A program made the position numbers and the translations under genes. Of a stretch of 56,191 bases of DNA, positions 1-56,191 are shown in pieces. The notes beneath the pieces were generated by a model. The model saw only the letters and a program-made list of their open reading frames with translations. It did no database searches and was not told the origin of the DNA. This DNA comes from Planktothrix serta PCC 8927 (GTDB lineage Bacteria > Cyanobacteriota > Cyanobacteriia > Cyanobacteriales > Microcoleaceae). Within the stretch, counting starts at the first letter, position 1. Every line of letters begins with the position of its first letter. The stretch is taken from positions 1 to 56,191 of the forward strand of contig NZ_LR734883.1 in the NCBI RefSeq assembly GCF_900010725.2, in the 5' to 3' direction.

Positions 1-311
1 TACTGAATTGATTGCTTGTGATGTTTAGATTTAAAATTGGGAAATTTAGCTCGTCCCTCAAAAAAGTTTTTGTAAGCTCTATCTAAGTTTATAGCTACAC
101 ATTGAAGAACCGATGAGTAGCAATCTTCTTTGAGTTGAGGTAACATTCCCTTATAGGATGATAATTTTAGGCTTTTACCAGTTTCTTGATAGTGCTGAAT
201 ACAGGCATTTAAGGCAAAATTCCAATACCACCTTGCACAGCCATAAGATTTAGCCAATGCTAATTCCTGTTCTGGTGTTGGATAGAGTCTAACCTTTGTA
301 GCCTTCAGCAC
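1..311 (-). CDS. tnpB: TnpB-type RNA-guided nuclease (IS605 OrfB), N-terminal part only
   Basis: The translation from a GTG at 309-311 starts VLKATKVRLYPTPEQ and continues with a GCARWYWN-like segment and FFEGRAKFPNFKSK. These are hallmarks of the helix-turn-helix N-terminus of TnpB/OrfB proteins. A strong Shine-Dalgarno AGGAGG (complement of 321-326) sits nine bases before the GTG and fixes the start. About 103 residues are visible; the RuvC-like nuclease part and the omega-RNA end lie outside the window. TnpB proteins are RNA-guided endonucleases that help retain the transposon. Whether this copy is intact cannot be judged. Confidence 0.85.
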   Translation of the reverse strand, partial: MLKATKVRLYPTPEQELALAKSYGCARWYWNFALNACIQHYQETGKSLKLSSYKGMLPQLKEDCYSSVLQCVAINLDRAYKNFFEGRAKFPNFKSKHHKQSIQ

Positions 312-400
312 TTTAAATCACCTCCTTTTTTTTAATTATAACCAATTATTGAACATTCTAGTCCCTGACAGCAATTCTGTTACTGAGCCTGTCGAAGTAT

Positions 401-430
401 CCCACGCTGCCCTAACGGGTCAGTCGTGGG
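401..430. repeat. Hairpin at the presumed IS left end
   Basis: CCCACG at 401-406 pairs with CGTGGG at 425-430, and the loop adds a further short imperfect stem (CTGCCC/GGGTCAG). A similar CCCACG...CGTGGG hairpin occurs at 2373-2393, next to a second presumed IS end. It is probably a transposase recognition hairpin. Confidence 0.5.
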
Positions 431-702
431 GCACTCTTTGCGGAAGAAGCTAAATCTAAGACACCCTTTTCGGTTCCCGGTTTGGGAATAGCAATCACAG
501 GACGGGCGGTATAATATTCGGGTTCAGAATAGGGAACTACCACGTTTAAACCATCAACTCCACCTCGGAGGAAAATCACAATTAAGCGTTTTGAGGAGGG
601 AGAAGCTGCTAAACTTTTAGCAATCCATCCCTGAGTGCCCCAAGTTGCGATCGCTGATGTTCCTACAATTCCAACAAATTTTAAAAATTGCCGTCTATCC
701 AT
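412..702 (-). pseudogene. DUF1501 protein, 5' fragment cut by the insertion sequence
   Basis: The frame starts with MDRRQFLKFVGIVG, a twin-arginine-like/hydrophobic leader (RRQFLKF), followed by KRLIVIFLRGGVDGLNVVVPYSEPEYYTARP. This is the conserved N-terminus of the DUF1501 (sulfatase-like, secreted) family. After GVLDL (about residue 85) the expected continuation is replaced by ASSAKSAPRLTR and a stop, exactly where the IS hairpin begins. Full-length family members are around 400 residues, so only the N-terminal quarter remains. A GAGG site ten bases before the ATG supports the start. DUF1501 genes usually pair with DUF1800 genes; a DUF1800 remnant lies far away at 50699-50959. Confidence 0.85.
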
Positions 703-851
703 GATTTTAGCCTCATTAAAAAGGGCGGGAAGGGGGATAAATCTTGTTAATTGAGTTAGGAGAATGATTTAATATTAAGGAGACAATGTTAACGGTTATT
801 TAGTATTCCCATAAGATAGCACAAAACCGGAACTTTGAGAGGAGAAGTCAA

Positions 852-1391
852 ATGATTTTAAAACGAGGTGAGATCGGGGCGAAGGTTCGAGAAATTCAAT
901 ATCAGTTAGAACGTTTAGGCTATAATATTGGGCGGTTTGGAATGCCCTTTGATGAACAGTTAGAAGCAACAATCAAAGCGTTTCAAGAAGAAATGGAATT
1001 ACCCGTTGATGGGAGAGTTGGGGAGACAACTCGCCTGAAAATTCAATCGGCTGTAGCAGCTATTGAAAATTCTACGGATGTTAATCAAAATTCAGCCTAT
1101 TCTAATCAACTTCAACATCCTCCTGTTGCTAATGAATTAGGCGATTTTATTAACGGAAATTGGCAACAATGGCAAGTTATTTGTTCTCAAACTTTAAATG
1201 CTCGCAGTGGCCCTGGATTTAACTATTCTATTGATATGCGTTTCCCTACGGGTACGGTGTTGATGCTGCATCCTGAGTACCGCTATCCGATTAAATTTGA
1301 TCAAGTTGGTAAACCTTGGTTAGTAATTTCTTATCAAGGAGGCGCGTTTTTTATTCGAGCCAATCAACGATTTATCAAACCGATGATTTAA
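852..1391 (+). CDS. Peptidoglycan-binding protein with C-terminal SH3-like domain
   Basis: A 179-residue protein. Residues about 5-68 match the PG_binding_1 fold: REIQYQLERLGYNIG, then F(D)EQLEATIKAFQ and LPVDGRVGETT. Residues about 110-175 resemble a bacterial SH3 domain (LNARSGPGFNYSID, then a hydrophobic strand pattern). There is no signal peptide, so either it acts on murein after non-classical export or the domain has an intracellular scaffold role. The start is supported by GAGGAG eight bases upstream. It stands alone; a tandem repeat follows it. The domain call is firm, the cellular role unknown. Confidence 0.85.
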   Translation: MILKRGEIGAKVREIQYQLERLGYNIGRFGMPFDEQLEATIKAFQEEMELPVDGRVGETTRLKIQSAVAAIENSTDVNQNSAYSNQLQHPPVANELGDFINGNWQQWQVICSQTLNARSGPGFNYSIDMRFPTGTVLMLHPEYRYPIKFDQVGKPWLVISYQGGAFFIRANQRFIKPMI

Positions 1392-1427
1392 TTCTTCGGC
1401 ATCCCGTGCTAAACTATATTCAATAGA

Positions 1428-1504
1428 TTGACTGTTGACTGTTGATTGTTGACTGATAACTGTTGACTGTTGACTGATTACTGATAACTGATAACTGATT
1501 ACTG
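1428..1504. repeat. Short tandem repeat, GTTGACT / TGATAACT type
   Basis: About 77 bases of degenerate heptamers and decamers (TTGACTG, TGATTACTG, TGATAACTG) fill the gap between the preceding gene and the small gene at 1519. Similar arrays occur at many places in this window and are common in filamentous cyanobacteria. Confidence 0.85.
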
Positions 1505-1518
1505 GCAGGAAATAGAAC

Positions 1519-1701
1519 ATGGACACAAACACCATTCGAGAACGAGTTGCTTTAATTGAGACAAAACGGGAATCTCTGCTGAAGCTGTTAGAAAAACCTA
1601 ACTTAGGAACTCTCAGAATTGACGTTAATCAAGCTTTAGAAGAAATCGATGATTTAATTGAAGAGTTTAAGCGTACTTTTCCTAATTCAGATAATAATTA
1701 A
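1519..1701 (+). CDS. Small conserved acidic helical protein, unknown function
   Basis: A 60-residue protein beginning MDTNTIRERVALIETKR. It looks entirely alpha-helical and charged (RIDVNQALEEIDDLIEEFKRTF), with no membrane segment. A purine-rich GGCAGGAAA lies before the ATG and a clear terminator follows, so it is probably a genuine single-gene transcript. I do not recognise a named family. Confidence 0.65.
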   Translation: MDTNTIRERVALIETKRESLLKLLEKPNLGTLRIDVNQALEEIDDLIEEFKRTFPNSDNN

Positions 1702-1742
1702 AACTCAATTATTATTCCTCATGAATTTATTTTCTGTTATTC

Positions 1743-1768
1743 AAAAGACGCAAGATTTTGCGTCTTTT
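1743..1768 (+). terminator. Rho-independent terminator after the 60-residue gene
   Basis: AAAAGACGCAA and TTGCGTCTTTT form an 11-bp stem with a four-base loop, ending in a T run. It lies about 40 bases after the stop of the gene at 1519-1701. Confidence 0.8.
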
Positions 1769-1928
1769 ATCTTGATAAATGAATTGTAGTTTGCATTTTG
1801 GGTCTGCCTTCAAAAATTCTAATTATCAATTGCTAATCAAAAAATAGTATTATTTTCTACCCAAATATGCTAATATCTATAAATCAAGAGTCTGTTGACG
1901 TTTATTTTAATTAAAAAAATTGATATCC

Positions 1929-2339
1929 ATGAGCTTAGAAAATACAAAAATAGAAACAACAGTTCCCCAAGAATGGGCTGATCAATTAGGGGAATTATCC
2001 CTAGAAACAGGACGAACTGTAGAAGAATTAGTTCAAGAAGCTTTAGGTCAATATTTAGCACGAATCAAGACTGCTTTTGCTCCAGCCTCAATAGATTTAG
2101 AAGCTTCCAATATTGAAATTCAAAAAGAGTTATCAATTTTAAAGCAAAAAGTTCAGTCCTTAGAACAGTTATTAAATCAAGTCGCTAAACTAGAAGCCAA
2201 AATATTTAGCCTTGAAAAAATAGTTTCTCCTGAGCTTTCTATCCCTCCCAATTCTACCTTTGCTCAACTTTTAACAAACGATGAAGACTATGATGAACCT
2301 GATGAAATTATGACTGATTTTTTACCAGATTCCCGTTAA
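1929..2339 (+). CDS. Ribbon-helix-helix-like protein with coiled coil
   Basis: From the ATG at 1929 the protein has 136 residues. Residues about 5-45 (KIETTVPQEWADQLGELSLETGRTVEELVQEALGQYL) fit a CopG/Arc-type ribbon-helix-helix DNA-binding motif. Residues about 60-105 (IQKELSILKQKVQSLEQLLNQVAKLEAKIFSLEKI) form a clear coiled coil. The acidic tail ends DEDYDEPDEIMTDFLPDSR. A TTG nine bases further upstream is in frame but less likely. RHH proteins are often antitoxins or repressors, but no toxin gene is adjacent. Function is inferred from fold only. Confidence 0.65.
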   Translation: MSLENTKIETTVPQEWADQLGELSLETGRTVEELVQEALGQYLARIKTAFAPASIDLEASNIEIQKELSILKQKVQSLEQLLNQVAKLEAKIFSLEKIVSPELSIPPNSTFAQLLTNDEDYDEPDEIMTDFLPDSR

Positions 2340-2347
2340 CTTTCACT

Positions 2348-2560
2348 CCGCCTAAAGGCGGGTATTTTACATCCCACGCTTGAAAGACGTGGGCTTTGAA
2401 TACGGTTATTGTAATGGAAAAAGGTCGATCAGCAAAAAAGGGCAGCAAACCCTTGCCACTATTGGATTGTTTCTCGTTCAAGCTCAAATCCTTTTCCTGT
2501 ATGCTTTTGAAGCTATTTTTGACTCCTTTTTGTCTAAGTCCCACTACGTTCAACTAAGTC
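2348..2560 (-). repeat. Remnant of an IS200/IS605-like right end (two hairpins)
   Basis: Two hairpins stand side by side: CCGCC-TAAA-GGCGG at 2348-2361 and CCCACG...CGTGGG at 2373-2393. Read on the minus strand they follow a stretch that can be translated for 81 codons but resembles no protein. The second hairpin repeats the arms of the one at 401-430. The layout resembles the hairpin-bearing 3' end of tnpB elements, but no transposase sequence remains. The far boundary is approximate. Confidence 0.4.
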
Positions 2561-3035
2561 CCACTAACCGTAACCTCCGAATCTTAACTTTATATAAACT
2601 TTTGACACAAAAGCCCCTCAACCTTTTATATCATAGGTATTACAAGCCCTAAGATTTCATCTGTCAATGTAAAGATAGACTTAAAGATTTAATTAACCTG
2701 ATCGGAATGTCCTGAAATGGAAGGACACCCTGGATCAAAATATGCCATTATGGCAACAGGTCTTACGTCCATAGACAGCTTGGTTGAATATCAGAATCCT
2801 CTACTTATCTGAAAAGCAATCCCGTTGTCAGACCAAAGTTTTTACTGGATTTCGCTTGACTCTTGTTTGTAGGAGTCTCGATTTTCATGGGGATATTACC
2901 CTTCCGAAGAAACTTTGAACCGAAGGCTAGAGAAGCCTAATTTCATATTTCTACGGGTTGTTTCACCGATTGCCAATTCACACTATTTATTCCCTCGCAA
3001 CAATGCTTAACCCCAACTTTACTGAACGGGAGCGG
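2561..3035. other. Non-coding stretch upstream of the C39/ABC gene
   Basis: No convincing gene. It contains the palindrome at 2742-2756 described separately, and an imperfect repeat TGTCCTGAAATGGAAGGACA near 2708. A TTG at 2958 opens the next frame earlier, but the residues it adds (MFHRLPIHTIYSL) do not look like exporter sequence. The promoter of the exporter is probably here, but no clean -35/-10 pair stands out. Confidence 0.5.
2742..2756. promoter_or_regulatory. Palindrome TGCCATTATGGCA (site 1 of 6)
   Basis: A perfect 13-bp dyad about 280 bases upstream of the exporter start. On the minus strand it reads GTTGCCATAATGGCA, fitting the consensus TTGCCA-www-TGGCA of the five other copies in this island. 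Operator function is inferred. Confidence 0.45.
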
Positions 3036-6000
3036 ATGTCCATTCCTAACCCCAAGATTTCTCAGTCCTTATTGATTGCAACCTTAGAAAATTTATTAAC
3101 ACAAATTCAAGCCGATACTACTCATGTTGAAGCTTGGAGTCAAGACTGGCATCTCCACTCGTTTCAACTGGGAGATTGTATTAACAGCTTACCCCTTTCC
3201 CCCCAAAAAACTGTTCATACCGAACCTAACCTAAAACCCTTGGTTTACTTGGTGCTTGCAGGTCGCGTCCGACTCCTGGCTGAGGACAAACATCTCAATC
3301 GGGAGGTTTCGGTTTTAGTTGTTGAACCCGGTGAAACCTTTGGGGGGGATCAACAGGGATGGGAATACTCCCATTTATCCTATCAAGCGATCGCCACCAA
3401 TGATGTCATCGTTGCCTCAATTTCCATTGTCGAACTCCAGACCCAGATTAAACAGATTCCGGCGCTACAAACCTATCTACAAACCACCATTGAAAACCGA
3501 CAACGGTTATTATTTTTCAAAACACAAACAAACTTGCGACGGTTCACCAGTTACCGACTCCAAGAGATTTTATCCAACTGCACCGAACATCACATCAGCG
3601 CTGGAACTGCCTTACTGAAGGCGATCCCAACGGAACCTGGACGGTTTTGGCTGTACCAAGGAGAAATTACAGGGGCCGATATTGTTCCCCAAGTGGGCGA
3701 CAGTTGGGGAGAACTCGATCCCATCCCCCCAGAATGGAGGGCTGCAACGGAGTTAGTCGTGTATCAACTTCCCACAGAAACCTTCCAGACAACATCTGTA
3801 CAAGGTGGGAAATCCCAGATCCAGAAACAGCAGATAACCGTATCCCCTAAACCTGCAACCGTTAACCCCACCCCGGTTATTGTTCCCCAAACCCCCCAAA
3901 CCCTCAGCTTTCCCCAACCTAAACGTCAACGAGTCTGGCGAGGATTTTGGCAACGCTATCCCTTTGTCGAACAGCAAAGCTCCTCCGACTGTGGGGTTGC
4001 TTGTTTGGCGATGATTAGTCAGTATTGGGGAAAATATTTGAGTATCAATACCCTGCGTAATATTGCGGATGTGGGACGCTCAGGGGTATCTTTAAAAAAC
4101 CTCACCCTCACCTCAGAACGCTTAGGGTATCAGGCGCGACCTGTACGGGCAAGTTTGAATCGTTTAGAAACTGAAAAAAACCCTTGGATTGCCCACTGGC
4201 AGGGGGATCATTATATTGTGGTCTATAAAGTTCGTCGCCATCAAGTGGTGATTGCTGATCCGGCGGAGGGCAAAAAAACCCTCTCTCGTCAGGCATTTTT
4301 AACGGGATGGACGGGCTATGCTTTACTATTAGAACCCACCGATCAATTCTATGAACTCAAAGAGCAAAAACGTTCTCTCGGTCGGTTTGCGGGGGTAATT
4401 TGGCCTCATCGATTTTTGGGATTACAAATTATTCTGTTATCCCTATTAATTCAGGTATTTGGAATTGTCACTCCGTTATTAACCCAGATTATTTTAGATC
4501 GGGTGGTGGTGAATAAAAGCATCACCAGTTTGAATGTATTTGCCTTGGGATTGTTATTGTTTGGGGTGTGGAGTTTAGGCTTATCTTCGATTCGACAATA
4601 TCTATTGAGTTACTTATCAAATCGCTTAGATTTAACCCTAATTGGGGGGTTTATTTACCACGCTCTACAACTTCCTTTAAAGTTCTTTGAGTCCCGTCGT
4701 GTCGGGGATATCATTACCCGCGTTCAAGAAAATCAGAAAATTCAACGGTTTCTCGTCGGTCAAATTTTGTTGTCTGCGTTGAATGTTGTAACCGGGTTTG
4801 TGTATTTAGGATTGATGCTTTATTACAACTGGAAACTTACAGTTTTAATTTTAGCAATTGTGCCTTTAATTATCATTTTAACCTTAGCAGCAACGCCAAT
4901 GTTACGGCATATTTCCCGTCAATTATTTAATGCCGCTGCTGATCAAAATTCAACTTTAGTGGAAATAATGACGGGAATTAATACGGTGAAAGCAGTAGCG
5001 GCGGAACCGGAATTGCGGTGGCGTTGGGAAGAACGATTAACTCAACAAATGAATGTTCAGTTTAAAGCTCAGAAATTAGGGATTAATTTGGGATTTATCA
5101 GTGGATTAATTAATTCTATTGGCAGTACAGCTTTACTTTGGTTTGGTGTAAATTTGGTGATCCAAGATCAGTTAACAATTGGTCAGTTTGTCGCCTTTAA
5201 TATGATGCAGGGTTATGTAATTAGTCCGATTCTGGCTTTAGTGGGATTATGGGATGAATTGCAAGAAGTTTTAATTTCAGTTGAACGGTTAAATGATGTG
5301 TTTGAACAGGAACCGGAAGAAAGCCCCCAAAAACCGTTAATTATATTACCCCAAATTCAAGGAGAAATTCATTTCGATAACGTTACTTTTCGTTATCAAG
5401 AAGATGCAGAAACGAATACTCTGCAAAATCTTTCTTTTAAATTTTCCCCCGGTCAAACTATTGCGATTGTGGGGCGTAGTGGTTCCGGGAAAAGCACCCT
5501 AGTTAAATTACTGCAAGGGTTGTATCATCCCACAACCGGACAGATTTATGTTGATGGACATGAAATTCGTCATGTTTCTCCCCCTTCTTTACGTTCACAA
5601 ATGGGCGTTGTTCCCCAGGACTGTTATTTATTTTCAGGAACGCTTTTAGAGAATATTACTCTGTATCGAGATGAATATAATTTAGATCAGGTGATTGAGG
5701 CTGCTAAATTAGCGGAAGTTCATGGGTTTATTCAGAGTTTACCATTAGGATATTATACCAAAGTTGGAGAACGGGGATCAAGTTTATCGGGAGGACAACG
5801 GCAGCGAGTTGCGATCGCCAGAGCTTTATTAGGAAGTCCTAGAATTTTAATTTTAGATGAGGCTACCAGTTCTTTAGATACTGAAAGTGAACACCGTTTT
5901 CAACGCAATTTAGAACAGATGCAACGCGATCGCACCACGATTATTATTGCCCATCGTCTCTCAACGGTCAGAAGTGCTGATTGTATTCTGGTTTTAGACC

Positions 6001-6092
6001 GAGGGATTTTAGTAGAAAAAGGAACTCATGAACACCTGATGGCGACTCAAGGACTCTACTACCATTTAGCCCAACAACAACTCGATTTATGA
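3036..6092 (+). CDS. Peptidase C39 / ABC exporter (PCAT) with N-terminal cyclic-nucleotide-binding-like domain
   Basis: An inner-membrane exporter of about 1018 residues. The ATG at 3036 has GGGAG six bases upstream and is preferred to a TTG at 2958. Order of domains: cNMP-binding-like region about 25-240; C39 cysteine peptidase about 305-440 with catalytic Cys319 (SSDCGVACLAMI), His392 (GDHYIVVY) and Asp408 (IADPAEG); ABC transmembrane domain about 450-740; ATPase with Walker A GRSGSGKST at 813-821, signature LSGGQRQR at 917, Walker B ILILDEATSSLD and the H-loop IIIAHRLSTV. All catalytic residues are present. Such proteins cut leader peptides after a double glycine and export the rest. The adaptor gene lies downstream, and three matching substrates lie at 9601-12663. 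Confidence 0.95.
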   Translation: MSIPNPKISQSLLIATLENLLTQIQADTTHVEAWSQDWHLHSFQLGDCINSLPLSPQKTVHTEPNLKPLVYLVLAGRVRLLAEDKHLNREVSVLVVEPGETFGGDQQGWEYSHLSYQAIATNDVIVASISIVELQTQIKQIPALQTYLQTTIENRQRLLFFKTQTNLRRFTSYRLQEILSNCTEHHISAGTALLKAIPTEPGRFWLYQGEITGADIVPQVGDSWGELDPIPPEWRAATELVVYQLPTETFQTTSVQGGKSQIQKQQITVSPKPATVNPTPVIVPQTPQTLSFPQPKRQRVWRGFWQRYPFVEQQSSSDCGVACLAMISQYWGKYLSINTLRNIADVGRSGVSLKNLTLTSERLGYQARPVRASLNRLETEKNPWIAHWQGDHYIVVYKVRRHQVVIADPAEGKKTLSRQAFLTGWTGYALLLEPTDQFYELKEQKRSLGRFAGVIWPHRFLGLQIILLSLLIQVFGIVTPLLTQIILDRVVVNKSITSLNVFALGLLLFGVWSLGLSSIRQYLLSYLSNRLDLTLIGGFIYHALQLPLKFFESRRVGDIITRVQENQKIQRFLVGQILLSALNVVTGFVYLGLMLYYNWKLTVLILAIVPLIIILTLAATPMLRHISRQLFNAAADQNSTLVEIMTGINTVKAVAAEPELRWRWEERLTQQMNVQFKAQKLGINLGFISGLINSIGSTALLWFGVNLVIQDQLTIGQFVAFNMMQGYVISPILALVGLWDELQEVLISVERLNDVFEQEPEESPQKPLIILPQIQGEIHFDNVTFRYQEDAETNTLQNLSFKFSPGQTIAIVGRSGSGKSTLVKLLQGLYHPTTGQIYVDGHEIRHVSPPSLRSQMGVVPQDCYLFSGTLLENITLYRDEYNLDQVIEAAKLAEVHGFIQSLPLGYYTKVGERGSSLSGGQRQRVAIARALLGSPRILILDEATSSLDTESEHRFQRNLEQMQRDRTTIIIAHRLSTVRSADCILVLDRGILVEKGTHEHLMATQGLYYHLAQQQLDL

Positions 6093-6516
6093 ACATGAAC
6101 AAACCCGAAATAGAAACCTCAAATCGAGACGTGAAGTTTCCCCTGTCTGCTCTGTTCGCAAAACTTCTTAAACAAAGTTGCCAAATTGGCAGTCTCAAAT
6201 CACAAGTTACCCTAGTATAAATACAGAGGATTCTGATTAAAACCAAAACACTAGCCTAAACGTGGGATCACTTAAACCCTAGATACTGATTTGCGTGCGG
6301 TAGTTAGTCGAATAGCACCTGTGATCGGTCGTCGCTTATTGTTAAAAGTCGCGGGCATTGGGGTTAGGACTCATACTGCTACAGAAAACCTTATGGTGAG
6401 GTCTTTCCCCCCTATTCCCTGTTCCTTGCTATCACATCGCTGCTTTTCGATTCAACCTAATTTCCTAAAAAACCATTGAGATATCAACTTTTGTTGGCTA
6501 GTTTTTACATCAGCTT
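6093..6516. other. Non-coding stretch between exporter and adaptor genes
   Basis: 424 bases without a well supported gene. A 41-codon frame (ATG at 6095 to TAA at 6220) starts three bases after the exporter stop, but its product (MNKPEIETSNRDVKF...) looks like no known family and the palindrome at 6178-6192 lies inside it, so I do not call it. A 62-codon frame at 6291-6479 has low-complexity, shadow-like sequence. A fragment of the CCCTGTTCC repeat lies near 6417. Confidence 0.5.
6178..6192. promoter_or_regulatory. Palindrome TTGCCAAATTGGCAG (site 2 of 6)
   Basis: A 13-bp dyad TGCCAAATTGGCA with the same flanks (GTTGCCA...TGGCAG) as the copies at 12739-13047. It lies 325 bases before the adaptor gene, so the adaptor may have its own controlled promoter. 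Confidence 0.5.
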
Positions 6517-8202
6517 ATGAAACCGCACAAACTGTTTTCCTCTTTCAAGACAAATATTGATCATCACCCAGACCCCCGATTGTCTATAACCACACCGGAG
6601 GAATACTTACAGGATCTAGAATTCAGTCTGGAAAAAACAGAACAAACCGATCAGATTTATGGCGGGATAGCGGGTTCTGTTCCCTTTCCCGGACTGACAC
6701 CTCCCGTAACAGATGTCGCCCCCAAAAAATCTCCCCATCTACCCAATGTTCCGGCTCCAAAAGCAGACTGGTCAAGTGCTTTACAATCTTTACTTGATCA
6801 ACCGCCAGCGTCTTTTCCTCTGCAATTAATGTTAGGAGGATTTATTTTTTGTGTGGCGTTTGTCGCCTGGGGATATTTTGGAACCGTTGATGAAGTGGGT
6901 CAAGCCAGAGGTCAATTAGCACCCCAAGGGAAAGTTTTCAAAATTCATCCCGTTGAGTTAGGAAAAGTTTCTCAAATTCCGATTAAAGAAGGACAAACTG
7001 TTAAAAAAGGTGAGGTTTTAGCCGAACTGGATCGACAGATTGCCACGACAGAATTAACGAGATTACAACAACAACTCACCTCTTTTAAAGCTGAACTGAC
7101 TCAAAAACAAGGCTTAATTGAACGAATTCATTTAGAAGCCCAAACTCAATCGGCGATCGCCAGGGCTCAAATTCAAGCTCAACAGGCGAGTATTGAACGA
7201 GTAAAAAGCCAAATTGCCTCGAATCAACGGTTACTAAATCAACTCAATTTTGAAGCCAAAGTAACTCAAGAACGAGTTGAATCTTTACAACCCTTAAAAG
7301 CTGAAACTCAAACCCTAATTGAAAAATTACAGGAGGGAGAATTAGCGGCTCAAGAAAGGCTAGAACGGCTACAACCTCTATTAGAAAGTGGCGCTATTTC
7401 TAAAGATTTGTTATTTCAAGCTGAACAAAATCTGCGGGATCAACAACGAGCCATTGTTCAAGCGCAATTATCAGAAAAAAATAGTACCCAAGAACAGATT
7501 TTTCAAGCGGAACAAACCTTCCGGGATCGACAACGATTAATCACCCAATCTCAAGGAGAATTAAAACAATCTCAAGTTGAAATTGAACGATTGAATGCGG
7601 AGTTAGCCCAAAGACAAGCAGAGGCGAAAACAATTCAAGTCGAAACTCAGCAAAAAATTCAACAAACTGAGTTAGAAGTAACGCAGTTACAAGCGCAAAT
7701 TAAAGACACTCAAAACTTGATCGCAACGGCTGAAGCCAAACTTCAAGAACGATACCTCTATTCCCCTGTTGATGGTATTGTTTCTACCTTGAATGTGTTT
7801 AACAAGGGAGAAGTGATTCAACCCGGACAAACCGTTGCTGAAATTACACCCAAAAATGCACCCTTGATTTTAACTGCAAGTCTCCCAAATGACAAAGCCG
7901 GATTTGTGAAAACCGGAATGTCGGTTAAAGTCAAATTTGATGCTTATCCTTATCAAAATTATGGGGTGTTTGAAGGGATTGTTAACTCAATTTCACCCGA
8001 TGCTAAAGTTGATGAAGGAGTTGGCTCTGTTTATAAATTAGAAATTGTGTTAAAAAAGGATTATATTTTGCAACAGGAGCAGAAAATTAAGTTAAAACCT
8101 GGACAAACGGCTAGTGCGGATATTATCATTCGTCGTCGTCGAATTCTGGATATTCTGCTTAATCCGATTCTGCAATTGCAGAAAAGTGGCATCGATTTGT
8201 AA
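6517..8202 (+). CDS. HlyD-family periplasmic adaptor (membrane fusion protein)
   Basis: A 561-residue adaptor. A cytoplasmic N-terminus of about 95 residues precedes one membrane segment (FPLQLMLGGFIFCVAFVAWGYF, about 100-122). A half lipoyl domain (GKVSQIPIKEGQTVKKGEVLAELD, about 150-173) follows, then a long coiled coil (about 175-415), the second half lipoyl domain (YLYSPVDGIVSTLNVFNKGEVIQPGQ) and a beta barrel (LTASLPNDKAGFVKTGMSVKVKFDAYPYQNYG). This is the full architecture of an HlyD-type protein linking an inner-membrane ABC exporter to TolC. It follows the C39/ABC gene on the same strand, the usual pairing. Its last 15 codons are duplicated at 8874-8919. Confidence 0.93.
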   Translation: MKPHKLFSSFKTNIDHHPDPRLSITTPEEYLQDLEFSLEKTEQTDQIYGGIAGSVPFPGLTPPVTDVAPKKSPHLPNVPAPKADWSSALQSLLDQPPASFPLQLMLGGFIFCVAFVAWGYFGTVDEVGQARGQLAPQGKVFKIHPVELGKVSQIPIKEGQTVKKGEVLAELDRQIATTELTRLQQQLTSFKAELTQKQGLIERIHLEAQTQSAIARAQIQAQQASIERVKSQIASNQRLLNQLNFEAKVTQERVESLQPLKAETQTLIEKLQEGELAAQERLERLQPLLESGAISKDLLFQAEQNLRDQQRAIVQAQLSEKNSTQEQIFQAEQTFRDRQRLITQSQGELKQSQVEIERLNAELAQRQAEAKTIQVETQQKIQQTELEVTQLQAQIKDTQNLIATAEAKLQERYLYSPVDGIVSTLNVFNKGEVIQPGQTVAEITPKNAPLILTASLPNDKAGFVKTGMSVKVKFDAYPYQNYGVFEGIVNSISPDAKVDEGVGSVYKLEIVLKKDYILQQEQKIKLKPGQTASADIIIRRRRILDILLNPILQLQKSGIDL

Positions 8203-8239
8203 ACACTACTTACAGATTAGGAGTAAAGAAAATGTCAGC
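8158..8239 (+). repeat. Direct repeat, copy 1 (end of hlyD-like gene + leader + vestigial hetP start)
   Basis: 82 bases from the last codons of the adaptor gene through its stop to ATGTCAGCA. They match 8874-8956 with only four or so differences. In this copy the ATG at 8232 opens M-S-A followed directly by TGA, a vestige of the start of the HetP-family gene (MSAQ...). The two copies bracket the DUF6883/DUF4926 cassette. Confidence 0.9.
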
Positions 8240-8276
8240 ATGATAGGGCTTTCCCAGGATTCTGAGGTTAAGTAAA

Positions 8277-8609
8277 ATGAAACTACCCAACCCTGAAAAC
8301 GCCATTATTGATAGCCAAAAGTTAAAGGGGTATTCTCTGAACCCTTCACACACAGAGGGTCAGCACAAAGCCCGCGTTTTTAGGTCAGCCCTAGACTTGG
8401 GAATTGAGGATGTAGAAGTTCTCAAATCTGCTCTTTTGCAAGCGGTCAAAACACCAGATGCCGTTCTCGATAAGCGAAATCAATATGGACAGAAATATGT
8501 TATTGATTTCCCAATGACTCACAACGGCAAAACAGCTACAATTCATAGCGTTTAGATTGTGAAAAATGATGAAAACTTTCCGCGTTTAGTTACTTGTTAT
8601 ATCCTCTAA
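8277..8609 (+). pseudogene. DUF6883 protein with a premature stop codon
   Basis: The frame from ATG 8277 gives 92 residues (KLKGYSLNPSHTEGQHKARVFRSALDLG..., the DUF6883 pattern) and stops at TAG 8553-8555 after ATIHSV. Reading on in the same frame gives IVKNDENFPRLVTCYIL and then TAA at 8607, which is the normal C-terminus of the family (usually SVW-I-V...). One base change, TGG to TAG, explains the stop. The product either lacks its last 18 residues or the gene is dead. The next gene's Shine-Dalgarno overlaps the old stop, so the two were one operon. DUF6883 is often found beside DUF4926; a toxin/antidote role is only inference. Confidence 0.75.
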
Positions 8610-8621
8610 GGAGATTGAATT

Positions 8622-8849
8622 ATGAAACTATTAGATGTTGTTGCTTTACTTGAAGATTTACCCCAATTGGGTCTACATCGAGGTCAGGTTGGCACGATTG
8701 TTGAAGTGTACGAACCCTGTGTTTTTGAAGTAGAATTTAGCGACACAACGGGTAAATCTTATGCTTTAGAAACTCTCAAGGGAAGCCAAATAATGATATT
8801 ACATTATCAACCCTTAGCGGATAGAGAGTTTAAATGCGTAACAGCTTAG
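8622..8849 (+). CDS. DUF4926 domain protein
   Basis: A 75-residue protein. LLDVVALLEDLPQLGLHRGQVGTIVEVYEPCVFEVEFSDTTGKSYALETL is the DUF4926 signature, a small beta-rich fold resembling SH3. AAGGAG nine bases before the ATG fixes the start. It is the second gene of the inserted cassette. The tail after LHYQPLADREF is short and variable. Possible antidote or partner of the DUF6883 product, by neighbourhood only. Confidence 0.85.
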   Translation: MKLLDVVALLEDLPQLGLHRGQVGTIVEVYEPCVFEVEFSDTTGKSYALETLKGSQIMILHYQPLADREFKCVTA

Positions 8850-8873
8850 TAAGCCATCGCCGTTTTTAAATCA

Positions 8874-8956
8874 CTTAATCCGATTCTGCAATTGCAGAAA
8901 AATGGCATCGATTTGTAAAACACTACTTACAGATGAGGAGTAAAGAAAATGTCGGC
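8874..8956 (+). repeat. Direct repeat, copy 2 (in front of the HetP-family gene)
   Basis: 83 bases matching 8158-8239: a non-translated copy of the adaptor's last 15 codons, the spacer with GAGGAGTAAAGAAA, and the functional start ATGTCGGCT of the next gene. It supplies that gene with its ribosome binding site. Confidence 0.9.
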
Positions 8957-9341
8957 TCAATATTCCTACAATAACTCGAAAGTTGCTAAAACGATGAGTG
9001 AAGAACAATTTGAACAAATCCTAGATGCAATTCTATCAGGAAAATATTCTTGGGCTTGTGTTTTAATTCTGCGTTTTGCTGGGTATAATCCCCTGCATTA
9101 TATTCCTTATCGGACTTACAACCGACTGACTAAGGATAATAATTCTAATCGTCAGCCTCCAAGTAACAGTGTTTCGGTTCAGTCCAGCATTAAAACTAAG
9201 ACCTCTGCTAATGTTAATGTTAACCCAATTCGGGACTTAACTTATTTAGAACCCATTCCCGAAGCGGGTCATGGGGTTTCGGGGGGATGTCGGAATTTAG
9301 AAGTTCACAAAGGCTTGTCTACCCATTGGACATTTAATTAA
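8949..9341 (+). CDS. HetP-family protein with C-terminal double-glycine leader-like tail
   Basis: 130 residues. Residues about 14-60 ([43 protein letters not shown]) are the conserved HetP core. A low-complexity linker (about 62-95) leads to a tail [20 protein letters not shown], ending in GG at 112-113 and followed by 17 residues, [17 protein letters not shown]. The tail matches the leaders of the three precursors at 9601-12663 (I-x-D-L-x-Y-L-E...GG). GAGGAG upstream fixes the start. HetP proteins act in heterocyst commitment in Nostoc; in an organism without heterocysts the role must differ. It may be a leader-bearing substrate or a decoy/regulator of the exporter. A terminator follows. Confidence 0.88.
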
Positions 9342-9454
9342 ACCCCAGATCCCATTTCAATTTGCTGTTGGTCTGAGTTTAAAAAAATTTTTTGAGTCTG
9401 TTTTTGACTTTTTTTAAAAAATCCGCTTTTCCACGTCTTTTCATCTTTTACAGT

Positions 9455-9481
9455 CACCTGTGTTCAAGCAGGTTTTTTTTT
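9455..9481 (+). terminator. Rho-independent terminator after the HetP-family gene
   Basis: CACCTG-TGTTCAAG-CAGG followed by nine T residues. It closes the plus-strand exporter/adaptor/HetP run before the minus-strand precursor genes. Confidence 0.75.
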
Positions 9482-9600
9482 GAACATTCTCTAAAAAAAA
9501 TGCCATAAGTTATTTTTGTTAATTAAAAAGATTTAAACATATTAAACCCTCCCTTTTCCTTAAGAGTAAAGGGAGTATTCAAATTGGGTGACAAGATTGA

Positions 9601-9924
9601 TCAGTTGGGCAAGTCCATTGCTTTTATCTTCAGAGTCTCAAAAGCATAGTCTTCTCCTTTTCCAGAACCAACTTTAATCTTGACTTTATCAAAGCCTAGG
9701 TAGTAAACATCAACATCAGCTAGAGGATTTGTGCCAAGAGCAAGGGCTGTTCCTATTCCTGTTGCTTTTGTCACTTTACCTTTATTTTTAATCTCAACAT
9801 CTGTAATCGCCAACGTGCTCCCAGTCCCGACCGACGCAGAGGCAGTTAATGCCAATAAAGCCCCTCCTAAAATTAACTCGTTTTCACAAATATTTTCCAA
9901 GTAGGATAAATCTGCAATCATCAT
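9601..9924 (-). CDS. Double-glycine precursor peptide 1
   Basis: 107 residues with leader MMIADLSYLENICENELILGG, then a predicted 86-residue mature part beginning ALLALTASASVG. The mature part has no cysteine, is rich in Ala, Gly, Thr and Lys, and alternates short strand-like segments (VEIKNKGKVTKA, VDVYYLGFDKVKIKV). Leader motif and GG match the other two precursors and the tail of the HetP-family protein, so it is a likely C39 substrate. The second ATG (9919-9921) is an equally possible start. The activity of the mature peptide is unknown. Confidence 0.8.
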   Translation of the reverse strand: MMIADLSYLENICENELILGGALLALTASASVGTGSTLAITDVEIKNKGKVTKATGIGTALALGTNPLADVDVYYLGFDKVKIKVGSGKGEDYAFETLKIKAMDLPN

Positions 9925-10065
9925 AATTTTTGTGGGAATTAATTATATTTTTATCATACATAATCAAGCTTAAATAGTCAATACTTAAGCTGATATTATT
10001 TGTTAATAATTTAATTGTTTTAATTTGAATTAAAAGCTATAAAATATCAACTAAAAGCCATCGAA

Positions 10066-11772
10066 TTATCGTTTTAGTACCTGTTCTAAATTATCGTGAG
10101 CTTCCGCCAAGTTGGGATTCATTAAAATAGACTGCTGATAGTAAGCGATCGCCGTTTTTAAATCACCAAGCTGTTTACATTTGCAGCCTAAATCATTGTT
10201 TATTGCTGCGTAATGGACTTGTTTTTCGGGGGAAAGTTTACCTTGAATATGAAGGATATTAGCTAAGTTAACCTCCGCTTCAACGCAGTCAGGCTGTAAT
10301 TTCAGAGCTTTTTGATAGCAGGCGATCGCATCTTCCGATTTGCCTTGCTGTTGCAAAGCATAACCCATATTATTGTGAGCAGCGACAAGATCAGGCTGTA
10401 AAACTAAGACTTGATGATAAGCTTCTATTGCCTCAGAAAACCGATCTTGAGCTTGATATAAATTCCCTAAACTCAATAAAGCTTTGATAGAATTAGGCTG
10501 AATTTGAAGCAGATCTTTGAGGAGATTTTCAGCACTTTGGTACTCGCCTTTTTGCCGCATCAAAACCCCCAGTCCAAAAAGTGCCTCTGGGTGATTTGAC
10601 TGAGTTTCCAAAATCTGACGATATCCCTGTTCCGCTTCGGTCAGTTTGTTTTCTCGATGATGCTGAATTGTTAGCCCAAAGGCGGAAGGAAGAATTCTGA
10701 TATCCAGTTTTCTATTCGGGCTAGTCTTATATTTAGCAACAATATGTTTAATTCGACGCTCTTTAGCTCCAAAATAATACTTGTATTCCTCATTTCCTCT
10801 TAAAAAGTCGTAAACTTTAAATCCGTTTTGAATCGCGTATCGAATGGCATTCGCGTGGAGAATTAATCCCGTAGGGATATTGTTAAAGGTTTGATCACGA
10901 CCTGTAATCACAAATAGCATCGTCTTCTGATGAATATCAATAAAGTTGGCGATCGCACATAAAGGTTTGTCCCCTCTCCAGAGAACCGGAAGATAAAGAC
11001 AGTTATTCTCAAAACAATGATGTAAAATCTGGCGAATATAAGCCATAATTGGGTCACATTTATCACCTTTTTTCTCTCTCCATTTTGACTCCCATAACCC
11101 CAGTAAGATATCAATATGAGAATCCACATTATCTGCGTCTATGTGGGTGATCCGAAACTCGTCAGAACTTTCGATTTTTCTAAAAAAACGCCGGATTTTT
11201 TGGCGAGTATTTGCACCGACATTGTTTTGAAGATATTGATCCCAGTCATCTGTTAATAAAACATAAGGAGCAATATAATTATCCGTATTTTCTCCATTAT
11301 TTAAAATGCGGTGTTGACTGAATTCAAACTGTTTTTCAGAAAAACATTTCAAGAAAAAGAACATCCGTTGATCTGTTTCCAGAATATTTTGGATATCAAA
11401 ACGAGACCAGACTAATTGCTGCTGGATGTAACTGGCAAAAGCTGGAATTACCTCTTGTTCATAAGCAGGTAAGCTCAGGAATCCCGTGTAATCTGCTACA
11501 CTATTTCCTGCCATGTAGAGTTGAGTATAACAGCCCCCGTCATCCTGTTGTTCTAGTATCAGTTTTAGAGGAAAAAATGCAACATAAGATGAATCTTTAG
11601 CTTCCGGTTTTACCGCTAATATTAACCAGAATTCTGCAACCATCTGCAACCATCCCACTAGCCAAACCCAGGATAAGAAAAAGTTAGCATGAGGATCAGC
11701 TTCATATACGAAATCCCAATTTTTTCGGACTTGATTAAAGGTTTGAAAATCGTCAATAATATCAATTTTCAT
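10066..11772 (-). CDS. GNAT/FemABX-like acyltransferase fused to TPR repeats
   Basis: 568 residues. Residues 1 to about 350 form a BioF2-like/CelD-type GNAT domain: FFLSWVWLVGWLQ near the N-terminus, RQKIRRFFRKIE, LPVLWRGDKPLCAIANFI, and the closing NGFKVYDFLRGNEEYKYYFGAKERR. Residues about 365-565 hold five to six TPR units (ALFGLGVLMRQKGEYQSAENLL, AHNNMGYALQQQGKSEDAIACY). Members attach acyl or aminoacyl groups to polysaccharides, lipids or peptides; the TPR part should bind a protein partner. It lies between precursor genes on the same strand, 36 bases after precursor 2, so modification of a secreted peptide is a reasonable guess. Substrate unknown. Confidence 0.8.
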   Translation of the reverse strand: MKIDIIDDFQTFNQVRKNWDFVYEADPHANFFLSWVWLVGWLQMVAEFWLILAVKPEAKDSSYVAFFPLKLILEQQDDGGCYTQLYMAGNSVADYTGFLSLPAYEQEVIPAFASYIQQQLVWSRFDIQNILETDQRMFFFLKCFSEKQFEFSQHRILNNGENTDNYIAPYVLLTDDWDQYLQNNVGANTRQKIRRFFRKIESSDEFRITHIDADNVDSHIDILLGLWESKWREKKGDKCDPIMAYIRQILHHCFENNCLYLPVLWRGDKPLCAIANFIDIHQKTMLFVITGRDQTFNNIPTGLILHANAIRYAIQNGFKVYDFLRGNEEYKYYFGAKERRIKHIVAKYKTSPNRKLDIRILPSAFGLTIQHHRENKLTEAEQGYRQILETQSNHPEALFGLGVLMRQKGEYQSAENLLKDLLQIQPNSIKALLSLGNLYQAQDRFSEAIEAYHQVLVLQPDLVAAHNNMGYALQQQGKSEDAIACYQKALKLQPDCVEAEVNLANILHIQGKLSPEKQVHYAAINNDLGCKCKQLGDLKTAIAYYQQSILMNPNLAEAHDNLEQVLKR

Positions 11773-11808
11773 GCCATTCTAATTAATTTTTTCGCTAAAG
11801 TCAGATGA

Positions 11809-12135
11809 TTAAATATGGGTTAAATTCAGCGAAATTGAAGTATCAAAACTTGAAGATGAAGCAGTCTCATTTCCTGTTTTTGCATAAGCAATGGCTGTTG
11901 CCTTAGATTTACTAGATTTGAGACTACCCACTTTTTTAACCTCTGTTTTGGTATTAGTAATCGTATAAGTCATCTCACCGATAGCACCAGCACCAGCACC
12001 AGCTACGGCATATTCAGACCCCGTTGCTGTCATTGTATTTGTACTAGCGAAAACTCTGCGACCACCTAATACAATATTGCTTTCAGTAATGGGTTGTAAA
12101 TAACTTAAGTCAGAGATGATTAAGAAACTGCTCAT
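11809..12135 (-). CDS. Double-glycine precursor peptide 2
   Basis: Start chosen at the ATG 12133-12135 because GAGGT lies five bases upstream; an in-frame ATG nine codons earlier is less likely. The product has 108 residues: leader MSSFLIISDLSYLQPITESN then IVLGG at 21-25, and an 83-residue mature part starting RRVFASTN. The mature part is rich in Ser, Thr, Ala and Gly, has no cysteine, and ends SSSFDTSISLNLTHI. Co-directional with the acyltransferase gene 36 bases downstream. Confidence 0.82.
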   Translation of the reverse strand: MSSFLIISDLSYLQPITESNIVLGGRRVFASTNTMTATGSEYAVAGAGAGAIGEMTYTITNTKTEVKKVGSLKSSKSKATAIAYAKTGNETASSSSFDTSISLNLTHI

Positions 12136-12369
12136 ATCTACCTCACAAAAAGTTTTAAGCAAACTGAATATATTTGATGATTTACGCGAAATTTCAGGAA
12201 AAAACCGGGTACTATTGTCATTCTAATAATAGAGTTAATATCTAGGTTTTTTCTGGCAATATATTAGTTATTAACGATAAAAACCAACGCCAGAAACATA
12301 ATTTTAGATTCCGACGTTAGTTTATTTTGATAAGTCAATATATTGCTATCAGTTCAAAAAAGCAGTTTA

Positions 12370-12663
12370 TTACCACGGGAAGCTATAGCTATTACCAGTG
12401 CCAGAAGTAGAAGTGGCATTAGAGAACGAGGTATGATCGTCAGTAAAGGTGCTAGTGATTGCCTGAGAAGATGTATTATTACCCTCAGCAAGTGCATCTG
12501 CTTCAGCACCAGCAAAGTTTCCTTTAACATCAACGGTAGAGGCTAATTTCAGCTTGATTTTCAATTTTTGTTTTGTAGAAGTGTAGGTGCTCTCGCCAAA
12601 GTAATAGCCACCTTGAATGTTTTCTTGAGCAGTTTCTAAGTAGTTCAGATCAGAAATAATCAT
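12370..12663 (-). CDS. Double-glycine precursor peptide 3
   Basis: 97 residues. The shortest leader of the set (MIISDLNYLETAQENIQGG) precedes a 78-residue mature part YYFGESTYTS..., with a basic strand KQKLKIKLKL, an acidic Ala-rich middle and a Ser/Thr-rich end closing with SYSFPW. No cysteine. AGGAC lies seven bases before the ATG. As the first gene of the minus-strand run it is nearest to the palindrome cluster (12739-13047), so its promoter is probably the regulated one. Confidence 0.82.
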   Translation of the reverse strand: MIISDLNYLETAQENIQGGYYFGESTYTSTKQKLKIKLKLASTVDVKGNFAGAEADALAEGNNTSSQAITSTFTDDHTSFSNATSTSGTGNSYSFPW

Positions 12664-12738
12664 TGGTTTTGTCCTGTTTAGAGTTAGTGTTTTTTGGTTT
12701 TCCTCTTACCTAATTTAGATTGCCTTGTGGTCTTTGTG

Positions 12739-12752
12739 TTGCCATTTTGGCA
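12739..12752. promoter_or_regulatory. Palindrome TTGCCATTTTGGCA (site 3 of 6)
   Basis: Dyad TGCCA-ttt-TGGCA, followed by GAATCTTT, 76 bases upstream of the precursor 3 start. Candidate operator. Confidence 0.55.
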
Positions 12753-12817
12753 GAATCTTTATTGGGTAACAGCTTTGTTTTTGTATTATCAATTTATCAA
12801 AGTCAACCCAGATTGTC

Positions 12818-12831
12818 TTGCCATTTTGGCA
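12818..12831. promoter_or_regulatory. Palindrome TTGCCATTTTGGCA (site 4 of 6)
   Basis: Same 14 bases and same right flank as site 3, 79 bases away. Candidate operator. Confidence 0.55.
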
Positions 12832-12907
12832 GAATCTTTTTCTGTTTGGCTGAACAACCTTGTGTTCCTTTGATGTTGTTAATATAGCTAGGCTTTTTTC
12901 ACCTATG

Positions 12908-12921
12908 TTGCCATTGTGGCA
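12908..12921. promoter_or_regulatory. Palindrome TTGCCATTGTGGCA (site 5 of 6)
   Basis: Differs from sites 3 and 4 by one base in the centre while both half-sites are kept, 90 bases from site 4. Confidence 0.55.
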
Positions 12922-13033
12922 GATTAATTTTGACGGGTGCGAAAACCCTAGAAACTAGCCTAATCCAATATTATTTATATAAAATCAAAAAAATTATGCT
13001 TTTTTACTTTTTTACAAGTTATCTATAAAAAAA

Positions 13034-13047
13034 CTGCCATTTTGGCA
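13034..13047. promoter_or_regulatory. Palindrome TGCCATTTTGGCAA (site 6 of 6, inverted)
   Basis: On the minus strand this reads GTTGCCAAAATGGCAG, so it is the same element turned round to face the RTX gene, 133 bases before that gene's ATG. Confidence 0.55.
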
Positions 13048-13179
13048 ACAACGATCTTGATAACTTAGTTACAATCTGATTTGACTGATAAAGTGTTCAA
13101 AATTGGTAAATAATACCTAATCTGAAAGTTCTTGAATTTTTGGATTTTTACCACATCAACTTATTTCCTTTCATGGCAA

Positions 13180-14184
13180 ATGAGCAATATTACCAACAGT
13201 TCGAGCGATATTCTCGTCATCCTAGATGAGCTTATAAATACAGTATCTCCAACTACCACAATTAACTCCCCCGATGCCAATTTTCAGGGGAGTAGTTCTA
13301 GTTCTAGTTCTAGTTCTATTGTCAATGACATCGGTGCGGGAGGAGAAAGTCAAGCTACCACAACTTCCCCAACCGGAGAAGTCCAAAACAGTAGTGAGTC
13401 TGTATTTATTCCTGATGCTACTTCTAGTGAAGCGACAGCAACAGCTATTAGTGGTACGGATATATTACCCACGACAGAGACAACCGTAATCCTAGAACCT
13501 GATAATAATAATAACGATAATAATTCTAGTTCTAGTATCTTAATTCAGATTAGTCCAGAACCGAATCCTTTGACCTTTGTGGCTTCTGAAATTGAACGCA
13601 TACCACAACTCGGTAGTATCGAAAATGATCAACTCATTGGTAGCAATGAGAATGACTCAATACTCGGACTTAAAGGCGCCGATAAAATTGAAGGTAGAAA
13701 TGGAACAGACTTATTACAAGGAAACGAAGGTAATGATACTCTTGATGGAGGAGATGATCAAGATTTTGTTAGAGGGGGAAAAGGCAATGATATCTTAATC
13801 GGTGGCAACGGTGATGATATTCTGATTGGTGATCTAGGTCAGGATGAATTAATAGGAGGAGCAGGTGCGGATGTATTCGTTTTAAGCACAAATCCCAATT
13901 TCCCCAACACCAACCCGAATTTAGCAGATATAATTACAGACTTTAATGCAGATGAAGCTGATCAGATTGGATTGTCGGAAAACTTAATCGCACAACCGTT
14001 AATATTAGAAACCTTTGATTCTGATGCTGATGGTAATCTTGATGCTACCGTAATTAAACTCAGTAGCGATAGTCAATCTGAAGTTCTGGGTGTTGTGTTA
14101 GGTACAGTTTCTGACAATGGACAAACAAAATTAACGTCAGCCGATTTTATAGTAATTTCTAACGATCTGCTAATGTTAAGCTAA
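13180..14184 (+). CDS. RTX-type calcium-binding secreted protein
   Basis: 334 residues from the ATG at 13180 (MSNITNSSSDILVILDEL); an earlier TTG frame start adds unlikely sequence. The N-terminal half is Ser/Thr/Asn-rich, including nine serines encoded by a hexamer repeat AGTTCT at 13291-13317. Residues about 155-235 hold around eight RTX nonapeptides (GSNENDSILG, GNEGNDTLDGG, GGKGNDILIGG, GGNGDDILIG, GGAGADVFVL). The C-terminus is acidic and strand-like (ADIITDFNADEADQIGL). There is no signal peptide, as expected for type I secretion. It could use the exporter of this island or another one; it has no GG leader. Confidence 0.85.
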   Translation: MSNITNSSSDILVILDELINTVSPTTTINSPDANFQGSSSSSSSSSIVNDIGAGGESQATTTSPTGEVQNSSESVFIPDATSSEATATAISGTDILPTTETTVILEPDNNNNDNNSSSSILIQISPEPNPLTFVASEIERIPQLGSIENDQLIGSNENDSILGLKGADKIEGRNGTDLLQGNEGNDTLDGGDDQDFVRGGKGNDILIGGNGDDILIGDLGQDELIGGAGADVFVLSTNPNFPNTNPNLADIITDFNADEADQIGLSENLIAQPLILETFDSDADGNLDATVIKLSSDSQSEVLGVVLGTVSDNGQTKLTSADFIVISNDLLMLS

Positions 14185-14204
14185 AAGAGTTGGGATTACC
14201 ACAA

Positions 14205-14945
14205 ATGATCATGGTTCAACTTTCCAAAGACTTACTTGATGATGAGGAAATTATTGGTTTCCTAAAACGAAATCTGGAATTTAAGGAAGTCTATCAGAAG
14301 ATATTGTCTCAAAAAGTAATCAATCAAGTTGCTGAGGAAAGAGCAATTACGGTAACGGCTGAAGAAATTCAAACCCAAGCTAACCAAGAACGTTATGAAA
14401 AACGCTTAGAAAAGGCGACGGATACCTTAGCTTGGTTAGCTGACCAAATGCTCACTTCCGATGACTGGGAAGCGGGAATTCGAGAACGTCTTTTATCCCA
14501 AAAATTAGCAGAATTTTTATTTTCTAAAGAAGTTGAAAAATACTTTATTCAAAATCGCTTGAATTTTGAGCAAGTTTCATTATATCAAATTATTGTTCCT
14601 TATGAACGCTTGGCTAGAGAATTATTTTATCAAATAGAAGAAGAAGAAATTAGTTTCTATCATGCCGCCCATTTATATGATATTGACCCTAAACGTCGTG
14701 AACAATGCGGATATGAAGGTAAACTGTATCGTTGGGGATTAAAAGCGGATTTTGCAGCAATTGTATTTGGTTCAACTCCCGGAGAAATATTAAGTCCAGT
14801 CAAAACTGACCAAGGTTATCATTTAATCTTAGTTGAGGAGTTTATTCAAGCTGAATTAACTCCTCAACGTTATCAAGAGATTCTTCAAAAACTATTTAAA
14901 GATTGGTTAGCTAGTGAATTAAATTATCGGCTTTATAACGCTTAA
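14205..14945 (+). CDS. Parvulin-type peptidylprolyl isomerase (SurA/PrsA-like)
   Basis: 246 residues from ATG 14205; ATG 14211 is an alternative. An all-helical N-terminal chaperone region (KVINQVAEERAITVTAEEIQTQANQERYEK...) is followed by a rotamase domain, about 130-240 (EEEISFYHAAHLYDIDP..., FAAIVFGSTPGEILSPVKTDQGYHLILVEE). The ending GYHLI-V matches the parvulin signature. No signal peptide is seen, so it probably works in the cytoplasm. It starts 20 bases after the RTX gene and is likely co-transcribed. Such isomerases are often next to C39/HlyD exporters in cyanobacteria and may hold substrates in an export-competent state (inference). Confidence 0.8.
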   Translation: MIMVQLSKDLLDDEEIIGFLKRNLEFKEVYQKILSQKVINQVAEERAITVTAEEIQTQANQERYEKRLEKATDTLAWLADQMLTSDDWEAGIRERLLSQKLAEFLFSKEVEKYFIQNRLNFEQVSLYQIIVPYERLARELFYQIEEEEISFYHAAHLYDIDPKRREQCGYEGKLYRWGLKADFAAIVFGSTPGEILSPVKTDQGYHLILVEEFIQAELTPQRYQEILQKLFKDWLASELNYRLYNA

Positions 14946-15012
14946 AAATTTGCTTTGACGTTATTTATTAAAGCCTAATAAGATGCACGCTTAAACTAAT
15001 AAATTAACAAGA

Positions 15013-15840
15013 TTAATCAGATAAATTTGATTTCTTTTTCCAGCCTAATGCTATTCCTAATGCACCCATAATTAATAACCCAATGGATGTTGAAGGTTCA
15101 GGTGCTTTGACTATTGTTGAACTGGTTTGATAGGCAATTAATGTCAGGTTTTGACCTTCACTAAGCTGACGAGAATATAATCCTGATAACAAAATATTGA
15201 CAGAGGCTTGATTTTCTTCAGCGTTTGTCGTTTCCAACAGCGATAATTCAAACCCATTACTTTTCTCTATGGATAAATCATAGTTGTTAGCAGAATTTAA
15301 TGAGCTATTTAGACTAAAGAAATCTAACAAAGTATCGGTAGAGTCTTCAAACAAATAGAAAGCGATATAATTTGCTGCTTGAGTCGATTCTTGTTGCAGT
15401 GATTTTTGGGTTCCTAAACTTAAAATCGATAAAAAATCAAAAGAAAATTCTTGATTTTCAGCAATTTCAAATTGATAACCAATAGCTGCTGCTTGACTTT
15501 GAGCCCAACCTAAATATTCTTGACCTTCTCCCACAGTTATCGCTTGAGAACTATTGTTAGCCAGGGGAAAACAATAGTCAGGTTCTAAACAAAAATTAAC
15601 ATCAAAATAGGCATTAGCATTGGCTTCAGCGAATACAGTTCCTGGAAAAGCTAATGCTAGGGTTTGAGTATCTGTAAACGTGGAAATGCTGGTAGGAACT
15701 TGACTAAAATTATAAATTAAAGTTTCGGCTTCAGCCGTAGCTAATGTGCCAGCAAAACTAGGGGAAATACTACTTAATAAAGCAATGACAGGAGTGGCTA
15801 CTATGAATGATTTCATAGTAGATTTGGATGGAATATTCAT
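15013..15840 (-). CDS. PEP-CTERM sorted exported protein
   Basis: 275 residues with a signal peptide (KSFIVATPVIALLSSISPSFA, cleaved near residue 30) and a C-terminal sorting tail PEPSTSIGLLIMGALGIALGWKKK (PEP motif, hydrophobic helix, basic end). The middle is a beta-rich domain without recognisable catalysis. PEP-CTERM proteins are processed by exosortase at the membrane and exported to the envelope or matrix. Monocistronic; convergent with the isomerase gene. Confidence 0.88.
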   Translation of the reverse strand: MNIPSKSTMKSFIVATPVIALLSSISPSFAGTLATAEAETLIYNFSQVPTSISTFTDTQTLALAFPGTVFAEANANAYFDVNFCLEPDYCFPLANNSSQAITVGEGQEYLGWAQSQAAAIGYQFEIAENQEFSFDFLSILSLGTQKSLQQESTQAANYIAFYLFEDSTDTLLDFFSLNSSLNSANNYDLSIEKSNGFELSLLETTNAEENQASVNILLSGLYSRQLSEGQNLTLIAYQTSSTIVKAPEPSTSIGLLIMGALGIALGWKKKSNLSD

Positions 15841-16075
15841 GTTAAATTTTCTGGATTAAATTTTCAATCAGCAAGTATTAAGGGATCAATACCGATAATC
15901 AATAGATTTAATATAGTCTAGTAACCCAGGAAATTAAAAGGGTGTAATTTAAAGATTTTAGTTTTTTTTGTAAAGATCCCATAAAATCTTTAGGTGCAAA
16001 AACAGATGGTGATTTTCTCTGATTACACCCAAAGCTATTTCTGTGAAAATGCGCTCTCTCACTTCTCTACAACAA

Positions 16076-16672
16076 TTAAAGCTGTCCTAAGATTTGCATC
16101 AATTTTTTAAGTTCAATAGCCGTTAAATCTCGCCATTGACCGGGTTGGAGTCCGTTTAACGTTAAATGTGCGATCGCCACTCTCACTAACCGTAACGTCG
16201 GAAACCCCACCGCCGCCGTCATTTTCCGCACTTGACGGTTACGACCCTCCGTTAACGTCAGTTCTAGCCAAGCTGTCGGTACGGTTTTACGAAATCGAAT
16301 CGGAGGATCACGAGGCGGTAAACTGGGTTCTGTGGGGAGTAATTGCACTTGAGCAGGTTTTGTCCGATAATCCGATAATTGCACCCCCCGACTCAACTGT
16401 TGTAAGGCGATTTTGTCGGGTATGCGTTCTACCTGTACCCAATAGGTTCGAGGATGGGCAAATTTAGGATCAATTAACCGATGTTTAACTAAATTATGAT
16501 TGGTTAATAATAATAATCCTTCACTATCTCGATCCAAGCGTCCAACGGGGTAAACGTTCGGAATTGAAATAAAATCTTTGAGGGTTTTACGCGGAGTCGT
16601 TGTCGGATCTTCATCGGTAAACTGACTCAAAACATCATAAGGTTTGTAAAACAAAATATATCGGTAGGACAT
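16076..16672 (-). CDS. 23S rRNA pseudouridine synthase, RluE/RsuA type
   Basis: 198 residues, lacking the S4 domain, as in Rlu[16 protein letters not shown] opens the catalytic domain. [14 protein letters not shown] holds the catalytic Asp47. [14 protein letters not shown] is the conserved RNA-binding motif near the end. RluE modifies U2457 of E. coli 23S rRNA; the exact target here is not shown. Stands alone, convergent to the PEP-CTERM gene direction and divergent from recA. Confidence 0.88.
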
Positions 16673-16733
16673 AAGTGCAATTCGTTTTTATCAAGTTTGA
16701 TCCATTAAAAATGCTAGAGCTTGTAATTTTATA

Positions 16734-16763
16734 TTGACGAAAACATCAAGTTTGGCTTACAAT
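16734..16763 (+). promoter_or_regulatory. Candidate recA promoter
   Basis: TTGACG at 16734-16739 and TACAAT at 16758-16763, with an 18-base spacer, about 180 bases before the recA ATG. It is a good sigma-70 type match. No LexA-type box is obvious around it. Confidence 0.6.
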
Positions 16764-16943
16764 AGAAAAAGGTTCCATTCGATCTGATGCAGACAAACTG
16801 CAAAAAATTGTTAAGCTCGTCGGTGGCAATGGAGATCCATCATAGTCACAACCGAAGCAAAACTGCTACCATACCAGTTATGCAGACTAGCATCTAGGGT
16901 GGCTGGGACGCTTACCGTTAACCGTTACTTAAAATTACAGCGA

Positions 16944-18029
16944 ATGGCTACAGTAAAAGATAATTCTAGTTCTGAAAAGAAAAAAGCTCTAACCCAAGTT
17001 TTAAACCAAATTGAGCGTAGCTTTGGTAAAGGTGCTATTGTCCGCTTAGGGGACGCCACCCGGATGAAAGTGGAAACCATTCCCAGTGGCGCATTAACCC
17101 TAGACTTAGCCTTGGGAGGGGGTTTACCCAAGGGACGGGTGATTGAAATCTATGGGCCAGAAAGTTCGGGTAAAACTACATTAGCTTTACACGCGATCGC
17201 AGAAGTCCAAAAAGCCGGAGGAGTCGCCGCCTTTGTAGACGCCGAACACGCCCTAGATCCTAGCTATGCGGCTGTCTTAGGCGTCGATACCGAAAATTTA
17301 CTCGTTTCTCAACCGGACACCGGAGAAATGGGTTTAGAAGTGGTGGATCAGTTGGTGCGGTCTGTGGCTGTTGATATTATTGTGATTGACTCCGTTGCTG
17401 CTTTAGTTCCCAGGGCTGAAATTGAAGGGGATATGGGGGACGCTCACATGGGGTTACAAGCTCGGTTAATGAGTCAAGCCTTACGCAAAATTACGGGTAA
17501 TATTGGTAAGTCGAATTGTACCGTGATTTTCCTCAACCAATTGCGTCAAAAAATTGGTGTTGTCTATGGAAACCCGGAAACCACAACCGGAGGTAATGCG
17601 TTAAAATTCTATGCCTCTGTACGTTTAGATATTCGTCGAATTCAAACTTTAAAACGGGGAACCGATGAGTACGGAATTCGGGCTAAAGTTAAAGTTGCTA
17701 AAAATAAAATCGCCCCGCCTTTTCGGATTGCAGAATTTGATATTATTTTTGGAAAAGGGATTTCTACCTTGGGTTGTTTAGTTGATTTAGCGGAAGAAAC
17801 AGGGGTATTAAAACGCAAAGGAGCTTGGTATAGTTATAACGGTGATAATATTGGTCAAGGACGAGATAAAACCCTAACCTATTTGGAAGAAAATCCAGCC
17901 TTGGCGACGGAAATTGAACAAAAAGTTAGAGGGGCTTTAGACAGTGGTGCTGTGGTTTCAGCCAATTCTGTCACCCAAGTTGATAGTCATGATGAAGAAG
18001 AGTTTGATAGCAGTTCAGAAGAAGAATAA
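16944..18029 (+). CDS. recA: RecA recombinase
   Basis: 361 residues from ATG 16944 ([14 protein letters not shown]); the upstream GTG at 16899 would add an atypical 15-residue leader. It carries the Walker [10 protein letters not shown] at 71-79, the Walker B region ([11 protein letters not shown]), the L1/L2 DNA loops ([30 protein letters not shown]) and an acidic C-terminus ([12 protein letters not shown]). It forms filaments on single-stranded DNA for homologous pairing and LexA/UmuD-type co-proteolysis. Single gene with its own promoter. Confidence 0.97.
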
Positions 18030-18081
18030 TTGATGTTGATGGGGGTAGGTTGATAACGGTTACAAAACCCGCCTTTTCCCC

Positions 18082-18109
18082 GTAGAGACGTGCCATGGCA
18101 CGTCTCTAC
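18082..18109. repeat. 28-bp perfect palindrome (GTAGAGACGTGCCA/TGGCACGTCTCTAC)
   Basis: A perfect dyad 52 bases after recA. A degenerate relative lies at 38932-38956 (GTAGAGATGGGCTATGGCGCGTCTGTA). As RNA it would make a 14-bp stem from either strand, so it may act as a bidirectional terminator for recA and for the minus-strand transcript proposed at 18085-18278. Confidence 0.75.
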
Positions 18110-18278
18110 ATAACTTGTTGATTTTGTCAAGCGGGTCATTTCGGATTAAACCGTTTCTTCTAAAAACTCGTGCATCGCCACACAGAAATTTGGTCAGAGA
18201 ATCAAGATATTTTACAACACCATAAGGGTTTTAGCCCCTGTTTCTGCATATAGACACACTAAGCCCTTGGATGCCATC
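18085..18278 (-). ncRNA. Candidate small RNA between purE and recA
   Basis: A strong minus-strand promoter (see 18285-18314) points into a gene-free region that ends at the palindrome at 18082-18109. The predicted transcript of about 190 bases has a stem AAGGG/CCCTT with TTAG/CTAA inside it, flanked by AAGAT/ATCTT. The only frame at the start has 21 codons. 6S RNA has a similar length, but I could not confirm its central-bubble structure. Prediction only. Confidence 0.35.
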
Positions 18279-18284
18279 TTCTTA

Positions 18285-18314
18285 AGTATACCAGAACCCC
18301 TAGAAACTCGTCAA
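18285..18314 (-). promoter_or_regulatory. Strong extended -10 promoter on the minus strand
   Basis: Read on the minus strand: TTGACG (18314-18309), 18 bases, then TGG-TATACT with the -10 box at 18290-18285. The TG before the -10 box makes it an extended -10. It faces away from purE and towards the 3' end of recA, with no gene to serve. Confidence 0.6.
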
Positions 18315-18410
18315 CTATTTGAGAGTTATTTTCATTAAAATATCAGGATTTCCTGACAATCTTTTAAAAATCCAATTTATTTAAAATAAATAATTAGTAA
18401 AACTAATATA

Positions 18411-18433
18411 AAAATCCTGAAATGTCTGCTACA
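18411..18433 (+). repeat. Third copy of the AAATCCTGAAATGTATGCTACAG repeat
   Basis: AAAATCCTGAAATGTCTGCTACA resembles the two inverted copies at 22757-22784 and 24996-25023 with one or two changes. A solitary copy, so the element is dispersed in this genome. Confidence 0.6.
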
Positions 18434-18450
18434 AATAATTGCTATTCCCC

Positions 18451-18483
18451 ATTCGTAATTCGTAATTCGTAATTCGTAATTCC
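18451..18483. repeat. Tandem heptamer repeat (ATTCGTA)n
   Basis: Four and a half copies of ATTCGTA directly downstream of the purE stop. The same heptamer, or its complement TACGAAT, recurs at 34758-34815, 35735-35752 and 50607-50644. Confidence 0.85.
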
Positions 18484-18495
18484 CTTTAACTCTTA

Positions 18496-19029
18496 TTAAT
18501 ATTCTGCATAACCCACTTCATCTAAACGCTCTTGTTTTTCCAGAACAGATTGCTTGAGATTTTCTCGATAATCTAAAACCTTTTGTAATAGTTCAGAATC
18601 ATGACTGGCTAATATTTGTACCGCTAATAAACCCGCATTTTTAGCATTGCCGATCGCTACCGTTGCCACCGGAATTCCCCCCGGCATTTGTACAATAGAA
18701 TAGAGAGAATCAACCCCCTGTAACGTGCGAGTTGTCACCGGAACTCCAACTACAGGTAGAGGCGTTAAAGAAGCTACCATTCCGGGTAGATGCGCTGCCC
18801 CTCCTGCCCCGGCAATAATAACCTTCAGACCTCGCAGATGGGCAGTTTTCGCGTACTCAAACATCCGTTCTGGGGTGCGGTGCGCCGAAACAATTGCCAC
18901 CTCATGGGAAATCCCAAATTCTTCACACACGGCGATCGCAGCACTCATCGTGGGTAAATCAGAATCACTCCCCATGATAATCCCCACAACAGGAGGAGTA
19001 GAGTTAGAAAATAATGATGTAGAGTTCAA
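18496..19029 (-). CDS. purE: N5-carboxyaminoimidazole ribonucleotide mutase (class I PurE)
   Basis: 177 residues with [33 protein letters not shown] and [28 protein letters not shown], the class I PurE signature including the catalytic SAHRT histidine. It converts N5-CAIR to CAIR in purine synthesis. The start is a TTG at 19027-19029, 18 bases from the divergent nagA ATG; no ATG is available before the conserved [10 protein letters not shown], and an internal GTG just ahead of GIIMG is the only other choice. purK is not adjacent. Confidence 0.93.
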
Positions 19030-19047
19030 AGTCTTAAATTATTCCTC

Positions 19048-20271
19048 ATGACAACAACACAACAGCAAGACACTGCTACCTTCGATATTATCAATGTCCG
19101 TCTCCCTGGATCACAAAATTTACAACAAGTTTTAATTCGCCAAGGTCAAATCTATAATATTGAACCGATGAAGGTTTCGTCTCAACCTGGATCAACAGCA
19201 GAAATAGAACGGTTAGATCTCGAAGGAGATTGGCTATCCTTGGGAGGAATAGATTTACAAATTAACGGAGCATTAGGATTAGCCTTTCCCGATTTAGAAC
19301 CCCAAGATTTTCCTAAATTAACCAAAATTTGTCAATACTTATGGCAACAGGGAATTGATGGTTTTATGCCTACTATTGTGACTACTTCTGTTGAGAAAAT
19401 ACAGCGATCGCTATCAACAATTGCCCAATTTATCCAACAGATTCCTCCAGACCAACCCACCGCTAAAATATTAGGGGTTCATCTTGAAGGGCCATTTCTC
19501 AATCCCAGTAAACGTGGGGCTCATCCCCAAGAGCATTTGTTACCCCTAACGCTGGATCATGTTCAACGGGTTCTAGGAGACTATGGAAACTGGGTTAAAA
19601 TCATTACTTTAGCCCCGGAATTAGACCCCACAGGAACGGTTATTCCCCATTTGACCAATTTAGACATTATTGTGAGTTTAGGCCACTCCCAAGCCACCGC
19701 AGACCAAGCAGAACAAGCCTTTGCACTGGGGGCAACGATGGTAACTCATGCGTTCAATGCCATGCCCAGTTTACACCATCGAGAACCCGGTTTATTAGGA
19801 TCGGCGTTAGTAAATCCAAAGGTTCAATCTGGCTTTATTGCTGACGGACAACACGTTTCCCCCTTAATGGTGGAGTTGCTCTTGCGAATGTCGGGAATAA
19901 CCGCAACCCAGGAAACGACTAATTTAATCCCCCTGTTTTTAGTCAGTGATGCCTTAGCACCTTTGGGACTACCCGATGGTGTTTATCCTTGGGATCAACG
20001 ACAAATTGAAGTCAAACAAGGAACAGCCCGTCTAAGCGATGGTACTTTAGCCGGAACCACATTACCCTTATTAATCGGGGTGCAAAATTTAGTTCAATGG
20101 AATTGTTGTAACGTCGGAGATGCGATCGCCTTAGCCACGACAGCCCCTCGACAGGCTCTAGGTCTGTTTTCTCTTATTGGTCAATCTGCTACCCATCTCT
20201 TGCGCTGGAAAGTTCATCTCTGTTCTCAAACCACCACCTTGACTTGGCAGCGACTGTTCCCTGACATCTAG
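19048..20271 (+). CDS. nagA: N-acetylglucosamine-6-phosphate deacetylase
   Basis: 407 residues of the amidohydrolase superfamily. It shows GGIDLQINGALGLAF, the HLEGPFLNPSKRGAHP motif (metal ligand Glu), VSLGHSQATADQA, ATMVTHAFNAMPSLHHREPG and a late LVSDALAPLG with the catalytic Asp. It deacetylates GlcNAc-6-P in amino-sugar recycling. Divergent from purE with only 18 bases between the starts, so the two promoters must overlap the opposite gene. Confidence 0.92.
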   Translation: MTTTQQQDTATFDIINVRLPGSQNLQQVLIRQGQIYNIEPMKVSSQPGSTAEIERLDLEGDWLSLGGIDLQINGALGLAFPDLEPQDFPKLTKICQYLWQQGIDGFMPTIVTTSVEKIQRSLSTIAQFIQQIPPDQPTAKILGVHLEGPFLNPSKRGAHPQEHLLPLTLDHVQRVLGDYGNWVKIITLAPELDPTGTVIPHLTNLDIIVSLGHSQATADQAEQAFALGATMVTHAFNAMPSLHHREPGLLGSALVNPKVQSGFIADGQHVSPLMVELLLRMSGITATQETTNLIPLFLVSDALAPLGLPDGVYPWDQRQIEVKQGTARLSDGTLAGTTLPLLIGVQNLVQWNCCNVGDAIALATTAPRQALGLFSLIGQSATHLLRWKVHLCSQTTTLTWQRLFPDI

Positions 20272-20361
20272 CTTATGAATAATCGTCAGTCATTGCCAGG
20301 GTTGATTGTAACCTTGTTGAGATTTAATGGACTGGGATTATTTTTATTTGGGCATCTTTAA

Positions 20362-20595
20362 AAAGGGAATCGAAACGCTGCACAATTAGCTTTAGAAGCT
20401 GAACAGATTCGTCAGGGAATTAAGGACTTAAAAATTTACAATCGCAATCAATTTTTAAGTCCTGTAACGATTTCTTTAGGGATTGCAATATTTCCCCAAC
20501 AGGGAACAACGGCAAAATTGGTGATTCAAGAGGCAGATAAAGCCTTATATCAGGCGAAAGTTCAAGGACGAGATCGGGTTGTTGTTGCCCATTAA
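20362..20595 (+). pseudogene. GGDEF (diguanylate cyclase) C-terminal remnant
   Basis: A frame without a start, after an in-frame stop at 20359, translates to QLALEAEQIRQGIKDLKIYN, then SPVTISLGIAIFPQQGTTAKLVIQEADKALYQAKVQGRDRVVVAH and a stop. This is the last third of a GGDEF domain, after the active-site loop. The GGDEF motif and everything before it are missing. It is a decayed copy with no promoter or start codon. Confidence 0.85.
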
Positions 20596-20673
20596 CTTCT
20601 GATCCGGCAACTTTCCCCTAAATGAAATAAAATAAAATTGAATGAGATTCACTGTTAACTTTTGTATACAAAT

Positions 20674-20886
20674 ATGGGTGAAGCCAAACGCCGAAAACAA
20701 AACCTGAAAGAGCAGTATGGCCAAGAAGAAAAGATTGTGTCTTGGCTGCCGATCACCAAAAACCAAAGCCAACAATTCATAGAGATTACCTCTAAAGCCA
20801 GTTGGTTAGGCATTGGGTTACTTGTTGCCGTCTGGGTTACGATTCGATTTATCGGCCCTGGATTGGGCTGGTGGCAAATTGATTGA
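20674..20886 (+). CDS. DUF2839 small membrane protein
   Basis: 70 residues from ATG 20674: MGEAKRRKQNLKEQYGQEEKI, SWLPITKNQSQQF, one transmembrane segment (WLGIGLLVAVWVTIRFIGP) and GLGWWQID. This is the complete DUF2839 pattern known from cyanobacteria. A thylakoid or plasma membrane location is likely; function unknown. Confidence 0.88.
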   Translation: MGEAKRRKQNLKEQYGQEEKIVSWLPITKNQSQQFIEITSKASWLGIGLLVAVWVTIRFIGPGLGWWQID

Positions 20887-21286
20887 GGTTCACCGGAAAG
20901 ATATATTCATCTCAATCAGTGTTTCTGTGAGGAGAACTGTTTCCCAACACTGGAGATCAAAGATCCGATCCCTAGGGACTAAACTTATCAAAACTATTAA
21001 ATCTTTTAATAGGTTTAGACCTAGTTTCCTTACCTTACCTTTGTGGATCAGGATCTGAGCCTCACTAGAACAGTAAAGTTAGAAAAAATTTAACGTTATT
21101 GTTTTCCTAGATACCTTATTAAACCAGTGGTTTCGTTAATCTGCAAAACATTCTGTGTTTTAACATGAGGGAGGTGATCTTTTCAATTAAGGCGGGTCAG
21201 ACTAAGATTAATATTTCAGCACCAAAACCTTAAGATTATGTTAGATTCTGAAAATGATCTTAGGTGTGGTGATAGGAGGACAATTT
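20887..21286. other. Gene-free stretch before the DUF1815 gene
   Basis: 400 bases with no supported gene. AAACTATTAAA-TC-TTTTAATAGGTTT at 20991-21016 is a hairpin that may end the DUF2839 transcript. Frames at 20813-21058 and 21238-21420 are shadows. Confidence 0.5.
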
Positions 21287-21643
21287 ATGTTTCTCAGACT
21301 TGCAGAACAACACCGCAAATTTGTTCAGGACTTGGTGATGAACCTCCAAGCTCTAGCCACCGTGCTAGAACGACAAGGGTATCTCGCCTCCTGCTACACC
21401 TGTGGCGGTCAGATGAATAGCGCCTCCTTCATGGTGAGTTTGGGCGAAAATCATCTGATTCGTTTCCTGGTGTCGGACTATGGAATTACCTGGACGGAAA
21501 TGCGCGACGACCGGGAACTTATGAAACTAGAAGGGGCTGAAGCTATTCAACAGTTACAGGAATTGGCCAACTTAATGATTTACCGAGGAATGCCATCGGC
21601 TTCCCCCTTGGTCATGACTCCCAAACTCATCCAGCGTGTGTAG
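21287..21643 (+). CDS. DUF1815 protein
   Basis: 118 residues from ATG 21287, chosen because AGGAGG stands eight bases upstream; an ATG 33 bases earlier lacks such a site. MFLRLAEQHRKFVQDLVMNLQALATVLERQGYLASCYTCGGQMNSASFMVSL is the DUF1815 signature, a family nearly confined to cyanobacteria. CYTCGG could bind metal or be redox active, but this is untested. Soluble, single gene. Confidence 0.88.
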   Translation: MFLRLAEQHRKFVQDLVMNLQALATVLERQGYLASCYTCGGQMNSASFMVSLGENHLIRFLVSDYGITWTEMRDDRELMKLEGAEAIQQLQELANLMIYRGMPSASPLVMTPKLIQRV

Positions 21644-21812
21644 AAGACGCAAAATTTTGTGTTGTGCACCGAAGAATGATTTTGAGGGAGTATGACAACT
21701 CCCTGTAAGTGGTAATCTGAAATCAGAAGAACTGTTCCGCATTGCTCCAATCCGTTGAGGAGATTCTCTAAGATGTCAGCCGCAGCGCTTGTGAGCAACA
21801 AGATTGGAGTTT

Positions 21813-22688
21813 ATGGTAACACTAGAATCTGATTGGCAACATCTGTTTGTTGAGACGAATAACATTCGTTTACACACGGTTACCCAAGGCGAGGGTGAAC
21901 TCGTTGTACTCCTGCATGGGTTTCCTGAGTTTTGGTACGCTTGGCGCTATCAAATTCCCGCCCTAGCCCGTTATTTTAAAGTTGTTGTCCCTGATTTACG
22001 CGGTTACAACGATTCGGATAAACCGGAAAGTGGCTATGATTTAGATACCCTTTGTACTGATATTCAAGGATTAATTGAACGTCTAGGCTACGTCAAAGCT
22101 CATATCGTTGGGCATGATTGGGGCGGGTTAATTGCATGGCATTTCGCTCAAAAGTTTCCCCAATCTCTCAACCGTTTGGCGATTCTTAACGCTCCGCCCC
22201 CCCATCGTTTTGTTCAAGAATTAGTCAGTAATTTAGATCAACTTCGCCGCAGTTGGTTTGTGTTTGCCTTTCAAGTTCCGGGAATTCCTGAATGGTTAAT
22301 TCAACAAAATTTAAAAGAATTTGTTACCAATGCGTTGCGAGAACACGCCATTCGTAAAGGTGCTTTTAGCGCCGAAGAAACTCAAATTTATGAAGCCGCT
22401 TTAGAAAAACCAGGGGTATTACAAGCGGCGATGAGTTATTATCGTCATTTATTTTGGCCGCCCACTTGGTTATTAGATTGGGTGCGAACTCCTCAAAAAG
22501 TGATGTCTCCCACTTTAGTATTATGGGGCAAAGAAGACTCCTTTTTAAGTCATCATCTTACTGAAGGTTTAGATCGATTAATTGCAGCCCCGTTTAAACT
22601 CCAATTAATTCCTGATTGTGGTCACTGGATGCAACAGGAAGTTCCCCAAACCGTAAATCGGGAATTGTTGAATTTTTTAAGGCGTTAG
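21813..22688 (+). CDS. Alpha/beta hydrolase, epoxide hydrolase-like
   Basis: 291 residues from ATG 21813 (MVTLESDWQH). HGFPEFWYAWRYQ supplies the oxyanion-hole HG-F-P motif. The nucleophile is Asp102 in GHDWGG, the late acid lies in LVLWGKEDSFL, and the histidine is in DCGHWMQQE. An Asp nucleophile with HGFPE points to epoxide hydrolase or haloalkane dehalogenase chemistry, not an esterase. The natural substrate cannot be told. No operon partner. Confidence 0.85.
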   Translation: MVTLESDWQHLFVETNNIRLHTVTQGEGELVVLLHGFPEFWYAWRYQIPALARYFKVVVPDLRGYNDSDKPESGYDLDTLCTDIQGLIERLGYVKAHIVGHDWGGLIAWHFAQKFPQSLNRLAILNAPPPHRFVQELVSNLDQLRRSWFVFAFQVPGIPEWLIQQNLKEFVTNALREHAIRKGAFSAEETQIYEAALEKPGVLQAAMSYYRHLFWPPTWLLDWVRTPQKVMSPTLVLWGKEDSFLSHHLTEGLDRLIAAPFKLQLIPDCGHWMQQEVPQTVNRELLNFLRR

Positions 22689-22756
22689 TTAGGATAGCGA
22701 TCGCTCTTTAACTCCCTCAAAAAGCGATCGCCTCTCAATGCCGAGAAAATCAGCTT

Positions 22757-22784
22757 ATATGAAATCCTGAAATGTATGCTATAG
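22757..22784 (+). repeat. Left arm of the 28-bp inverted repeat around the AAA/TOPRIM pair
   Basis: ATATGAAATCCTGAAATGTATGCTATAG read inwards in two parts (ATATGAAATCCTGA, AATGTATGCTATAG). It matches the reverse complement of 24996-25023 at 26 of 28 positions. ATAT at the outer end could be a duplicated target. Confidence 0.8.
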
Positions 22785-22935
22785 CGCTACGCGCATACGT
22801 TAGGACAATTTCTAAAGGCGGTATCCACACATTCTCGGACAGTTTTAAATTCCTTTAATCTCTTTGTAAGATATGCTAAAATATTTGCTGTAGCTAAAAA
22901 TTTGCTTATAAACAGATTGACAAAAAAGTAACAGT

Positions 22936-24063
22936 ATGCAAATCAAAAAATTAGAGTATTACGATGATGAGTACAAATGGAAGCTGGAAGAGGTAAATTT
23001 TCTGCCAAATCTCAATCTTTTAGTTGGTGTATCTGGTGTAGGTAAAACAAGAATACTTAGAGCTATTTACAGCCTAAAATCTATAGCTAATGGTGCATCT
23101 CTAAATGGTGTTAAATGGAATGTTTGTTTTATAGCCAACAATAATCTTGAATATACTTGGAGTGGAGAATTTGAAACACGAGAAAACACTATCTCTATCA
23201 ATGAAACTTCGGAAGAGGACGAGCAAGTAAAACTCATAAATGAGCAATTAGTTTGTAACAATGAGAACGTTCTAATCGAGAGAATAGACTCAGAAATTAT
23301 TTTTAATGGAAGCAAAACCCCTAAACTATCGCCTTTTGAAAGTGTCGTTGAACTACTCAAACAAGAAGACCAAATTGCTCCTGTGAAAGAATCATTAGAT
23401 AAAATTGTACTGGCTGATTCTGGGAGTGGTGATAGAGCTTGGCGCTTGCCAGTATCTATTTTTAAGAAGTTTGAAAAAGCTTCACTATCTGCTTTGCAGG
23501 AAAGTGGTTTGCCTGTGCCAATAAAATTATCTATTCTTTACAGAACGCTTCCTGAAGAATTTAACAAGATTAAAGAAGCTTTTATATCCGTTTTCCCAAA
23601 CGTCTCCGACATAAAAGTTGAGATCATTAAGGATGACGATATTCCTATTGCATTATCTAAATTACTCAAGGAAGCTACCACTGTTAGCATTAAAGAAAAA
23701 GGAATAGAAGATTGGATTGAGAATATCTCTTCAGGGATGTTGAAAACATTGATGTATATTAGTGAGTTATATCTAGCTCCTGAAAATTGCATTATCCTAA
23801 TCGATGAATTTGAAAATAGCTTAGGCGTTAATTGCTTAGACAGTGTTACCGAGCTTGTACTTGATAATAAGAAGGTACAGTTTATTATTACTAGCCATCA
23901 CCCTTATATAATAAACAATGTTAGTCCTGCTTACTGGAAAATAGTTACTCGGAAAGCTGGCTTGGTGACTGCCAAAAATTCAAAAGACTTTCATATATCT
24001 GAATCCAGACAAAAAGCTTTCATTGATTTGATCAATGTTTTAGAGGACGAAGCAGACCTATAG
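22936..24063 (+). CDS. AAA ATPase, OLD/RloA-like, first gene of a putative defence pair
   Basis: 375 residues. Walker A GVSGVGKT at 31-38 follows LNLLV. The middle is variable and acidic. Walker B IILIDEFENSL lies at 286-296 (Asp290, Glu291), and an H-switch TSHHPYIINN near 318. This is the AAA_15/AAA_21 layout of ABC-type ATPases found in anti-phage systems. Codon use (many AGA and ATA) and the lack of HIP1 sites differ from the neighbours, suggesting transfer. The next gene starts nine bases after the stop. Confidence 0.8.
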   Translation: MQIKKLEYYDDEYKWKLEEVNFLPNLNLLVGVSGVGKTRILRAIYSLKSIANGASLNGVKWNVCFIANNNLEYTWSGEFETRENTISINETSEEDEQVKLINEQLVCNNENVLIERIDSEIIFNGSKTPKLSPFESVVELLKQEDQIAPVKESLDKIVLADSGSGDRAWRLPVSIFKKFEKASLSALQESGLPVPIKLSILYRTLPEEFNKIKEAFISVFPNVSDIKVEIIKDDDIPIALSKLLKEATTVSIKEKGIEDWIENISSGMLKTLMYISELYLAPENCIILIDEFENSLGVNCLDSVTELVLDNKKVQFIITSHHPYIINNVSPAYWKIVTRKAGLVTAKNSKDFHISESRQKAFIDLINVLEDEADL

Positions 24064-24071
24064 GAGTAGTG

Positions 24072-24776
24072 ATGAATATTTACTTTTTGGTTGAGGGAAA
24101 GAGTACGGAGAGAAAGATATATCCAAAATGGCTTGAATATCTAATTCCTAATCTAGTAAGGGTTCAGTATTATGATCAAGTCGAAAATAACAACTATTAT
24201 CTAATCAGTGGAGAAGGATATCCTAAAATTCTATATGACGGACTTGAAAACGCTGTTGATAAGATTTTAGAAGCTCCAAGATACGATTATCTCGTTATAT
24301 GTGTTGATGCTGATGAGGAGTCAGTAGAGGAAAGGACTCAATATATACGTGAGTTTATTAGTGGTAAAGAAATCAATTTAGGAAAGACTAAAGTTGAAAT
24401 TATTATACAAAATCGCTGTATAGAAACTTGGTTGCTGGGTAATAAAAGGATTTTTGACTCTAGGCAACCATTAGATTTGTCATTGGCAAGATATGTAAAC
24501 TACTATGATGTCTCTCAGAAAAATCCTGAAGAGATGGGAAAGAATGAAATGAGAAATCATGCTGACTTCCATTATGAATACTTAAGAGAAGTTTTTAGAT
24601 CAAAAAATACAACATATAGCAAGAAGAATCCGAAGGATGCTAAAGAGAAATACTATTTTGAAGAACTACAAAAAAGAGTACGAGATCAACCTGAAGACCT
24701 TAAAACTTTTCAGTTCTTTCTAGAGTTCTGTGAAAGAGTCAAAAATATTATGATTCAAAGGGCTAAGGAGCAGTAG
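24072..24776 (+). CDS. TOPRIM-like / DUF4276-like nuclease candidate, second gene of the pair
   Basis: 234 residues from ATG 24072 with GGAG five bases upstream; the GTG just before it is less likely. MNIYFLVEGKSTERKIYPKWL gives the TOPRIM-type glutamate (Glu8) and LVICVDADEESVEE the D-x-D pair (Asp79, Asp81), followed by IIQNRCIETWLLGN, a motif of DUF4276/RloB-like proteins. A metal-dependent nuclease controlled by the ATPase next to it is the natural model, as in PARIS or RloAB-type systems. Which known system, if any, it belongs to cannot be settled here. Confidence 0.7.
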   Translation: MNIYFLVEGKSTERKIYPKWLEYLIPNLVRVQYYDQVENNNYYLISGEGYPKILYDGLENAVDKILEAPRYDYLVICVDADEESVEERTQYIREFISGKEINLGKTKVEIIIQNRCIETWLLGNKRIFDSRQPLDLSLARYVNYYDVSQKNPEEMGKNEMRNHADFHYEYLREVFRSKNTTYSKKNPKDAKEKYYFEELQKRVRDQPEDLKTFQFFLEFCERVKNIMIQRAKEQ

Positions 24777-24913
24777 TCAACATAAGAAATAATTAGATCA
24801 GAAAAGTGATCGCACTTCTACTCTGTCAGCCCCACTCCTGTTAATCAATGGACTGCTTTGATAAACAGTCTCTTATTATCAGTAAGGTGGTTTATACAGA
24901 TAGCGATCACAAA

Positions 24914-24937
24914 CTGACGGGGTTGTCACCCCGTCAG
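24914..24937. repeat. Hairpin CTGACGGGGTTGTCACCCCGTCAG
   Basis: A 10-bp stem with a four-base loop, without a T run, between two convergent genes. It may stop transcription from both sides or be one of the dispersed cyanobacterial hairpins. Confidence 0.6.
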
Positions 24938-24995
24938 GTTAACACCCCAAGCTATTAAATCTGTGACTGGATGGGATTTTATTTTAGATGCCCTA

Positions 24996-25023
24996 TCTGT
25001 AGCATACATTTAAGGATTTCATA
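24996..25023 (-). repeat. Right arm of the 28-bp inverted repeat around the AAA/TOPRIM pair
   Basis: CTGTAGCATACATT and TAAGGATTTCATAT; 26 of 28 bases complement the left arm at 22757-22784. It touches the 3' end of the glycerol dehydrogenase gene (stop at 25024). Confidence 0.8.
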
Positions 25024-26118
25024 TTAGAATTGTTTCCGTCTTCGTCCCTCTGCATCCGCAGCTATTATCGCCGCCAACACAGTTTCCGGGCTGATTTCAC
25101 AAGGTTCATTATGGATGGTTTCACCTGTTCCACAGGCCCGCTCTGCTGCTAATAATAAACGATCGCGGCTGACTCCTTCCAGTCCGATATCCGCTAAAGT
25201 CGTCGGTAGTCCGATGGACTCACAGAAACTGAACACCCGATCAATCACAGGACTAGGGCGATCGGTTAAAATTAACATCGCCAGCACCCCAAAAGCCACT
25301 TTTTCGCCGTGCCAGAATTTCTGAGTTTCTTCTAAAACCGTAAACCCATTATGAATGGCATGGGCTGCGGCTAGTCCGCCACTTTCAAAACCCAGTCCAC
25401 TCAGTAACGTATTGGCTTCGATAATTCGTTCTAAGGCGGGAGTGACTACCTGTTGTTCACAGGCTATTTTCCCATAAACGCCATATTCGAGCAAGGTTTC
25501 GTAGCACAAATGAGCCAAACTAAAAGCAGTCATCGGCCCCATGCGTCCGGTCATATTTTTAGCCCGTTTAATCTGACAGTCTTCGGCTTCAAACCAAGTC
25601 GCCAGGGCGTCTCCCATCCCGGCTACCAAGAAGCGGACAGGGGCTTGAGCGATAATATGGGTATCGACTAAAACCAGATCGGGGTTACGCGGTAATACCA
25701 GATAACGCTCCCAAACCCCTTCCGGGGTATAAATCACCGATAGGGCACTACAGGGGGCATCGGTGGAAGCAATAGTTGGAACAATAGCGACGGGAAGATG
25801 AAGATGATAGGCGGTGGCTTTTGCCGTGTCGATGGTTTTTCCTCCTCCAATACCAACAATTAAATCAACTTGCTGAATTTTACCTAAACTCACCATCCGT
25901 TGAATTTCATGATCGCAACATTCACCTCCAAAACGTTCGAGATAAATCTCGATTTTTCCCTGGGTGAACTCCTCAACAATAGGTTGCAATTGAGGAAAAA
26001 TAACGGGGCCCATCATCACTAGGGCTTTGTGACCTAAACGACTTAATTCTTCTCCCAGAAACCGGATCGCATGATTGCCTTGAACATATCGGGCTGGGAA
26101 GATAGCTGTAGTAATCAC
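25024..26118 (-). CDS. gldA: Glycerol dehydrogenase (iron/zinc-type alcohol dehydrogenase family)
   Basis: 364 residues from a GTG at 26116-26118, chosen because AAGGAG lies seven bases upstream and because family members start MITTAIFP-RYVQG; an ATG nine codons earlier is only an open extension. VDLIVGIGGGKTIDTAKA is the NAD-binding loop. Metal ligands are expected in VAGMGDALATWFEAEDC (Asp), AHAIHNGF (His) and FWHGEKVAFG (His). It oxidises glycerol to dihydroxyacetone with NAD. Single gene. Confidence 0.88.
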   Translation of the reverse strand: MITTAIFPARYVQGNHAIRFLGEELSRLGHKALVMMGPVIFPQLQPIVEEFTQGKIEIYLERFGGECCDHEIQRMVSLGKIQQVDLIVGIGGGKTIDTAKATAYHLHLPVAIVPTIASTDAPCSALSVIYTPEGVWERYLVLPRNPDLVLVDTHIIAQAPVRFLVAGMGDALATWFEAEDCQIKRAKNMTGRMGPMTAFSLAHLCYETLLEYGVYGKIACEQQVVTPALERIIEANTLLSGLGFESGGLAAAHAIHNGFTVLEETQKFWHGEKVAFGVLAMLILTDRPSPVIDRVFSFCESIGLPTTLADIGLEGVSRDRLLLAAERACGTGETIHNEPCEISPETVLAAIIAADAEGRRRKQF

Positions 26119-26656
26119 GGTTTGCTCCTTGTTCAAAACGAACACTCTTACTCACCGCAGAAGTCACGAACAATAAAAAATAACGAACCGTAGACGTACA
26201 GAGACACACAAAGAGAAATTCATCACAATTCCCCGGAAATCTCTGTTCCAGATAGTTTCTTAATGGGTCTGTCTCGCCTGAAACGCTTGAAACTAGAACC
26301 AAGACCTTAAAAATTTGATGATTAAACTTCAAAAAAACCGTAGCTGTTAACCAGCCTAGCATTTTATTATACTTTAGTCCCGGTTCATAGCATATATTGT
26401 AAACTATCACTCTTAAATAGTCAATTATTTTCAATAATTTGTTACATTTTTTTTGCGAATCAAACTCCTTAAACTAAAAGGGAAAAAGAGATTTTTGTTA
26501 GGGAAGAAGACGGGGTTTCTGAAACAATCTCAATAGGATGTAACTGATCAACGGTCAACCGTCAACGGTCAACCGTCAACAACCCCCACTTTGGAATGTT
26601 CCCGCTTTTTGTTACAATCTGTAAACAAATGGTTAAGGAAAAGGGCAGTCTAAAAG
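26119..26656. other. Divergent intergenic region, gldA / zds
   Basis: 538 bases with no gene. For zds, TTGGAA (26591-26596), a 16-base spacer and TACAAT (26613-26618) form a modest promoter match 39 bases before the ATG. On the minus strand TATAAT (26371-26366) could be the gldA -10 box, without a clear -35. A heptamer array lies at 26548-26580. Confidence 0.4.
26548..26580. repeat. Heptamer array (TCAACGG / TCAACCG)n
   Basis: Four alternating heptamers, TCAACGG-TCAACCG, upstream of the zds promoter. Related GTCAACA arrays occur at 39043-39076, 43447-43471 and 54143-54174. Confidence 0.85.
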
Positions 26657-28123
26657 ATGCGGGTTGCGATCGCAGGAGCAGGTTTAGCGGGCATGACTAC
26701 GGCAATAGACCTCGTAGATGCCGGACACGAAGTCGAAATTTTTGAATCTCGCCCCTTTGTGGGTGGGAAAGTCAGCAGTTGGATAGATGCCGATGGCAAC
26801 CATATTGAAATGGGGTTGCACGTCTTTTTTGGCTGCTACTATAACTTATTTGAACTGATGCGAAAGGTGGGAGCCATTGACAACCTCCGGTTAAAAGACC
26901 ATACCCACGTTTTTGTCAATACCGGAGGAAAAACCGGAAGTTTAGACTTTCGCTTCATTACCGGAGCCCCCTTTAACGGGTTGAAAGCCTTTTTCACCAC
27001 TTCCCAACTCTCGGTACTGGATAAATTACAAAATGCGATCGCATTAGGGACTAGCCCGATTGTCCGAGGGTTGGTAGACTTTGAAGGGGCGATGAAAATT
27101 ATCCGCGAATTAGATCGGGTGAGTTTTGCCGACTGGTTTCGCAGTCATGGCGGTTCTGAAGGCAGTTTAAAACGGATGTGGAACCCCATTGCCTATGCGT
27201 TAGGATTTATCGATACCGAGGAAATTTCTGCTCGGTGTATGTTAACGATTTTCCAATTTTTTGCCGCAAAAACAGAGGCGTCTGTATTGCGAATGTTGGA
27301 AGGATCTCCAGCCGAATATTTGCATAAACCCATTGTTAACTATTTAGAACAACGAGGAGTAAAAATTCACACCCGGCGTCGAGTTCGAGAACTTCAATTT
27401 GAGGAAATCGACGGGAAAACTTATATTACCGGAATGATAGTAGCAAAAGGGGATACAGAAGAAACCATTATTGCAGATGCTTATGTTTGCGCTGGCGATG
27501 TTCCCGGTGTGCAGAAAATGATTCCTTCTGCTTGGCGAAAATGGTCGGAATTTGACAATATTTATAAATTAGAAACCGTTCCCGTAGCAACGGTACAACT
27601 GCGGTTTGATGGTTGGGTAACGGAATTAAATGATCCCGAAAAACGTCAACAACTAAAACAAGCGGCTGGCATTGACAATTTATTATATACGGCTGATGCA
27701 GATTTCTCCTGTTTCTCCGATTTAGCGTTATCGAGTCCGGCAGATTATTATCGAAAGGGACAAGGATCTTTATTGCAATTAGTGTTAACTCCGGGTGATC
27801 CGTTTATTAAACAAAATAACGAAGAAATTGCCCACCATGTTCTCAAACAAGTTCAGAATTTATTTCCCAGTTCCCGTGAACTGAATATGACTTGGTATAG
27901 TGTGGTGAAATTAGCTCAATCTCTATATCGAGAAGGGCCGGGAATGGATGCCTATCGTCCGAGTCAAAAAACTCCGGTTGCTAATTTCTTTTTAGCCGGA
28001 AGTTACACGCAACAAGATTATATTGATAGTATGGAGGGGGCAACAATTTCGGGACGACAAGCGGCTAAAGCCATATTAGAAACCAGTTTTCCTCATCTAA
28101 AACCTTCTCCTGTCGTTGTTTAA
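26657..28123 (+). CDS. zds: Zeta-carotene desaturase (plant type, CrtQ/ZDS)
   Basis: 488 residues. [42 protein letters not shown] is the FAD dinucleotide-binding N-terminus. The body matches plant-type desaturases ([51 protein letters not shown]) and the C-terminal FAD motif is [27 protein letters not shown]. It introduces the two double bases that turn 9,9'-di-cis-zeta-carotene into pro-lycopene, at the thylakoid membrane. Followed by an SRPBCC gene and a DUF4079 gene on the same strand. Confidence 0.95.
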
Positions 28124-28140
28124 TGATCAGGGGGGTTAAA

Positions 28141-28205
28141 GAAACTGGGTTTCTAATCGTGATATAGGATAAAATTAACCTATATCCTTCATAAACCCGG
28201 TTTCT
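28141..28205. repeat. Nested hairpin after zds
   Basis: Outer arms GAAACTGGGTTT (28141-28152) and AAACCCGGTTTC (28193-28204), inner arms GATATAGG (28161-28168) and CCTATATC (28179-28186). It may weaken read-through into the next gene, which it precedes by 27 bases. Confidence 0.65.
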
Positions 28206-28231
28206 ATATTATATTACATCGATTTAATATT

Positions 28232-28684
28232 ATGGCTGATTGGTTAGAACATAGTGTCCAAGTTGAAGTTCCAGTTCCCATTGATGTGTCGTGGAATTTA
28301 TGGTCAGATTTGGAACAAATGCCCCGATGGATGAAATGGATTGATTCGGTTACAATTTTAGAGGATAATCCTGATTTATCTCGCTGGAAATTAGCGACGG
28401 GGAATTTTGAATTTAGTTGGTTATCACGGATTTTAAAACAAATTCCTAATCAAATTATTCAATGGGAATCAGTAGATGGTTTACCGAATCGGGGAGCAAT
28501 TCGGTTTTATGATCGTCATGGGAGTAGTATTGTTAAATTGACGATTTCTTATGCGATCCCCGGAATTTTAGGACAACTGATGGATAATTTATTTTTGGGG
28601 GGGATAGTAGAGTCAACGATTCAAAAAGATTTAGAACGATTTAGAGATTATGCCATAGAATTCTATAGTAATTCTTTGAATTAA
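28232..28684 (+). CDS. SRPBCC-family (polyketide cyclase/COQ10-like) protein
   Basis: 150 residues: a START-like hydrophobic-ligand fold with VEVPVPIDVSWNLWSDLEQMPRWMKWIDSV at the N-terminus and ESTIQKDLERFRDYA at the C-terminal helix. Members of this family commonly follow zds in cyanobacteria, so a role in carotenoid or quinone handling is plausible but unproven. No signal peptide. Confidence 0.85.
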   Translation: MADWLEHSVQVEVPVPIDVSWNLWSDLEQMPRWMKWIDSVTILEDNPDLSRWKLATGNFEFSWLSRILKQIPNQIIQWESVDGLPNRGAIRFYDRHGSSIVKLTISYAIPGILGQLMDNLFLGGIVESTIQKDLERFRDYAIEFYSNSLN

Positions 28685-28702
28685 TATATAAAAATCCCTA
28701 TT

Positions 28703-29140
28703 ATGAATTTACCGTCGTTTTTATGGCTATGGAAAATAGCGGCTTGGTCAATGGGATGTTCGGTCTTCGCTTACCTTGTATTAGCGATGACGGGAGGATG
28801 GATGCTGTATTCACGCCAAAGTAAACAACCTCGACCCAAGGGACTCAGAACACTGCATTATTTTGTGGGTGCGGGGATGGTGTGTTTAGTTTTGGCTTTA
28901 CTGGCGATTGGTTTAGTGGGAACCTTGGGATATTATGGCAGTTTAGGACATTCGATTCATCTGGCTGCGGGATTAATTGTGGTGAGTTTAGTGTTAGGAT
29001 CGGGTTGGAGTGCTACCCAAATTAATCCTAAAAATCCTTGGGCGCGATCGCTCCACATTAGCCTGAATATAGGTTTATTTTTTGCTTTTACTGCGGTATC
29101 TTTATCTGGGTGGGTGATCGTACAGAAATATTTACCTTAA
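28703..29140 (+). CDS. DUF4079 membrane protein
   Basis: 145 residues with four hydrophobic helices (about 5-32, 50-72, 80-98, 117-142) and conserved histidines in LRTLHYFVGAG and GHSIHLAAG. This matches DUF4079, a cytochrome b561-like cyanobacterial family. It follows the SRPBCC gene by 18 bases and is probably co-transcribed. Haem binding by the histidines is a guess. Confidence 0.82.
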   Translation: MNLPSFLWLWKIAAWSMGCSVFAYLVLAMTGGWMLYSRQSKQPRPKGLRTLHYFVGAGMVCLVLALLAIGLVGTLGYYGSLGHSIHLAAGLIVVSLVLGSGWSATQINPKNPWARSLHISLNIGLFFAFTAVSLSGWVIVQKYLP

Positions 29141-29187
29141 GCCTAAATTCAATTCAAAACTTGATCATTAATTGAACTAAATTAACA

Positions 29188-29218
29188 ATTTTTCATCAGA
29201 CTTAATCCGATGAAAAAT
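29188..29218 (+). terminator. Terminator-like hairpin after the DUF4079 gene
   Basis: TTTTTCATC and GATGAAAAA form a 9-bp stem around an 11-base loop, 48 bases after the stop. The T tail is weak. Confidence 0.55.
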
Positions 29219-29490
29219 AAAATATTAACTCTTAACATTAACTCTTAACTCCTGTTTAGACTCCCTAAACAAAGCCATACTGAAAGGCCCGAAGGAACAT
29301 CTCTACGGACTCCAAAAGCCAAGATACAATGAGGATAGGAATTGATTTCAGTGGAAATACGGTTCAGCGATTGAAACCCGTGTAACTGTTAATTTCCGAT
29401 CTACGATCAGTGCAAAATCGTTTCCTTTAGAGGATGGGTGCAAATACAACCTCGTTCACTGCCAAATAGCACATCTAAGGTCACACCGCC
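29219..29490. other. Leader region of the hybrid histidine kinase gene
   Basis: About 270 bases with no gene. A GAAAGGCCCGAAGG stretch and ACTGTTAATTTCC are visible; no promoter was assigned with confidence. The kinase ATG lacks a strong Shine-Dalgarno (TCACACCGCC precedes it). Confidence 0.4.
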
Positions 29491-32400
29491 ATGAAATTGC
29501 GAAAGAAAACACTGCTCATTATTGGTGCAGCCCTGATTGGGTTAATCGTGGCGATGTACATTACCGCCTCTATGTTGCTGGTGCATGATTTTCGCCACCT
29601 AGAAAGCCAATATGTCCGTCAAGATGTTGTCCGGGCTTTAAATGCGATTAATGATGACTTAGATAGTTTAGATTTGATCGCCCAGGATCAGGCTAAATGG
29701 GATGACACTTATCGGTTTATTGATGCTCAAAACCGCCAATATGTGGTTTCTAACTTAGTTGATACCACCTTCGCCGATTTACGGCTCAACCTATTTATCC
29801 TGATGAACCCCAAAGGTGAAATTATTTTTAGTAAGGGGTTTGATTCCCAACGCCGTCAGGAAACACCGATCCCCCCCAGTGTATCTTCGTATCTTACCTT
29901 AAATAGCCCCCTTTTAGCGAGTCTCAAACAACCACATTTAACTCCCTCTCCCATTCAAGGAATTATTGTTTTACCCGAAAGTCCTTTATTGGTGGTTTCC
30001 CGACCGATTTTAACCAGTACCGCCACCGGGCCAAGTCGAGGGGTATTAATTTTAGGGCGTTATCTCGACGCCCCTGAGATTCAACGATTAGCTGAAATTA
30101 CTCAACTGTCATTGACTCTTGATCGGATTTCGGAAGGAATGGCCAGTAATCCCTTTCTATTGTCTCCTCAAATTCAACCCTACGCAGAAGCAATTATTGA
30201 TCCTCAAGCCATTCGGTTGCACTCTTTAAATGCAGAAACTGCGATCGCATCAGCCACAATAGCAGATTTGAATGGAGAACCAAAATTATCTTTACAAGTT
30301 CAAGTTCGTCGTCCAATTTATCAACAAGGTCAAACGACTTTAGCCTATTTCACTTTATTTTTATTAGTCGTGGGGTTAATTTTCGGAGGAATCACCCTAT
30401 TATTATTAGAAAAATTAGTGCTGGCTCGACTCACCGCTTTAAATAGTTCGGTTAACCAAATTGGGGAAAGTGGAAATTTAGCCTTAAGAATTACCGTAGC
30501 CGGAAAGGATGAATTATCGAGTTTAGCCGAGGCTATTAATGGAATGTTACAAGCTTTAGCCGATGCTCAATCTCAAGGTCAAGAAAGTGAACAACGCTAT
30601 CGATTAATGGCGGAAAATTCAACCGATATGATTACCCGCCATTCTCCCGAAGGGGTATTTTTATATGCGTCTCCGGCTTGTCGCACTTTATTAGGATATG
30701 AGCCGGAAGAATTAATCGGAAATCCGTTACCCTGTTTCATCCATCCTGATGATTTAGATGTGATTGTTAAAGCTTATCGTATTATTTTACAACAAAATGT
30801 TATCTACACTATTGAATATCGGATTAGTCATAAAAACGGCGATTATATTTGGTTTGAAACCACCAGTAGTGCGATTCGGGATCTGACAACCGGAAGCGTT
30901 CAGGAAATAATCGGAGTATCCCGCGATATTACTGAACGCAAACAACGAGAACAACAACTTCAAGACAGTGAATCTTCTATTAGAGCACTTTATCAAATTA
31001 CCTCTTGTCAGGACTTCACTTTTGAAACTCGACTACAACAGATTTTAGAATTAGGCTGTGCTAAATTTGGTTTAGAATATGGAATTTTATCCCATGTTCA
31101 AATCGATGGGAACAGGGAACAGGGAACAGGGAACAGGGAACAGGGAATAGGAAATTACGAAATTTACCCCCGCTTAGAAGAGAGTCAAGAAGTTGATTAT
31201 ACCTATAAAATTATAGCCGTAGCTGCCCCGAATCAATCCATTCAAGCCGGACAAATTTATAAGTTAGAAGATACCTTTTGTCAAATCACAATTCGAGCTA
31301 AACAACCCCTTTATTTTGAATCGATTAAATTTTCGGGTATACCCTTTTGTCCGGCTCATAAAATCCTCCCCATTGAAGCTTATATGGGGACTCCGGTGAT
31401 TGTGGATGGAGACGTATACGGAACCCTGTGTTTTTGGAGTTCTCAAGCTTTATCTGAGCCATTTCAAGCGGTAGATCGAGATTTATTAAAATTAATGGCA
31501 CAATGGATCGGCGGTGAAATTGAACGTCAAGAAACCGCTAGTGCTTTAGCAAAGGCACGGGATCAAGCTTTAGCAGCAACCCGGGCAAAAAGTGAATTTT
31601 TGGCAACAATGAGTCATGAAATTCGCACGCCTATGAATGCTGTTATTGGGATGACGGGGTTACTGTTAGATACCACCTTAACCCCCATGCAGCAGGATTT
31701 TGTAGAAACGATTCGGAGTAGTAGCGATGCGTTATTATGTTTAATTAATGATATTTTAGATTTTTCTAAAATTGAATCAGGAAAGCTGGATTTAGAAAAT
31801 CATCCTTTTAATTTAAGAACTTGTATTGAAGAATCTTTAGATTTATTAGTCACTAAAGCAGCGAGTAAAAATCTGGATTTAGCCTATTTAATTGATCCTT
31901 GTACCCCGAATCAAATTATTGGAGATATGGCAAGATTACGCCAAATTTTAGTTAATCTCCTGAGTAATGCGGTGAAATTTACTGAGAGTGGAGAAGTGGT
32001 TGTGTCCGTAACGGCTGAAAAACTCGATGATCCGAGTAATGATCAACCTCAAAATTTACAAAAATATCCAGATAAAGATAGTTCTATTAATCATTCTATA
32101 TCCTGTTCTTTCTATGAAATTAAAGTTGCGGTTCAAGATACCGGAATTGGCATTCCCTCGAATGGAATGGATCGGTTATTTCAGTCTTTTAGTCAAGTAG
32201 ATTCTTCGATTAATCGTCAATATGGAGGAACAGGTTTGGGATTAGCGATTAGTAAACGATTAGCTGAACTCATGGGGGGTCAAATGTGGGTGGAAAGTCG
32301 AGGCGCAATAGCTGGAGATCCTCCAGAGAATTTTAAACTTGAACAATCTTTAGATTCTTTTTGTATATTAGATGGAGAAGGTGCAGACGAAGAGGAGAAT

Positions 32401-33804
32401 AAAACCGAAAAAATTACCGAGACTCGCCCAGGTTCAACCTTCTATTTTACTGTTGTTGCTCAGTCTTGTTCAAATTTATCTCCTGAATGGTCAACGCTAC
32501 ATGAGTTAGCGGGAAAACGGTTATTAATTGTAGATGATAATGTTAGTAGCCGACAAATGTTAAAGCTGCAAACCCAAGCTTGGGGAATGTCAAGCCAAAC
32601 GGTTAAAAATGGGGCGAAGGCGTTGGAATGGTTGCAGCGTAAACAGTTTGATGTGGCAATTATTGAAATGCAAATGGCGGCGATAGATGGGTTAACCTTA
32701 GCAAAACAAATTCGTCAATTACCCTCCTGTCAAAATTTACCCTTAATTTTATTAACATCAGTGGGGGGAAAAAATTTAGGGAAATCTAAATCGATTGAAA
32801 TTGCAGCTTGTTTAAATAAACCGATTAAACAATCCCAACTTTATAACGTTTTAATTAATATTTTGGGAGGCGAACCTTTAGAGGTTCATGTTCAAAGTCA
32901 AACCTATTTACACAGTCGAAATCGGGGAACGTTACGACCCTCACAGGATATTCCTTTATTAGCGGAAAAATTACCTTTACGCATTTTATTAGCAGAAGAT
33001 CATCTGGTTAATCAAAAAGTTGCGTTACAAATTTTACAACGGATGGGATATCGGGCGGATGTGGCGGGGAATGGTTTTGAAGTCTTAGAAGCGTTGCGTC
33101 GTCAACCTTATGATGTGATTTTAATGGATATGCAAATGCCGGAAATGGATGGGTTAGAAGCGTCCCGTCAGATTCAAAAATTATATGGAAATCCTCAGCA
33201 ATCTCAACTGATGCGACCTCGAATTATTGCGGTGACAGCGAATGCAATGGAAAGCGATCGCAATGAATGTATGAATGCGGGAATGGATGATTATATTAGT
33301 AAGCCGATCCGCATGGAACAGTTAATCCAAGTTCTGAGTAAATGTCAACCTCTTCAAGACCTTCCTGTTACTTTAGATTCTGAAACAACGAACTATAAAC
33401 CCTTAAATGTTACTTTAAATCAACAATTACCTTTAATAACAATTACTTCAACTCCAACGATTTTGGATGCTAAAGTTTTACAAGGATTACGAGAGGTAGA
33501 AGCCCTGGAAGAAGTGATTGAAATTTATCTTGATACCGCCCCGGAACTCTTAGAAGCTATTGCAATTGCGATCGCTAATATTGATGCTAAGGAATTACAA
33601 CCCGCCGCCCATTCTCTAAAATCAATTAGTGGAACTCTCGGCGCTTTTAGTTTGTCAGAACAATGTCAAAAATTAGAAACTCTAGCGCGTCATTATAATC
33701 AAACTCAAAATCCTTTATCCCTAGCCGAAACTGAAACGCTCTACACCCAAATTCAAACGGAATTTGAGCAAGTTAAAATTGCATTACAAGCAGAATTAAT
33801 ATGA
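29491..33804 (+). CDS. CHASE4-HAMP-PAS-GAF hybrid histidine kinase with two receivers and HPt
   Basis: 1437 residues. Transmembrane helix about 8-30; extracytoplasmic CHASE4 sensor (QDQAKWDDTYRFID); second helix about 285-312; HAMP; PAS about 370-485 (YRLMAENSTDMITRHSPEG); GAF about 495-690; HisKA with His709 in FLATMSHEIRTPMN; HATPase_c (LRQILVNLLSNAVKFT, DTGIGIP, GGTGLGLAIS); receiver 1 about 1010-1130; receiver 2 about 1165-1290; HPt with His1374 (AAHSLKSISGTLGA). Receiver 2 has the phospho-acceptor Asp1213 (VILMDMQMPEMDG), but receiver 1 has Glu1059 at that place (VAIIEMQMAAIDG), so it probably cannot be phosphorylated. The GAF domain carries a repeat-derived insertion at 31108-31150. The signal sensed is unknown. 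Confidence 0.93.
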   Translation: MKLRKKTLLIIGAALIGLIVAMYITASMLLVHDFRHLESQYVRQDVVRALNAINDDLDSLDLIAQDQAKWDDTYRFIDAQNRQYVVSNLVDTTFADLRLNLFILMNPKGEIIFSKGFDSQRRQETPIPPSVSSYLTLNSPLLASLKQPHLTPSPIQGIIVLPESPLLVVSRPILTSTATGPSRGVLILGRYLDAPEIQRLAEITQLSLTLDRISEGMASNPFLLSPQIQPYAEAIIDPQAIRLHSLNAETAIASATIADLNGEPKLSLQVQVRRPIYQQGQTTLAYFTLFLLVVGLIFGGITLLLLEKLVLARLTALNSSVNQIGESGNLALRITVAGKDELSSLAEAINGMLQALADAQSQGQESEQRYRLMAENSTDMITRHSPEGVFLYASPACRTLLGYEPEELIGNPLPCFIHPDDLDVIVKAYRIILQQNVIYTIEYRISHKNGDYIWFETTSSAIRDLTTGSVQEIIGVSRDITERKQREQQLQDSESSIRALYQITSCQDFTFETRLQQILELGCAKFGLEYGILSHVQIDGNREQGTGNREQGIGNYEIYPRLEESQEVDYTYKIIAVAAPNQSIQAGQIYKLEDTFCQITIRAKQPLYFESIKFSGIPFCPAHKILPIEAYMGTPVIVDGDVYGTLCFWSSQALSEPFQAVDRDLLKLMAQWIGGEIERQETASALAKARDQALAATRAKSEFLATMSHEIRTPMNAVIGMTGLLLDTTLTPMQQDFVETIRSSSDALLCLINDILDFSKIESGKLDLENHPFNLRTCIEESLDLLVTKAASKNLDLAYLIDPCTPNQIIGDMARLRQILVNLLSNAVKFTESGEVVVSVTAEKLDDPSNDQPQNLQKYPDKDSSINHSISCSFYEIKVAVQDTGIGIPSNGMDRLFQSFSQVDSSINRQYGGTGLGLAISKRLAELMGGQMWVESRGAIAGDPPENFKLEQSLDSFCILDGEGADEEENKTEKITETRPGSTFYFTVVAQSCSNLSPEWSTLHELAGKRLLIVDDNVSSRQMLKLQTQAWGMSSQTVKNGAKALEWLQRKQFDVAIIEMQMAAIDGLTLAKQIRQLPSCQNLPLILLTSVGGKNLGKSKSIEIAACLNKPIKQSQLYNVLINILGGEPLEVHVQSQTYLHSRNRGTLRPSQDIPLLAEKLPLRILLAEDHLVNQKVALQILQRMGYRADVAGNGFEVLEALRRQPYDVILMDMQMPEMDGLEASRQIQKLYGNPQQSQLMRPRIIAVTANAMESDRNECMNAGMDDYISKPIRMEQLIQVLSKCQPLQDLPVTLDSETTNYKPLNVTLNQQLPLITITSTPTILDAKVLQGLREVEALEEVIEIYLDTAPELLEAIAIAIANIDAKELQPAAHSLKSISGTLGAFSLSEQCQKLETLARHYNQTQNPLSLAETETLYTQIQTEFEQVKIALQAELI
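31108..31150 (+). repeat. GGGAACA heptamer array inside the kinase gene
   Basis: Six heptamers, GGGAACA with a final GGGAATA, lie inside the GAF region and are read as GNREQGTGNREQGIGN (residues about 540-555). The array keeps the frame. The same heptamers occur between genes elsewhere in the window, so this looks like a repeat that entered or grew within a coding loop. Confidence 0.85.
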
Positions 33805-33810
33805 AATCCA

Positions 33811-34687
33811 ATTGAAAAGAGGGCGGGTTTAGTCAGATTCTTGATCAGAATTGAATATTGTTACAGAACCCGCCCCTACATTTTATTGTTGAAAAAATGC
33901 GATCGCATTTGAGTAATAATCAACAATTAAACCGTAGGGGCGGGTTCCGAGACCAGCTTTAATGATTAGTAATTATCTCCCTAAACCCGCCCTCTATTCT
34001 CAGGCGATCGCATTGAAAAGAGGGCGGGTTTAGTCAGATTCTTGATCAGAATTGAAGATAATTACAGAACCCGCCCCTACATTTTATTGTGGAAAAAATC
34101 TGATCGCATTTGAGCAATAATCAACAATTAAACCGTAGGGGCGGGTTCCGAGACCAGTTTTAATGATTAGTAATTATCTCCCTAAACCCGCCCTCTATTC
34201 TCAGGCGATCGCATTGAAAAGAGGGCGGGTTCCGAGACCAGCTTTAATGATTAGTAATTATCTCCCTAAACCCGCCCTCTATTCTCAGGCGATCGCATTG
34301 AAAAGAGGGCGGGTTTAGTCAGATTCTTGATCAGAATTGAATATTGTTACAGAACCCGGCCCTACATTTTGTTGTGGAAAAAATGCGATCGCATTTGAGC
34401 AATAATCAACAATTAAACCGTAGGGGCGGGTTCCGAGACCAGCTTTAATGATTAGTAATTATCTCCCTAAACCCGCCCTCTATTCTCAGGCGATCGCATT
34501 GAAAAGAGGGCGGGTTTAGTCAGATTCTTGATCAGAATTGAAGATAATTACAGAACCCGCCCCTACATTTTATTGTTGAAAAAATCCGATCGCATTTGAG
34601 TAATAATCAACAATTAAACCGTAGGGGCGGGTTCCGAGACCAGCTTTAATGATTAGTAATTATCTCCCTAAACCCGCCCTCTATTCT
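33811..34687. repeat. Tandem array of 201-bp self-complementary units (four full, one short)
   Basis: Units begin ATTGAAAAGAGGGCGGG at 33811, 34012, 34213, 34297 and 34498. Four are about 201 bp; the third is only 84 bp and lacks the part between two GGGCGGGTT copies. Each full unit is a large nested inverted repeat: outer arms AGAGGGCGGGTTTA/TAAACCCGCCCTCT, inner arms GAACCCGCCCCTAC/GTAGGGGCGGGTTC, and a centre close to AAATGCGATCGCATTT holding a HIP1 site. No protein is encoded. It begins six bases after the kinase stop. Confidence 0.92.
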
Positions 34688-34715
34688 GCTTCTAAGAGGG
34701 GTGGGTTTAGTATTG

Positions 34716-34815
34716 AAAAGGGAAAAGGGAAAAGGGAACAGGGAACAGTAAGAATTAAAAATTACGAATTACGAATTAATTGAATTAATCATTCGTAATT
34801 CGTAATTCGTAATTA
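34716..34815. repeat. Mixed heptamer arrays and hairpin before cysE
   Basis: GGGAAAA/GGGAACA repeats (34719-34746) are followed by ATTACGA repeats and their inverted partner TTCGTAA repeats (34760-34814), which pair to a long AT-rich stem around TTAATTGAATTAA. It lies at the 3' side of cysE and may end that transcript. Confidence 0.75.
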
Positions 34816-34850
34816 TTAGTTGACTATTGACAACCCTTTTCCTAAAACTC

Positions 34851-35669
34851 TTAAATCCCAGCACCATCTAAAAACTCTTGAATGGTACGATCTTGAAGAC
34901 GGCAATGGGTCGCAGTCAAAACCAAGTATTCTTGATCAGAATCTCTGGTTTGTTCTGGGAAAGTTAGCCTATCTTGATCAGGACAATATTCCAATTTCAG
35001 AGCCGCTTCAAGTTGATCTTGAGCAACGGAGGACTGTTGTTGCAGTGTTTGTACCTGCTGTTCCAATAGTTCAATCCGATCCACTAACATCCGAATCACT
35101 TGCGCTTCTGAGTCAGGAAGACTGCCATGTTCAAGGGGATCAATCCGAACCCCAGAACGATAGACAATACGGCCGGGAACACCAACAACAGTACAATCAG
35201 TTGGAACATCCCGCAGTACCACCGATCCCGCCCCAATGCGGACATTATCACCCAGTTGGATATTGCCTAAAACTTTCGCTCCGGCTCCAACAACAACATT
35301 TTCTCCAAGGGTCGGGTGACGCTTCCCACTTTCTTTCCCCGTTCCCCCCAAGGTCACACCTTGATAAATTAGGCAGAAATCTCCTAAAATAGCTGTTTCA
35401 CCAATCACAACGCCCATGCCATGATCAATGAATACACCTTTGCCAATGACGGCGCCTGGATGAATCTCAATCCCGGTCAAAAAGCGAGCGATATGGGAAA
35501 TCAGACGAGGAATAAACGGAAGTCCCAAGGCATATAACCCGTGTGCTAGGCGGTGAAATAACAAAGCCTGAAGACCGGGGTAGCAGAACAGGACTTCTAA
35601 CCAGTTGCGAGCCGCAGGGTCACGCTCAAAGATAATGCGGAAGTCATCTCGAAGGGTCTTAAGCACCAT
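34851..35669 (-). CDS. cysE: Serine O-acetyltransferase
   Basis: 272 residues. The N-terminal helical region ([36 protein letters not shown]) is followed by a left-handed beta-helix of hexapeptides ([53 protein letters not shown]) and the active-site histidines in FIDHGMG and KRHP. It makes O-acetylserine from serine and acetyl-CoA for cysteine synthesis. A C-terminal coiled and acidic tail of about 70 residues exceeds the E. coli protein's end and could alter feedback or complex formation with cysteine synthase. Confidence 0.94.
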
Positions 35670-35973
35670 TAATAGCCAATTATTGTTTACAGACCACTCT
35701 TCTCATTTTAAAGGATGAAGGCATCTGGATCACGTTTCGTAATTCGTAATTCCCCATTCCCTGTTCCCTGTTCCCTATTTTAAGATGGATGTTGTTATTA
35801 CTCTTAAGCCTGATTACATTTGGATCTATGTTGGTTACTCAGGTGGCGATTTTACTCCCCACTGATGCGATCGCAAGCCTACATTTGCCCAATTCGATAA
35901 CTTTAGTCGTACTATTAGTCGTACTATCTTGGTGTTTCGGTGAATAAATCTAAAATTTTAAATAAGAGTGAAT
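35670..35973. other. Divergent region cysE / penicillin-binding protein gene
   Basis: 304 bases. A repeat block of TTCGTAA and CCCTGTT heptamers lies at 35735-35779. No small gene or clear promoter pair was recognised. Confidence 0.5.
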
Positions 35974-37797
35974 ATGGAGAGCAATTATTCTTGGGGTACG
36001 GGTGTTCGTCAGACTGAAATTCCTTTGCGATCGGCTCAAAAACGAGATATCCGTCCTTTACATCGTGCCGTATTATTAATGTTCTTGGCAACTCTGGCAA
36101 TGGGTTTGCATTCGTTTCGTCTGGTGCAACTGCAATTTGTCGAAGGCGAGAAAAACCGAGAACGCGCCGAGGACAATCGCATTCGCCTGATTCCTGTCCC
36201 ATCCAATCGGGGTTATATTTTAGATCGCCAGAATAAACCCCTAGCTGCCAATCATTTAACCCGTGCCTTATACATTTGGCCCAAGGAGCAAACACCAGAA
36301 CAATGGACGAAAATTGCCGCGATGCTGAGTCCAGTTCTGAACATGACTCCTGAACAGATTTTAGCTCCGATTGAAAAGGTGGGGTATCAATCCGCAACTT
36401 CCGTGAGAATTAGTCAGTTTTTGACACCCCAGGCTTTTGTTTGGTTAGGAGAAAAATCCGCCGAGTTACCCGGTTTGGAAGTCAGAACCGAATCCAGCCG
36501 TTATTATCCCCAAGGGAGCATCGCCTCACAGGTCTTGGGCTATATTGGTGAAGCCACCTCCGAGGAGTTGAAAAAACACCCGCAATGGCCGATGGGGATG
36601 GTTGTGGGACAGTTGGGAATTGAAGCGATGGCTAATCAACAACTGTCCGGGGTTTGGGGTTCTCGCTTAATTGAAGTCAATAGCATGAACCAAGAATTAC
36701 GAGAACTGGGTGAACGCGCCTCTGAAGGGGGAAAAAATGTTAAATTAACCCTTGATTTGGATTTACAAAGAACCGCAGAAACAGCCCTCGGAGATCGTCG
36801 AGGGGCGGCTGTGGCGTTAAATCCTAAAACGGGAGAAATTTTGGCAATGGCCAGTAGTCCCCGGTTTGATCCGAATATTTTTACTAAACCCATCAGTCAA
36901 AAACAATGGCAAGAACTCCAAGGCGAAGATGATCCGTTTTTAAATCGAGCCCTGCAAGGATATCCACCCGGTAGCACGTTCAAAATTGTGTCCTCGGCGG
37001 CTGCTATGGGTTCGGGTAAATTTACTCCAGATTCCGTGCTGGGTACTTATGCTTCGATTACGGTAGGAGGGATTACCTTTAATGAACATAGTGGGGGTTA
37101 TGGGGTAATTGGCTTTCGAGATGCTCTCGCTTTCAGTAGCAATACGTTTTATTATCAATTGGGAATGGCCGTGGGGCCGGAAAATATTGCCGAATGGGGT
37201 AAACGCTTGGGAATTGGGAACACCAGTTTAGAGCTTTTAGGATTACAGGAAGGGTCAGAAGGATTTATCCCCACCCCTGAAGATAAGGAAAAAACCTATG
37301 GGGAACCCTGGTATTTGGGGGATACGGTTACGATGTCTATTGGTCAAGGGGCTGTGTTAGCCACGCCGTTAGAGTTGGCGGTGATGGTTTCTGCGATCGC
37401 AAATGGCGGTTATCGCGTTAAACCCCATCTATTAGCTGATTTAACCAAAACCGCGAAAACGAAACCGGAACCTACAGGACTCAAACCAGAAGCGGTTCAG
37501 GTGATCAAAGAAGGGCTGATTGCTGTGGTTGAGTATGGGACGGGTCAAGGGATGAATGATGGTTCAATTCCTTTAACCGGGGGGAAAACCGGGACTTCGG
37601 AAGTATTGGGACAAACCTCTCACTCCCTGTATGTGACCTTTGGGCCTGCTAATAATCCAGAAATTGCGATCGCCGTTGTGGTGGAAAATGGCGGTTATGG
37701 CTCAAAATCGGCCGCTCCTATTGCTAAAGCCATGTTTCAAACTTATTTTTCTAAGGGAACAGGGAACAGGGAACAGGGAACAGGGAATGGGGAATAG
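35974..37797 (+). CDS. mrdA: Penicillin-binding protein 2 (class B transpeptidase)
   Basis: 607 residues from ATG 35974; a GTG two codons earlier is in frame. One membrane anchor (AVLLMFLATLAMGLHSFRLVQL) precedes the PBP dimer domain (NRIRLIPVPSNRGYILDRQNKPLA). The transpeptidase domain holds S334-T-F-K (PPGSTFKIV), S388-S-N and K538-T-G (GGKTGTSE), all intact. It cross-links peptidoglycan during elongation. The last residues (GTGNREQGTGNGE) come from the GGGAACA array at 37755-37840 and replace the natural C-terminus, apparently without harm. Confidence 0.92.
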   Translation: MESNYSWGTGVRQTEIPLRSAQKRDIRPLHRAVLLMFLATLAMGLHSFRLVQLQFVEGEKNRERAEDNRIRLIPVPSNRGYILDRQNKPLAANHLTRALYIWPKEQTPEQWTKIAAMLSPVLNMTPEQILAPIEKVGYQSATSVRISQFLTPQAFVWLGEKSAELPGLEVRTESSRYYPQGSIASQVLGYIGEATSEELKKHPQWPMGMVVGQLGIEAMANQQLSGVWGSRLIEVNSMNQELRELGERASEGGKNVKLTLDLDLQRTAETALGDRRGAAVALNPKTGEILAMASSPRFDPNIFTKPISQKQWQELQGEDDPFLNRALQGYPPGSTFKIVSSAAAMGSGKFTPDSVLGTYASITVGGITFNEHSGGYGVIGFRDALAFSSNTFYYQLGMAVGPENIAEWGKRLGIGNTSLELLGLQEGSEGFIPTPEDKEKTYGEPWYLGDTVTMSIGQGAVLATPLELAVMVSAIANGGYRVKPHLLADLTKTAKTKPEPTGLKPEAVQVIKEGLIAVVEYGTGQGMNDGSIPLTGGKTGTSEVLGQTSHSLYVTFGPANNPEIAIAVVVENGGYGSKSAAPIAKAMFQTYFSKGTGNREQGTGNGE

Positions 37798-37840
37798 GCA
37801 ATAGGCAATAGGCAATAGGCAATAGGCAATGGGGAACAAG
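37755..37840. repeat. GGGAACA then GGCAATA heptamer array
   Basis: Five GGGAACA-type units followed by six GGCAATA-type units. The first part is translated as the end of the penicillin-binding protein; the stop TAG is itself in a repeat unit. Confidence 0.88.
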
Positions 37841-37901
37841 TCAAAAACTCACCGAATGAGATGATTTTTTCCTTGTTCCTTGTTTCTTGTACCCCTATTT
37901 T

Positions 37902-38903
37902 TTATTCCATTGTTAATACTAATTTACCTCTGGTGACTCCGGCTTCTAATACTTTGTGAGCAACAGAAGCTGCTGCTAAGGGAAAGGTTTGATTAACTAA
38001 TATTTTTAATTTTCCTTCATCCATTAACCGAGCGCATTGTTGCAGAATTTTAGCCTGATCTACTTGATCATTAATCCGGGCTTGTAACATCGGTGTTAAC
38101 ATTAATTCTAAACTCATGCGTAAATTTCGTAACCGAGCTTCTTTTAACGTTCCTAACTTGGGATCAGGTTCTAAAATACTCACTAAATCCCCATAATTTT
38201 TAACCGCTAAAACCGTTTGATAAAATACCTCTTTGCCAACAGTATCAAACGCTAAATCAACCCCTTCTCCCTGCGTCCATTCTAAAACCTTCTCCACAAA
38301 ATCCGTTGCTTTGTAATTAATTACAAAATCTGCCCCTAATTCCTGCACAAACGCCCCATTTTCAGCAGAACTAACCGTTGTGGCAACTTCTGCTCCTTGT
38401 AATTTTGCTAACTGAATGGCAACATGACCCACGCCACCTGCACCCCCATGAATTAACACTTTTTGTCCCGGTTGTAATCTTCCCCGGTCATACAACGCTT
38501 CCCAAGCCGTAATTAAAACTAAGGGGGATGCCGCCGCTTCAATAAAACTCAAACTTTGGGGTTTCAAAGTAGCGAATTTTTCATCAATAACGGTTAATTC
38601 TGCATAATTTCCATAGTCTCCACCGAGTCCCCCATTACAGAAATAGACGGCATCTCCGACTTGAAATTTTTCCACTTCTGAGCCGATGGCTTCCACAATT
38701 CCCGCCCCATCACACCCTAAAATAGCGGGCATTTGATCAGGATAAAACGTACCTCTACTGCGTAATTTTGTATCAATAGGATTAATTCCCGCCGCTTTTA
38801 AGCGGACTAAAATTTCAGTGGCGGATTGAATTTTAGGATCAGGGACTTCTTGAAATTGCAAAACATCGGGTTCCCCAACTGCTGTCATAATAACTGCTTT
38901 CAT
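37902..38903 (-). CDS. Zinc-type alcohol dehydrogenase / quinone oxidoreductase-like (MDR family)
   Basis: 333 residues. A GroES-like N-terminal domain (MKAVIMTAVGEPDVLQFQEVPDPK, LKAAGINPIDTKLR, LGCDGAGIVEAIG) precedes a Rossmann domain with VLIHGGAGGVGHVAIQLAKLQGAEV for NADPH. Structural zinc cysteines are absent, so it belongs to the zinc-free quinone oxidoreductase branch. Reduction of quinones or reactive enones is likely; the substrate is not known. Confidence 0.88.
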   Translation of the reverse strand: MKAVIMTAVGEPDVLQFQEVPDPKIQSATEILVRLKAAGINPIDTKLRSRGTFYPDQMPAILGCDGAGIVEAIGSEVEKFQVGDAVYFCNGGLGGDYGNYAELTVIDEKFATLKPQSLSFIEAAASPLVLITAWEALYDRGRLQPGQKVLIHGGAGGVGHVAIQLAKLQGAEVATTVSSAENGAFVQELGADFVINYKATDFVEKVLEWTQGEGVDLAFDTVGKEVFYQTVLAVKNYGDLVSILEPDPKLGTLKEARLRNLRMSLELMLTPMLQARINDQVDQAKILQQCARLMDEGKLKILVNQTFPLAAASVAHKVLEAGVTRGKLVLTME

Positions 38904-39042
38904 AAGTCATCCTCAGTAATTAGTAATCAGTGTAGAGATGGGCTATGGCGCGTCTGTATCCTTAATCGGTAAAATAATCAAGGAGAATAAAGCCCTGAAG
39001 GGCTTACTACAGGCGGGAAAGATCTGACTTAACCCGCCCGTA

Positions 39043-39076
39043 CCCGTCAACAGTCAACAGTCAACCGTCAACAATT
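39043..39076. repeat. GTCAACA heptamer array
   Basis: Four units (GTCAACA, GTCAACA, GTCAACC, GTCAACA) between two co-directional genes. Confidence 0.85.
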
Positions 39077-39082
39077 ACTGTA

Positions 39083-40363
39083 TTACATCGTTAACGATTG
39101 CACATTGGTTTCAATTAATTTTGCCAAACTTTGCAGAAATGCGGCTGCATCGGCGCCATAAATAATTCGATGATCGCAAGTAATATTCACTTGCATTTGG
39201 CGTTTAACCGCCATTGAACCATCGGGAGAAACCACTAATTGAGGACGGGATGCACCTACCGCTAAAATTCCACCTTGACCGGAAGGTAAAATCGCATCAA
39301 ACAGATCTACCCCAAACATTCCCAAATTGGATAGGGTAAATGTTCCACTGTTGTACTCATCCGGTTGTAACTGTTTAGCCCTAGACCGTTCGACTAAATC
39401 TTGCCAAGTTCGAGACAGGGAATAAATATCAATTTGATCGGCATTTTTTAACACCGGAGTAATTAAACCGCCATCGGGCATTGCTACGGCGATCGCAATA
39501 TTAATACCCGCATGATATTGAGTCCCATTTTCGACATAACTGGCATTCACAATCGGATGTTTTTGTAACGTTAATGCCACTGCTTTTGCTAACAGTGCCG
39601 TCATGGTTACACCTTTGGATTTCAGTTGTTTATAAAGCTGATCCAAAGCATCCGTTGTAATCGTATATCCCACCCGGAACACCGGAATAGACAAACTCGC
39701 CGTCATATTTCTGACAACGGCGCTTTGCAGGGTGTTCATCGGTGCGATTTGACCCAGAGGAACAGCCACAGCCACCGGAGCCGGAGCCTTAGCCACAGGC
39801 TGACTCACGGCGGGGGCTGGGATCTGAGGTTGAGTCTGGGGTGCAGCCGGACGTCCAGAGGCTGTTTCCACGTCAGTAGCGACGATGCGACCATAAGGCC
39901 CACTTCCGGTTAATGTCGCTAAATCTAAATTCAGTTCTTTCGCTAATTTGCGGGCACGGGGAGAGGCCACAATCCGGCCATTCCGAGGCGTTACGGTAGT
40001 CGCTTCCATAACAGCCGTCGCCACAACGGGACTGGCTGCAACAGTTTGAGTGGCGGGTGCTGGGGCGGAAACTGAAGCACTCGCAGAGGAGGCTTTCTGT
40101 TTCGCCTGTTCAATTTCCCCTTGGGTTTCTGCGATTAACGCAATGGTATTGCCCACCGGGGCGGCTTCTCCAGCCGGAACAATAATCGTTGCCAAATAGC
40201 CTTCATAGAAGGATTCTACATCCATATCGGCTTTATCTGACTCAACGATCAGAACGGTTTCCCCTTTTTCAACTTTATCGCCGGGGGACTTTTGCCAAGA
40301 AACAATTTTACCCTCGGTCATCGTGGAACTCAGGGCGGGCATAAAAACTTCATGAATTGCCAT
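39083..40363 (-). CDS. pdhC: Dihydrolipoamide acetyltransferase, E2 of pyruvate dehydrogenase
   Basis: 426 residues. A lipoyl domain with the lipoylated Lys44 (VESDKADMDVES) is followed by an Ala/Pro-rich linker, the E1/E3-binding domain (ASPRARKLAKELNLDLATLTGSGPYGRIVATDVE) and a catalytic domain ending DHRIIYGADAAAFLQSL with the active histidine. It carries acetyl groups from pyruvate decarboxylation to CoA. One lipoyl domain only, as usual in cyanobacteria. The E1 and E3 genes are not next to it. Confidence 0.94.
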   Translation of the reverse strand: MAIHEVFMPALSSTMTEGKIVSWQKSPGDKVEKGETVLIVESDKADMDVESFYEGYLATIIVPAGEAAPVGNTIALIAETQGEIEQAKQKASSASASVSAPAPATQTVAASPVVATAVMEATTVTPRNGRIVASPRARKLAKELNLDLATLTGSGPYGRIVATDVETASGRPAAPQTQPQIPAPAVSQPVAKAPAPVAVAVPLGQIAPMNTLQSAVVRNMTASLSIPVFRVGYTITTDALDQLYKQLKSKGVTMTALLAKAVALTLQKHPIVNASYVENGTQYHAGINIAIAVAMPDGGLITPVLKNADQIDIYSLSRTWQDLVERSRAKQLQPDEYNSGTFTLSNLGMFGVDLFDAILPSGQGGILAVGASRPQLVVSPDGSMAVKRQMQVNITCDHRIIYGADAAAFLQSLAKLIETNVQSLTM

Positions 40364-40723
40364 AAGCGTGATCAGAAATAGAGTTCAAACGTGAAATCAG
40401 TGTTGATTGTTTACGATGTCCGGGCGGGGTAACCCCCAAAGCGTGTCAACTTAAGCCAAAAACTGGTGATTATAGCCCAGATTAGATCCCCCTAAATCCC
40501 CCTTAAAAAGGGGGGGTTGGGGGGATCGTTCCCCCCTTGTTAAGGGGGGTTAGGGGGGATCTAGGACGCTTCAAAAAAATCAAAGAACTTTCGGTAACAA
40601 GCCTACTTTTAGCGCGATTGTTGACACTCCTTGGGTGCCCCCGCCCCTACGAATGTTGAGGTGTTGCGAGAATGCCCATTCCCGATTCCCAATTAACCGT
40701 CAACCGATAACCGACAACAATCT
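40364..40723. other. Intergenic stretch with G/C-run inverted repeats
   Basis: 360 bases without a gene. The core at 40484-40562 has C-runs and G-runs that pair (GATCCCCC...GGGGGGATC; CCCCCCTTGTTAAGGGGGG), a dispersed repeat of many cyanobacteria. A GTCAACC/GATAACC array remnant is at 40690-40717. Confidence 0.65.
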
Positions 40724-41170
40724 TTAAATGTCTCCGCGAATTTCTTCAATGACACCATCTCGTAAAAGAACTTCCACTTGCATTTTAGTGATCAAATTGT
40801 CACCTTCTACAACGGTAAAGATACTTTCAATTTGTCCCTGACTGACTTCTTGTTCAAGTTCTAAGGTTTGAACTTGTTGAAGTTGTTGCAAGTGTTGATT
40901 TTTCTGATCTAAGAGTTGACTTTTGCGTTCATTAACCTGAACTTGTATATTTTCTACTTGTTGCAATGCGTCGGGGCCAAGGGGATGCAGACTTTGGCGT
41001 TTAATTTCTGCCACCATCCGTTGTCCATTCATTTCTAACTGTTGCAACTCACTATCAATTTGATTAATTTGGACTTGAAGTTGCTGTTGAGCTTCTTCCT
41101 TCCAACGGGGTGTGACCACCGCTTTCACGTTGATCGGTCGTTTTAACAGTAATTGTCTGAGATTGTCCAT
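40724..41170 (-). CDS. YlqD-family protein
   Basis: 148 residues: LLLKRPINVKAVVTPRWKEEAQQQLQVQ, a long Gln/Glu-rich coiled coil (about 25-110), and a beta C-terminus (DNLITKMQVEVLLRDGVIEEIRGDI). This is the YlqD pattern. Cytoplasmic; the function of the family is not established. Separate from its neighbours by 160 bases and a GGCGACG-CGCA-CGTCGCC hairpin at 41221-41238. Confidence 0.82.
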   Translation of the reverse strand: MDNLRQLLLKRPINVKAVVTPRWKEEAQQQLQVQINQIDSELQQLEMNGQRMVAEIKRQSLHPLGPDALQQVENIQVQVNERKSQLLDQKNQHLQQLQQVQTLELEQEVSQGQIESIFTVVEGDNLITKMQVEVLLRDGVIEEIRGDI

Positions 41171-41330
41171 AAGTTGTTATGCCTGTCCGTTGTCAGTCCT
41201 CCGTCACCCGTGCAACGTAAAGGCGACGCGCACGTCGCCCGTACACAACCGTTCATCGACTTGAATACACAAAATGTGTAGGACGGTGACGGCTATCCTC
41301 AGTTGATCAGTTTCTATTCAGCTTAGATTG

Positions 41331-43283
41331 CTAACGGGTGACGGTTTCATACATTTTGTTAATCATATCGCGGTAGCGTTCCATTACAACCGGGCGCTTG
41401 ACCTTCAAAGTTTGGGTTAACATCCCATTTTCAATCGAGAAAGGTTCTCGAAGTAGCTGAAACGGGCCGATTCGATCATCAATCCGATAACTGGGACGGT
41501 TTTTGACTTCCCGGTTAAGTTCCTCTCGGAACAGGTTTTGGATGTTGGGACTGTCTAAGGTGATTCCCTGAGTTGAGTTAAGGGCTTCTTCAGGTAGTTT
41601 CAAGTTGAGATTTTGCCGAGTTGCCCACTGTTTTAAGGCCTCTAAATTGGGAACAATTAACGCCCCTAAGCTTTTTTGATCCTGACCCACTAACATAATT
41701 TGATCAATATAGGGACTGCGTAAACAAGCATCTTCAATGGCTTGGGGTTCAATATTTTCACCATTTGTTAAAACAATTGTATCTTTTGCCCGACCTGTTA
41801 ATACCAAGTCATTTTGCGGGGATAACCAACCTAAATCTCCGGTATCAAACCATCCATCCTCATTAATCGCTTTAGCTGTGGCTTGGGGATTTTCAAAATA
41901 GCCCGTCATCACCTGTGGCCCCCGTGCTAAGATTAACCCTTTTTCCCCACAGGGCAAGATTTGACGGGTTTCGGGGTCAACAATACACAGTTCAGTTTCG
42001 GGGATGGGTCTACCCGATGACCCGCGTAAATTATGCCGTTCTCGACGAGCACTTAACACCGGGGCGGTTTCAGTTAACCCATATCCCACTAATAAATTAA
42101 TCCCCACACTTTCATAGAAATTTTCCAGGTGCATAGCGAGGGAACCTCCGCCACTAATGGCAAATTTCAGTTGTCCCCCGGTGGCTTCTCGAACTTTTTG
42201 ATACACTAAGCGATCGCCTAAACGATGCAAAGGCGCTAATAGCCAAGTTTGTAACTGAGCGAGGAATTTTTCAGAGCTTGAAGCAGGTTCTAAATTTAAA
42301 GTTAATCCTTGCACAACCCGACGGGCTAAAATATATCTTTCACTGACGGAAAGGAAAAAGTTAACTATTTTTTGTCGCTTAGGAGGTTGTTCTCGAAATT
42401 GTTTTTGTGCACCCTCATAAATCGATTCCCAAATTCGAGGCACACTGATCATATAATGGGGTTTAAATTGTTTTAAGTCTGGTTTAAAATAGCGAATACT
42501 CGTATAAACAACGGTGCAACCTTGGGATAAACAAAAATATTGTCCGGTGCGTCCAAAAGTATGCCAAGTGGGAAGAATACTCAGAAATACTTCTCCGGGG
42601 TCGGGGTTAATTACATCAGGAATAGCATTAATTTGATGCAGTAAATTCCCATGAGTTAACATCACTCCCTTGGGTTTTCCGGTTGTTCCTGAAGTATAGA
42701 GGAGTGTGGCTAAGGTTTCTCGACTGTATTGAACAGGTTTAAAAGGGGTATTTTTCCCTTTTTCCATCAGTTGACTAAAGTTTAAAACTGGAATCGTCGG
42801 TAAATCATGAGAATTGGGGGTTTCATCCGATAGCAAAATCACAAATTGAATCGGTAAATCTTCAATTTCAGGACGCAATTTTTTCAACAGAGCAAAGTTT
42901 TCTAGCACTAAGCCTGTACTACCGCTATCTTTAAGAATATAAGCTAATTCGGCGGGATCGGCTGTTCCCCCGCGCACAACATCCGCCGCTCCAGCACTGA
43001 GTATTCCTTGATCCGCAATCATCCAACGAGGGCTATCATCGGAGAATAGGGCAATGCGTGGCGGTAGCCCATCCGTTGTGGCTTCTATTCCCAAGGTTTG
43101 TAACCCGGTGGCAAATTGTTGAATTTGCTGCCACACTTGCGAATAGCTCAGACGCACTTCTGGCTTCCCATGAGGGTCATGTAGCGCAATAATTTGACCG
43201 ATATTTTGGCTCAAAATCGGCCAAATTTCAGGAAAACATTGTAGAGAAGAATACACAGAACGCCAGTCAGTCAGATTGATCAT
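41331..43283 (-). CDS. aas: AMP-forming acyl-CoA / acyl-ACP synthetase
   Basis: 650 residues of the ANL superfamily: LLYTSGTTGKPKGVMLTHGNLL (P-loop), VGYGLTETAPVLSAR, DGWFDTGDLGWL, and the C-terminal lysine region NGMLTQTLKVKRPVVMERY. Length and sequence fit the single long-chain acyl activating enzyme of cyanobacteria, shown in Synechocystis to be an acyl-ACP synthetase that recycles fatty acids. The ACP rather than CoA specificity is from that family knowledge, not from residues seen here. Confidence 0.9.
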   Translation of the reverse strand: MINLTDWRSVYSSLQCFPEIWPILSQNIGQIIALHDPHGKPEVRLSYSQVWQQIQQFATGLQTLGIEATTDGLPPRIALFSDDSPRWMIADQGILSAGAADVVRGGTADPAELAYILKDSGSTGLVLENFALLKKLRPEIEDLPIQFVILLSDETPNSHDLPTIPVLNFSQLMEKGKNTPFKPVQYSRETLATLLYTSGTTGKPKGVMLTHGNLLHQINAIPDVINPDPGEVFLSILPTWHTFGRTGQYFCLSQGCTVVYTSIRYFKPDLKQFKPHYMISVPRIWESIYEGAQKQFREQPPKRQKIVNFFLSVSERYILARRVVQGLTLNLEPASSSEKFLAQLQTWLLAPLHRLGDRLVYQKVREATGGQLKFAISGGGSLAMHLENFYESVGINLLVGYGLTETAPVLSARRERHNLRGSSGRPIPETELCIVDPETRQILPCGEKGLILARGPQVMTGYFENPQATAKAINEDGWFDTGDLGWLSPQNDLVLTGRAKDTIVLTNGENIEPQAIEDACLRSPYIDQIMLVGQDQKSLGALIVPNLEALKQWATRQNLNLKLPEEALNSTQGITLDSPNIQNLFREELNREVKNRPSYRIDDRIGPFQLLREPFSIENGMLTQTLKVKRPVVMERYRDMINKMYETVTR

Positions 43284-43479
43284 AGCAAACTATTTTAGTC
43301 AGTCAACAACGTGGGTCGGAACATCCACAATCGGATGATTCTCTATCTATACTGTGACTATCATCGTATCTTGCTTATGAGTCTCAAGATAAACAGAGGA
43401 CAGATTTTTGTCTGGCTCAGGTTTAGCCGATCAAGGTTTGGGTTAACAGTCAACAGTCAACCATCAACAATTATAGTTT

Positions 43480-44349
43480 ATGTTAGAATTTACTGCCCGA
43501 TATGATTTTATTGATTGTCCGACTCCCGAAGAACATCGCATGGCTTACTGGGAATGGGGAGATCCAAATAATCGAGAGGTTTTAATTTGTGTTCATGGTT
43601 TAACCTTAAATGGGAGAAGTTTTGAGAGGTTAGCAACGGTTTTATCCTCCCATTATCGAGTCATTTGTCCTGATTTAGTCGGTCGAGGAAATAGTGATTG
43701 GTTAACTGAACCTAAATATTATGTTTGGCCGACGTATTTCGCTGATTTGGTGTATTTTTTACAACAGTTAAATTTGCATCAGGTTGATTGGTTGGGAACA
43801 TCCCTAGGCGGAGTTATGGGAATGTTTATGGCGGCAGAATTTCCCCAACAGATAAAAAAATTAGTCTTAAATGATGTGGGAGCGTTCCTATCTCAAAAAT
43901 CCCTGGAAAAAATTGCCAACTATTTATTATTTTCTCCTAAAGAATTTTCTAATTTAGAACTTGCAGAAAATAACCTGCGGTCAATTTATGCTGGTTTTGG
44001 AGATCTCACCGATGAACAATGGAAACAGTTATTAAATATCTCAATTGTTCCTGATTCTGATGCTGGATATCGTTGGCATTATGATCCGCAACTGGCGGCT
44101 CCCTTTGCTGAACAAAATGGCATAACTTCAAAAGATATTGAGTTATGGGATACTTGGTCTAAAGTTACCTGTCCGACCCTATTAATTCATGGAGAAAATT
44201 CGGAATTATTACTTCCAGAAACAATTGAAAAAATGCAGCTAGATCATTCTAATTTAGAGGTTGTTCATCTTCCTAATATTGGTCATGCACCCGCTTTGAT
44301 GGCTGAAGATCAAATTTTAAGGGTTCAAAATTGGTTACTCAATTTCTAA
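43480..44349 (+). CDS. Alpha/beta hydrolase (serine nucleophile)
   Basis: 289 residues. The oxyanion region is CVHGLTLNGRSFERLA, the nucleophile Ser108 lies in GTSLGG, the acid probably in LIHGENSELL, and the histidine in LPNIGHAPALM. Unlike the hydrolase at 21813 it has a serine nucleophile, so esterase or thioesterase-like activity is more likely. Forty bases upstream of a flavin oxidoreductase gene; the two may be co-transcribed with the next. Confidence 0.85.
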   Translation: MLEFTARYDFIDCPTPEEHRMAYWEWGDPNNREVLICVHGLTLNGRSFERLATVLSSHYRVICPDLVGRGNSDWLTEPKYYVWPTYFADLVYFLQQLNLHQVDWLGTSLGGVMGMFMAAEFPQQIKKLVLNDVGAFLSQKSLEKIANYLLFSPKEFSNLELAENNLRSIYAGFGDLTDEQWKQLLNISIVPDSDAGYRWHYDPQLAAPFAEQNGITSKDIELWDTWSKVTCPTLLIHGENSELLLPETIEKMQLDHSNLEVVHLPNIGHAPALMAEDQILRVQNWLLNF

Positions 44350-44389
44350 TTTTGATTCATAATTAGGTATACAATTTAAAGGATAAATT

Positions 44390-45811
44390 ATGGCTGTTGA
44401 TTATGATTTAGTTGTGATTGGTGGCGGTTCTGGGGGGTTAGTTATTGCGAGTGCTGCGGCGCAATTAAAAGCCAAAGTTGCTTTAATAGAACGCGATCGC
44501 TTAGGGGGAGATTGTTTATGGTTTGGCTGTGTTCCCAGTAAGTCTTTAATTCATGCCTCACGGGTGGCTTATGAAGTTAAAAATGCAGCTAAATTTGGCA
44601 TTTATACCGACAATTATAACATTAATTTTGCCCAAGCAGCAAGTCATGTTCAACAAGTTATTTCTACTATTCAACCTCATGATTCTCCTGAACGGTTTGA
44701 ATCTTTAGGGGTTGAGGTAATTTTTGGAGACGGTCAGTTTTTAGACAACAAAACCTTTATTATTAACGGACGTAAATTAACCGCTAGAGCTTTTGTAATT
44801 GCAACGGGTTCGCGTCCAGCTATTCCCAATATTCCAGGGTTAAATCAAGCGGGTTTTCTCACCAATGAACAGGTGTTTTCTATACAAGATTGTCCTCAAT
44901 CTTTAGCCATTATGGGAGGAGGGCCAATTGGCTGTGAACTCGGACAAGCCTTTTCGCGCTTAGGGTCAAAGGTGACAATTTTATCCAGTCGAAATCAGAT
45001 TTTACCCAAAGAAGATCCTGAAGCGGCAAAAGTGGTTCAAGATCAATTGTTATCGGAAGATATTGTGATTTTAAATAATACCAAAGCGGAACGCATAGAA
45101 ATCGAAAATAGTCAAAAGAAAATTATAGCTGGGAATCATACCTTTTTAGTCGATGAAATATTAGTCTCTGTGGGACGAGTTCCTAATGTTGAATCCTTGA
45201 ATTTAGAAGCGGCGGGTGTTACAATTAGTCAATCGGGTATTAAAGTTAATGATAAACTCCAAACCATTAATCCCCGTATTTACGCTTGCGGAGATGTGAT
45301 TGGTGGGTATCAATTTACTCATGTTGCGGGTTATGAATCCGTTGTTGTGCTAACCAATGCCCTCTTTTTTCCGATTAGTAAAGTTAACTATCGGGTGATA
45401 CCTTGGGCGACATTTACCGACCCGGAATTAGCGAGAGTGGGGTTAACAGAACAGCAAGCAAAGGAACAGTATGGAGAGGATGTTTATGTTTTGAAACAAC
45501 CTTTTTCCGGTGTTGATCGCGCCCAAGCTGAAGCAAAAACCCTAGGATTTGCTAAAATTATTACTAAAGGCAATGGCGAGATTTTAGGGGCTCATCTCGT
45601 GGGTGCATCGGCTGGAGAGTTAATTCATGAAATTGTTTTAGCGATGTCTCATCGTCTCAAGGTTTCTGCTTTGACGGGGATTCATATTTATCCGACTTTA
45701 TCTGAAGTTAATAGTAAAGCAGCTTTATTATTAAAAAAACAACAATATGCAGCGAATACTTGGCAACAAACCCTTTTAGAACGGTTTTTCAATTGGAGGC
45801 GATCGCTTTAA
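44390..45811 (+). CDS. Flavin disulfide oxidoreductase, mercuric reductase/dihydrolipoamide dehydrogenase-like
   Basis: 473 residues. YDLVVIGGGSGGLVIASAAAQLKAKVALIE binds FAD. GGDCLWFGCVPSKSL holds the redox pair Cys42/Cys47. GGGPIGCELGQAFSRLGSKVTIL binds NAD(P)H, and INPRIYACGDVIGG closes the FAD site. The C-terminal dimer domain ends with GIHIYPTLSEVNSKAA where lipoamide dehydrogenases have the H-x-x-x-x-E pair; His is replaced by Tyr-Pro context, as in other mercuric-reductase-like proteins without a HMA domain. The electron acceptor is unknown. Confidence 0.86.
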   Translation: MAVDYDLVVIGGGSGGLVIASAAAQLKAKVALIERDRLGGDCLWFGCVPSKSLIHASRVAYEVKNAAKFGIYTDNYNINFAQAASHVQQVISTIQPHDSPERFESLGVEVIFGDGQFLDNKTFIINGRKLTARAFVIATGSRPAIPNIPGLNQAGFLTNEQVFSIQDCPQSLAIMGGGPIGCELGQAFSRLGSKVTILSSRNQILPKEDPEAAKVVQDQLLSEDIVILNNTKAERIEIENSQKKIIAGNHTFLVDEILVSVGRVPNVESLNLEAAGVTISQSGIKVNDKLQTINPRIYACGDVIGGYQFTHVAGYESVVVLTNALFFPISKVNYRVIPWATFTDPELARVGLTEQQAKEQYGEDVYVLKQPFSGVDRAQAEAKTLGFAKIITKGNGEILGAHLVGASAGELIHEIVLAMSHRLKVSALTGIHIYPTLSEVNSKAALLLKKQQYAANTWQQTLLERFFNWRRSL

Positions 45812-45820
45812 TTAAAACTC

Positions 45821-46615
45821 ATGAAAATTCTAACTTTAAATCTTCGTTATGATAAACCCGATCAAGGTAACAATGACTGGAAGTTTCGCCGTTATGCGAT
45901 CGCCAAATTAATTCAAAGCCATGACCCGGATATTATTGGAACCCAGGAAGGAAAAGCCCATCAAATTTTAGATTTACATCGATTATTACCCCAATATCAA
46001 AGTATTGGGACGGATCAAATTGGTAATGGAACTGGAGAATATTGTGCTATTTTTTATCAAATTAAACGGTTTCAATGTATTAAATCAAAAGATTTCTGGT
46101 TAAGTGATACCCCGAACTTAGTGGGGAGTATGAGTTCAACCTGGGGAAATTCTACGCCTAAATTAGTGAGTTTTGGGGTGTTTATTTCCAGAGAAACCCA
46201 ACAACAAATTACCGTTTTTAATACCCATTTAGATTATCACAGTGAACAATCTCGAAAATTGAGTATTCCGTTAATTCAAAAACAATTGAGTCAAGTTAAC
46301 CCGGAGAATTCGTTATTAATATTAACCGGAGATTTTAACGCTGAACCCAATAGCGAAGAACGACTAGCTTTATTAAAACCCCTTTCTAATAAAATTAAAT
46401 TATTAGATAGTTTATCCGATATTCCCTTAGAATCTCAACAAACCTTTCATGATTTTACAGGGGAAGCGATCGCCGCCGTTGATACGATTTATTATGACCA
46501 TCGTTTACCCTTAAAATCTGTTACCATTGATATTAATCAAATCGAAGATATTTGGCCGTCGGATCATTTTCCGGTGATGGCAGAATTTAATTCCCTTATA
46601 GCTACACCTAGTTAG
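45821..46615 (+). CDS. Endonuclease/exonuclease/phosphatase (EEP) family hydrolase
   Basis: 264 residues. MKILTLNLRYD, PDIIGTQEGKAHQI (metal Glu), FNTHLDYHSEQSR, LILTGDFNAEPNSEE (Asp/Asn) and WPSDHFPVMAEF (Asp/His) form the full EEP active site. The substrate may be a phosphodiester in nucleic acid, lipid or sugar. It follows the flavin enzyme by nine bases and overlaps glgX tail to tail by four bases. Confidence 0.88.
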   Translation: MKILTLNLRYDKPDQGNNDWKFRRYAIAKLIQSHDPDIIGTQEGKAHQILDLHRLLPQYQSIGTDQIGNGTGEYCAIFYQIKRFQCIKSKDFWLSDTPNLVGSMSSTWGNSTPKLVSFGVFISRETQQQITVFNTHLDYHSEQSRKLSIPLIQKQLSQVNPENSLLILTGDFNAEPNSEERLALLKPLSNKIKLLDSLSDIPLESQQTFHDFTGEAIAAVDTIYYDHRLPLKSVTIDINQIEDIWPSDHFPVMAEFNSLIATPS

Positions 46616-48723
46616 GATTGAGCTATTAAAACCACAGCACAACGAGGACTCAAATGATAATATTTTCCTGTAATCGGTGGTGCAACATTTAAACTACTAA
46701 TATCATTAGGAACCGCTAAGGCTGTATCAACCAAACGATGCCAACGTTCCCCTTTAGAGAGGGGAGGTAACTGAAAGTTCAAGGGTTCCCAATAGGAATT
46801 TAACATAATATGGAGATGTTCGCCTTTTTCAGGATGATATAAACTAAACGCGATCGTGCGAGAATTTTCAGCTAAATCAGGTTTTCCGATGCGAACTCCA
46901 TGCCAAATAACATGGGGTAACTCACTCTGGATATCCACTTCTAAAATATCCTCTAATTGAAACAGATGGAGTTCTTTTTTAAAGCGGATTAAGCTTTTCA
47001 CAAACCGCAATACATCAGGATGTTTGCCGACATCACTCCAATCAAACCAGCCTAATTCATTATCCTGACAGTAGGCGTTATTATTCCCGAATTGGGTTCG
47101 ACAAACCTCATCCCCCATTAACATCATCGGAGTTCCTTGAGACAGTAATAATATCACCCAAAAGTTTTTAATTTGTTGCAGGCGTAAGGCTTGAATATAT
47201 AGGTCATCCGTTGAACCTTCAACTCCACAATTCCAACTAAAATTATACTCAGAACCGTCTCGGTTTTCTTCGCCATTGGCTTCATTATGTTTTTCATTAT
47301 AACAGACTAAATCATTCAAAGTAAAGCCATCATGACAGGTGACAAAATTAATACTACAATGCACTTCTCGATCGGGATGGGGATAAATATCAGGACTTCC
47401 CATAATTCGATAAGCTAACTTTTCAACTTGTTCTTCATCCCCTTTAACAAAACGACGGACATCATCCCTAAATTGTCCATTCCATTCTCCAAAGCGATCG
47501 CCTGCTAATGATCCAACTTGATATAATCCTCCCGCATCCCAGGCTTCAACAATTAATTTAGCTCCGGCTAATACCGGGTCAGATTTAATAATCCATAAAA
47601 TCGGCGCATCATCAATCGGATTTCCTTCTTTATCACGCGATAAAATCGAAGCCAAATCAAAGCGAAACCCATCAACGTGCATTTCTGAAACCCAATATCG
47701 CAGACTATCAATAATTAACTGTCCTGAAATTTCATGATTCGCTTTAATCGTATTTCCACAGCCACTATAATTACTATAATAAGCCAGATTATCTTTTTCC
47801 AAAATATAGTACATACTGTTATCAAATCCCCGGAAAGATAACGTCGGGCCGTCTTCATTCCCTTCGGCGGTATGGTTATAAACCACATCTAAAATTACTT
47901 CTATTCCGGCTTTATGAAATGCCTTGACCATATCTCGAAATTCATTAACCGGGCCAAAATCATCTCGACAGAAACTATATTCTCGATGGGGAGCAAAAAA
48001 TGAAATGGTACTATATCCCCAATAGTTACTTCGAGGAGGAACTGCATCCTGTTGATCAAATTGATGAATGGGGAGTAATTCAACGGCGGTAATTCCTAAA
48101 TCTTTTAAATAGGGAATTTTTTCCACTAATCCCGCATAGGTTCCCCGTTTTTCTGGGGCAATTCCTGAGTTAGGATTGCGAGTAAAACCGCCAACGTGCA
48201 GTTCATAAATAATCGTTTGGGAGTAGGGCAATTCTAAAGGTTTATCCCCTTCCCAGTCATAAGTTCTCTTGTCAATCACAACTCCTTTTAACGCTTGGGC
48301 GCAATTATTTCCCGGCACAGAAGCCGCTGATCGACTATAATTTTCAGTATTAACAATGGCTTTAGCATAGGGATCTAATAATACCTTTTCGGGATCGAAA
48401 CGATAGCCTAATTCTGGTTTATATAAGCCATAAACGCGATAGCCATAAATCTGTCCGGCTTCAATTCCGGGAACAAAAATATGCCAATAATAAAAGGTTT
48501 TATTTTGTTTCGGGTTAAAGGGAATAATATCAGTCGGTTCAGACGCATCCGGGCTATCAAACAGTAATAATTCTATAGCAATACAATTTTTAGAAAAAAC
48601 ACAAAAATTTACCCCATTTGGATAAACCGTAGATCCCAAGGGGAAACTTTGACCGGACAAGACCTCAAGATTCACGCCTTTAACTCCTTGTGGGTTTTCT
48701 GTGTTGTTAATTGCTAAGTTCAA
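46612..48723 (-). CDS. glgX: Glycogen debranching enzyme GlgX (GH13)
   Basis: 703 residues. An N-terminal CBM48-like domain (SGQSFPLGSTVYPNGVNFCVFSKNC) precedes the GH13 barrel: VILDVVYNHTAEGNE, DGFRFDLASIL (nucleophile Asp), KLIVEAWDAGGLY (acid Glu) and FVTCHDGFTLNDLV (transition-state Asp). Isoamylase-type cleavage of alpha-1,6 branches in glycogen follows. Length is typical. Its stop overlaps that of the EEP gene. Confidence 0.94.
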   Translation of the reverse strand: MNLAINNTENPQGVKGVNLEVLSGQSFPLGSTVYPNGVNFCVFSKNCIAIELLLFDSPDASEPTDIIPFNPKQNKTFYYWHIFVPGIEAGQIYGYRVYGLYKPELGYRFDPEKVLLDPYAKAIVNTENYSRSAASVPGNNCAQALKGVVIDKRTYDWEGDKPLELPYSQTIIYELHVGGFTRNPNSGIAPEKRGTYAGLVEKIPYLKDLGITAVELLPIHQFDQQDAVPPRSNYWGYSTISFFAPHREYSFCRDDFGPVNEFRDMVKAFHKAGIEVILDVVYNHTAEGNEDGPTLSFRGFDNSMYYILEKDNLAYYSNYSGCGNTIKANHEISGQLIIDSLRYWVSEMHVDGFRFDLASILSRDKEGNPIDDAPILWIIKSDPVLAGAKLIVEAWDAGGLYQVGSLAGDRFGEWNGQFRDDVRRFVKGDEEQVEKLAYRIMGSPDIYPHPDREVHCSINFVTCHDGFTLNDLVCYNEKHNEANGEENRDGSEYNFSWNCGVEGSTDDLYIQALRLQQIKNFWVILLLSQGTPMMLMGDEVCRTQFGNNNAYCQDNELGWFDWSDVGKHPDVLRFVKSLIRFKKELHLFQLEDILEVDIQSELPHVIWHGVRIGKPDLAENSRTIAFSLYHPEKGEHLHIMLNSYWEPLNFQLPPLSKGERWHRLVDTALAVPNDISSLNVAPPITGKYYHLSPRCAVVLIAQS

Positions 48724-48932
48724 TTGCTTGACCCCGTTTCTTGTGGAATAATTCTCTGTGTAACAGAAATGTTGGTTTCTAGTTTGTAACGTTAACCTAG
48801 ATTACCGTTAATTGGGGTACACTGCTCCGACAACTGATCATCCCGGCTGAAAACAAGATAAAATAGCAAAAAATCCCTATTAATTTCAACAAATGGGCGG
48901 GGAAACCCTCCCCCTACTGGGTGATGAGTTGA

Positions 48933-50603
48933 ATGTCGTTGTCAGAAATCCCTTGCTTAAGTATTGCCATCGCTCGGATGAATACCTCCGTTGCTGATCA
49001 TTTTGCAACTTGGGTGGTACAATCTCCCGATTGGAATGGATATGTTCACCACGATAGTAGCTGGCCAGAACCCCTTTCCCAAACTTGGCAAGCGTGGTTA
49101 GAACTATTTTCGCCCCAAAGTGTTCCCAATAGTCTGTGCTCTCCACCAACCGCTAATTTACCCTTAATCACCCCGTCTGATTCGGGGCGGCAATTGAGTT
49201 ACAGTACCCGTTTAATGCAACAATTGGGAATTAATCTCTGGCAATGGTTATTTCAAGGGTCAATTCAAGCCAGTTTACATCGCAGTCAAGGTATTGCTAT
49301 TGGACAGGATCAACCCCTACGAATTCGCTTAGATTTACGAGATCCAGATTTAATCCCCATTCCTTGGGAAACAATGCAACCCCAAGCAGGTCAACCCGCG
49401 ATTTCCTTGAGTCCAAACCTGTGGTTTAGTCGCACAACCTTTGATGTTAACCCCTTACCCCAGCGTTTGGTCGCTCAAGGGTTAAATATTTTATTAATTT
49501 TAGGGGAAAATCAAATTCACAATGCAGTTGTGGAACAGGCATCTTGCCTGTTAAAATTAAAACTAAAATTAGAAGAAGAAGCGATCGCATTAGGTAAAGC
49601 TTTTGAACAATGTGGCATTGATATTCAAGGAAATAAAATCGATACCCATGTTTCCTGTAATGTCAAAACCTTAATTCAACCGACCGTTGAACAACTGATT
49701 GCTGAGTTAGAAACCGATCGCTATAATGTTTTATTTTATGCCGGACATGGGGTTCCTGCTCCCGATGGTGGGTTATTATTTTTACGTCCCGATACCACCG
49801 TTAATGGCACAGAACTCGCTCAAGTTTTAGTCCGATGTGGAATTATTTTAGCGGTGTTTAATACCTGTTGGAGCGCTCAACCTGCGGTCGAAGCCGTATC
49901 AACTTCTTCTAATCCTTTATTTCAAGCCATCCCTAGTAGTAGTTTAGCAAAGGTTTTGATCCATCACGGGGTTCCGGCCGTATTGGGAATGCGGGACTCA
50001 ATTACTGACTCAGAGGCGTTAAGCTTTATTCAGGCCTTCGCCAGAGCATTAGGAGAACGTCTTCCGGTAGATCAGGCCGTTGCGGTGGCCCGTCAGCAGT
50101 TGTTAGCCTTGTATAAATTTAATCAACCCGCTTGGACATTACCCATATTGTATATGCACCCGGAATTTAACGGGGTGTTGGTGCAGCCGTTAGAACAAAT
50201 TAGAACAGAAATGCCTAATACGGCTGTCACGGGGTTTGGGGATGTTCCTAGGGCGTGGTTACGATTGTATAATCCAGTGGGGAATACTGCGGCACAAGTT
50301 TGGCCCGTTGAAACCGGATTAGTGCGGGTGGGTCGAGGAGAAGGAAATGATGTAATTGTTTCTGAACAGTGGGTTTCTTCCAAACACGCCGAAATTTTTT
50401 GTCGTCATAGTTCCGATGGTAAAACCAAACCCAATTATTTTTTAAGGGATTTTTCCCGTTATGGAACATTAGTTTCTAATACTCAAGAATGGCAGCGCAT
50501 TCATCATCAAGAAATTCCGTTAATATCAGGAATGCAGTTAAAATTTGGCAGTTCCCAAGGTCAAATTTTAGAATTTATTATTGAGGCTCAATATGGGGAA
50601 TAG
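48933..50603 (+). CDS. CHAT (caspase-like) protease fused to an FHA domain
   Basis: 556 residues. The CHAT domain covers about 90-400 with the catalytic pair His272 (FYAGHGVP) and Cys312 (AVFNTCWSAQP) both present. The C-terminal FHA domain (about 455-550) has LVRVGRGEGNDVIV, SSKHAEIF and RDFSRYGTLVSN, the phospho-threonine binding residues. CHAT proteases are caspase relatives involved in regulated proteolysis or cell-death type defence; FHA ties this one to Ser/Thr phosphorylation. No kinase or gasdermin-like gene is adjacent. A hairpin repeat is inserted in the coding region at 49534-49552. Confidence 0.86.
   Translation: MSLSEIPCLSIAIARMNTSVADHFATWVVQSPDWNGYVHHDSSWPEPLSQTWQAWLELFSPQSVPNSLCSPPTANLPLITPSDSGRQLSYSTRLMQQLGINLWQWLFQGSIQASLHRSQGIAIGQDQPLRIRLDLRDPDLIPIPWETMQPQAGQPAISLSPNLWFSRTTFDVNPLPQRLVAQGLNILLILGENQIHNAVVEQASCLLKLKLKLEEEAIALGKAFEQCGIDIQGNKIDTHVSCNVKTLIQPTVEQLIAELETDRYNVLFYAGHGVPAPDGGLLFLRPDTTVNGTELAQVLVRCGIILAVFNTCWSAQPAVEAVSTSSNPLFQAIPSSSLAKVLIHHGVPAVLGMRDSITDSEALSFIQAFARALGERLPVDQAVAVARQQLLALYKFNQPAWTLPILYMHPEFNGVLVQPLEQIRTEMPNTAVTGFGDVPRAWLRLYNPVGNTAAQVWPVETGLVRVGRGEGNDVIVSEQWVSSKHAEIFCRHSSDGKTKPNYFLRDFSRYGTLVSNTQEWQRIHHQEIPLISGMQLKFGSSQGQILEFIIEAQYGE
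49534..49552 (+). repeat. Hairpin repeat within the CHAT gene (AACAGGCA-TCT-TGCCTGTT)
   Basis: A perfect 8-bp stem with a three-base loop, inside GTTGTGGAACAGGCATC, read as VVEQASCLL. The surrounding residues (LKLKLKLEEEA) are also repetitive, so a mobile hairpin seems to have landed in a loop of the protein while keeping the frame. Confidence 0.6.
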
Positions 50604-50644
50604 GGAATTACGAATTACGAATTACGAATTACGAATTACGAATT
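50595..50644. repeat. ATTACGA heptamer array after the CHAT gene
   Basis: Six units of ATTACGA directly behind the stop at 50603, preceded by GGGGAATAGGGA. Same heptamer family as at 18451-18483 in the other orientation. Confidence 0.88.
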
Positions 50645-50698
50645 GATCAGGGTTTAAGTTTCGGGTTAGTTTCAAGATCTAGTTTAAATAATGATTAA

Positions 50699-50959
50699 CT
50701 ATATAGACTAAACCCTTTAAATACATTAATTTGGCAACCCGGTGAGGTGATTCTAGCGGAAAAACAAACCCTAGAACAAGCAAAAACCCTGGGTTTAGAT
50801 AGCAAATCGATGATGAAAATTAAACAAAGCTTTAATCAAAAAATTATGCAGCAAGCGAAACGAGGACGGTTATTAAGAGCCTTTGCCAGTCCTCGTCAAT
50901 TGCAAGAAGTCATGGTCGATTTCTGGTATAATCATTTTAATGTATTTGCTAACCAGTAG
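50699..50959 (+). pseudogene. DUF1800 protein, internal fragment
   Basis: The frame from 50699 (after a stop at 50696) reads LNPLNTLIWQPGEVILAEKQ... then RLLRAFASPRQLQEVMVDFWYNHFNVFANQ and a stop. The second part is the signature of the DUF1800 domain (LRA-S-RQL-EVM-DFW-NHFNVFA). The N-terminal start and the remaining 300 or more residues are lost. The GTG at 50747 is not a believable start for a functional protein. No partner DUF1501 gene is nearby; a broken one is at 412-702. Confidence 0.85.
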
Positions 50960-51053
50960 GGTGCGTAAGTGTTAACGCACGCACCATTTTTACTATAATT
51001 ACACAGGCACCATTTTTACTATAATTACAATTATCAAACCCAAAAAGGGGGCT

Positions 51054-51623
51054 ATGATGAGTCAAACCCTAGAACAAGTACGCTGGACAATTCACGATGT
51101 TGAGGGACTACCGGAAAATGACTGGATACGTTATGAAATTCTCGACGGAGAACTATTTATGACTCGCTCTCCCCATCGTCGCCATCAACAGGCTTGCGTT
51201 AAGATTTCTAAATTGCTTGATACTTGGTCAGAGTCGAGTCATTTAGGCGTAACAATTTTTGCTCCGGGTTTAATCTTTTCCGAGTTTGATAGCGTCATTC
51301 CTGATGTCGTTTGGGTCACTCATGAACGACTTGAACAAATTGAAGATGAAGCCGGACATTTAACAGGTGCACCTGAGTTAGTTATTGAAGTTTTATCCCC
51401 CGGAAAACAAAATGAACGCCGCGATAAACAAGCTAAATTAAAACTCTATTCTATTACCGGAGTTCAAGAATATTGGATTATTAATTATTTCACTAAACAA
51501 GTTGAAATTTATCGTCGAGAACAAGCACAATTAGTTAAAGTTGCAACTCTATTAGAAACCGATGAAATTACATCCCCATTATTACCCGGATTTAGTGCGG
51601 TTGTTCGGTTATTTTTTCCTTAA
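51054..51623 (+). CDS. Uma2-family (DUF820) PD-(D/E)XK nuclease-like protein
   Basis: 189 residues. RYEILDGELFMTRSPHRRHQ, FSEFDSVIPDVVWVTHE and PELVIEVLSPGKQNERRDKQAKLKLYSITGVQEYWIIN form the Uma2 core, with the PD and E-V motifs of a restriction-type nuclease fold (Asp in VIPDVVW, Glu in LVIEVLSP, K in DKQAKLKLY). The family is greatly expanded in cyanobacteria, with unknown function. Its end overlaps the convergent DNA methyltransferase gene by 32 bases. Confidence 0.88.
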   Translation: MMSQTLEQVRWTIHDVEGLPENDWIRYEILDGELFMTRSPHRRHQQACVKISKLLDTWSESSHLGVTIFAPGLIFSEFDSVIPDVVWVTHERLEQIEDEAGHLTGAPELVIEVLSPGKQNERRDKQAKLKLYSITGVQEYWIINYFTKQVEIYRREQAQLVKVATLLETDEITSPLLPGFSAVVRLFFP

Positions 51624-52746
51624 ACCTATAATTAAACGCATAAGAACGAACAGTATTAAAATCGGGTATAGAATAAGATTTTTCTAACTTATCTTTCAAT
51701 TTATCTAACTTTAAAATAGCTTTTCCTACTGATGCAGCTAATAACGGGGGAACAGCATTACCAATTTGTCGCCATTGTTGAGATAATGTCCCATAAAAAA
51801 TATAATGGGCTGGGAAAGATTGGATAGCAGCGGCTTCTCTAGGAGTCAAATAACGATCTTCTGTGGGATGATAATAAGTGGTTTTATTCGTATTAATTGT
51901 ACCTGAATGGGAGTAACGATCTAAACGCTTTAATTTCGTTTCTCGAAATCGTTCTTCTCGAATTGTTTTCCAATCTATATCATACCATAATGACTGCGGA
52001 AGATACGCTAACTGATCTCGTTCATAACGAATCCCTTTACCTTCAGGGATATAATGAATTCTTTTGCGTTCTAATTCATTTTTAATTTGAGCCGTTTGCA
52101 AATTATGATTAAAGCTTTGACCTTCAAACTCTAATAAGGTGTTAAAAGCCCATTCAACAGTTCGGGGTAAGGGTAAAGCATCAGGATCTTTTTCAGAATC
52201 TTTAAATTGTTTTTCTGGATAAATGTTATTAACTCCGAAACGATTTCCCAATAAAATAGTCCGTCGTCTCGCTTGAGGAACACCATAATGATGTGCCGAT
52301 AATACCTTAACATCCACAGTATAACCCAATTGATTAAAACTGTTAATCATTAATGCTAATGTACTTTCATTGCGCTTAGATAATAAACCTGTAACATTTT
52401 CCAGAATAATAAAATTAGGCTTAAAAGCTTCTACCATTCGCAAAAATTCAAAAAATAGAAAATTACGACAATCTTGTTTATCATTAGTTCCAATGGTCGA
52501 AAATCCCTGACAAGGTGGCCCTCCGCAAATTAAATCTATTGTTTGATTTCCGATAATATCTTGAATTGATTCTGTGGTAATTTCGCGTAAATCTCCTAAA
52601 ATTGTTTGAGAATGGGGATGATTAGCTTGAAAGGTTTCTAAGGAAGATTGATCAAAATCAATTCCTAATAAACAGTTCATTCCCGCCATTTCTAATCCAC
52701 AGGACATTCCCCCTGCGCCAGAAAACAAATCAATAAAGTTTTTCAT
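51592..52746 (-). CDS. C5 cytosine-specific DNA methyltransferase
   Basis: 384 residues with motif I (FIDLFSGAGGMSCGLEMAG), motif IV with catalytic Cys (GGPPCQGFS), motif VI (ILENVTG), motif VIII (QARRRTILLGN) and motifs IX/X (REAAAIQSFPAHYIF, QIGNAVPPLLA). All are intact, so it should methylate cytosine; the target sequence cannot be read from the protein. No cognate restriction gene is recognised, only the overlapping Uma2 gene and an AAA pair far away. Could be an orphan or part of a restriction pair. Confidence 0.92.
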   Translation of the reverse strand: MKNFIDLFSGAGGMSCGLEMAGMNCLLGIDFDQSSLETFQANHPHSQTILGDLREITTESIQDIIGNQTIDLICGGPPCQGFSTIGTNDKQDCRNFLFFEFLRMVEAFKPNFIILENVTGLLSKRNESTLALMINSFNQLGYTVDVKVLSAHHYGVPQARRRTILLGNRFGVNNIYPEKQFKDSEKDPDALPLPRTVEWAFNTLLEFEGQSFNHNLQTAQIKNELERKRIHYIPEGKGIRYERDQLAYLPQSLWYDIDWKTIREERFRETKLKRLDRYSHSGTINTNKTTYYHPTEDRYLTPREAAAIQSFPAHYIFYGTLSQQWRQIGNAVPPLLAASVGKAILKLDKLKDKLEKSYSIPDFNTVRSYAFNYRFKEKITEQPH

Positions 52747-52880
52747 TTATTTGGGTTGAGTTAATACAGTTCTAATTTAACCACAAAGAAACAAAGACAC
52801 AAAGAAGTTTTAAACACCATTTCTACTCCTTGTTATATTTTTAAATCCTGAAATCTTTGTAGTGTGAGTGTCCTCGCTCG

Positions 52881-53147
52881 CTAGGGTTTTAATAATTCTT
52901 TAGGAATTCGATTTTGTTCAATATAATGATTAATTTCCTCTTGATTATCTAAATAGAAACTCAAGGCATCAAAGACCTGTGCTAATGTTAGATGGGGTAG
53001 ATGTATTGGGATTTCTTCAGGAGATATTCCTAAACGCCATAACCCAACGATAGCTCGCACCGAAGTTCGGGTTCCTAAAATAATCGGTTCACCTTGAAGG
53101 ATTTCAGGGTTACGACTCACATAACGGGAAATAGATTGCACAGTCAT
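52881..53147 (-). CDS. DUF433 (VapB45-like) antitoxin-type protein
   Basis: 88 residues. SRYVSRNPEILQGEPIILGTRTSVRAIVGLWRLGISPEEIPIHLPHLTLAQVFDALSFYLDNQEEI is the DUF433 pattern, a winged/helical DNA-binding fold of antitoxins that normally pair with a DUF5615 PIN-like toxin. No such toxin is present on either side, so it is an orphan here. Confidence 0.85.
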   Translation of the reverse strand: MTVQSISRYVSRNPEILQGEPIILGTRTSVRAIVGLWRLGISPEEIPIHLPHLTLAQVFDALSFYLDNQEEINHYIEQNRIPKELLKP

Positions 53148-53222
53148 ATCAACTTATGCCCTAAAAATTTGCTCTAATCACTCTATAGTATCCAATATTG
53201 ATTCAGAATTCAAGTGAGATCA

Positions 53223-54062
53223 TTACAAAGCAGAAACATCAACATTAAGTTTAAAATTCGCGTCTTTTGGGGCAGAAACTTCTATAGAATAATCCCCATT
53301 AGTCGGTAATTCTCCTTGCCAGTTTTTACCATTTTTAATCGTGCCGATTGTTTGACCATTAGGGTCTATAATATTAATATTAACCGTCCCTTCTTTGACA
53401 TCAATTGACATCTTTTGTCCCGCAGCACATTCTAATGTATATTGTCGTTTTTCAGTGGGTTTAATCGTCCCTGTAACCGTTTTTCCCGTTGTTCCTGGGT
53501 CAAAAGTGACTCGTTCTGTTGGGGTTTTAACTTCAGGAGAAATAGAGGCGGTTGCTGTGGGGGTAGGGGAAGGAGTCGGAGAATTAGCAAAAGGCGGTAA
53601 GGGTTGTAGGGGTTGTGTTCCTGTCACACCACGAGAACTTAAATTCATTTTGATATCAAAAGTTGTTGCCCCTTTTAAAGCCGTTAATACCATTGTATAC
53701 TGACCTGTTTGGGGCAAATCTTTAGTTTTAATCAGTTGTCGATCTGGCGCATAAATCCAAATACATAAATTATCTTCTGTGCGATAATTTAACTGTTGAC
53801 CTGCTTTGGCAGGAAATTGATAAGCCAAATAATTTCCTTGGCGAATTTGACCCGATTCTTTGGTATTAACCGCCGTTAAAGTGATTAATTTAATATTTTT
53901 CGGATCAATATTAGCTTGGGGTTGTTCAGAACATTGTTCGATTTTCCCAGAGGAATTCGTGCTAACAATATTCATGGTCTTTGAAAGTTGTTGCCAATGT
54001 TCCGATAAGATTTCACAACCTGTTAACAAAAATAACAATAGAAATAAACCTGTTCTTTTCAT
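53223..54062 (-). CDS. Lipoprotein with pre-peptidase (PPC-like) domains
   Basis: 279 residues. MKRTGLFLLLFLLTGC is a lipoprotein signal with lipobox LLTGC, so lipid attachment at Cys16. Two beta-sandwich domains of PPC character follow, about 45-150 (GNYLAYQFPAKAGQQLNYRTEDNLCIWIYAPDRQL) and 190-279 (KRQYTLECAAGQKMSIDVKEGTVNINIIDPNGQTIG), joined by a Pro/Thr-rich linker. Probably anchored at the outer leaf of a membrane, binding partners unknown. Confidence 0.82.
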   Translation of the reverse strand: MKRTGLFLLLFLLTGCEILSEHWQQLSKTMNIVSTNSSGKIEQCSEQPQANIDPKNIKLITLTAVNTKESGQIRQGNYLAYQFPAKAGQQLNYRTEDNLCIWIYAPDRQLIKTKDLPQTGQYTMVLTALKGATTFDIKMNLSSRGVTGTQPLQPLPPFANSPTPSPTPTATASISPEVKTPTERVTFDPGTTGKTVTGTIKPTEKRQYTLECAAGQKMSIDVKEGTVNINIIDPNGQTIGTIKNGKNWQGELPTNGDYSIEVSAPKDANFKLNVDVSAL

Positions 54063-54088
54063 AAAATTATAACGATTATTGATAAATA

Positions 54089-54118
54089 GGTTTCGGGTTT
54101 CGGGTTTCGGGTTTCAGG
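54089..54118. repeat. GGTTTCG heptamer array
   Basis: Four units of GGTTTCG/GGTTTCA between the lipoprotein and ATPase genes. A degenerate GTCAACA array follows at 54143-54174. Confidence 0.85.
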
Positions 54119-54183
54119 TGTTGATCCTTCGCAAGCTCAGGATGACAGTTAACAGTCAACATTCAACATTCAACAAAATCAAT

Positions 54184-55281
54184 TTAACTTAACCGTTGTT
54201 TGATCCATAACCCAAATAGCGGTAAAGCTAATTTATAGCCTAATTCTGAACCATAAATTAAGCCTTTATGTTGTAAACCTGCGATCGCCCCCTGTAAACT
54301 TCCTCCCCTCGATAAATGATGTTTCGTAATATATTCTCGACTTTGGGGTTTATCCGTTGGATCTAACGCTAAAGACTCTAATAATTGAGCTTGGGAAGAT
54401 GGAAGTAACACTAACAACGACTCAAACACCGTTGAAAGATCCGCTAATAATTCCTGTAACGTTTCCTCAATTTCTTCATCCCCAATTAAACCATTATTTG
54501 TTTTTACTCTACACAAGCGACGCACTAAAGCCGAAGCATCTCCAATATGTCCTTGCACCGCTTCTAAAAAGTGTTTTAATGCTTGCGATCGCGGATCAAA
54601 TGTTAAATTTTCTCGATGCAAAACCCCATGCGCCCAAGCCGCTACTACATCATTAGATAAGGGTGTTAACTGCACAATATCTAAATTTTTATGAAACTCC
54701 TCTTGATTACTTGTTTCTGCCAAAGTTGCCACTAAAACATAACTCACAGAATTTTGTTGTTGTATTTCTTGACGCAATAACTTTTCCCAATCTCCCTGTC
54801 GATCCCAAGAGCGAATATGAGGAAAACTTTGCAAAATTAACACCACTTGTCGCCCCACAAATTCTGCTAACTGTTGAGGAAAATGAATTAATAATTGATA
54901 GGCTTGCCAAACTTCTTCCGGTTTCGCAATTAACCGCAAACTTTTTGCCATATTTCCTTGCCAAACAAAAAATTCAGCAGCTTCTGTTGTTGTCCACTGT
55001 TGCAAACATTGAATCGCTGTTGGACTTTTAACCGCCTGGGAAATCCCCTCACACAACAGTTGAGTCAACCGCAAGCCATCCGTTGCTCGAATACAGTCCA
55101 CTTCAATGATTTTCGCCCCTACCTCCACCGCAGCCCGTCTGACGAGGGTTCGGCGGCCACTACCCGGAACCCCCGCAATTAACAAATCCCGATCACGGGC
55201 CAACGCCTGAGTGATCTGCTGAAATTGGCTCTGTCGTCCAAAGGTTTCTAAAGGCGCTGCTAACTCTGCTATATCCATCAT
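54184..55281 (-). CDS. P-loop ATPase-like protein with altered Walker A
   Basis: 365 residues. ETFGRQSQFQQITQALARDRDLLIAGVPGSGRRTLVRRAA has the arrangement of AAA_16/Orc-like ATPases, but the Walker A lysine is replaced (GVPGSGRRT, expected GKT/S), and the presumed Walker B (QVVLILQSFPHI) has Gln in place of Asp. The C-terminal third is helical and winged-helix-like (SREYITKHHLSRGGSLQGAIAGLQHKGLIYGSELGYKL). It may bind nucleotide weakly or not at all. A second ATG follows the first directly. Role unknown. Confidence 0.75.
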   Translation of the reverse strand: MMDIAELAAPLETFGRQSQFQQITQALARDRDLLIAGVPGSGRRTLVRRAAVEVGAKIIEVDCIRATDGLRLTQLLCEGISQAVKSPTAIQCLQQWTTTEAAEFFVWQGNMAKSLRLIAKPEEVWQAYQLLIHFPQQLAEFVGRQVVLILQSFPHIRSWDRQGDWEKLLRQEIQQQNSVSYVLVATLAETSNQEEFHKNLDIVQLTPLSNDVVAAWAHGVLHRENLTFDPRSQALKHFLEAVQGHIGDASALVRRLCRVKTNNGLIGDEEIEETLQELLADLSTVFESLLVLLPSSQAQLLESLALDPTDKPQSREYITKHHLSRGGSLQGAIAGLQHKGLIYGSELGYKLALPLFGLWIKQRLS

Positions 55282-55437
55282 TGTCTATCGAACAAGCTGA
55301 TTGCTGATATTACCATTTTTGGGAAGCAGAACGCAGATATAATAATTTTGATCAATATTAACCTTGGAGAAACAACAGTTCATACTGCTAACTTTGAATA
55401 TATCTTTTAATCATTAATCTGGGAGATACAATTAATA

Positions 55438-55482
55438 AAATCCGGCTATCCTTGACAATTGAAAATCAAGAAAACCGGATTT
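55438..55482 (-). terminator. Terminator-like inverted repeat after the secreted OB-like gene
   Basis: AAATCCGG (55438-55445) and CCGGATTT (55475-55482) pair with a 29-base loop that itself contains TCTTGATTTTCAATTGTCAAGGA; on the minus strand the stem is followed by TATT. It lies 23 bases after the stop of the gene at 55506. Confidence 0.5.
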
Positions 55483-55505
55483 ACTTAATATTAACCTATT
55501 AAGGA

Positions 55506-56090
55506 TTAATTACTAGGGGTTTGTTGTTGCCATCCCATCCATCGGGGAAAACCATTTTCATCGCGTAATTGTAAGGTTTGATTTCCTTTTTTAATCTCTC
55601 CAACAATTAAATCGGGTTGTCCTCCCCCGTCAATTCGTGTTCCCGTAACTTCTACGGTGTCATTGGGTTGAATTTGAAAGTTTTGTTGATCTAAATACCA
55701 CACGGGGGCAACATGAAGTCCGAGGGTTTCTGTATTCGTTTTCATCAATAAATACATACCGTGAGGCATTTGATTTCCTCGATTTCCGGGTTGTATTTCT
55801 AATATCGTTCCCTGGACAGTTTCTGCACGATTGGGATCATACATGGGCCCAGAATATTGCCCTTTTCGTCCTGAACGATTTCCCCTTCCACCTTGACCCA
55901 TCATCGGACGATTTTGCCCCATCAGTTGTTGACAGGGGGGATAAAAATTATTGCCATTTGTAGGGGCTGGTTGGGGAGAAGTTGAGTTAGGTTGTGCAAA
56001 CAAAGGCGGGGAATTACCCAGAGAAATAAAAGCAATTCCTGTGACAATCAAAACGCCTGTTAATTTGGTTTTAGATCGATTATTTTTCAT
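55506..56090 (-). CDS. Secreted OB-fold-like protein, unknown function
   Basis: 194 residues. A signal peptide (about 1-32, GVLIVTGIAFISLGNSPPLFA) precedes a Gly/Gln/Met-rich linker (QLMGQNRPMMGQGGRGNRSGRKGQ). The C-terminal domain, about 88-188 (VQGTILEIQPGNRG, MYLLMKTNTETLGLHVAPVWYLDQQNFQIQPNDTVEVTGTRI, ENGFPRWMGW), resembles a small beta-barrel found in periplasmic proteins, often of bacteria handling metals. The Met and His content might suit metal binding. I do not recognise an established name. Confidence 0.72.
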   Translation of the reverse strand: MKNNRSKTKLTGVLIVTGIAFISLGNSPPLFAQPNSTSPQPAPTNGNNFYPPCQQLMGQNRPMMGQGGRGNRSGRKGQYSGPMYDPNRAETVQGTILEIQPGNRGNQMPHGMYLLMKTNTETLGLHVAPVWYLDQQNFQIQPNDTVEVTGTRIDGGGQPDLIVGEIKKGNQTLQLRDENGFPRWMGWQQQTPSN

Positions 56091-56191
56091 CTTTCTTCCT
56101 CCCTGGAGACTCCCGCCATAGCTGTACTCAGCTTGGCGGTGAGAGGAAAGAGAGGGCGGGGTCTATGCAACATAGTGAATTCTTGGGGTTT

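Follow-up and report, generated by a model that had tools for sequence, protein, structure and literature searches.

HetP proteins encoded beside the exporter gene hetC carry towards their C-terminal end a segment of the kind that stands at the front of exported peptides, and the glycine pair closing this segment tends to be weakened where HetC has been lost. We propose, at a probability of roughly 0.6, that the hetC-linked HetP is a client of HetC and that its tail is cut after GG. What leads us to infer binding and cutting is the anatomy of the tail, its conservation, its co-occurrence with HetC and the weakening of the cut site in lineages that have lost the exporter.

Under this proposal the C-terminal tail of HetP would be a double-glycine leader of the [IV]xDLxYLE class, as found on the fronts of ordinary precursors. 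The C39 peptidase domain of HetC would bind the tail and cut after GG; the cut would free the HetP core (residues 1–113) from the tail inside the cell, and the short C-terminal peptide would pass to the transporter or be discarded. HetP of non-heterocystous cyanobacteria would be part of a peptide-export cluster (HetC–HlyD–HetP plus precursors); in heterocyst formers the nearby precursors, and usually HlyD, are gone, HetP being the sole leader-class protein found beside HetC. HetC is needed for heterocysts and has no known substrate, and the tail of the neighbouring HetP offers a precise candidate. If the proposal is right, a developmental commitment switch grew from a peptide-export system still present in non-heterocystous cyanobacteria, and an exporter leader can act from the C-terminal end of a regulator.

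The HetP tail and its setting in the window

The window is the whole 56,191-nucleotide stretch of Planktothrix serta PCC 8927 DNA that was analysed. Its HetP-family protein (8949–9341, forward strand) is 130 residues long and matches NCBIfam NF037966 over residues 5–64 at 117.8 bits, against a curated cut-off of 45; no other HetP match in the 6.27 Mb genome reaches E ≤ 0.001, the two further ones having an E-value of 1.25 each. Coordinates, frame and sequence bear out the preliminary description of a HetP core followed by a 20-residue leader-like tail and 17 more residues. The core domain (residues 5–64, 8961–9140) is defined by NF037966 and AlphaFold2. The tail (residues 94–113, 9228–9287), recognised by its sequence, by a matrix score with shuffles and by conservation among orthologues, closes with the Gly-Gly codons at 9282–9287; the predicted C39 cut after residue 113 is placed by the register common to orthologues and by the dN/dS of the site. 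The C-terminal 17 residues (9288–9338), weakly conserved among relatives, are the predicted released peptide. All of these lie on the forward strand.

AlphaFold2, run with 64 sequences, gives a confident three-helix core at residues 18–65 (predicted helices 18–29, 33–43 and 54–65; block means of 92–96 for residues 21–60). The remainder of HetP, including the tail, is modelled as disordered, with block means of 43–56 from residue 71 on, as might be expected of a leader. Neither a comparison of the HetP profile with PDB sequences (best E 0.92) nor Foldseek with the HetP model (best E 2.5) returned a relative, and a weak Pfam TnsE_C match (E 0.2) was set aside.

Three genes on the reverse strand encode precursor peptides: 9601–9924 with leader MMIADLSYLENICENELILGG (MMIADLSYLE..LGG; leader profile E 1.6e-8), 11809–12135 with leader LIISDLSYLQPITESNIVLGG (LIISDLSYLQ..LGG; 1.0e-8) and 12370–12663 with leader MIISDLNYLETAQENIQGG (MIISDLNYLE..QGG; 3.5e-9). 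The preliminary description saw the same motif in these leaders and in the HetP tail, and sequence comparison together with a two-block matrix agrees in placing them in one class. The matrix joins an xxDLxYLE block to a [hydrophobic]-x-G-G block by a free spacer and derives from 44 precursor leaders selected in the fetched loci by a motif pattern, family f1 being left out for the window test. The window tail scores 23.1 bits, a value reached by none of 20,000 shuffles of the post-core stretch of the window HetP, and on this ground chance likeness to leaders was rejected. Among 33,929 non-HetP ORFs of the fetched loci 53 reach the score of the window tail; 21 of these were inspected and all are leader-like, some being training rows of the matrix. 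A fixed 21-position leader profile, searched against 25 whole genomes, missed the window HetP tail at E ≤ 1 and recovered the three window precursors at E 3.5e-9 to 1.6e-8, their leaders being themselves rows of that profile; the miss is probably due to the longer spacer of HetP tails, usually of 8 residues, as against 5–9 in precursors.

The window tail has the leader block, a hydrophobic residue at −4 and GG. Known double-glycine leaders are N-terminal and are removed, whereas this one occupies residues 94–113 of 130: it sits towards the C-terminal end of a regulator, so that the conserved protein is what precedes GG. Judged by its sequence, the window HetP would work like an ordinary GG precursor, yet it is not classed as one.

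The gene at 2958–6092 (forward strand) encodes a HetC-type exporter, with a weak cNMP match (17.9 bits, under Pfam's own cut-off of 27.5), a C39 peptidase domain with the catalytic Cys, His and Asp, and ABC membrane and ATPase domains. It scores 663.7 bits against HetC profile A1, of which it is itself one row. The PDB relatives of its C39 domain are the peptidase domains of bacteriocin exporters and of ComA; entries for PCAT1 and LahT stand among them. The C39 exporters PCAT1, LahT and ComA have the same catalytic Cys/His/Asp, and the leaders of their class end in GG with a hydrophobic residue at −4.

The exporter gene lies 2.8 kb upstream of hetP on the same strand; an HlyD-type membrane fusion protein (6517–8202, forward strand; TIGR01843, 257.9 bits, cut-off 208.65) and an inserted module stand in between. 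The module, 716 bp with DUF6883 and DUF4926 genes, was inserted at the hlyD–hetP junction and is flanked by a repeat of about 83 bp (8158–8239 and 8874–8956, 95–98% identical); a remnant of the hetP start was thereby left behind at 8233. Two genomes of the same genus have hetP beginning within about 35 nt after hlyD. Elsewhere in the window, 13132–14184 carries GNEGNDTLDGG-type repeats, by eye like those of RTX proteins secreted by type I systems, and the gene at 14190–14945, after the precursors, has the look of a SurA-type peptidyl-prolyl isomerase, as in published group II clusters.

Distribution of the tail and of HetC

Of 386 genomes sampled from the phylum, 63 have HetP; 144 stretches around HetP places were fetched and 146 distinct HetP ORFs were read. 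The tail is not peculiar to the Planktothrix serta window: a recognised block is present in 61 of the 63 genomes and in ten family codes (f1, f2, f5, f6, f7, f10, f11, f14, f19 and f22). Of the two remaining genomes one has a divergent tail (G227) and the other none (G157, whose sole HetP is tail-less despite an intact HetC and precursors). Most short HetP paralogues of family f6, which we take to be the heterocyst-forming Nostocaceae, have no tail. Across a 25-row HetP alignment the block's D never varies and the first G of GG hardly does, and in genus g9 all 13 HetP tails have GG at the site. Several cargos outside f6 are short and aromatic (FRYFWW, AKNWWYF, GIAAWFR, FRELPWF).

A scan of named genomes added 80 loci (L208–L287), the best 80 of 372 relatives. 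Comparisons of the site rest on a table of 136 distinct tail-bearing rows in which identical HetP proteins are collapsed. The table covers 59 of the 63 genomes, G064 and G231 having been dropped solely as identical proteins; rows without a pattern-recognised block stand outside it (G157, G227 L084 and L173, G172 L090 and the short paralogues).

HetC profile A1 spans the N-terminal half of HetC and was built from HetP-linked exporters. At E ≤ 1e-120 it finds a HetC-type C39 exporter in 34 of 386 genomes, all 34 of them HetP genomes, and matches none of the 323 HetP-less genomes, a co-occurrence that concerns the HetC subtype at a high threshold and not all C39 exporters. HetC is present in 21 of 21 HetP genomes outside f6 and in 13 of 42 f6 genomes, its catalytic cysteine being mutated in two of the latter (G197, G249). 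The tie between tailed HetP and C39 genes that the preliminary description asked for was thus for the most part recovered: at this threshold HetC-type exporters are confined to HetP genomes, and they adjoin the tailed copy.

Among rows with an intact HetC upstream, 14 of 16 outside f6 and 6 of 39 in f6 have an HlyD-like ORF no more than 3.5 kb upstream of hetP, the six being three Fischerella loci, Westiellopsis, Pelatocladus and Chlorogloeopsis. The fetched regions contain precursors of the same leader class in 20 of 21 genomes outside f6 and in none of the 42 f6 genomes; beside HetC in f6 no other protein of the leader class was found within about 8 kb of hetP, and the exception, G298, has leader-class precursors about 10 kb further along. 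Many f6 genomes encode a second type of C39 exporter (907–1029 aa) in the neighbourhood of hetP or of a short HetP paralogue (L036, L078, L091, L156 and others), and in some of these genomes DLNYLE-class leaders stand near C39 exporters elsewhere.

The cut site with and without HetC

With an intact HetC no more than 5 kb upstream, the 136-row table holds 55 distinct tails, of which 50 read GG, one GS and four GR. Free variation of the GG and leader positions was what the preliminary description had named as telling against it; while HetC is intact, with 50 GG and one GS among 55, they do not vary freely. A Tolypothrix-like group of four rows has GR instead of GG beside an intact HetC. Where no HetC lies within 5 kb upstream, GG stands in 10 of 39 rows, and three of the ten (G070, G131, G105) have an intact HetC elsewhere. 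Rows with solely HetC fragments upstream have GG in 19 of 34, counting L237, L241 and L262; the 16 outside these three ambiguous ones suggest recent loss of HetC. A mutated HetC catalytic site goes with GG in one of two rows, and for six rows, cut off upstream by a contig end, the HetC state counts as unknown.

Within f6 alone, GG stands in 34 of 38 rows with an intact HetC upstream against 24 of 68 without. The latter divide into 6 of 28 rows from genomes searched whole and 18 of 40 named loci (L208–L287), for which absence of HetC means absence within 5 kb upstream of hetP rather than from the whole genome. Cargos of 11 residues or fewer occur in none of the 38 rows with HetC and in 40 of the 68 without, and in 6 of the 68 HetP stops before the site. 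Fisher's exact test on f6 rows with and without HetC gives 4.6e-8, a value not to be taken at face value as related rows are counted as independent. These f6 counts leave out the second copies L082 and L140 and also L237, L241 and L262, in which the HetC piece is 726–893 aa. Short cargo alone is no mark of HetC loss, because several HetC-bearing rows outside f6 carry cargos of 6–10 residues.

In genomes that lack HetC or have its cysteine mutated, HetP can end 1–4 residues past the site (G249, G197, G282, G332). The HetC lesions themselves differ in kind: many Nostoc, Desmonostoc and Komarekiella loci keep fragments; within genus g40 the catalytic residues are changed in G197 and G249, and HetC is absent from G282; and a large f6 clade with REKKSA-type ends has no HetC at all. 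L048 (3655–6705) and L062 (3661–6837) encode full-length HetC in which the catalytic cysteine has become serine, with a His to Asp change besides in L048; the HetP of both ends four residues past the cut site. The fragments, of about 30–260 aa upstream of hetP, are seen in many Nostoc-type loci (L209–L263: Nostoc, Desmonostoc, Komarekiella) despite the reported essentiality of hetC in PCC 7120, and a passage of PMC3610870 describes Nodularia spumigena CCY9414 as being without hetC.

A second HetP type, with an N-terminus like MNYQMSSSQKNFHKAIS, was grouped by eye. In G336, where it has a HetC of its own 1.8 kb upstream, its tail ends in LQGG; in G101, G350, G380 and G374 the tail is decayed or cut short, and no C39 gene was found within 8 kb of the copy. 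Going by these sequences, the second type may be a natural replicate of site decay without HetC. Tail-less second copies of HetP also stand beside intact HetC (G172 L090, G227 L173), and in G358 a tail-less HetP adjoins a HetC whose other neighbour is the tailed copy.

A tree of HetP DNA with the tail left out has 10 changes of HetC state and offers five supported independent pairs, in which GG goes the same way in an average of 2.9 and the opposite way in 0.0, and GG with cargo in 4.0 and 0.0; five are too few for significance. This test left out the second copies L082, L140 and L177, together with L237, L241 and L262. A recA tree of 48 genomes has five HetC changes on the best tree, two of them forced by well-supported branches, and yields two supported pairs, both in the expected direction and again too few for significance. 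Both tests set G070, G131 and G105, which have an intact HetC elsewhere, and G261 to HetC present; in the recA test G276 was set to lost, and G064 and G231 were given the states of their identical twins.

Selection on each segment was estimated from Nei–Gojobori counts pooled over related pairs, so that the dN/dS values that follow come from few codons and carry no confidence limits. The site tetrapeptide stands at 0.10 with HetC (38 f6 rows), 0.85 in Nostoc-type rows with hetC fragments (18 rows), 0.61 in HetC-lost f6 rows with long cargo (31 rows, overlapping the 18 Nostoc-type) and 0.33 in the REKKSA clade (18 rows); two small f1 groups of three rows each give 0.00 and 0.49. The core hardly moves over the same four f6 sets (0.12, 0.10, 0.13 and 0.10), and cargo stands at 0.47 with HetC, 0.32–0.43 without and 0.08 in the REKKSA clade. 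Across three HetC-bearing groups the core lies at 0.05–0.14, cargo at 0.47–0.69 and linker at 0.31–0.71. Going by these values, HetC would preserve the cut site more than it does the cargo.

The leader block is a different matter. Its dN/dS in f6 is 0.04 with HetC and 0.14–0.15 without, which suggests that it is kept without HetC as well: in the 68 HetC-less rows I, K, D, Y and E of the block stand at 94–97%, while the fourth block position, L, falls from 94% to 45%. Conservation of the block in these rows implies some HetC-independent use, or another reader.

Readings of the tail

The motif has been in print since 2011. Wang, Fewer and Sivonen (PMC3140520) describe KIXDLXYLEX10GG in HetP proteins near bacteriocin clusters, perhaps processed by an M16 peptidase, and list 13 HetP proteins, 10 of them in group II clusters; the motif was taken up again in 2015 (PMC4558948), with one HetP-type precursor per Subsection V genome. 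The word hetC is absent from the main text of both papers, and their passages and sections covered here state no HetC link, co-loss or C-terminal leader position. The same motif beside exporter clusters is there read as a bacteriocin precursor with an M16 peptidase, and here as a client of HetC. Motif and exporter-cluster neighbourhood had thus both been published before (PMC3140520). Within the literature searched, so far as the parts drawn on extend, no paper linking the HetP tail with HetC was found. A non-antibiotic role for small GG proteins has a parallel in EbfG1-4 of Synechococcus elongatus, whose secretion is aided by the C39 domain of PteB according to sections of PMC4997328, a paper that mentions HetP 0 times.

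Work on HetC bears on the proposal from the other side. In the sections drawn on here, PMC10986499 (2024) reports that the N-terminal domain of HetC is a working cysteine protease and that its catalytic residues are required for heterocysts; no gene with a characteristic leader was found near hetC and the client is given as unknown, HetP being pointed to by proximity and co-localisation and substrate identification being called the next crucial step. The HetC of PCC 7120 (Nostoc/Anabaena) has the same cNMP, C39 and ABC parts as that of the window, hetP adjoins hetC, and a functional link between them is argued (PMC10986499 and parts of PMC4133259). Over-expression of hetP-sf-gfp fully rescues a deletion of the hetC peptidase domain, as PMC4133259 reports in its relevant part. 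Since more HetP rescues the peptidase defect, HetC would act upstream of HetP activity; together with the constraint on the site, this makes it more likely that HetP is processed than that the released peptide alone matters, and a pure cargo-export role would not predict the rescue. A more far-reaching version, in which HetC is the activating protease of HetP, the released core commits the cell, the C-terminal peptide is exported as a signal and HetC-less lineages encode a HetP that is short from the outset, ending at the cut or close to it, we put forward tentatively, as possible but rather doubtful. HetP-GFP C-terminal fusions lie at heterocyst poles, in the peptidase-domain deletion as well (PMC4133259, in part), so that at the poles the C-terminal part is not fully removed and localisation has no need of the C39 domain. 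This tells against the client reading, as do the 24 of 68 f6 rows without intact HetC that keep GG, a leader block that outlasts HetC, the tail-less HetP copies and the GR group beside intact HetC, a weakly conserved cargo that is no more constrained where HetC is present, and the failure of the fixed leader profile to find the window tail at E ≤ 1.

The preliminary description offered three readings of the tail, a precursor with a very long N-terminal part, a docking decoy and a fossil fusion; a precursor-like client fits best. The tail might instead merely tether HetP to the C39 domain as a regulator of, or competitor at, the exporter, cutting being beside the point. Retention of the block even where GG is lost would suit such docking, as would the other likely clients of the exporter in non-heterocystous genomes and the location of both HetP and HetC fusions near heterocyst poles. 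We nevertheless think it unlikely, for the GG tetrapeptide, needless for docking alone, is the part whose constraint tracks HetC most, and PMC4133259, the partial source for the fusions, also reports similar localisation of HetP-GFP in the C39-domain deletion. A fossil fusion of a leader to HetP, now without function, is scarcely credible: tails do differ in length and cargo, but they are kept across ten families, and it is the purifying selection on the cleavage site where HetC is intact (0.10, with 0.04 for the block) that makes this reading improbable. Nor do we give much credence, short and aromatic as several cargos outside f6 are, to HetP as a simple bacteriocin-type precursor with the C-terminal peptide as product, the 2011 proposal. 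Motif and cluster neighbourhood speak for it (PMC3140520, in part); yet conservation lies in the N-terminal core, cargo is one of the loosest segments, like linker, and hetP acts in differentiation (passages of PMC4133259 and PMC6316738), all of which makes it very improbable. The suggested link of HetP with peptide export is supported for the hetC-linked orthologue and does not extend to the whole family, most short paralogues being tail-less.

Another reading has the tail bind a partner other than HetC, such as HetR, HetZ or another C39 exporter, its likeness to leaders being incidental or ancestral. Conservation of the block in the HetC-less f6 clade would fit, as would the further type of C39 exporter that many f6 genomes have close to hetP, and some f6 tails have RGS or RGG, faintly like the pentapeptide RGSGR. 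We hold it to be quite unlikely, since the tail shares its leader class with precursors encoded in the same clusters and selection on the site tracks HetC. An RGSGR-like HetR-binding motif was rejected as the main reason for the tail: arginine precedes GG in merely 5 of 20 rows outside f6, in which −4 is hydrophobic in 20 of 20 and GG present in 19 of 20. The tails of the REKKSA clade (L036, L047, L057, L037) share a conserved HREKKSA-type end, at a dN/dS of 0.08, and may perhaps have acquired a new function.
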